DNA of 32,354 nt from Planctomycetota bacterium. Lineage in GTDB: Bacteria > Planctomycetota > Planctomycetia > Planctomycetales > Planctomycetaceae. The stretch is from NCBI GenBank assembly GCA_018242565.1, contig JAFEBR010000970.1, forward strand, positions 1 to 32,354, written 5' to 3'. The notes under the pieces were generated by a model. That model saw only the letters and a program-made list of their open reading frames with translations. It ran no database searches and had not been told where the DNA came from. Positions within the stretch are counted from its first letter, which is position 1. Every line of letters begins with the position of its first letter. The position numbers and the translations under genes were made by a program. This document shows positions 1 through 32,354 of the stretch, one piece after another.

Positions 1-576
1 AAACTTTTCGAGAATCTCGGCGAGGACTTCGATAAAGAAGTCGCCATAGGGCCCCAGGGGACACAACATGCCGCCGTGGGGGTACTTCTCCATATCGATG
101 GTCGGAATCTCGGTCGTGTTGGTCGCGACCCGCCGCCAGTCGGGATGTGCCTGATAAACTTCCCCCTGCAGCGTGGGAGGATACACCGCGAGAATTCGCA
201 CCCCGAGTCGCTTATATTCGGCAATGTCCTGCGCCAGGCGCTCGGGGGGCACATGGGGGCTGCGTTTCTTCAGCAACCGACTGTCGTAGTAGGCGAAAAA
301 CGGATCGACGAAGCCCATCTCACTGATCGTGACGCCATGCGCGGCCGCCTGTGCTCGCGATTTGGAATCCATGACCGACAACGTGTAGCCGCAGCCGATC
401 GTTTCCGATACCCACGTGGGGACTCGAATTTCCCGAAAGGGTTGCCGTTCGAACGGCTGCGCTGCGATCCGCTCTCCCCAGATGTCGCGCGGCGGTTGCG
501 CGTGAGTCATAGCGCCACGCGCCATGGCCAGACAGACCACCGCACTCCAGGCCACCCACTTCAGTTGTCGCTCCAT
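1..576 (-). CDS. Secreted glycosyl-hydrolase-like protein, N-terminal part (cut by window edge)
   Basis: An open frame of 192 codons starts with ATG at 576 and runs off the left edge without a stop. The N-terminus is a plausible Sec signal peptide: a short basic stretch (RQLK), a hydrophobic run and a likely cleavage after THA near residue 26. The mature part has the segment AEYKRLGVRILAVYPP followed by AHPDWRRV, which resembles the first strands of TIM-barrel proteins in the hypothetical glycosyl hydrolase (GHL6/GHL10-like) groups, where a PDW motif follows an early strand. That family link is an inference from a short stretch. The upstream GAGAAAG is only a weak ribosome binding site. It is divergent from the phosphatase gene at 868. 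The active-site region lies outside the window, so enzyme activity cannot be judged. Confidence 0.7.
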   Translation of the reverse strand, partial: MERQLKWVAWSAVVCLAMARGAMTHAQPPRDIWGERIAAQPFERQPFREIRVPTWVSETIGCGYTLSVMDSKSRAQAAAHGVTISEMGFVDPFFAYYDSRLLKKRSPHVPPERLAQDIAEYKRLGVRILAVYPPTLQGEVYQAHPDWRRVATNTTEIPTIDMEKYPHGGMLCPLGPYGDFFIEVLAEILEKF

Positions 577-867
577 GGATTCCACTTTCTCGTTGGCGGT
601 TTCGAACCACTTGGCCAAACTCCGGCACTGACGCAGCGGATGCGTCTGCCGGACCATCACCGATAACGGCCCGCGGCGAACGATGCAAGACAGCCCCCTC
701 GTCCAAGTGCATTCTTGTTCGAGGACCTGCATCCGCGACAGGTACACGACTCGCTTGACCACGAACAATCCGGACCATTTCACAGCAGGGAGTTGAAATC
801 GCGAGTCCCTTCCCGCTATCGTCGGCGCAGGGCTGAATCCCTGCCTGCCTTATTCGAAACTCAGACC

Positions 868-2001
868 ATGCCCCACCGTCACCGCGAGCATCGCTCGGCC
901 GCTTCGATTCTGTTCAAACGCCTGAGCGATCAGCCGTTGATGTTCCGCTTTGGTTCCCTCGGGCGGTTCGGGTTTGCCCTGGGTTCGGTCTGCCTCGCCC
1001 TCGGATTGACGCTGGGGGTTGAACCACTCCACCAGCAACCACCAACACTGCTCTTCTTTCTGGCGGTGGTTCTGACCGGCTGGTACGCCGGCATCGCGGC
1101 CGGTATCACCGCCTCCCTGCTCTCGATTTTCGTGCTCGACTGGTTCTTCGTGAAATCGGTATCGACCGGCCAACTGGACTGGCTGGACGTGTTCGACTTC
1201 GTCACCTTCGCGGGGGTTGGCTGTCTGGCCAGCATCGTCGAAGCCCGCTGGCGCACGGCCCACCGCTCTTTGGTCGAGGTGGAAAACGAGATCGCCGTAG
1301 CCCGCCAGATTCAGCTCAAGTTGTTTCCCTCCGAGTCTCCGGCGGCCCCGGGTTTTGACATCGCCGGCTCGTGTATACCGGCGAACGCCACCGGTGGCGA
1401 CTTCTACGATTACCTGCCCATGCCCTCGGGTCATCTGGGCATTTCACTGGGAGACGTCAGCAGCCATGGACTGGGACCGGCTCTGGTGATGGCCCTGATT
1501 CGCGCCTACCTGCGCGCTCTGGGACTGACACAATTCGACCCAGGCACCGTCCTCAGCGAAGCCAACCAGATTCTCTGCGACGATCTGGAAGATGGACGCT
1601 TCGTTACGGTGCTGCTGTGTGCTTTGCACCTCGAATCACGCCAACTCACTTATTGCGGTGCCGGGCACGAGGGGTACGTGGTAGAGCCCTCAGGCGAGGT
1701 CATCACGTTAAAAAGCACCGGGCTCCCCTTGGGAATTGACAGTGATCGGCCATGCGTGGCGGGGCCTGCCATTTCACTGCAGTCGGGCCAGGTGGTTCTG
1801 CTGATGAGTGACGGCATCGTCGAGTCGGCCAACGATCAGCGGGAACTGTTCGGGTTGCCTCGGGCCGTCGAAACGGTCGTCCAGAATCGAACCCGCCCCG
1901 CGGCCGAGATTGTCACAGCCGTCCTGGAAGCCGCGCGCGCCTTCCGCCAGCCCGCCCCGCAGACTGATGACACGACGGTCGTGGTGATCAAGGTCTTGTA
2001 G
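868..2001 (+). CDS. Membrane-anchored PP2C/SpoIIE-type serine phosphatase with DUF4118-like sensor domain
   Basis: The 377-residue product has four predicted membrane segments at about residues 32-50, 58-75, 77-95 and 107-124. Their spacing and composition (LLFFLAVVLTGWYAG, LDWFFV) resemble the DUF4118 domain of KdpD. A short helical linker (EVENEIAVARQIQLKLFP, a hallmark of RsbU-like phosphatases) leads into a SpoIIE/PP2C domain from about 160 to the end. The metal-binding acidic residues are present: D178 in GGDFYD, D196 in LGDVSSHG, D315 in LMSDGI and the final DDTT. The predicted role is to dephosphorylate a STAS-domain antagonist at the inner face of the membrane. An in-frame TTG at 715 would add a poorly conserved-looking extension; ATG at 868 or 940 is more likely, and neither has a strong ribosome binding site. 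No partner gene is adjacent; a STAS gene lies about 7.5 kb away at 9522-9920. Confidence 0.88.
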   Translation: MPHRHREHRSAASILFKRLSDQPLMFRFGSLGRFGFALGSVCLALGLTLGVEPLHQQPPTLLFFLAVVLTGWYAGIAAGITASLLSIFVLDWFFVKSVSTGQLDWLDVFDFVTFAGVGCLASIVEARWRTAHRSLVEVENEIAVARQIQLKLFPSESPAAPGFDIAGSCIPANATGGDFYDYLPMPSGHLGISLGDVSSHGLGPALVMALIRAYLRALGLTQFDPGTVLSEANQILCDDLEDGRFVTVLLCALHLESRQLTYCGAGHEGYVVEPSGEVITLKSTGLPLGIDSDRPCVAGPAISLQSGQVVLLMSDGIVESANDQRELFGLPRAVETVVQNRTRPAAEIVTAVLEAARAFRQPAPQTDDTTVVVIKVL

Positions 2002-2012
2002 TTGCCGTTCCC

Positions 2013-2041
2013 GGTGGTGGGGATTCGAATCCCGCACCACC
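2013..2041. terminator. Near-perfect hairpin between converging genes
   Basis: Arms GGTGGTG (2013-2019) and CACCACC (2035-2041) enclose a second pairing GGGATT/AATCCC (2020-2025, 2028-2033), with only G2034 bulged. The hairpin lies in the 59-bp gap between the stops of two converging genes, so a bidirectional terminator is the simplest reading. There is no T-run on either side. Confidence 0.5.
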
Positions 2042-2060
2042 AGGCAGATCAACGACCATG

Positions 2061-4004
2061 TCAGGTTGAGGGACCGTCCAACTTGGGTTCCGGTGGCGGA
2101 GGGGGCACTGTCGGTTCGAGTTTGGGCCCTTCCGGCGCCGGCGAAATTGGCTGCGGCAGCTTGCTTTGCATTTCGTCTCGCAGCGACTTCGAAATCTCGT
2201 CACGCGGCTCGAGCTTCAGCGCGCGATTCAACTGATCGACCGCTTCTTTCGGAAAACCGAGGTACGCATAGTGGAAGCCGGTCAAAAACCGCAGCGCGGG
2301 GTTGCTGGGCTTCTCTTTCACGGCCGCTTCGAGGGCCCGCAGTTGCCCCGTGTAGTCTCCGACATTGCCATACAGCTCTTTGTAGTTCGAGACCACGACA
2401 CCCCACTTGTCTTTTGGCATCATCCGCATCGCACCCTGCACGGCCCCGGCAGCCTCGTCGTAATTCCCCGAGGCAAACAATCCCTGCCCCAGCATCATCA
2501 GCAGGACGGGATTCTGATTGTCATCTACCGCGGCATGCCGCCACGCATAGACCGCTCCCTTGTAGTCGCCGGTCCGAAATGCGGATTCGCCTTGCTCTGT
2601 AAATTTCTGGGCTCCTGTCGCCGGAGTCGGAGCGGAATCGGTCGTGGTCCCATTCCCTGGAACGGGCGGACTGTCGATCGCCACGCCATCCGTCGCCGCC
2701 GAACCGACGGTCCCCAACACTTCGGGATTCGAATTCGCGCTGTAGATATACGTCGTCGTATTCACGGGGTAACCATAGGCATAACTCCCGTATCCGTAGG
2801 GGCTGTAACCCCAGCCTCCATAGCCCCAATTCGCGTAGGGATAGCTGCACCAGCCATAAAGCAGATTTCCAAGCCAGCCTCCCCAGCCATAGCCGTACCC
2901 GGGATATCCCCAGCCACCGAACCATCCGGGCCAGTAACCCCAGCCGAGGCCCCATCCCCATCCGTTACCCCAGCCCCAACCCCAACCGCGTCCCCATCCC
3001 CAGCCACCTCCCCAACCACCACCCCAGCCCCAGCCTCGATTCCAACCCCAACCCCGATTCCAGTTGCCACCCCAGCCTCCATATCCCCAGCGGTTGGCTC
3101 CAAAGTTGTTGAAGTGGTTGCCCTGAACGAATGACCGGTTGCCAAAATTCCCATTGTGGGCCAGCGCACCGTTACCGTGCCGCCCGGCGAATGATCCGCC
3201 CGCAACACCATTCTGATGGTGCGCCCCAGCAGCCCCTCCCTGGCCCACAGCGTGCCGCGAAGCAAACGAATGATTACCCGCCCCGGCTCGACTGAGTCCG
3301 GCACCGTTCGCCCCCTGACGCGTCAGACCGCTGCCGGCGCCGGCGTTACCTGAGCGTCCTGTGCCACTATGGTTAGCCAGGAATGAATTGTTTCCGCCGC
3401 GGGAATGGGCCCCGATGTTGTTGCCCGCTCCCGTTCCGAGGTTGCGACCTCCAGCGGCCCCGGCAGATCCATGGCGTGAAAGAAATGAAGAATTTCCCCC
3501 CATGGCTCCCGACCGCATTCCCGCGGCGCCACCGAGGTTCGCCGACCGACCCGCCGTGCCTCCCGAGAGTCCGTTCATGCGGGCACCGTTGCCCATGCCT
3601 CCATGCGACATCGACGGGGCGCCACCCATTCGCGGGGTTCCCATGGAACCGCCACGAAAACCGCCGGCTCCCATTCCAGCCGAACCGGAGTGCATCGCCG
3701 GGCTTCCCATACGGGCACCGCCTCCCATGGGCATACCGCCACCTCCACCCATGCGCATGCCCCCCCCGGACATGCCCCCCATGTGCATACCGCCGCCCGA
3801 CATGCCGCCTCCCATGTGCATGCCACCACCGGACATGCCCCCCATGTGCATTCCGCCGCCACCACCTCCGAAATGCCCACCTCCGCCACCACCGCCGTGT
3901 CCACCACCTCCGCCGCCACCCCCACGAGCGAGTGTCAAATCCGGCATGCTGACCATGATCACAGCCAAACTGGCCACGGTTGCCATAAGAATCCGCCGGT
4001 ACAT
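2061..4004 (-). CDS. Secreted Gly/Met/His/Trp-rich low-complexity protein with C-terminal TPR domain
   Basis: The 647-residue protein starts with a Sec signal peptide (MYRRILMATVASLAVIMVSM, cleavage near residue 26). It then has four zones. Residues 27-100 are Gly-rich with three copies of a MHMGG(G)MSGGG unit. Residues 100-300 are Gly/Ala/Ser/Asn-rich with five spaced copies of an NxSFxxxH-like motif (171, 205, 244, 269, 289). Residues 305-412 are Trp-Gly and Tyr-Gly repeats. Residues 467-610 are about four TPR-like helical hairpins (GDYKGAVYAWRHA, GNYDEAAGAVQGAM, FPKEAVDQLNRALKLEP), followed by a Pro-rich tail. The start ATG is preceded by a G-rich GGGGGG about 6 nt away. TPR domains bind proteins, so a cell-envelope scaffold or matrix protein is possible, but the function is unknown. 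The Met/His units could bind metal; this is inference only. Confidence 0.9.
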   Translation of the reverse strand: MYRRILMATVASLAVIMVSMPDLTLARGGGGGGGGHGGGGGGGHFGGGGGGMHMGGMSGGGMHMGGGMSGGGMHMGGMSGGGMRMGGGGGMPMGGGARMGSPAMHSGSAGMGAGGFRGGSMGTPRMGGAPSMSHGGMGNGARMNGLSGGTAGRSANLGGAAGMRSGAMGGNSSFLSRHGSAGAAGGRNLGTGAGNNIGAHSRGGNNSFLANHSGTGRSGNAGAGSGLTRQGANGAGLSRAGAGNHSFASRHAVGQGGAAGAHHQNGVAGGSFAGRHGNGALAHNGNFGNRSFVQGNHFNNFGANRWGYGGWGGNWNRGWGWNRGWGWGGGWGGGWGWGRGWGWGWGNGWGWGLGWGYWPGWFGGWGYPGYGYGWGGWLGNLLYGWCSYPYANWGYGGWGYSPYGYGSYAYGYPVNTTTYIYSANSNPEVLGTVGSAATDGVAIDSPPVPGNGTTTDSAPTPATGAQKFTEQGESAFRTGDYKGAVYAWRHAAVDDNQNPVLLMMLGQGLFASGNYDEAAGAVQGAMRMMPKDKWGVVVSNYKELYGNVGDYTGQLRALEAAVKEKPSNPALRFLTGFHYAYLGFPKEAVDQLNRALKLEPRDEISKSLRDEMQSKLPQPISPAPEGPKLEPTVPPPPPEPKLDGPST

Positions 4005-4122
4005 GCTACACCCCCCGTTTCAAATGAAATCTGTCCTACTTAATCATCCGCGCCCCGAACTGAGAAATCAATCAAGATTTACTGATGCTTGCAGAATTGT
4101 CATGCTGCATGGGAGCAACTGG

Positions 4123-4140
4123 CCGGTCATCTGGGACCGG
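4123..4140. other. Small hairpin in divergent intergenic region
   Basis: CCGGTC (4123-4128) and GACCGG (4135-4140) form a six-pair stem with loop ATCTGG. It lies 40 bp before the start at 4181, in the divergent gap from the Gly-rich protein gene. It may be an operator or a leader hairpin, or chance; nothing in the sequence decides. Confidence 0.25.
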
Positions 4141-4180
4141 GCGACACTTCCTTGTTACCCCACCCTCAGCAGGACTTGTG

Positions 4181-6001
4181 ATGCACAGCACCACTCTGAT
4201 GACTGTACGGTTTGGAGCGTGTTTTCTGGTCATGTGGGCGTTGCCCCAGGCGCACGCCGGCGAAGTTTCGCTGGCCATCGATACGCCCCTGACTCCGCCA
4301 GCCTGGGCACTGCTCGAACGGGAACTGTTGCGTGCCAATACCGACGCCTGCCGTGAGTTCTTCTCGAAGTACTTCGATGAGCGCGGCTGGCTGCTGTGCG
4401 TCGAACGCTGGGGAGGCGACGATGGTCCTGATGACGCCATCGAGAACTGCAACGACTGGCCACTGCTCTCCGCACTCGGGGCCCCCGAGGTTGTACTGGA
4501 AATGACCAAACGGGCCTGGGAGGGACACTTACGGCAGTACACACTGGCGAAAACGGTCGATGTCCCCTTCGCCCGGGACGGCATGTACTACCGGGAATTC
4601 CCGGTGAGTTTCGACTGGCTCCACAACGGCGAAGGACTCAACGTCTTCAACCTGCAGGGTCTGAATGATCCGCGCGATGCCAGGTTCCAGCAGCGAGTCC
4701 GCCGATACGCCGGGTTTTATCTCGGTGAAGATCCCGCCGCCCGTAATTACGACCCCGAACGCAAGATCATTCGCAGTCTGTTCAACGGGAGTCGCGGACC
4801 GCTCTTAAGGAAGGCCACCGCCGTCGACTGGGCTGGCGATCCCATCGATGTCGAAAATCGGTTTCGGCTGGGACACGGCGAGAGCAGCTACGCAGAGATG
4901 CTCGAACACTTCAAAGACTACAACGACATCATCGGCGACCACCCGCTCAATCTGCTGACCACGTCACTGGCGCTCAATGCCTACATGCTGACGCACGAAG
5001 AGAAGTACCGCAGATGGCTGCTGGAATACGTCGACGCCTGGCGCGAGCGCACACTCGCCAATAACGGCATCATCCCCACGAATATCGGCCTCGATGGCAA
5101 AATTGGCAGCGCGGCGGGAGGGAAATGGTACGGCGGCGTCTACGGTTGGGGGTTCTCGGTCTATGACCCGGCGTCCAAAAAGATCGCGCACCGGAACCAG
5201 CAGTATCAGGGCTTCATCGGCTTCATGAACGCCTTTCTATTGACCGGTGACGACCAGTATCTCGACGTCTGGCGGAAGCAGATTGATACGATCAACTCGC
5301 AGGCCCGTCAGGTCGACGGCCAAACCCTTTATCCTCACATGTTCGGCGATCAGGGCTGGTACGACTTCACACCGCAGAAATACGACAGCCATGTCCTGGA
5401 AATCGCGTACCTTTCACAGCGTTCCGACGATCTCGCACGGGTCCCGGGAAATCCGTGGCTCGCCTATCTGGCCGGCAAGCAACCCGGCTACCCGGAAATG
5501 GCACTCCGCCGCGACCTCACGCAGATCCGCAACCGGGTCCAGGCCCTGCGACAAGACACCACCACGCCCGACACACGACTGGCCGACGATCCCATGGCGT
5601 ACAATCCCGCCAGTGTGCAATCACTGGTGGAACTGATGCTGGGAGGGCTGATGCCAGCACGGATCGGCTCGGTCCTCAATTGCCGATTCCGGTATTTCGA
5701 CCCACTGGCCCGGCGCGCGGGACTGCCCCCTGATGTGGCTGCCCTCGTGGATTCACTGACCACGGACTCAGCCGCAGTCACACTCGTCAACGTGAATCAA
5801 CTGGAACCACGGACACTCGTGCTGCAGGCCGGGGGCTATGCAGAGCACGAATTCGTTTCCGTCACTCACGATGGAACAACCGAAGCTGTGCAGGCCCGGC
5901 ACCTCACGCTGCGACTGGCCCCCGGTGCGGGCGTTCGGCTCGCTTTTCAAATGCGCCGTCACGTCCACCCGCCAACCATGCAGTTTCCCTGGCCTGAGTG
6001 A
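4181..6001 (+). CDS. Secreted protein of unknown function, possibly an (alpha/alpha)-barrel enzyme
   Basis: The chosen ATG at 4181 has AGGA seven bases upstream and opens a clean signal peptide (MHSTTLMTVRFGACFLVMWA, cleavage after AHA at residue 26), giving 606 residues. An in-frame ATG at 4085 would bury the signal sequence. The central part carries helical repeats with phrases such as NAYMLTHEEKYRRWLLEYVD and NAFLLTGDDQYLDVWRK; the pattern 'LTGDxxYLD' is common in six-hairpin glycosidases and related (alpha/alpha)6 barrels. The last 80 residues look like a beta-sandwich (alternating hydrophobic strands). I do not recognise the exact family and no catalytic residue can be named, although acidic and aromatic residues are abundant (GGKWYGGVYGWGFSVYDP). 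It stands alone between divergent and converging neighbours. A polysaccharide-active enzyme is the best guess. Confidence 0.85.
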   Translation: MHSTTLMTVRFGACFLVMWALPQAHAGEVSLAIDTPLTPPAWALLERELLRANTDACREFFSKYFDERGWLLCVERWGGDDGPDDAIENCNDWPLLSALGAPEVVLEMTKRAWEGHLRQYTLAKTVDVPFARDGMYYREFPVSFDWLHNGEGLNVFNLQGLNDPRDARFQQRVRRYAGFYLGEDPAARNYDPERKIIRSLFNGSRGPLLRKATAVDWAGDPIDVENRFRLGHGESSYAEMLEHFKDYNDIIGDHPLNLLTTSLALNAYMLTHEEKYRRWLLEYVDAWRERTLANNGIIPTNIGLDGKIGSAAGGKWYGGVYGWGFSVYDPASKKIAHRNQQYQGFIGFMNAFLLTGDDQYLDVWRKQIDTINSQARQVDGQTLYPHMFGDQGWYDFTPQKYDSHVLEIAYLSQRSDDLARVPGNPWLAYLAGKQPGYPEMALRRDLTQIRNRVQALRQDTTTPDTRLADDPMAYNPASVQSLVELMLGGLMPARIGSVLNCRFRYFDPLARRAGLPPDVAALVDSLTTDSAAVTLVNVNQLEPRTLVLQAGGYAEHEFVSVTHDGTTEAVQARHLTLRLAPGAGVRLAFQMRRHVHPPTMQFPWPE

Positions 6002-6071
6002 TCACGGACCAACGTGCCCCAGAGTCGCATCGACCACAATCCATCCCCTTAAAGGCTGGCGTAAAAACACA

Positions 6072-6103
6072 AGCAGCCCACGAGTTAATACTCGTGGGCT
6101 GCT
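6072..6103 (-). terminator. Intrinsic terminator of the porin gene
   Basis: A perfect 14-bp stem (6072-6085 with 6090-6103) closes a TAAT loop. On the minus strand it is followed by TGTGTTTTTAC, a T-rich tail. It lies 35 bp past the porin stop. On the plus strand no T-run follows, so it is directional. Confidence 0.9.
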
Positions 6104-6138
6104 GTCGTAGGGAACAATCGGGCAGATCTGCTGTCGGA

Positions 6139-7569
6139 CTAGAACGTCACGATCATGTCAACAGCGTAGACCGTCTGATTGTAAATGTTTCCCGAGTAGT
6201 TGCCGGCACCGGTGTAGATGTCGTGGTTATCACCCCACATCTGGCGAATTTCCGGGCGGAACATCAGGTTGGCGTACGGCTTGTAGTTCAAGCCGAACGA
6301 CAGGGTGTAGTAGTTGACAGCGTCCGGACGATACCATTCGCCGCGAACACCACCCTTAACTTTCGGGGTGAAGTCGTAGAAACCGTATTGGATCAAACCG
6401 ATCGACTGTCGGGGCACACCACCCTGTACGTTGTAGTTCTGCGGCGTGTTCGTGAACACATACGCGTTGGGGTTGTTGGGATCCGTCGTAAGTGTGTTCA
6501 GGTCCGTCGCCAGATCGTCGAACTGAGTGACGGTGCTGATTTTTTCAGTCCACTGACGGGACAGGATCATGCTGTTGATCGCCCCGTTGCCACGCCAGCC
6601 GAGGTTACCCCAGATCATCGAGTACGACAGAGTGGTCTTGTCGTCGATCATCCACGAGAAGCCGCCCAGGAACGAGCTGCCCCCGTTGAACTGGTAGAAA
6701 CCGGTATCCATACCAGCCACCCAGCCGCCCAGAACCGAGAACTTATCGGAAACCTTGTAGGTCGCCAGGGCACCCGAGTGGGTGAAGGGTTCACTGTTCC
6801 AGAACGTCAACTGACGGGTGATGAAGAACTGGCCGGTCGAAGGCACCACTTCATAACCGATGATGGTATAAAAGTGCCCCATTTTGACCGACAGTTTGTC
6901 GTAGGCGAGTTCGCCATACGCCTGGGGCAACGCAAAGTTGTACGCCCCATGGTCAAACCCGTTCAGATAATCCCAGTGACCGGGATTCGTGTTACCGAAC
7001 GACTGACCATCAAAGCCCTGCAGACCGTACATGCCGTCGATAAGGAAACCCCAGCACCAGCCTTTGGAGCCGTCGGCGATCTTTTCCATGAACAGGTACT
7101 GCTGGTGCAGACCGAAGAAACCCCATTGCTGCTGGCTCAGGGTGTTACCGTTACCGGTGAACGCACCGTCCGGGTCGCTCACGTAGGCCCACTGCATGTG
7201 CCCACTGATTTTCACCCCCGAGTCTTTGAAGGGGTTGCTGCCATCGCTGTTGGTGAACAGGTTGGTCAGGGTCCACACCTCGGGAGCGGCGGGTTCTTCC
7301 GGTGCGGTTTCTTTGTCATTGGCCGGGAACGTCGGAATGCCTTCCGCGGGGGGAGCTTCATCGGCTGGCGGCGCCGCATCTTCCTGCATCACCCGACGGA
7401 TACTGGCATCGTCGCTGGAGGATTGTGCTACAGCACGGGGAGCTGAAGGACGGCGAACACCATCGGCTTGAGCATTCTGTCCGTGAATGCTGGCAAAACC
7501 GATTGCGGAAAACAGGGCTCCAGCGTTCATCAGCCGCCAGAATGCCTTTTTGAAATCAACCTTTTTCAT
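6139..7569 (-). CDS. Outer-membrane beta-barrel porin (BBP2/OmpL-like)
   Basis: This 476-residue protein has a basic N-terminus and hydrophobic core (GALFSAIGFASIHG) with a likely signal cleavage after QNAQA at 35. A Pro/Ala/Glu-rich linker of about 70 residues follows. From about 106 the sequence alternates polar and aromatic residues in amphipathic strands (GHMQWAYVSD, KMGHFYTIIGYEVVPS, YYTLSFGLNYKPYANL) and ends in Phe, as expected for a barrel recognised by BamA. The segment around GHFYTIIGYE, a Gly/aromatic stretch, is typical of the putative porin family BBP2. The start is supported by CAGGAG eight bases before ATG. It is a single-gene unit with its own terminator and a long upstream region, suggesting individual regulation. 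Transported substrate is unknown. Confidence 0.88.
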   Translation of the reverse strand: MKKVDFKKAFWRLMNAGALFSAIGFASIHGQNAQADGVRRPSAPRAVAQSSSDDASIRRVMQEDAAPPADEAPPAEGIPTFPANDKETAPEEPAAPEVWTLTNLFTNSDGSNPFKDSGVKISGHMQWAYVSDPDGAFTGNGNTLSQQQWGFFGLHQQYLFMEKIADGSKGWCWGFLIDGMYGLQGFDGQSFGNTNPGHWDYLNGFDHGAYNFALPQAYGELAYDKLSVKMGHFYTIIGYEVVPSTGQFFITRQLTFWNSEPFTHSGALATYKVSDKFSVLGGWVAGMDTGFYQFNGGSSFLGGFSWMIDDKTTLSYSMIWGNLGWRGNGAINSMILSRQWTEKISTVTQFDDLATDLNTLTTDPNNPNAYVFTNTPQNYNVQGGVPRQSIGLIQYGFYDFTPKVKGGVRGEWYRPDAVNYYTLSFGLNYKPYANLMFRPEIRQMWGDNHDIYTGAGNYSGNIYNQTVYAVDMIVTF

Positions 7570-7681
7570 TACTTTCGCTCCTGAAAATGAATTGGCGCGT
7601 CAATCGCCGTCGTTGTTTCCTCTGCCCATCCTCCATGGAAGGGCGACAACTCGCCGCGAGCGTTTCGGGCTCTTACGCGGT

Positions 7682-7724
7682 ACCAGGACCGGGAAAGCAT
7701 CCCTGCTCCCTGTACGGTCCTGGT
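7682..7724. promoter_or_regulatory. Inverted repeat in the porin upstream region
   Basis: ACCAGGACCG (7682-7691) and CGGTCCTGGT (7715-7724) are perfect 10-bp complements around a 23-nt loop. They lie 113 bp upstream of the porin start. This may be a 5' leader stem-loop or a bipartite operator. Confidence 0.4.
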
Positions 7725-8064
7725 GTCCGATTGGCACACTTTCACGTGAGCGCGTGCGGAATATGCCTCTCTGCCGGAAAGTATCGGATACTCCGACCGC
7801 ACCGCTCTCAACGAAAACTCTTGCCGCGTCAGGGTTTAACGAAGCCCTACTCGGTGCACAACCGGCAAGCTTTGCCCATCTTCACGTTTTGGGATCAAAC
7901 CGAACGCCCGCACCGCCAGGTTCGAATCGCCCCGCACGTTCGGCGCAACCCGTATATCAATAATGAGTTGCAACAACGGCCCAGCCGGCAGACTGTGCGG
8001 CCACCCCCACAGAAGGGTACGGCACCAGAGGGACACATTTCGGCCCCGGCGAGTCCCCCAAGGC

Positions 8065-8086
8065 CCGGTGCGCCGGCCCGCACCGG
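8065..8086. promoter_or_regulatory. GC-rich hairpin in the porin upstream region
   Basis: CCGGTGCG (8065-8072) pairs with CGCACCGG (8079-8086) around a 6-nt loop CCGGCC; two further outer pairs follow after one mismatch. It has no T-run. It may be a terminator or a structured leader. Confidence 0.35.
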
Positions 8087-8220
8087 CCCGATTGATACTC
8101 TGCGAAACGTCTGAAATCGCGCTGACCAAGCTGTGGTCGAAAGCCAATGCACTCTGAATCATCGCCACGGCACGCAGCGCGACTCACCTGCCGACGACCT
8201 CGGTCCCTCAGCCATACGCC

Positions 8221-8238
8221 CCCCACGAGACTGTGGGG
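8221..8238 (-). terminator. Hairpin directly after the ATPase gene
   Basis: CCCCAC (8221-8226) and GTGGGG (8233-8238) form a six-pair stem with loop GAGACT, immediately past the TAA at 8240-8242. Position suggests the terminator of the three-gene signalling operon. There is no T-run. Confidence 0.45.
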
Positions 8239-8239
8239 A

Positions 8240-9565
8240 TTACGAATCGACCCACATCGTGCCGCTGGGAATCTCGCTTTGCATCTCGTCGAAGCTGGTA
8301 ATCCCCTTGGCGATTTTCAGCAGCGTGGCACGACGCAGGTCGATCATCCCTTCATCAATCGCGGCCTGCGCCAGCGTACTGGCTGGTTGCATGTCGCGAA
8401 TCAGTTGCCGGATTTTGGGAGATGTCAACAGGATCTCAAAGACCGCGGTCTGGCCGCGGTACCAGTAGGCCTCGTTTTTCGCTGACGCCCCTGGCGTGCT
8501 GTAGACGGTCTCCCCTTCCCCGGGTTCCAGGAATTCGCGGACTTCGTCAAAGGTATGCGGCGCCATCGACAAATCGACGGCGATCCGTGTTTCGGGATTC
8601 AGCACCCGGACCAACCGCTGGCCCACAGTCCCCAGCAGTGAACTGCACAGCATGTACGGAGAAATTCCCAAACCCAACATGGCATGAATCGCCGCCGAAG
8701 AGGTCGGAGCGTGCATCGTCGCCAACACCAACTGACCACTGTTGGCAGCTTGAACCGCCGTCTCGGCCGTTTCCGGATCACGGATCTCTCCGATCATGAT
8801 GACGTCAGGCCCCTGTCGCAGGATGGCCCTCAACATTTCGGCGAAACCGGCGCCGCGATCGAGTTCGATTTGTGTCTGTACCAACCCGGGGACTGAATAC
8901 TCGACGGGATCTTCGAGCGTATGAATTTTGCGACGGCCATCGTTCAGCGCGTGCAGGCAGGCGTAGGTCGTTGTGGTTTTGCCACTGCCGGTCGGTCCGG
9001 TAATCAGAATCAGACCGCTGGGCGACATCAACAGGCCCTGCATCGAAGCCAATTGGGACTGGAGAAGCCCCAGGCGGTTCAGTTTCCCCAATTCCGAATC
9101 ACGCCGAATCAATCGGAGCGCCAGGCTTTCCCCGAACAGCGTGGGAATCGTGCTGACACGCATGTCGACCGACATTCCCTTCAGGTCGTGCAGAATCCAA
9201 CGGCCGTCCTGGGGATGCTTTTTCACGCCATAGCGCATGCCCGACGCCGTGTGCACGAACGCCAGGCAACGTGTACCGACTTCGAGCGGCATCCGGGCGA
9301 CATGCCGCATCACCCCCAGATGGCGCAGGGAAATTGACACGTCATCCTGGGTGCTGGTCAAAAACAGATCACTGGCCCCCAGCATCAGGCAGTATTCCAC
9401 CAGGTCGGAGATCAACGACTCGGGGCGCATCGCCTCTTCTTCGGACAGGGGTTCGGTCTCTTCGACCGGAACCTGTTCCGTCTCCGCCGGCACCTCGGGG
9501 GGTTCCCCCTGTGCGGTTTCTTCAGCCTTGTTCTGCAGGCTTCTCAGGCGATCGAGAATGCTCAT
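8240..9565 (-). CDS. GspE/PilB-family secretion or pilus-type ATPase, short form
   Basis: The 441-residue product (ATG at 9565, preceded by GAAGG) contains a core of the type II/IV secretion ATPase family. Residues 50-150 match the N2 domain (LGASDLFLT). The Walker A GPTGSGKT is at 190-197, the Asp box LEDPVE at 217-222, Walker B VIMIGEIRD at 255-263 and the His box LVLATMHA at 279-286. Two usual parts are missing: the N-terminal MshEN/N1 domain, replaced by an acidic 45-residue leader, and the four zinc-binding cysteines expected at about 322-370. The start overlaps the STAS gene by 44 bp, and the operon begins with a receiver-HATPase gene. No pilin, platform or secretin gene is visible nearby, so the ATPase may power a machine encoded elsewhere, or may be a signalling effector. 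A TTG at 9607 is an unlikely alternative start. Confidence 0.88.
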   Translation of the reverse strand: MSILDRLRSLQNKAEETAQGEPPEVPAETEQVPVEETEPLSEEEAMRPESLISDLVEYCLMLGASDLFLTSTQDDVSISLRHLGVMRHVARMPLEVGTRCLAFVHTASGMRYGVKKHPQDGRWILHDLKGMSVDMRVSTIPTLFGESLALRLIRRDSELGKLNRLGLLQSQLASMQGLLMSPSGLILITGPTGSGKTTTTYACLHALNDGRRKIHTLEDPVEYSVPGLVQTQIELDRGAGFAEMLRAILRQGPDVIMIGEIRDPETAETAVQAANSGQLVLATMHAPTSSAAIHAMLGLGISPYMLCSSLLGTVGQRLVRVLNPETRIAVDLSMAPHTFDEVREFLEPGEGETVYSTPGASAKNEAYWYRGQTAVFEILLTSPKIRQLIRDMQPASTLAQAAIDEGMIDLRRATLLKIAKGITSFDEMQSEIPSGTMWVDS

Positions 9566-9920
9566 GACCTTCGACTTTCTGCCGCGCAGCGGCTTCGTTG
9601 GGGGCAATGTTCAGCGCCAGTTCCATCCGCATGATATTCAGAAATTGCGCGGCCAGCGGCGAGGCGGAATGCAGGACCAGGATTCCTCCCTGACTCTTGA
9701 ACAACTTGTGGCTCTTGAGCAGCCACGAAACACCGCTGGAGTCGATGTACGTCGTCCGCGACAAATCGATCAGGACCTGTTTCGCATACACATCTTCACC
9801 AGCCAGGTCCACGAGTGGATTCCAGTCGACCGACCAGCCATCGTTGCTGAGCCGCCCCACCAGTTCCAGGCAGATCAGTTGTGGAGATTCTTCGATGATT
9901 CGCAAGTCGATCGGATTCAC
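9522..9920 (-). CDS. STAS-domain protein (anti-sigma factor antagonist-like)
   Basis: The 132-residue protein starts at GTG 9920 with CGAGGA about seven bases upstream. Residues 5-110 form a STAS fold with the hallmark VLIDLSRTTYIDSSGVSWLL; in SpoIIAA the serine following Asp in DSSG is phosphorylated by the partner kinase, here Ser61. A 22-residue tail after the fold overlaps the ATPase start and may be a by-product of the overlap. The upstream gene, 18 bp away, encodes an RsbW-like ATPase domain. Kinase and antagonist are therefore likely partners, in an arrangement like spoIIAA-spoIIAB but with no sigma factor gene in the operon. The target may be non-transcriptional. Confidence 0.88.
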   Translation of the reverse strand: MNPIDLRIIEESPQLICLELVGRLSNDGWSVDWNPLVDLAGEDVYAKQVLIDLSRTTYIDSSGVSWLLKSHKLFKSQGGILVLHSASPLAAQFLNIMRMELALNIAPNEAAARQKVEGHEHSRSPEKPAEQG

Positions 9921-9938
9921 GCTGGATTTCCTCGAAAA

Positions 9939-10940
9939 TTAAGAAGTTCGCTGGTGATTGCCGTGGCCCGAGTGGGATGGCCCCGAGGTGATCGATCGTC
10001 GATGAATCATGGTGATTTCATTGCCGGCGGCATTAAACTGCACCTCCGACATGAAATTGCGTATCAAAAACAATCCCCGTCCGCTCAACCGGGTCAGGTT
10101 GTCCGGATCGGTCGGATCTTCGGCAAGAGCGCGGGACACATCGAATCCAGGCCCCTCGTCGCCGATGATGTAACGCGCCTCGTCTGGAGATTCCCGGGCC
10201 GACAGGCGAACCTGGCGCTGGCGGTAAGGATCTTGCGACCGGCGGATTTGGGCTTCGCGGAAGTACTCGTCTCCATTGCGATTCCGCAATTCCGAATTCA
10301 GTTCGAGATTCCCGTGAAACAGGGCGTTCTGCAGAGCTTCGTTCAGAGCCACGCCCACGCGAATCAATTCCACTTCGTCGCAATGCCCCACCCTGCGCAG
10401 ATATCGCTGCAGATGTGAAATCAGAATCGGGACCAGCGACACGTCCGTCCCCAACCGAAACTCAAATTCGGTCTGCGCCCAGCACTCCAGCAGGCGGGGT
10501 TCGTGTGTGTCGCGATGACAAACCGACAACACGTCCTGCACGGTATCCGCCAGGTCACTGCTCAGCCGCCGTTTCGGCACATAGCTGACCGCACCACGCC
10601 GCAACGCCTGCAGTGCCGTGTCTTCACTGCCATGAGCGGTCATCAGAATCGTCGGCACCAGGGGATACAGCCGACGAATCGCGTCCACCAGTTCCAGACC
10701 ATCCATGTGGGGCATGTTCAGGTCGGTGAGCACGAGGTCGAAATGGCTGCGCCCCATTTTCTGCAGAGCTGCGGCGCCATGCTCGGCGTGCTCGACAATG
10801 ACGGGAAGCCGGCGAATCAGCAACTTCGCGGCAACCTGCCGATCAATTGGCGAATCGTCGACGATCAGAATCCGCCAGCCCTGCCGGGCTGCAGCCGATT
10901 CCACCGCATTGAATTCAAGTTCCGAAGGGTGAGCGCTCAC
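9939..10940 (-). CDS. Response-regulator receiver fused to RsbW-like HATPase domain
   Basis: This 333-residue protein starts at GTG 10940; no strong ribosome binding site is visible. Residues 22-140 are a receiver domain with acidic pair VDD (27-29), phospho-acceptor Asp73 (LTDLNMP), Thr101 and Lys123 (VPK). Residues 155-315 are a GHKL/HATPase domain: N-box ALNEALQNA (about 198-206), G1 DEGPGFD (261-267) and G2 SGRGLFLI (286-293). This looks like the anti-sigma/serine kinase family rather than a histidine kinase, because no HisKA-type dimerisation helix with His is seen between the domains. It probably phosphorylates the STAS protein encoded 18 bp downstream, with the receiver gating the kinase. 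No sensor histidine kinase is adjacent. Confidence 0.88.
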   Translation of the reverse strand: MSAHPSELEFNAVESAAARQGWRILIVDDSPIDRQVAAKLLIRRLPVIVEHAEHGAAALQKMGRSHFDLVLTDLNMPHMDGLELVDAIRRLYPLVPTILMTAHGSEDTALQALRRGAVSYVPKRRLSSDLADTVQDVLSVCHRDTHEPRLLECWAQTEFEFRLGTDVSLVPILISHLQRYLRRVGHCDEVELIRVGVALNEALQNALFHGNLELNSELRNRNGDEYFREAQIRRSQDPYRQRQVRLSARESPDEARYIIGDEGPGFDVSRALAEDPTDPDNLTRLSGRGLFLIRNFMSEVQFNAAGNEITMIHRRSITSGPSHSGHGNHQRTS

Positions 10941-10987
10941 ACCGAGGCATCCGGACGGATTGGTTATCAGAGAGCGACGATAAGTTG

Positions 10988-11060
10988 CCTGAGGATGATC
11001 CAGTTAATACGAAAACCGGGCAAAGATTTGCAAGCCGAGGCAATCAAAAACCACCTCAGG
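10988..11060 (-). promoter_or_regulatory. Putative promoter of the receiver-HATPase/STAS/ATPase operon, flanked by inverted repeats
   Basis: On the minus strand a -35-like TTGCAA (11028-11033) and a -10-like TATTAA (11004-11009) are 18 bp apart, each matching 4 of 6 consensus bases. They sit between CCTGAGG (10988-10994) and its complement CCTCAGG (11054-11060). The predicted start of transcription is near 10997. Confidence 0.35.
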
Positions 11061-11129
11061 TCAGCCCGTTTCCATCACCTGGGAACGAGTGACAGCACCT
11101 GTCGAGAGGCCTCCCTGATCAAAGCACCA

Positions 11130-11158
11130 GCCGGCGCCCCCGAGACGAGGGCACCGGC
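11130..11158 (-). terminator. Hairpin after ettA
   Basis: GCCGG-C-GCCC (11130-11139) pairs with GGGC-A-CCGGC (11149-11158), nine pairs with one mismatch, 12 bp past the ettA stop. The minus-strand continuation has only a short T-run (GCTTTG). Confidence 0.5.
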
Positions 11159-11170
11159 GGTTCGTGCGGA

Positions 11171-12844
<1,674 letters not shown>

Positions 12845-13115
12845 AACTCAACGCGATCCTTGAAAAATCCGCCAACTTCCCGATTCATGCCCCACAACGG
12901 CTCAATCGTCGCCCGGCAGAGTAGCGAATACGGCGCCCGACTGGCAACGCCGCGCCCTGCAGTTTGGCCCCCGGCCCGTCAACACATGCCCGCCAATTGA
13001 TGGGTCATGCATGCAGCACTCATTCACAGCGGCGAATGTACGGCTGGTATGACAATCATTGCCAGAGAACCAGCCCCAGTCACACAGACGAACCGACGAG
13101 ACCCAGATACGACTT

Positions 13116-14546
13116 TCAGGCGAGAACATCACCAATCACACGACCGCTGACATCCGTAAGCCGATAATCGCGTCCGGAATACCGATAGGTCAGCTTTTCG
13201 TGATCAATACCCATCAAGTGTAAAATCGTGGCATGCAGATCATGCACATGGACCCGATTCTCGACGGCGGAACACCCAAACGTGTCGGTGGCCCCGTAAC
13301 TCAGTCCCCCCTTGACGCCGCCACCTGCCATCCAGATCGTGTAACCGTAATGGTCATGGTCACGCCCCTTCTGCCCTTCTGACGTCGGCGCTCGACCGAA
13401 CTCGCCGCCCCAGACCAACAGGGTTTCGTCGAATAATCCCCGCTGCTTCAGATCGCGAATGAGCGCCGCTATGCCCTGATCGCAGGCCTTGGCCAGACGT
13501 GCGTGCCCGCCTGCGATGTCTTCATGCCCCGTATCCCAGGCAATGTCGTAGCCATCAATCGACAGCGAAAGCTGCACCGCCCGCACTCCTCGTTCGATCA
13601 AACGGCGCGCCAGCAGACACCCTTTCGCGTACTCACTGTCACCATACATGTCGAGCGTGGCTTTTGTTTCACCCGCCGTATCGAAGGCCTCGGGAACCGA
13701 GAACTGCATGCGAAATGCCATCTCCATCGTCGAGATCCGCGATTCGAGGCTCGCCTCCTGCTGCTCACGATCGGCATGCAGACGATTCAGCCGAGATAAC
13801 AAGTCCACCTGCCGACGTTGATCTGCCGCGGCGACAGATTGATTCCTCAAGTCCGCCAGCACCGATTCCGGGCGCATCTCGGCGACGTTGACGTAACATC
13901 CGCCATAGGCCCCCGGCAGGAAACTGTTCCCCCAGTTTGCCATCCCGCCGCGCGGCTGGGCCCGCGGTGACATCGCCACGAACCCGGGGAGATTCTGGTT
14001 TTCCGTGCCCAATCCATACACCAGCCACGAGCCCAGGCTGGGGCGATTCGGCTGCAGATGACCGACATTCATCATCATGATCGCCCCGGCATGTTCCGGG
14101 ATGTCAGTGTGCATCGAATGGATAAAACACAGATCATCAACGCATTGACCAACCTGCGGAAAAATATCGCTCACCCACTTGCCGCACTGGCCGTACGGCT
14201 TGAATCCAAACGGAGAGGGAAACAGTCCATTCTTGGTGTTGCGCAGCGTCTTGCGATCGACCTCGGCTGGTCGCTGGCCGGCGAACTTCGCAATTTCCGG
14301 CTTGTAATCAAACGTATCGACCTGCGATGGTCCGCCCGGCATGAAGAGCTGGATCACGCGTTTGGCACGCGGTGCAAATTGAGCCGCGCGGGCCAGCAAC
14401 GGATCCACCGCACTCGCGGCGGGCGCCGCCACGGCCGCAGATTGTTCCGCCAGCATCGTCGCCAACCCCAGGGTACCGAAACCCGCACCAAGGCGCTGCA
14501 ACGACTCGCGCCGGGTCAGAGGCCACAACGGATTGACATGAAACAT
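13116..14546 (-). CDS. Tat-exported DUF1501 protein
   Basis: The 476-residue protein has a twin-arginine signal, TRRESLQRLG at 11-20 followed by a hydrophobic stretch (GFGTLGLATMLA), so it should be exported folded. The body carries the landmarks of DUF1501, an alkaline-phosphatase/sulfatase-superfamily group common in planctomycetes: FMPGGPSQVDTFDYKP near 70-83, RPSLGSWLVYGLG, and GGEFGRAP followed by GRDHDHYGYTIWMAGGGVKG and VHDLHATILHLMGIDHEKL. The family's biochemical activity is unknown, although conserved Asp/His residues suggest a metal site. GGGAG lies eight bases before the ATG. It follows the DUF1549/DUF1553 gene by 40 bp in the same direction, an arrangement repeated many times in planctomycete genomes. 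Confidence 0.93.
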   Translation of the reverse strand: MFHVNPLWPLTRRESLQRLGAGFGTLGLATMLAEQSAAVAAPAASAVDPLLARAAQFAPRAKRVIQLFMPGGPSQVDTFDYKPEIAKFAGQRPAEVDRKTLRNTKNGLFPSPFGFKPYGQCGKWVSDIFPQVGQCVDDLCFIHSMHTDIPEHAGAIMMMNVGHLQPNRPSLGSWLVYGLGTENQNLPGFVAMSPRAQPRGGMANWGNSFLPGAYGGCYVNVAEMRPESVLADLRNQSVAAADQRRQVDLLSRLNRLHADREQQEASLESRISTMEMAFRMQFSVPEAFDTAGETKATLDMYGDSEYAKGCLLARRLIERGVRAVQLSLSIDGYDIAWDTGHEDIAGGHARLAKACDQGIAALIRDLKQRGLFDETLLVWGGEFGRAPTSEGQKGRDHDHYGYTIWMAGGGVKGGLSYGATDTFGCSAVENRVHVHDLHATILHLMGIDHEKLTYRYSGRDYRLTDVSGRVIGDVLA

Positions 14547-14586
14547 GACGTTCTCCCGCAGGATTCAAAGACACTCACGCGGCCGG

Positions 14587-16923
14587 TCACGGCAAATACA
14601 TAAACTCATTAGCACCAAGTAGTACCTGGGCGTATTGCTCCCAGGGGGACAACTTCGGCCCCTCGCCCTGTGCGCCACCGGTTGCCAGAAACTCGAGCCC
14701 CAATTGCCGCTCGGCGGGCACCGGCGCGCGGCCATACAGCCATTGATAGGCATTTTCGATCCGGGCCGCATCATCTGGGGCCTCGCGCTGAATTCTCGCA
14801 GCCAGGGCACGGGCCCGGGCGATCATGAAGGGGCTGTTCAGCAGGAAGAGCGCCTGCTGCGGCACAACGCTCGATTTCCGCCCCTCGTTGGTCGCACGCG
14901 GCAGGGGAAAGTCGAACAATCGCAGGAACGACTCCGACGCAAATCGATCACCATTTCGACTCACCGCTCCGTAGAGAGTCCGGCGGCGACTGCTGGCGAG
15001 TTGTTCGACCGGGGGTCCCCCGGGCGTGGTATCCAACTCCCCCGAGACCGACAACAACGCGTCACGCCACGATTCGACATCCAACCGGCGCGGATTCATA
15101 CGCCACAACTTGCGGTTATCGGCATCGACAGCCAGCGCCGCAGAATTGACCGCACTGCTCATCTGCCAGGCCGATGAGGTCAGGATCTTTCGATGGAGAG
15201 CCTTCAAGGACCAGCCTTGGTGCACAAAATCCGCAGCCAGCCAATCGAGCAGTTGCGGATGCGTGGGAGGCTCTCCCAGAGTTCCGAAATTACTGGGGGT
15301 CCGCACGAGTCCCTGTCCGAAATGATGCATCCAGATCCGGTTCACAAACACCCGGGCCGTCAGCGGATTCGCAGGACTGACGACCGCCTCGGCCAGATCA
15401 AGTCGACCACTGCCGCGGGTTAAGGGTAAATCCTGTTCACCGGCGAGAATCCGCAAAAACCGTCGAGGCGCAATCGGGCCATTGTTCCGCAGGTTGCCGC
15501 GAATCGCCAGATGCATATCGCCGGCCCCGGAGTCTCCCAGAGCATGCGCCACGGGGTACATCGGAGGGGCTGATTTTTTCAACTCCGCGATTTGAGACGT
15601 TACGGCAGCGACCTGCGTGCGTTCCGCTTCGGTCAGTTCACGTTTTTCTTTCTGGGCCGCCTCTTGCACTTTCTGGTTTTGTTGTTCGAGATCCCGAATC
15701 ACCTGCTGATGCTGCTGGAAGGCAGTGACCGTCGCTGCCGGCACGAGGGGGAATTCTCGTAAGGCCGAATTCCGAAAGACGCCAGCGAGCGAGTAATAAT
15801 CCAGTTGCGGGATCGGGTCAAACTTATGGTCATGGCAGCGGGCACAAGAGACCGTCAGCCCCAACAGGCCACGCGACAGGGTGTCCACCCGATCATCCAG
15901 CGTCTCGGACATCGCCTGGGCTGTGGCATCAGGATCACCACCATCGGAAATGTACGTCGGCCCCAAGGCGAAAAAACCAGTTGCGACGGCATCTGGCTGT
16001 TCCAGCAAATCGCCGGCGATCTGCAGACGCAGAAACTGATCAATCGGCAGATCCCGATTCAGTGCCTCGACCACCCAATCCCGGTAGCGCCAGGCATGAG
16101 GCAGCGCGGCCCCATCCAGAAATCCGCCAAAGCCGTCACTGTAGCGAGCCACATCCAGCCAATGTCGAGCCCAGCGCTCTCCATAGCGGGGCGATGCCAA
16201 CAGGTCGTCGACCAGAGCCAGCCAGGCCCGGGGTCGGTCGGCAACGGCAGTCGCGACAAATTCCGCCACCCGTTCGGGAGGCGGAGGCAGTCCCAGTAGA
16301 TCGAAATACAGCCGTCGCACCAGGACCGCCGCGTCGGCCTGCGGAGCGGGTTGTAAGTGACTGCGTTCGAGTTCGGCCTTAATGAACAGGTCGATCTCAT
16401 TGGTGGGCCAACTCGAATCGTGCACGCTCGGCAGTTCGGCCCTGTTGATGGGCTGCCAGGCCCAGTGGCGTGACCGCACTTCATTCCAATTGTAAGTCGC
16501 CGGGGCTTCCGGGGCGTTGGCACTCTGGGCCGGCCAGGGGGCCCCGGCCGATACCCATCGCACCAGAGTGTCGACTTGTGCGGGCGATAACTTCCCGCGC
16601 GGCGGCATTTCAAAGGTCTTCCACCGCACGGCATCGATGAGCAGACTCTTCTCGGCGTCCCCGGGCACCAAACCCGCTCCCGAGTCGCCCCCCTTGACCG
16701 CGGCATCACGCGAATCAAGCTTCAGCCCCCCTTTCAGCGATTTGGCCTGCGAACTGTGACACTCATAGCAGTGCTCCACCAGGATGGGGCGAACCTGCTT
16801 TTCAAAAAACTGGATCTGCTCGTCGGTGAACTGTTCCGGATCGGCCCCCCACACGGGCAGGACACTCATTCCGCAGACGCAGAACCACGCCAACCAGCCC
16901 CCGAGTCGGGTACACTTAAACAC
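14587..16923 (-). CDS. PSCyt1-DUF1549-DUF1553 planctomycete cytochrome-like protein
   Basis: I choose GTG at 16923 because GGAGG lies five bases upstream and the product then opens with a compact signal peptide (MFKCTRLGGWLAWFCVCG, cleavage after VWGA). A TTG at 16968 would add 15 residues without a ribosome binding site. The 778-residue protein has a PSCyt1 domain with haem motif CYECH (52-56), a DUF1549 region (about 155-360) ending in a second CxxCH, CARCHDHKFDP (360-370), a charged coiled-coil-like stretch (about 395-450) and DUF1553 (about 485-745, with GTLGEPPTHPQLLDWLA). Family members are periplasmic and of unknown activity, usually paired with DUF1501 proteins as here. Covalent haem binding is inferred from the motifs. 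It is the first gene of a two-gene operon. Confidence 0.92.
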   Translation of the reverse strand: MFKCTRLGGWLAWFCVCGMSVLPVWGADPEQFTDEQIQFFEKQVRPILVEHCYECHSSQAKSLKGGLKLDSRDAAVKGGDSGAGLVPGDAEKSLLIDAVRWKTFEMPPRGKLSPAQVDTLVRWVSAGAPWPAQSANAPEAPATYNWNEVRSRHWAWQPINRAELPSVHDSSWPTNEIDLFIKAELERSHLQPAPQADAAVLVRRLYFDLLGLPPPPERVAEFVATAVADRPRAWLALVDDLLASPRYGERWARHWLDVARYSDGFGGFLDGAALPHAWRYRDWVVEALNRDLPIDQFLRLQIAGDLLEQPDAVATGFFALGPTYISDGGDPDATAQAMSETLDDRVDTLSRGLLGLTVSCARCHDHKFDPIPQLDYYSLAGVFRNSALREFPLVPAATVTAFQQHQQVIRDLEQQNQKVQEAAQKEKRELTEAERTQVAAVTSQIAELKKSAPPMYPVAHALGDSGAGDMHLAIRGNLRNNGPIAPRRFLRILAGEQDLPLTRGSGRLDLAEAVVSPANPLTARVFVNRIWMHHFGQGLVRTPSNFGTLGEPPTHPQLLDWLAADFVHQGWSLKALHRKILTSSAWQMSSAVNSAALAVDADNRKLWRMNPRRLDVESWRDALLSVSGELDTTPGGPPVEQLASSRRRTLYGAVSRNGDRFASESFLRLFDFPLPRATNEGRKSSVVPQQALFLLNSPFMIARARALAARIQREAPDDAARIENAYQWLYGRAPVPAERQLGLEFLATGGAQGEGPKLSPWEQYAQVLLGANEFMYLP

Positions 16924-17037
16924 GGGCCTCCGGCCTTCTCGCGATTTACAAATGGTCCAGCGAATCAATCCGTTCTCCGACAGTTCAAGTGATCACAGCG
17001 CGGGAGGATCAGCCGACTGCCCACGCAACCCATCAAC

Positions 17038-17046
17038 ATTGTAGCA
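17038..17046 (-). promoter_or_regulatory. Extended -10-like element for the DUF1549/DUF1501 operon
   Basis: The minus-strand sequence TGCTACAAT matches an extended -10 (TGnTAnAAT). No good -35 is seen 17 bp upstream. It would give a leader of about 108 nt before the GTG at 16923. Confidence 0.35.
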
Positions 17047-17177
17047 TACATCCAGAATCCGCAAGAGACGAGACCGAAGTAAATTGCTGACCATGGTCGA
17101 CTCAAATCGTGCCGTGTGACATGAGTCTCAATGTCGAAGGGGGACTACAATGTTCCGGGCCCACTGTCGGCCGCGCG

Positions 17178-17189
17178 AAATTGCAATTT
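17178..17189. promoter_or_regulatory. Perfect 12-bp palindrome AAATTGCAATTT
   Basis: AAATTGCAATTT is a perfect palindrome in an otherwise GC-rich region, 80 bp upstream of the likely DUF255 start. It could be an operator; AT-rich palindromes also occur by chance. Confidence 0.3.
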
Positions 17190-17268
17190 TTCCGATCGAA
17201 CGCCAACGAGTCTGAACGCAGACGCTGGCTGCCCGGTCCCAATGCTCGATGAACTCGTAACAGACAAA

Positions 17269-19404
17269 ATGACTCCCGAATCACGGCCGACAGTTCGACA
17301 ACCAAGACAACCCAATCGGCTGATCCACGAGACCAGTCCCTATCTGCAACAGCACGCCCGGAACCCGGTGGACTGGTATCCATGGGGACCGGACGCCCAC
17401 GCTGCCGCGAAGAGCCAGGACAAGCCGATTTTTCTCTCCATCGGGTACAGCGCGTGTCACTGGTGCCATGTCATGGAACACGAGAGTTTTGAAAATGCGT
17501 CGATCGCCGCATTTTTGAATTCCCATTTCATCAGCATCAAAGTCGATCGCGAAGAACGGCCGGACATTGATCAGGTCTACATGAACGCCGTGCAGTTGAT
17601 GACAGGTCGTGGCGGTTGGCCCATGTCTGTCTTTCTGACACCTGACCTGCTCCCATTTTTCGGAGGCACATATTGGCCTCCTGTGTCGAACCGCGGCCTG
17701 CCGGGGTTCATCGACATCCTGCAGCAGATCCACGACGCCTGGCTCAGCCGACGAAAACTGATCTGGAACAGTGCCGAGGAATTGACCGCCGCCGTTCGCG
17801 ACCACGCCCGGCGGGAACAGCCTCGCACCATCCTGCAGGAATCGCACCTGGAACGTGCCGGAGACGCACTGCTCAGCCTCGCGGACCGACACCATGGCGG
17901 TTTTGGAAGTGCACCGAAATTTCCGCATGCGCATGACCTGCGAGTGCTGCTGCGCTGCTGGAAGCGATTTGGAAACGCCGACGCGCTGGAATTCGTCAAG
18001 CTGACGCTGGATCGCATGGCAGGCGGCGGAATTTACGATCAACTCGGTGGAGGCTTTCATCGCTACTCGACCGATGAGCGCTGGCTCGTGCCGCATTTCG
18101 AGAAAATGCTGTACGACAACGCGTTACTGGTCCCGGCATACCTCGAAGCCTGCCAGGCCACAGGCCAGCCCGGTTATGCCCGCGTCGCACGCGAAACTCT
18201 GGATTACGTCTTGCAGGAAATGACCCATCCCGAGGGTGGTTTCTACAGCACTCAGGATGCCGACAGCGAGGGAGTCGAGGGCAAGTTCTTCGTCTGGACA
18301 GCAAACGAAATCGTCCAATTACTGGGCCCCGCAGACGCCCGCATCTTCAACGCCTGCTACGACGTGACCGCTGCGGGAAATTGGGAAGGCCAAACCATTC
18401 TCAATCAACCACATCCGGCCCACGAACTTGCCAGGACGCTGGGAATCAGTGAACCCGAATTGGCCGCAGTCCTCGCACGTTGCCGGACGACATTGAAAGC
18501 GGCCCGGGCGTGCCGCGTGGCCCCCGGTCGCGACGACAAGATCCTCGTCAACTGGAATGGGATGATGATCTCGGCGATGGCGCAGGGGGCCCAGGTCCTG
18601 GGCGAGCCGCGCTATGCCCGCGCTGCACAACAAGCCGCCGATTTTCTGCTGCAGACCATGTCCCCTGCCCCAGGAACGCTGTGGCACTGCTGGAAAGATG
18701 GCCAAGCCCGATTTTCAGGCTATCTTGATGACTACGCCCATCTCATTGACGGGTTGATCGATTTGTATCAAGTCGTCTTCGACCCTCAGTATCTCACCGC
18801 CGCCTGTCGTCTGGCGGAGACGCTGATATCGCAATTTCACGATACCGAACACCAGGGCTTTTTCTACACCGCCCGAGACGCCGAGGTGTTGGTCGCCCGC
18901 AACAAAGAGGTGCACGACGGGTCGACTCCTTCCGGCAACAGTATTGCGGCCTGGGCACTGTTAAGATTGGGGCGCATCACCGGCCGTCCTGATTTTGAAC
19001 AATACGCGCAGACCACACTGGAATTTCTTTCCGGGGTGATCGACCAGTCGCCGACCGCCGCGGGACTGGCACTGCTGGCCCTGGATTTCCAACGGGGACC
19101 GACACGCGAATTGGCCCTGGTCGATGGCACCGATGCCACCGAGACAGCCGCCGTGCTGGCCGCACTGCACCTTCGGTTTGAGCCCAACAAGATCATCGTC
19201 CGCAAGTTTGCCGGCAGCGCTGATTCGGATCTGCCGGAAGTGCTCATGCCGTTACTGAAGGGTAAAACGGCCCGCTCGGGACAGGCGACGATCTATCTCT
19301 GTGATCACGGGACGTGTGGCCTCCCCGTGGTGGGTGTCGACGGACTGGAAGCAGCCCTCGCCCCCGCGCAACAAACGATCAAAATTCCGGGGTTACGGAT
19401 CTGA
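17269..19404 (+). CDS. DUF255 thioredoxin-fold / six-hairpin protein (YyaL/spermatogenesis-associated protein 20 family)
   Basis: With ATG at 17269 the protein has 711 residues, the usual length. The N-terminal thioredoxin-like domain holds the family signature [24 protein letters not shown] at 63-66 ([20 protein letters not shown]), and [14 protein letters not shown] with FGGTYWPP. The rest, from about 190, is a long helical region of the six-hairpin type ([53 protein letters not shown]), which forms an (alpha/alpha)6 barrel in relatives. Substrate is unknown. No signal peptide is seen, so it is cytoplasmic. Alternative in-frame ATGs at 17131 and 17242 lack strong ribosome binding sites. It stands alone and converges on the beta-lactamase-like gene. 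Confidence 0.92.
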
Positions 19405-19490
19405 GACTGGCAGCGAACGTCGCCACGCGCAGTCCCAATGCCGAGTGGTCTCGTCCGCCGAGATGACCCGTTCCACGCCTGCAACCAGAA

Positions 19491-21407
19491 CTATTTCAAC
19501 TGGCTGGCCATCCAGGCGGCCGCTTCATCATGGGCGGTCGGATGGGTGCGGTGTCCCAGGGAGGTCATCACGTGCAATTCGATGGCCGCGGGTTTCCCGG
19601 CGGCAACAGCCGCTTTCACCACAGCACGGGAAAAGGCAATCGCACGCTCGGTATCAACCCGCTCATCGTGATTGCCAATGCACATCCAGATCGGACGTCC
19701 CGCCAGTTTTTGAGACTGGTGAAGCAGGGCCAACCCCATCGTTGTCGGATCATCCGCCAGATTCTTGAATTCCGTCAAGGCAGGTAAATCGGTAACCGGC
19801 GCGAACGCGGCCACGCTGCGGACACGTGGATCGGCCGCCGCGAAATGCAAGGCCGAGAAACCACCACGGGACGTGCCACAGGCGAAGACCTTCGACGGGT
19901 CGGCGAACTTTTCAGCAATCAGGTAATCCACGACATCAGTCGCGTCAGCCACCAGACTGGTGACAGGGTTGCTTCCGTTTCGCAGTCGGTGGGCCCAGCC
20001 ATCCAACCCCGCGGGCTCGCCGGCAACAACATTTTCGCCATGACACGGCAAGTCGATGGCGACCGTAATGGCTCCCTGAGCCGACAGCAGCCGACCGATC
20101 TTATTGTAACTGTCCCCCTGCAGCGTGGTGCGAATGTCGTTGGCAAACACGAACAGCAGCGGCGCGGGGGCAGGCGGTTTGGGCCCCACAATTCCAAACC
20201 GCGTTCCCCGGGGCGTTTTCAGGAACTGCAAAGGCACCTCGGGCGCCGCCCCAGTCGGCACGGCGGCGGGAGGCTTTGCCGTCTGTTCGATGAGCGCCGC
20301 GAGGGCCGCTGCCGTGGCCGACTGTCCATTGGGTGGCCCGGCATTGGCAATGGCGAACAAAGCGAGATCTTTTTCGGGAGCAATCACGACGGTTGCATAC
20401 CAGACGGTATTGCTCCCCGAGTGCAACAACACGTTCCCGCCGGCCCATTCACGCGCGACCCGCCCCCAGCCGAGTGCATAATCAGACCCGGCAGGCGGCG
20501 TGTGCAACTTTTGAAAAGTCTCGGGCTTGAGCACCATTCCTGTGCCTCGGGCCCCGTTGAGATGCAATGCGATGAATCGCGCCCAGTCTGCCGGAGAACA
20601 ATGCACTCGACCAGCCGGCCCCAGGACCGGGGGATTATCGATCTGCAGTGGCAACATAGTTCCAAATGTCGGCTTGTGTCCCCACGGCTGATCGACCTGA
20701 TCTTTGGTCCCGGGAAATCCATACCCGACAGTGGTCATTCCCAGCGGTTGGAACAGGTCGACCGCAATCTGTTCCTCCCACGACTTTCCACAAAGCTCTT
20801 CGACGACATGCCCGGCCACGATGTAACCCGTATTCGAATACACGAACTTTGATCCCGGAGGATGGGCTGGAGCACGACCAAGGATCCTTTTCATCAGCAT
20901 GTCGCGCTGTTCGATCACGGTTCCATTCCCCACATCGAAGAATGAGCCGTCATCCTGAATACCGGCTTGATGCAACAGCAACTGCGAAATGGTCACCGAC
21001 TGAAAATCGGGATGCAGGTCGGCCTGCAAGCGGGGGAAGAGTTCTGCGAGCGTTGAATCCCAACGCAACTTTCCCTGCTCAACCAGCAGTGCCAGATGGG
21101 TCGCCGTCATCGCCTTGGTATCGGACCCCAAATGAAATCGGTCATTCACGGTTAAGCGCTCAGGGGCGCCGGCCTTCCGCAATCCGACGGCCGCCACCTT
21201 CACCAGACCGGTCCGACCGACGATGCCTGCCACCAACCCTGGCGATTTATGCTCGGCGCGAATCGGCTCGAGCAGCTTCTCGAGTTCACCATCGGATGTA
21301 GCGGCCACCGGTTCTGCACCGGCCGACTGCGAATACGCCAGGCGGTGTGTGCCGAGCAGTCCGACAAGCGAAACGAAAGCCGTGAGCAGGATGCGTGTAT
21401 GGAACAT
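19491..21407 (-). CDS. Secreted fusion of serine beta-lactamase-like domain and alpha/beta hydrolase
   Basis: This 638-residue protein has a signal peptide (MFHTRILLTAFVSLVGLLGT, cleavage near 26). Residues 40-375 are a class C beta-lactamase/penicillin-binding-protein-like domain with the three motifs SDTK (Ser95, Lys98), YSN (190-192) and HSG (329-331). Residues 385-638 are an alpha/beta hydrolase: nucleophile elbow GTSRGG with Ser513, acid Asp581 in GNHDERV and a likely catalytic His619 in SLGHRTHP. A Pro/Ala linker joins them. HSG in place of KTG is usual for esterase-like members (EstB-type), so peptidase or esterase activity is as likely as drug hydrolysis. Both domains keep their catalytic residues, suggesting two active sites. 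No strong ribosome binding site precedes the ATG. It stands alone, divergent from a GNAT gene. Confidence 0.9.
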   Translation of the reverse strand: MFHTRILLTAFVSLVGLLGTHRLAYSQSAGAEPVAATSDGELEKLLEPIRAEHKSPGLVAGIVGRTGLVKVAAVGLRKAGAPERLTVNDRFHLGSDTKAMTATHLALLVEQGKLRWDSTLAELFPRLQADLHPDFQSVTISQLLLHQAGIQDDGSFFDVGNGTVIEQRDMLMKRILGRAPAHPPGSKFVYSNTGYIVAGHVVEELCGKSWEEQIAVDLFQPLGMTTVGYGFPGTKDQVDQPWGHKPTFGTMLPLQIDNPPVLGPAGRVHCSPADWARFIALHLNGARGTGMVLKPETFQKLHTPPAGSDYALGWGRVAREWAGGNVLLHSGSNTVWYATVVIAPEKDLALFAIANAGPPNGQSATAAALAALIEQTAKPPAAVPTGAAPEVPLQFLKTPRGTRFGIVGPKPPAPAPLLFVFANDIRTTLQGDSYNKIGRLLSAQGAITVAIDLPCHGENVVAGEPAGLDGWAHRLRNGSNPVTSLVADATDVVDYLIAEKFADPSKVFACGTSRGGFSALHFAAADPRVRSVAAFAPVTDLPALTEFKNLADDPTTMGLALLHQSQKLAGRPIWMCIGNHDERVDTERAIAFSRAVVKAAVAAGKPAAIELHVMTSLGHRTHPTAHDEAAAWMASQLK

Positions 21408-21752
21408 AGAATGACTCGGGGAAGACCGGTGGTTGCAAACTCGGCAGCAGGGCCCCGCGGCCGAAAATGACGCTTGGGGGATGGGAGCCAGGCGAATGAG
21501 CCAGAACGCTCCGACAAAACAACTCGACTGGAAACGACAGGCGGCTGGAATTCAGGCAGACGCTGCCGGGCCGACCGCGACCGAGAGCATTCTACCTGTC
21601 AGGAGATCCATGCGACAACAAAGTTCACCAGCCTCGCACCAGTAGAGAATCGCATTTCCCGATCCCCCACGCGGCTTGACAAATTGGAGGCTGTGGGAGA
21701 AGTTCGGCCGTTCGCCTGGATTTGCCATTTCCTGACCTGACCGCGCGTGTGC
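21408..21752. other. Divergent intergenic region, no gene seen
   Basis: About 345 bp separate the beta-lactamase-like gene and the GNAT gene. A TTGACA at 21676-21681 on the plus strand is a possible -35 for the GNAT gene, but the matching -10 position (GAAGTT) is poor. Short open frames here lack ribosome binding sites and protein-like composition. Confidence 0.45.
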
Positions 21753-22244
21753 ATGATGCCAATTACCACCACCTACCTGGAAATGTTCGCACCACCGCAT
21801 CGAAAAATTCCGCCTCCCGCGACAGGAATCGAAGTGCGGCATGTGTCGCCAGCCTCGGTGCCGTTTTATCGGGCGATCTATGACGCCGTGGGTGGCCGCT
21901 GGAACTGGACCAGCCGAAAACGGCTGACTGACGAGGCGCTCGCGGCCATCCTCGATGATCCGCGAGTTGAGATTCACGAACTCCTGGTGCGCGGGGTCTC
22001 AGCGGGCTTCGCCGAATTCGACGGCCGTGTTCCCGGGGAAATCGAGCTGAAGCAATTCGGCCTGCGCCCCGAATTCATCGGTCAGGGACTGGGACGTTAT
22101 TTCTTAAACCAGATGATTCACACGGCGTTTTCGCGCGGCATCCGTCGGTTCTGGCTGCATACCTGCACCGAAGACCATCCCGGCGCACTCCCCAACTACC
22201 TCCAGGCCGGATTCGCGATTTATCGGGAAGAGACACACGACTGA
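21753..22244 (+). CDS. GNAT-family N-acetyltransferase
   Basis: The 163-residue product has the GNAT fold signature: motif A with FGLRPEFIGQGLGRYFLNQM, the Q-G-x-G-R acetyl-CoA pyrophosphate loop, preceded by strand EIELKQ, then a helix and the closing HPGALPNYLQAGFAIYREE (Asn and Tyr after HPGA are typical of motif B). The acceptor is not identifiable; an N-terminal 40 residues with a Trp-Asn-Trp patch likely shape the substrate site. Start could be ATG at 21753 or 21756, or GTG at 21747; none has a clear ribosome binding site. It converges with lpdA and is not in an operon. Confidence 0.88.
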   Translation: MMPITTTYLEMFAPPHRKIPPPATGIEVRHVSPASVPFYRAIYDAVGGRWNWTSRKRLTDEALAAILDDPRVEIHELLVRGVSAGFAEFDGRVPGEIELKQFGLRPEFIGQGLGRYFLNQMIHTAFSRGIRRFWLHTCTEDHPGALPNYLQAGFAIYREETHD

Positions 22245-22281
22245 ATGCGATCAGCCGGTGTCTACATGCGAAATATCCGAC

Positions 22282-22322
22282 CGGGACAGTTGCCCGAGAC
22301 TCACATCCCAGGACCTGTCCCG
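22282..22322. terminator. Stem between converging GNAT and lpdA genes
   Basis: CGGGACAG (22282-22289) and CTGTCCCG (22315-22322) are perfect 8-bp complements around a 25-nt loop, in the 92-bp gap between two converging stops. No T-run follows on either strand. Confidence 0.4.
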
Positions 22323-22336
22323 TTCATCGCTGCCGA

Positions 22337-23764
22337 CTATTTTCGCTTGGGCCGATACATGTGAGTGGCCTGGCCGATAATGGCCTCGGCCGCTTCCATC
22401 AAGGTTTCCGACAGTGTCGGATGCGCATGGATGGTGTCAGCCAGGTCGCGTGCCACGGCTGCCGTTTCCACAGCCAGCGCGGCTTCGGCGATCAGTTCTC
22501 CGGCTCCTGCTCCCACGATTCCGACACCCAGCACGCGCTGAGTTTTAGGATCGACTATCAGTTTGGTCAGTCCCTCGGTGCGTGCGATGGACTGGGCGCG
22601 TCCAGAGGCGGCCCAGGGAAAGCGCACCACGAGGACTTCACGGTTCTCGGCCTTGGCCTGAGTTTCCGTGAGGCCGCACCACGCCACTTCCGGATCGGTA
22701 AACACCACCGCCGGGATGGCCACGTTGTCGAATGAAGCAGGTTCGCCGGCGAGAGTTTCCGCAACAATTTTCGCTTCGCGAGTCGCTTTATGGGCCAGCA
22801 TCGGTTCACCCGCGACGTCACCCACGGCGAAGATGTTCGGATCGGTCGTCCGCCGTTGCGGATCCACCGTCACAAACCCTTTGGCATCGACCTGCACGCG
22901 AGTGTTTTCCAGCCCCAGATTCTGACTGTTGGGCCGGCGTCCAATGGAGACCAGCACACGGTCAAACCGCTCCTCAATGGCAGTGCCATTTTCGGCAATC
23001 AACCGGGCGGTAATCCCCGACGGAGTGACATCCAGCGATTCCACACGCGTATTGAGATGAATCGCTTCAAACAACCCTTCGAGTCGTTTTTGCAGTGGCC
23101 GGACCAATTCTCGGTCAGCCCCCATGAGTAACCCCGGCAGCATTTCTACAACGACGACTCGCGACCCCAGCGAGGCGTACACCGATCCCATTTCCAGACC
23201 GATGTAACCCCCGCCGATGACAAGCATCCGTGGGGGGATTTCGTCCAATTGCAGAGCGCCGGTGGAATCCATCACGCGCGGATCGTTCTTCTGGAACAGG
23301 GCCGGCATCGCCGGAGACGAACCGCTGGCCAGAATCGCGTGCCGAAATCGCAAGGAACCTGTTGTCCCATCGGGATATTGCAACGACAACGACTGGGAAT
23401 CGGCGAAAGTCGCCCGCGCGTTGACGTATTGCACGCCACGAGCCTGGCACAGTTGCCCAACGCCTCCCACCAGCTTTTCAATCACGCTGTTCTTGAAACC
23501 GCGCAGCGCCGTGAGATCAAGCTGAGGCTTGCCAAATGTCAGACCGCAGGCCGAGGCATCGTGAGCCTCATGAATCAACTTGGCCACATGCAGCAGAGCT
23601 TTCGAGGGGATACACCCCCGGTGCAGACACACCCCGCCCGGCTGAGTCTCGGCGTTCACGAGGGTGACTTTCAGTCCATGGTCGGCACAAGCAAACGCCG
23701 CCGGATACCCACCGGGACCGGCACCAATCACCACAACGTCAGTTTCTAACACAGTCGACATCAT
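22337..23764 (-). CDS. lpdA: Dihydrolipoyl dehydrogenase (E3)
   Basis: The 475-residue flavoprotein has the FAD-binding GAGPGG near 14-19, the redox-active disulfide in [13 protein letters not shown] (Cys46, Cys51), NAD-binding [12 protein letters not shown], the second FAD motif [16 protein letters not shown] and the catalytic His-Glu pair HPTLSE (His448, Glu453) near the C-terminus. It reoxidises dihydrolipoyl groups on E2, passing electrons to NAD+. It is the last gene of the pyruvate dehydrogenase operon, 107 bp after aceF, and may also serve other 2-oxoacid dehydrogenases or glycine cleavage. Two ATGs are adjacent at 23764 and 23761; neither has a strong ribosome binding site. Confidence 0.96.
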
Positions 23765-23871
23765 TCAGTTTTCAGAAATTTCTGTAGAAAAGGGAGCGAG
23801 ACCCGTCGCCAGCATAAGAGCGGGGCCTGGCTTCGGATCCCCGAAACTCGCCCAACCCGGCGCAAGTTGGC

Positions 23872-25239
23872 TTACACTTCACTCATCAGGTGGAAGGGAT
23901 CGGAAAGCAGTCCGGCCAGCTTGACAATAAAGCGGGCCGCATCGGCACCGTTAATCACGCGGTGATCATACGAGAGCGACAGCGGCAGCAGCAATCGAAT
24001 CTGCGGGGCGCCTTGCAGCACCACCTGCTGCTGACTGGTCCGGGACATGCCCAGAATGGCGACTTCCGGGTAATTCACGATGGGCGTGAAATAGGTGCCA
24101 CCGATGCCACCCAGGTTCGTGATTGTGAAGGTTCCCCCCTGCATGTCCGCCGCCGTCAGCTTGCGATCACGGGCTTTTTGGGCCAGATCGGTCAACTCGG
24201 CAGCCAGATGCACGATGCTCTTGGAATCGACGGCCCGAATCACCGGGACCATCAGTCCGTTCTCGGTATCGACGGCCACACCGATGTTGTAGTACTGCTT
24301 CAGAACCACTTCACCCGTCTGCGCATCGTAACTCGCATTAAACCGGGGAAAGGCTTTCAAGGCGATCACAATCGCTTTCATGGCCAGCACAGTCATCGTG
24401 ACCTTGGGAGTCCCGTCTTTGCCTCCCGCCGACTGCGAGTAACGCTTTCGCGCCGCTTCGAGTTCCGTTACATCGGCCAATTCGTGCTGCGTGACATGCG
24501 GCACGACATTCCAGGCCAGGCTAAGGTTGGCCGCCCCGACACGCATCACCTTATTGAGGGACTGCCGTTCGACAGGACCAAATTGACTGAAATCGGGCAG
24601 CGGAGGAATAACGAACGCGCCGCCCGTCGCGGCTCCAGCCGCCGCCGGGGCGTCCGCGCGCGTCGACAGTTGCTCGCGAACAAATGCCTGCACGTCCTCC
24701 TGAGTGATACGTCCACCAGTCCCCGTGCCCGGAACGCGGTACAGGTCGACTCCCAATTCCCGGGCCAGGCGCCGGGTCGCCGGTCCAGCCGGTGCTGGCA
24801 CCGTCTTTTCCGAACTGGGACGATCCGTGGCAGCGGTTCCTGCGGTCGCTGTCGCCGATGCGGGTCCACTCGGCGCCTTCTGAGCCGGCGGTTCAGGCTC
24901 TGTGATCGCAGCACGCGACGGTGCAGGAGCCGACGCGGCGGCCGGCACCGAGGCAGCCGGCGAGGCCACAGGTGCGGCGGGCGGAGCCGAAGCGGCACCT
25001 GTCGTCTGTTCAATCGTCAACAGGGGTGTTCCGACGGCCACCGCTTGCCCGGTTTTCACGTGGATCTTCACGACCTTCCCCGCATGCGGGCAAGGCAACT
25101 CAAAGACCGCCTTATCGGTCTCGATCTCCATGACGACCTGATCGGCCGTCAGGACATCACCCACGGACACCTTGATGCCGCCAATGTCGGCTTTTTCAAT
25201 ATTTTCTCCCACGGCGGGGAGCAGAAATTCAATACTCAT
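23872..25239 (-). CDS. aceF: Pyruvate dehydrogenase E2, dihydrolipoamide acetyltransferase
   Basis: The 455-residue protein has one lipoyl domain (1-78) with lipoylated Lys43 in ETDKA, an Ala/Pro-rich flexible linker (79-150), a peripheral subunit-binding domain (about 152-188, TRRLARELGVDLYRVPGTG) and a catalytic chloramphenicol-acetyltransferase-like domain (about 220-455). The active-site motif is DHRVING (425-431) with His426. Asn430 stands where many relatives have Asp; Asn is known in some bacterial E2p proteins such as that of Azotobacter, so it is not a defect. One lipoyl domain rather than two or three makes it a short E2. It follows aceE by 167 bp and precedes lpdA by 107 bp. The chosen ATG at 25239 has only a weak TGGAAT upstream. 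Confidence 0.95.
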   Translation of the reverse strand: MSIEFLLPAVGENIEKADIGGIKVSVGDVLTADQVVMEIETDKAVFELPCPHAGKVVKIHVKTGQAVAVGTPLLTIEQTTGAASAPPAAPVASPAASVPAAASAPAPSRAAITEPEPPAQKAPSGPASATATAGTAATDRPSSEKTVPAPAGPATRRLARELGVDLYRVPGTGTGGRITQEDVQAFVREQLSTRADAPAAAGAATGGAFVIPPLPDFSQFGPVERQSLNKVMRVGAANLSLAWNVVPHVTQHELADVTELEAARKRYSQSAGGKDGTPKVTMTVLAMKAIVIALKAFPRFNASYDAQTGEVVLKQYYNIGVAVDTENGLMVPVIRAVDSKSIVHLAAELTDLAQKARDRKLTAADMQGGTFTITNLGGIGGTYFTPIVNYPEVAILGMSRTSQQQVVLQGAPQIRLLLPLSLSYDHRVINGADAARFIVKLAGLLSDPFHLMSEV

Positions 25240-25354
25240 GATTCCATCTAGAGAAAAACAACACTCGCGGTGTCTTGTGATTGACGTTCAGGAGGCACGG
25301 TCAGCAACCACGGGAACGATTCCCGCCGCAGGCCTGTTCCTGGACCTGCCTAGT

Positions 25355-25389
25355 GCCTGCCCAGCAGGCCGGCAACAGCGCCGGCCTGC
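25355..25389 (-). promoter_or_regulatory. Overlapping alternative hairpins in the aceE-aceF gap
   Basis: GCAGGCCGGC (25364-25373) pairs perfectly with GCCGGCCTGC (25380-25389) around AACAGC. GCCTGC (25355-25360) can instead pair with GCAGGC (25364-25369). The two structures share 25364-25369 and so exclude each other. Attenuator, processing site or dispersed repeat are all possible. Confidence 0.5.
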
Positions 25390-25406
25390 CGACGAGTCAT
25401 CAGGCC

Positions 25407-28088
25407 TCAGGCTCGCACGGGATTGATTTTGTCCGGGTCGATGTTCAGCGTCCGAGCGGCCTGGGCCACGGTGGCCTCTGGAATTTTGCCTTCGCGACAC
25501 AGCGTGCTCAGCGTGGCGAACACAATGTGCGGCGAATCGATTTCAAAATGCCGTCGCAAGGCCTGACGACTGTCGCTGCGGCCGAATCCGTCGGTCCCCA
25601 ACGTCACCAGTTTGCCTGGCACCCATTTGGCGATCTGCTCGGCGACCAGGTGCATATTGTCACTGGCCGCGATAAACGGTCCGGCGGCACTGGCCAACTG
25701 CTCTTCGACGTACGACTTTCGCGCCGCTTCGGTGGGGTGCAGCAGGTTCCAGCGCTCGACCTCGAGCGCTTCGCGACGCAGTTCTTTGTAGCTCGTGACA
25801 CTCCAGACATCGCTGGCCACCTGGTAGTCGCGAGCCAGAATCTGTTGCGCTTCGAGGACGTGTCGCAGAATTGGGCCACTGCCCAGCAACTGCGCCCGCA
25901 GAGGAGAACCCTCGACGTCGAGTCGATTGAGGCAGTACATGCCCTTCAAGATGCCTGGCTCAGCCCCCGGAGGCATGGGGGGCATGACATAGTCTTCGTT
26001 GTACAAGGTGATGTAGTAGAAGACCGACTCATTCTCGACGTACATGCGACGCAGGCCATCCTGAATGATGACCGCCGTCTCATAGGCATACGCCGGGTCG
26101 TAGGTCACCAGGTTGGGGATCGTCGTGGCCAGCAGATGGCTGTGACCGTCCTCATGCTGCAAACCTTCGCCATTGAGGGTCGTCCGTCCCGCGGTGGCCC
26201 CCAGCATGAATCCTTTGCAGCGGGAATCGGCCGCACACCAGGCAAAATCCCCAATCCGCTGGAAACCGAACATCGAGTAGTAGATGTAAAACGGAATCGT
26301 GTTGACCCCCAGATTGGCGTAGGCCGTTCCGGCGGCAATAAACGAGGACATGGCCCCGGCCTCGTTGATCCCTTCTTCCAGAATCTGCCCATCCTTCGCT
26401 TCGCGATAGTAGGCCATCGTGCCGGCATCCACCGGCTTGTACAACTGGCCTGTCGAGGCGTAGATCCCGTACTGGCTGAAAAACGCCTCCATCCCGAACG
26501 TACGCGCCTCGTCGGGAATGATCGGGACGATCAATTTGCCAATCTGCTTGTTCCGCAGCAGGGTATTCAACAATCGGCCAAACCCGCCGGTGGTGGAAAG
26601 TTCGCGGTCCCCGCTCCCTGCCAGAAATTCCTGGAACTTGTCCAACCCGGGGATTTCGAGAGGCGCAAACGCAGTCCGCCGTTGCGGCAAGGAACCGCCC
26701 AGCGACTTCCGCCGTTCCCGCAGGTACTTCATTTCCGGTGAGTCGTCGGCCGGCCGATAGAACGGCGCGTTCGTCACATCGTCATCGGAAATCGGAATCC
26801 CGAACCGCGATCGGAACTCCCGAAGTTCTTCGGCATTCCGCTTCTTTTCCTGGTGGCTGGCATTGCGGCCTTCACCACTTTCACCCAACCCGTATCCCTT
26901 AATCGTCTTGGCCAGAATGACCGAGGGTGCCCCCTTGCAGTTCACGGCGGCATGGTACGCGGCGTAAACCTTCTCGGGGTCGTGTCCGCCTCGGTTCAGT
27001 TTCTTCAACTGCTCATCTGAGTAGTTTTCGACCATCTCGGCCAGTTCCGGGAACTTGCCGAAGAAGTCTTCACGAATGAAGGCGCCGTTTTCGACGACGT
27101 ACTTCTGATATTGGCCGTCGACCACTTCTCCCATTCGGCGAACGAGTTTGCCGGTCTCATCAGCGGCGAGCAGGGGATCCCAGTCGCTACCCCAGATGAC
27201 CTTGATTACATTCCAGCCTGAACCGCGGAAACCCGCTTCCAATTCCTGAATGATCTTGCCGTTGCCGCGGACCGGGCCGTCGAGGCGCTGCAGGTTGCAG
27301 TTGATGACAAAAATCAGGTTATCGAGTTTTTCGCGCGAGGCGAGATTGATGGCGCCCAGCGTTTCGGGCTCATCGGTTTCACCGTCGCCAACAAAGCACC
27401 ACACCTTTTGTTTGGACGTGTCGGCAATGCCCCGGTGTTGCAGATATTTGAGGAATCGGGCGTGGTAGATCGACATGATCGGCCCGAGTCCCATCGAGAC
27501 CGTGGGGAATTGCCAGAATTCGGGCATCAGCCACGGATGGGGGTACGACGACAATCCGCCCCCCTCGGCCAGTTCACGCCGGAAATTCCGCAACTGAGGT
27601 TCGGACAACCGGCCTTCGAGGAAGGCCCGCGCGTACATACCCGGCGAGGCGTGCCCCTGAAAATACACCAGGTCCCCCGGATGTTCGGCGGATGGCGCGT
27701 GGAAAAAATGGTTGAAGCCCACTTCGTAAAGTGTCGCTGACGATGCATACGTCGAAATATGACCGCCGATCGTGGTGGTCTCTTTATTAGCCCGGACCAC
27801 CATCGCCATGGCATTCCAACGGATAATGCTCTTAATCCGGCGTTCGATTTCGCGATTTCCAGGATATCGCGGCTGTTGATCAACCGGAATGGTGTTGATG
27901 TAGGGAGTATTGGCCGTGAAGGGGAGCATAACCCCTTGCCGATAGGCCTCTTCCTGCAACAGCACCAGCAACTGACGGACGCGTTCCGGTCCTTCCCGGT
28001 GTAAAATGTCAGCCAGCGACTCCAACCATTCCGCAGTTTCCGCAATGTCTCCGGCAAATGAACTGCCAATGAGGGTATTCTGAATCAT
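25407..28088 (-). CDS. aceE: Pyruvate dehydrogenase E1, homodimeric AceE type
   Basis: The start ATG at 28088 has AGAGGAA five bases upstream; a longer frame to 28175 has no such site. The product is 893 residues, close to the 887 of E. coli AceE. It opens with the family's E1 N-terminal segment (EWLESLADILHREGPERVRQLL), and carries GGHISTYASSATLYEVG and HPWLMPEFWQFPTVSMGLGP. The thiamine diphosphate-binding motif is GDGETDEPETLG through NCN at 234-265. The second and third transketolase-like domains follow (KTIKGYGLGESGEGRN, DEARTFGMEAFFSQYGIYAS, LGTDGFGRSD). It decarboxylates pyruvate and acetylates the lipoyl group of E2. It is the first gene of the aceE-aceF-lpdA operon. Confidence 0.97.
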   Translation of the reverse strand: MIQNTLIGSSFAGDIAETAEWLESLADILHREGPERVRQLLVLLQEEAYRQGVMLPFTANTPYINTIPVDQQPRYPGNREIERRIKSIIRWNAMAMVVRANKETTTIGGHISTYASSATLYEVGFNHFFHAPSAEHPGDLVYFQGHASPGMYARAFLEGRLSEPQLRNFRRELAEGGGLSSYPHPWLMPEFWQFPTVSMGLGPIMSIYHARFLKYLQHRGIADTSKQKVWCFVGDGETDEPETLGAINLASREKLDNLIFVINCNLQRLDGPVRGNGKIIQELEAGFRGSGWNVIKVIWGSDWDPLLAADETGKLVRRMGEVVDGQYQKYVVENGAFIREDFFGKFPELAEMVENYSDEQLKKLNRGGHDPEKVYAAYHAAVNCKGAPSVILAKTIKGYGLGESGEGRNASHQEKKRNAEELREFRSRFGIPISDDDVTNAPFYRPADDSPEMKYLRERRKSLGGSLPQRRTAFAPLEIPGLDKFQEFLAGSGDRELSTTGGFGRLLNTLLRNKQIGKLIVPIIPDEARTFGMEAFFSQYGIYASTGQLYKPVDAGTMAYYREAKDGQILEEGINEAGAMSSFIAAGTAYANLGVNTIPFYIYYSMFGFQRIGDFAWCAADSRCKGFMLGATAGRTTLNGEGLQHEDGHSHLLATTIPNLVTYDPAYAYETAVIIQDGLRRMYVENESVFYYITLYNEDYVMPPMPPGAEPGILKGMYCLNRLDVEGSPLRAQLLGSGPILRHVLEAQQILARDYQVASDVWSVTSYKELRREALEVERWNLLHPTEAARKSYVEEQLASAAGPFIAASDNMHLVAEQIAKWVPGKLVTLGTDGFGRSDSRQALRRHFEIDSPHIVFATLSTLCREGKIPEATVAQAARTLNIDPDKINPVRA

Positions 28089-28124
28089 TGTTCCTCTTTT
28101 CGAAATCCTTCCATCGCAGCCGCG

Positions 28125-28130
28125 ATTATA
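28125..28130 (-). promoter_or_regulatory. -10-like element of the pdh operon
   Basis: The minus strand reads TATAAT here, a full consensus match, in a GC-rich context (AAATATAATCGC). It would start transcription near 28118, with a leader of about 30 nt to the aceE ribosome binding site. The expected -35 position reads CTCCCC or TCCCCG, so activation by a regulator may be needed. Confidence 0.4.
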
Positions 28131-28196
28131 TTTGCGCCCCCTACCATCGGGGAGCGTGAATCGGGTTATTGACAAATTTTATAGCAAAAATTGCGA

Positions 28197-28223
28197 ATCT
28201 GCGGCAGATCAGTTAAGTTAACT
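28197..28223. promoter_or_regulatory. Two adjacent 13-bp palindromes between aceE and the radical SAM gene
   Basis: ATCTGC-G-GCAGAT (28197-28209) and AGTTAA-G-TTAACT (28211-28223) are each perfect around a central G, with centres 14 bp apart. They lie in the divergent promoter region, 67-95 bp upstream of the proposed pdh -10 and 38-64 bp before the ygiQ start. They are good operator candidates for one or both genes. Confidence 0.45.
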
Positions 28224-28260
28224 CTTGGGATTGATTCATCAGTACAATTCCAGGAGCCGG

Positions 28261-30423
28261 ATGAAGGCTCTGCTGAGCCCCCTGCCTCACCCCTCCGCCC
28301 AACGTAACGTGTCAGACGACGGAATGATGCTCCCGATCCTGGAAAAACCAGCCCCCGGACAACAGGCCGTGGCTCTGGAATCGCTGTTGCCGATTTTGCC
28401 TACTGGCATCCCCTCAGCAAATCCCTTGCCGATGACACCAGACGAAATGCGGGCTCGGGGCTGGGACGAAGCCGATGTCGTATTCGTCACGGGGGACGCC
28501 TACATCGACCACCCCAGCTTTGCCATGGCAATTCTGGGGCGAGTCCTGGAAGCCGCCGGTTTCCGAGTGGCCATGATCAGCCAACCGGATTGGCACAGTT
28601 GCGACGCCTGGAGGCGGTTCGGACGCCCGCGACTGTTTTTCGCAATCAGCGCCGGCAACATGGACTCCATGATCAACCATTATACGGCGAACCGCAAGGT
28701 TAGGAACAGTGATGCCTATTCGCCGGGCGGGAGGATCGGACTCCGGCCTGATCGAGCCACACGGGCGTACTGCCAACGGGCCCGGGAAGCCTACAAGGGT
28801 GTTCCGGTAATTGCCGGGGGGGTCGAAGCCTCGCTGCGCCGGCTGGCGCATTACGATTATTGGAGCGACAAGGTCTGCCGTTCGATTCTGCTCGACTGCA
28901 AGGCGGACCTCGTCGCCTACGGCATGGGGGAAGACACCATCGTCGAAATGGCCCGGCGACTGGACGCCGGGGGCACGGTCCGCGACCTGCGTGATCTCCG
29001 CGGCGTGGCTTATGCCCTGGGCGCCTCGGAAACGCCTCCGACTGACGCTTTGGTTCTGCCCAGTTTTGAACAGGTCCGCGACGACAAATTGGCATTCGCC
29101 GATGCGACGCGAATGATCCACAACGAGACCAACCCTTATAACGCCCGACGCCTCGTGCAATGGCACGATCGACAGGCGGTGGTGGTGAATCCGCCGGCAC
29201 TGCCTGTCTCGCAGGGGGTGATGGACCGGATTTACGGACTCCCCTACACCCGCCGCCCGCACCCCAGCTACACCGAACCGATTCCCGCCTTCACGATGAT
29301 CAAAGATTCGGTGACCATCATGCGGGGCTGTTTTGGCGGTTGCACGTTCTGTTCGATTACTGCGCACCAGGGGCGCATTATTCAATCGCGCAGCAAGCAG
29401 TCGGTGCTGGCCGAATTGCAGGACATGTCGCAGGACGACAAATTTGGCGGAGTCGTCAGCGATATTGGCGGCCCCACGGCCAATATGTACCAGATGCGGT
29501 GTTCGCGACCTGAAGTTGAAGCCGTCTGCCGGCGACAGTCGTGTGTCCACCCGACCATCTGCAAACTGCTGCACACCGATCATGGCCCGCTCGTGCAATT
29601 GATGAAAGAGGCCCGACAGACCCCCGGAATCAAAAAAGTCCTGGTGGCCAGCGGGATTCGGATGGATCTGGCGCGACGCTCTCCCGAATACATGCGGGAA
29701 CTCGTACGACACCACGTCGGTGGTCGCCTGAAAGTCGCCCCCGAGCATACCGATGCCCAGGTCTTGAACCTGATGCGAAAACCGGCCAGCGACGACTTTG
29801 CCAAGTTCGCCGAAGCCTTCGATTCTGAGTCGGCAAAAACGGGTAAGCAGCAATTCCTCGTGCCTTATTTCATTGCCAGTCATCCAGGGAGCGACCTGAA
29901 CGCCATGATCGACCTGGCGGTCTTCCTGAAACGGAATGGCTACAAACCCGATCAGGTCCAGGATTTCATTCCAGCCCCCTTCGACGTCGCCACCGCGATG
30001 TACTACACGGGGATCGACCCGTTCAGTCGCAAACCGGTACACATTGCCAAGAACCTGCGCGACCGCAAACTGCAACGCGCCCTGATGCAGTTCTTCAAAC
30101 CCGAGAATTACTTTGAAGTTCGCGAAGCCCTGCGTGAGGCAGGCCGGCACGATCTGATTGGCAGCGGGTGTGACTGCCTGATTCCCGCCGTGCCGCCGCG
30201 CGCCGCTGTCGAAGCGCGGCGTCAGGAGGCCAACACCCGTTTCCGAGGCGATTACGTCCATAAGATCGGCGACGACACAAATGCGGGCGGAGCACCGCGC
30301 AAGCCCGGCAAGCGGAAACAATCGCGACATCAACCGGGTAACGCCTATCGCCCCGATCCGAAGCCCGCTCCGGGCTCGCCCGGACACCGCAAAAAGAAAC
30401 CACCGCACCGACCGGGCGACTGA
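28261..30423 (+). CDS. ygiQ: YgiQ-family radical SAM protein (UPF0313)
   Basis: The ATG at 28261 has CAGGAG six bases upstream; a longer frame from TTG at 28225 is less likely. The 720-residue protein has the UPF0313 N-terminal region (DEADVVFVTGDAYIDHPSFAM, GNMDSMINHYTANRK), then a radical SAM core with the iron-sulphur motif CFGGCTFC (Cys357, Cys361, Cys364), a DIGGPTANMY segment, KVAPEHTD and a C-terminal domain (QVQDFIPAPFDVATAMYYTG). A basic, low-complexity tail of about 50 residues, rich in Pro, Arg and Lys, ends it. Radical SAM proteins cleave S-adenosylmethionine to generate a radical; the reaction of YgiQ is not established. It is divergent from aceE and a single-gene unit. Confidence 0.95.
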   Translation: MKALLSPLPHPSAQRNVSDDGMMLPILEKPAPGQQAVALESLLPILPTGIPSANPLPMTPDEMRARGWDEADVVFVTGDAYIDHPSFAMAILGRVLEAAGFRVAMISQPDWHSCDAWRRFGRPRLFFAISAGNMDSMINHYTANRKVRNSDAYSPGGRIGLRPDRATRAYCQRAREAYKGVPVIAGGVEASLRRLAHYDYWSDKVCRSILLDCKADLVAYGMGEDTIVEMARRLDAGGTVRDLRDLRGVAYALGASETPPTDALVLPSFEQVRDDKLAFADATRMIHNETNPYNARRLVQWHDRQAVVVNPPALPVSQGVMDRIYGLPYTRRPHPSYTEPIPAFTMIKDSVTIMRGCFGGCTFCSITAHQGRIIQSRSKQSVLAELQDMSQDDKFGGVVSDIGGPTANMYQMRCSRPEVEAVCRRQSCVHPTICKLLHTDHGPLVQLMKEARQTPGIKKVLVASGIRMDLARRSPEYMRELVRHHVGGRLKVAPEHTDAQVLNLMRKPASDDFAKFAEAFDSESAKTGKQQFLVPYFIASHPGSDLNAMIDLAVFLKRNGYKPDQVQDFIPAPFDVATAMYYTGIDPFSRKPVHIAKNLRDRKLQRALMQFFKPENYFEVREALREAGRHDLIGSGCDCLIPAVPPRAAVEARRQEANTRFRGDYVHKIGDDTNAGGAPRKPGKRKQSRHQPGNAYRPDPKPAPGSPGHRKKKPPHRPGD

Positions 30424-30455
30424 CGCGTTCCGACAACAAACAACTTATGCAGTTG

Positions 30456-30493
30456 CGCCACGCCCCGCACGAATCTGTTCGCGGAGCGTGGCG
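30456..30493 (+). terminator. Hairpin after the radical SAM gene
   Basis: CGCCACGC (30456-30463) pairs with GCGTGGCG (30486-30493), and CCGC (30465-30468) with GCGG (30481-30484) after one C-A mismatch, around a 12-nt loop. It lies 32 bp past the ygiQ stop; no T-run follows. Confidence 0.5.
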
Positions 30494-30504
30494 ACGGGAC
30501 CAGC

Positions 30505-30523
30505 AATCCGCAAACAGCGGATT
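30505..30523 (-). terminator. Hairpin overlapping the stop of the FecR-like gene
   Basis: AATCCGC (30505-30511) and GCGGATT (30517-30523) are perfect complements around a 5-nt loop. The stem overlaps the TAA stop codon at 30522-30524 on the minus strand. No T-run follows. Confidence 0.5.
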
Positions 30524-32354
30524 ACAACGGATTGGGGGTTGGTTTCTGTGCGGGGATGAGTCCCCCATCTCGCTTCACATGCTCGCGCCAACTTCGCAGA
30601 CTGGACTGCAACTTGGCGGGGGACCCATCGGCCTGGTAGTCGCGAGTCTTCCCCGTCAGCCGATACACCTGGTTGAAGGCCAGTTCGCGAATGGCCAGTT
30701 CGGAATGCCCCATCCATTCCACAAGCTGTGTCGAAATCAGCTTGTCGCGGGCATCGTCTTGTTCATATCCCTGCAGCAAACGGAACACCGTCTCGGCATC
30801 GTCCGGGGGAAATTTCTTGGCGAGTTCGTTTTTGAGCAAGGTCTGGTTGTCGGCGTGACGGGGCAGCCAGAGTCGCAATTCTGAAATTGCCGCCCGCCGG
30901 GCTTCGACATGCTGTGAGCGCAGGGCATTCACCAGCGGTCCGTAGGCTTCGATCAAACCCAGGCAATCGGTGGCCATGTGGGAAATGTAGGGATTGGGGT
31001 CTTCCGCAATGCTCGGTAACGACAGTTCGATCGCCTCGTCGCGCACAAACTTCTTTTCGAAGACGGCGGCTTTCGACTGGGCGATTGAACTCATGGTGAG
31101 AGGCCCCATCCACTTGGGAATCTCTCGCAGTTCGCGATGAGGGGGCCGTTCGTTGGCTGCACCTGGACCAGACAACGGCAATTCCAGCCAGTCGCCCCCC
31201 TGCACTTCATGGACCTGCCCTGCCGGATCGGTGATCACCGCTGTGCCCCCCGCGATATAGAAGCCTCCGTCATAGGCATTCTTGTCAGCCGTCTCGGGAA
31301 GTCGAGTCGGTTCGATCGGCTTGATACTGACTCCACATTGGGCAGTGGTCGGCAACTGCACCTTCCAGATTTCACCGGCAATTGCCACCCGCAATGACAG
31401 CACCGCATCCGGGTCGGCTGCTGAACTCGCACGGAACACACAACGGCCACGCTGCAACTCCAGACCAAAATCGCCTGTTCCACTCGCCGCGAGCAGGCCG
31501 ATGACAGAATGGCCACAGACCGTCAATAATCCCTGCCGATTCGCGATCTCCAATTGACACTGAAAGGGTTCCGGAACCGCGAGCATCGCTCCGGCACCAA
31601 TCATTTCGCCACGCGGCAACACATACCAGCGTTCATCTCCCAGCGAATAATGCAGCGAGACGCCTTCCGTCGAAAGGTACTTGCACAGTCCCACGGGCCC
31701 GATGTTGTCTGGCTGTTCCTCGGGAGGATGCGGCACGGGGCCGGCCGCATCCACCGCAGCGCGGTTTTTCTTGCCAGACTTGCTCGACTTGCCCTTCCCA
31801 TCCGCCGCCACATTCGCCCCGGCGGCATCTGTCGCATTTCGCTGAAACGGTCGCGCGTTGCCCGCGGGAACATCGTCTTCGGTGTCGCCTGATTCTTTGC
31901 CCGAGTCGGCCATCAGGTCCCCGGACTCGTTTCCGGGGTTGTCGGGCGCTTCGTTATCGGCGGCCGCCAGGTTCCCTTTTCCATCGGTCGCATTCTCGTT
32001 GCTCGAGTCGCCCCCGAACGGTGAATTCCGGAACACCACGACAGCCCAACACACCAGAACGATGGCAACAATCGCATACCCGAACACGCGGCCGGCGTGC
32101 GATTTCGACCGCAGGTAATCTGGAATTTCCGGTTTCTGAGCCACCGCCACCACAGGCTGCCGAGGACGTGCCGCACTGCCTGTGGCCTCAAAATGCACTG
32201 GGGCCGCACCACTGGCAACCCCCGGTCGCGCATCGAGCGACGCGGGCGACGCCACGGGTTCGGGAATCGTTACCTTGGCCGCGGCGGGTCCGAGTGCGTA
32301 CATCCTCTCGCGGGTTTCGGCCGAGACATCCACCGGTTCACTTTGGGCCAGCGT
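30522..32354 (-). CDS. FecR-like single-pass membrane protein, N-terminus cut by window edge
   Basis: The frame stays open to the right edge, giving 610 visible residues; a GTG at 32333 is a possible internal start but the reading continues upstream without a stop. About 85 cytoplasmic residues are followed by one membrane segment (FGYAIVAIVLVCWAVVVF). A Ser/Asn/Asp/Gly-rich stretch comes next, then a region near residues 205-400 (numbering from GTG 32333) of FecR type: RWYVLPRGEMIGAGAMLAVP, then ANRQGLLTVCGHSVIGLL and LELQRGRCVFRA. The rest is helical (RHADNQTLLKNELAKKFPPD) and has no recognised fold. In planctomycetes such proteins often follow an ECF sigma factor and act as transmembrane anti-sigma regulators; the upstream gene lies outside the window. 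The role is inferred. Confidence 0.75.
   Translation of the reverse strand, partial: TLAQSEPVDVSAETRERMYALGPAAAKVTIPEPVASPASLDARPGVASGAAPVHFEATGSAARPRQPVVAVAQKPEIPDYLRSKSHAGRVFGYAIVAIVLVCWAVVVFRNSPFGGDSSNENATDGKGNLAAADNEAPDNPGNESGDLMADSGKESGDTEDDVPAGNARPFQRNATDAAGANVAADGKGKSSKSGKKNRAAVDAAGPVPHPPEEQPDNIGPVGLCKYLSTEGVSLHYSLGDERWYVLPRGEMIGAGAMLAVPEPFQCQLEIANRQGLLTVCGHSVIGLLAASGTGDFGLELQRGRCVFRASSAADPDAVLSLRVAIAGEIWKVQLPTTAQCGVSIKPIEPTRLPETADKNAYDGGFYIAGGTAVITDPAGQVHEVQGGDWLELPLSGPGAANERPPHRELREIPKWMGPLTMSSIAQSKAAVFEKKFVRDEAIELSLPSIAEDPNPYISHMATDCLGLIEAYGPLVNALRSQHVEARRAAISELRLWLPRHADNQTLLKNELAKKFPPDDAETVFRLLQGYEQDDARDKLISTQLVEWMGHSELAIRELAFNQVYRLTGKTRDYQADGSPAKLQSSLRSWREHVKRDGGLIPAQKPTPNPL

Follow-up and report, generated by a model that had tools for sequence, protein, structure and literature searches.

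Predicted secreted TPR proteins of Planctomycetia with a conserved, spaced SFxxRH-type motif on a predicted disordered arm

The surfaces of planctomycetes are unusual, with budding growth, stalks and holdfasts, and to our knowledge few of the proteins that build them are known. MamA, a magnetosome TPR protein (NCBIfam NF040959) and the nearest curated TPR model to the protein described here, self-assembles and, as far as we know, has neither a signal peptide nor a Gly-rich arm. A second point of comparison is provided by animal silk-like and Gly-Tyr structural proteins, in which a signal peptide is combined with GX and GGY-like repeats that abound in Trp/Tyr and Gly. Closer in taxonomy, the YTV-domain cell wall proteins are described in excerpts of PMC10632474 as rich in cysteine and as restricted to Planctomycetia, the same class as the organism studied here.

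The window, by which we mean the whole 32,354-nt stretch of DNA that was analysed (contig JAFEBR010000970.1 of a Planctomycetota bacterium), contains a 647-aa ORF on the minus strand (2061-4004) that starts with ATG and is open throughout. An earlier note on this DNA had read in it a signal peptide, a Gly/His/Met region, SFxxxH motifs, a Trp/Tyr-Gly block and TPRs, and all of these zones are indeed present:

2061..4004, minus strand: whole gene, 647 aa plus stop (ORF and translation)
3927..4004, minus strand: predicted Sec signal peptide, residues 1-26, without a lipobox Cys (sequence; helix 2-18 in the model)
3510..3926, minus strand: zone 1, Gly/Met/His low-complexity arm, residues 27-165 (composition; tandem arrays)
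3135..3509, minus strand: zone 2, residues 166-290, a disordered linker in which SFxxxH motifs recur at intervals (motif statistics)
3471..3488, minus strand: motif SFLSRH, residues 173-178 (sequence)
3369..3386, minus strand: motif SFLANH, residues 207-212 (sequence)
3252..3269, minus strand: motif SFASRH, residues 246-251 (sequence)
3177..3194, minus strand: motif SFAGRH, residues 271-276 (sequence)
2730..3134, minus strand: zone 3, Trp-Gly/Tyr-Gly block, residues 291-425 (composition)
Residues 426-463: linker between the Trp/Tyr-Gly block and the TPR
2163..2615, minus strand: zone 4, TPR domain, residues 464-614, four helical hairpins and a cap (Pfam, AlphaFold2)
2064..2162, minus strand: Pro-rich C-terminal tail, residues 615-647 (sequence)

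Of the 139 residues of zone 1, 67 are Gly, 22 Met and 7 His; of the 135 in the Trp/Tyr-Gly block, 46 are Gly, 24 Trp and 17 Tyr. Residues 27-425 contain no Asp or Glu at all. The repeats and the signal peptide recall the animal silk-like proteins, from which the window protein differs in being bacterial and in carrying a folded TPR and the SFxxRH motif; the likeness is one of composition only, and AlphaFold2 predicts no structure in these repeats. It has a single Cys and no YTV motif, and thus lies outside the YTV-domain proteins as these are defined in the excerpts of PMC10632474. Its membership in the TPR superfamily is supported by a Pfam TPR_2 match (1.6e-10, 40.7 bits against a cutoff of 27) and by an AlphaFold2 model with four hairpins and nine helices. 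These hairpins carry the consensus residues of generic TPRs (Pfam TPR_2, TPR_16 and TPR_19; designed CTPRs), but the protein also has near-invariant residues specific to its subfamily and a secreted low-complexity motif arm, which the names and descriptions of the TPR matches, the basis of this comparison, do not suggest. Searches of solved structures, by Foldseek and with a sequence profile against the PDB, returned generic TPRs (designed CTPRs, O-GlcNAc transferase TPRs and MamA). The MamA model is matched by 27 of 27 A1 members, the window protein scoring 44.1 bits over its whole length and 48.1 bits for the domain, against a cutoff of 200. No model in Pfam or NCBIfam names the family, generic TPR models being the only matches, and the earlier statement that the protein could not be assigned to a named family therefore holds.

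The gene is flanked by a convergent SpoIIE-type phosphatase gene and by a divergent gene without a Pfam match. Between the convergent ends of the phosphatase and family genes lies a 35-base near-perfect palindrome (2010-2044, 89% self-complementary) that resembles a tRNA T-arm. A tRNA remnant downstream of the gene was considered and dropped, since ARAGORN reports no tRNA and the stretch is a palindrome; from its sequence, a shared terminator hairpin is likely. Two consecutive ORFs on the plus strand (4085-6001, 638 aa; 5998-7446, 482 aa) have no Pfam match at 0.001. Open frames opposite the family gene (2166-3134 and 3361-4356, plus strand) are probably a by-product of Gly-rich, GC-rich codons and not genes. 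No plasmid match was found.

The window protein belongs to a multi-copy family that is restricted to Planctomycetia in the genomes sampled. Whole-protein matches occur in 106 of the 150 genomes of a family-level sample, and a TPR profile (A1, E 1e-25) that captures two subfamilies, A and B, together is matched in 90 of the 397 genomes of a class sample. All 8 matching genomes in a phylum sample of 392 are Planctomycetia, so that at this threshold no member was detected in any other class. A sample of 170 genomes of the order contained 31 with A-type domains at 1e-40. Besides the window protein, its own genome encodes members of both subfamilies (A: L004 and L005; B: L006, L007, L008, L009 and L012).

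Subfamily A was delimited by a score of at least 150 bits against the A1 TPR profile, a threshold chosen in this analysis: A-type places mostly score above 197 bits and B-type places mostly below 135, with five in between (176, 152, 151, 150 and 142.5), the last of which, L176, falls below the threshold and was left out of subfamily A. The window protein belongs to subfamily A both by its score of 279 bits and by the second defining feature, at least one motif in a long linker. Our full count comprises 72 distinct A-type TPR domains, one of them that of the window protein; this set does not take in every A-type place (G250:C123, for example, is absent). Two unrelated TPR proteins, L010 and L011, were left out of subfamily B. 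In a TPR tree of 80 rows, built by a quick method that leaves many forks open, subfamily B lies on one side of a branch and A on the opposite side, with support 91. Two further places have more than one A-type or A-type-like copy: contig G105:C406 (L139) carries two, convergent and about 4 kb apart, and G331:C137 has two A-type-like matches in tandem, each with an internal stop.

Signal peptides were called by inspection and a hydrophobicity rule, and residues 1-26 of the window protein show the hydrophobic core and A-x-A-like end of a Sec signal peptide. A recognisable signal peptide is present in 55 of the 72 A-type members; the remaining 17 rows consist of 15 that are cut by a locus edge and two internal ones (L170 and L174). 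The 55 signal-bearing members divide into 46 with a linker of at least 100 residues and nine short forms of 335-390 aa (L005, L038, L077, L094, L102, L167, L168, L169 and L171), which have a signal peptide, a short arm, the aromatic block and the TPR, and none of which (0/9) has the motif. Both long and short A-type forms occur in the window's genome. The short motif-less forms correspond to four changes on the TPR tree, so the motif arm was probably lost or gained several times.

Subfamily B (L006, L007, L009, L012 and others) resembles the window protein in its signal peptide, low-complexity arm, Trp/Tyr-Gly block and homologous TPR, and resembles subfamily A in occurring as several copies within the same genomes. 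It differs in an extra C-terminal domain of about 90 aa, and SFxxxH is absent from all 16 of its linkers of similar length. The C-terminal domain carries a [VIL]xGxWxA signature in 15 of 19 proteins, and its 90 aa are conserved (WxAxRxDGSxFxLxLTxDxxFxWxF) in L006-L009, L015-L019 and L045-L047; no Pfam match to it was found in the two proteins scanned (L006 and L009). L103 and L104 form a third group of TPRs, intermediate between the two subfamilies; they have short arms and His/Asp-rich C-terminal tails that are possibly metal-binding.

The earlier note had proposed predicting disorder, and AlphaFold2 gives pLDDT below 50 across residues 19-461 and mostly 80-95 for nine helices at 464-614, from an alignment of the window protein with L001 and L002. 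The relative L002, modelled as the predicted chain, shows the same split between a disordered arm and a folded TPR; both runs rest on alignments of these three sequences only. The idea of an envelope or extracellular structural protein is partly supported in that a Sec-type signal peptide and a predicted disordered Gly/aromatic arm would fit it.

Compared across relatives, the conserved element of the arm is a short spaced motif, and not the Gly/Met composition. In the window linker, F is followed by H at offset +4 four times, where shuffles give 0.4 ± 0.6. The four SFxxxH copies bear out the spaced motif of the earlier note; a fifth motif-like place (SFVQGNH) is wrongly spaced and does not match. 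A generalised form, F-x-x-[RHNQSK]-[HN], is found at least once in all 46 signal-bearing members whose linker measures at least 100 aa (shuffles: mean 21.7, maximum 29) and at least twice in 39 of them (mean 7.2, maximum 13), with 136 copies in total (mean 31.2, maximum 45). The observed counts exceed those of every one of 300 composition-preserving shuffles. These 46 proteins represent 13 genus codes and 6 families and are not all independent, and shuffles ignore kinship; the main guard against relatedness is an out-of-family set of 18 A-type proteins from families f3, f6, f9, f13, f14 and f23. Since the generalised motif was worded after the first set, fairer tests are provided by the 18 out-of-family proteins and by the forms SFxxxH and F..R[HN]. 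Strict F..R[HN] yields 27 copies in the out-of-family set against 1.4 ± 1.2 in shuffles and is present in 14 of the 18 proteins, the relaxed motif being present in 17, and SFxxxH, the wording of the earlier note, yields 43 copies against 4.5 ± 1.9 in 39 linkers. When residue pairs and offsets past residue 100 are ranked by enrichment in the first relatives, F+4H and F+1L lead, followed by S+1F and F+3R; F+4H ranks first in both the first and the out-of-family sets.

Motif copies lie 5-107 aa apart (median 34), and most of them fall in the second half of the linker (0, 12, 54 and 39 copies in successive quartiles). The TRF program reports tandem arrays in zone 1 (3708-3920) and in the Trp-Gly block (2936-3062) and none over the motif linker (3135-3509), so the motif copies are unlike recent tandem copies and their origin as recent tandem duplicates is unsupported. 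Nine of the 17 signal-less A-type rows have at least 97 residues before the aromatic block, and the motif is present in seven of these but not in L043 and L044, truncated relatives from genus g46 whose linkers measure 164 and 390 residues. Neither aromatic block nor motif was found in the 211 residues upstream of the TPR in L174.

These counts bear directly on the view that the TPR alone is functional and that the N-terminal zones are drifting low-complexity sequence. Such drift would be compatible with the tandem arrays in zones 1 and 3, with short forms that have little arm, and with a zone 1 that varies widely in length and composition among relatives (Gly 6-75 per 100). Against it, the motif outnumbers its occurrences in all of the shuffles, holds in other families, including the family f6 member L091, which is poor in Gly (6 per 100 in zone 1) and nonetheless keeps FLERHG, FFHRHS, the aromatic block and the TPR, and falls to chance in subfamily B, where 16 linkers of comparable length contain 2 copies and 2.6 would be expected. 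We therefore strongly disfavour drift and consider it very improbable. The earlier note had proposed a search of planctomycete proteomes for the same zone order, and both this order and the spaced motif are found again in further families within Planctomycetia. We tested for the outcome it had named as speaking against its reading, in which homologues would retain only the TPR and their repeats would be missing or random, and did not observe it: the zone order is preserved in relatives, and the spaced motif most of all.

Composition is a different matter. Most relatives are Gly-rich in zone 1, but the stress that the earlier note laid on glycine repeats was partly misplaced because the composition varies while the short motif is conserved. 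Met richness, likewise, is real in the window protein but is shared by only some members of the family: among the 55 members, zone 1 has a median of 3 Met per 100 residues (range 0-18), which rules out the Met/His repeats as the conserved element. The aromatic fraction of the Trp/Tyr-Gly block has a median of 0.24 and a minimum of 0.11 in relatives. The Met and His of the window's zone 1 could also point to a metal-binding secreted protein, in which copper, nickel or zinc would be bound up by a His/Met/Gly arm tethered through the TPR. His is common in zone 1 of the relatives (median 10 per 100) and the motif itself ends in His, but zone 1 His ranges from 0 to 20 per 100 and Met is as variable as stated above, some members of families f9 and f23 often replace the final His of the motif by Asn (SFASRNFS, NFADRNFS), and no metal-related gene was seen to recur in the neighbourhoods compared. 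We consider this function improbable.

The reading that we prefer, although we hold it tentatively and with slightly more doubt than conviction, is that of a secreted scaffold of the planctomycete envelope or extracellular matrix, made of a disordered aromatic-Gly arm with docking motifs and of a TPR dock. The Sec signal would export the protein, which might then also cross the outer membrane. The mature chain would consist of an extended, disordered arm, which in the window protein is basic and lacks acidic residues from 27 to 425, displaying several copies of a docking motif of roughly [S/Q/T]F[L/A]x[R/N/H]H and ending in a Gly-aromatic (WG/YG) block that may self-associate or stick to surfaces. 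The C-terminal TPR would be the folded dock to which a peptide or partner binds. Because motif and dock occur together, the motif several times in each chain and the family as several paralogues in each cell, a multivalent assembly could result.

In favour of such a dock, the residues that are near-invariant in subfamily A and absent from B include E473, H490 and Q507: E473 is found in 97% of subfamily A, with Arg in 12 of 19 and Glu in none of the B proteins, and Q507 in 97% of subfamily A, with Leu in 19 of 19 B proteins. By the TPR consensus, E473 and Q507 fall at what we take to be position 9 of the A helix in the first and second repeats, on the concave, ligand-groove face. The concave face of a TPR is its usual peptide-binding side. 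An acidic or polar groove and a basic motif may thus fit each other, a fit that falls short of proof. A stronger version of this scaffold makes SFxxRH the ligand of the family's own TPR. Long chains bearing motif and dock, together with short paralogues bearing the dock only, would then cross-link through the E473/Q507 groove into a silk-like, self-assembling extracellular network found only in Planctomycetia. We judge this network unlikely. Some results weigh against the scaffold in general and against docking on the protein's own TPR in particular; the motif-less L043 and L044 and the gene neighbourhoods, which offer no envelope-specific partner, are among them. Neither AlphaFold2 model, each from a three-sequence alignment, has a confident segment at the motifs, and hence no docking on the protein's own TPR is seen; moreover, the nine motif-less short forms keep the same TPR, which is therefore not conserved only for the motif of its own chain.

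The main rival to the scaffold is that SFxxRH is read or cut by another envelope protein, such as a protease, a sorting factor or a wall component, while the TPR binds an unrelated partner and the chain serves as an adaptor or as the precursor of released peptides. The variable linkers between motif copies are as in repeated processing or docking sites, and both the TPR of the short motif-less paralogues and the undocked motif in the models favour a separate reader. Candidates for such a reader are nevertheless wanting in the genomic data. Among 23 neighbourhoods, delineated with a crude gene caller that in several cases mistook antisense frames for the family gene, no envelope-specific partner gene was found next to the family. 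The sole widely recurring neighbour, at seven loci, is a DUF1501-like gene, and a conserved operon was rejected on this comparison; the DUF1501 family is common in planctomycetes. A scan of the window's genome with one DNA pattern, which covers only part of the motif variants, gave 43 matches against 26 for a reversed-pattern control, and ORFs checked at 30 places revealed no other multi-motif protein, hence no sign of a wider motif system. A genome-wide sorting tag was rejected on the same grounds, as the motifs in the inspected ORFs were single and lay in wrong-frame or unrelated sequence. A separate reader or cutter of the motif is thus possible, but we lean away from it.

While TPR proteins and Gly-rich secreted proteins are known kinds, their combination with a class-restricted SFxxRH-type motif was not found described in the open-licence papers searched, nor was the family itself, and a term look-up in PMC8567305 and PMC10632474 returned nothing on the family in the parts of these papers that it covered. 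The case also shows that spacing statistics across relatives can reveal, within low-complexity sequence, a motif that domain libraries do not see.

Our findings raise the questions of which partner reads SFxxRH and of whether docking between motif and TPR builds extracellular material. If the motif-TPR network is true, it would be a surface material that bacteria assemble by docking motifs on TPRs. A class-restricted, multi-copy family of predicted secreted proteins with a conserved short linear motif offers in any case a concrete entry to planctomycete surface proteins, and the motif arm and TPR protein are probably part of how planctomycete cells build or decorate their surface.
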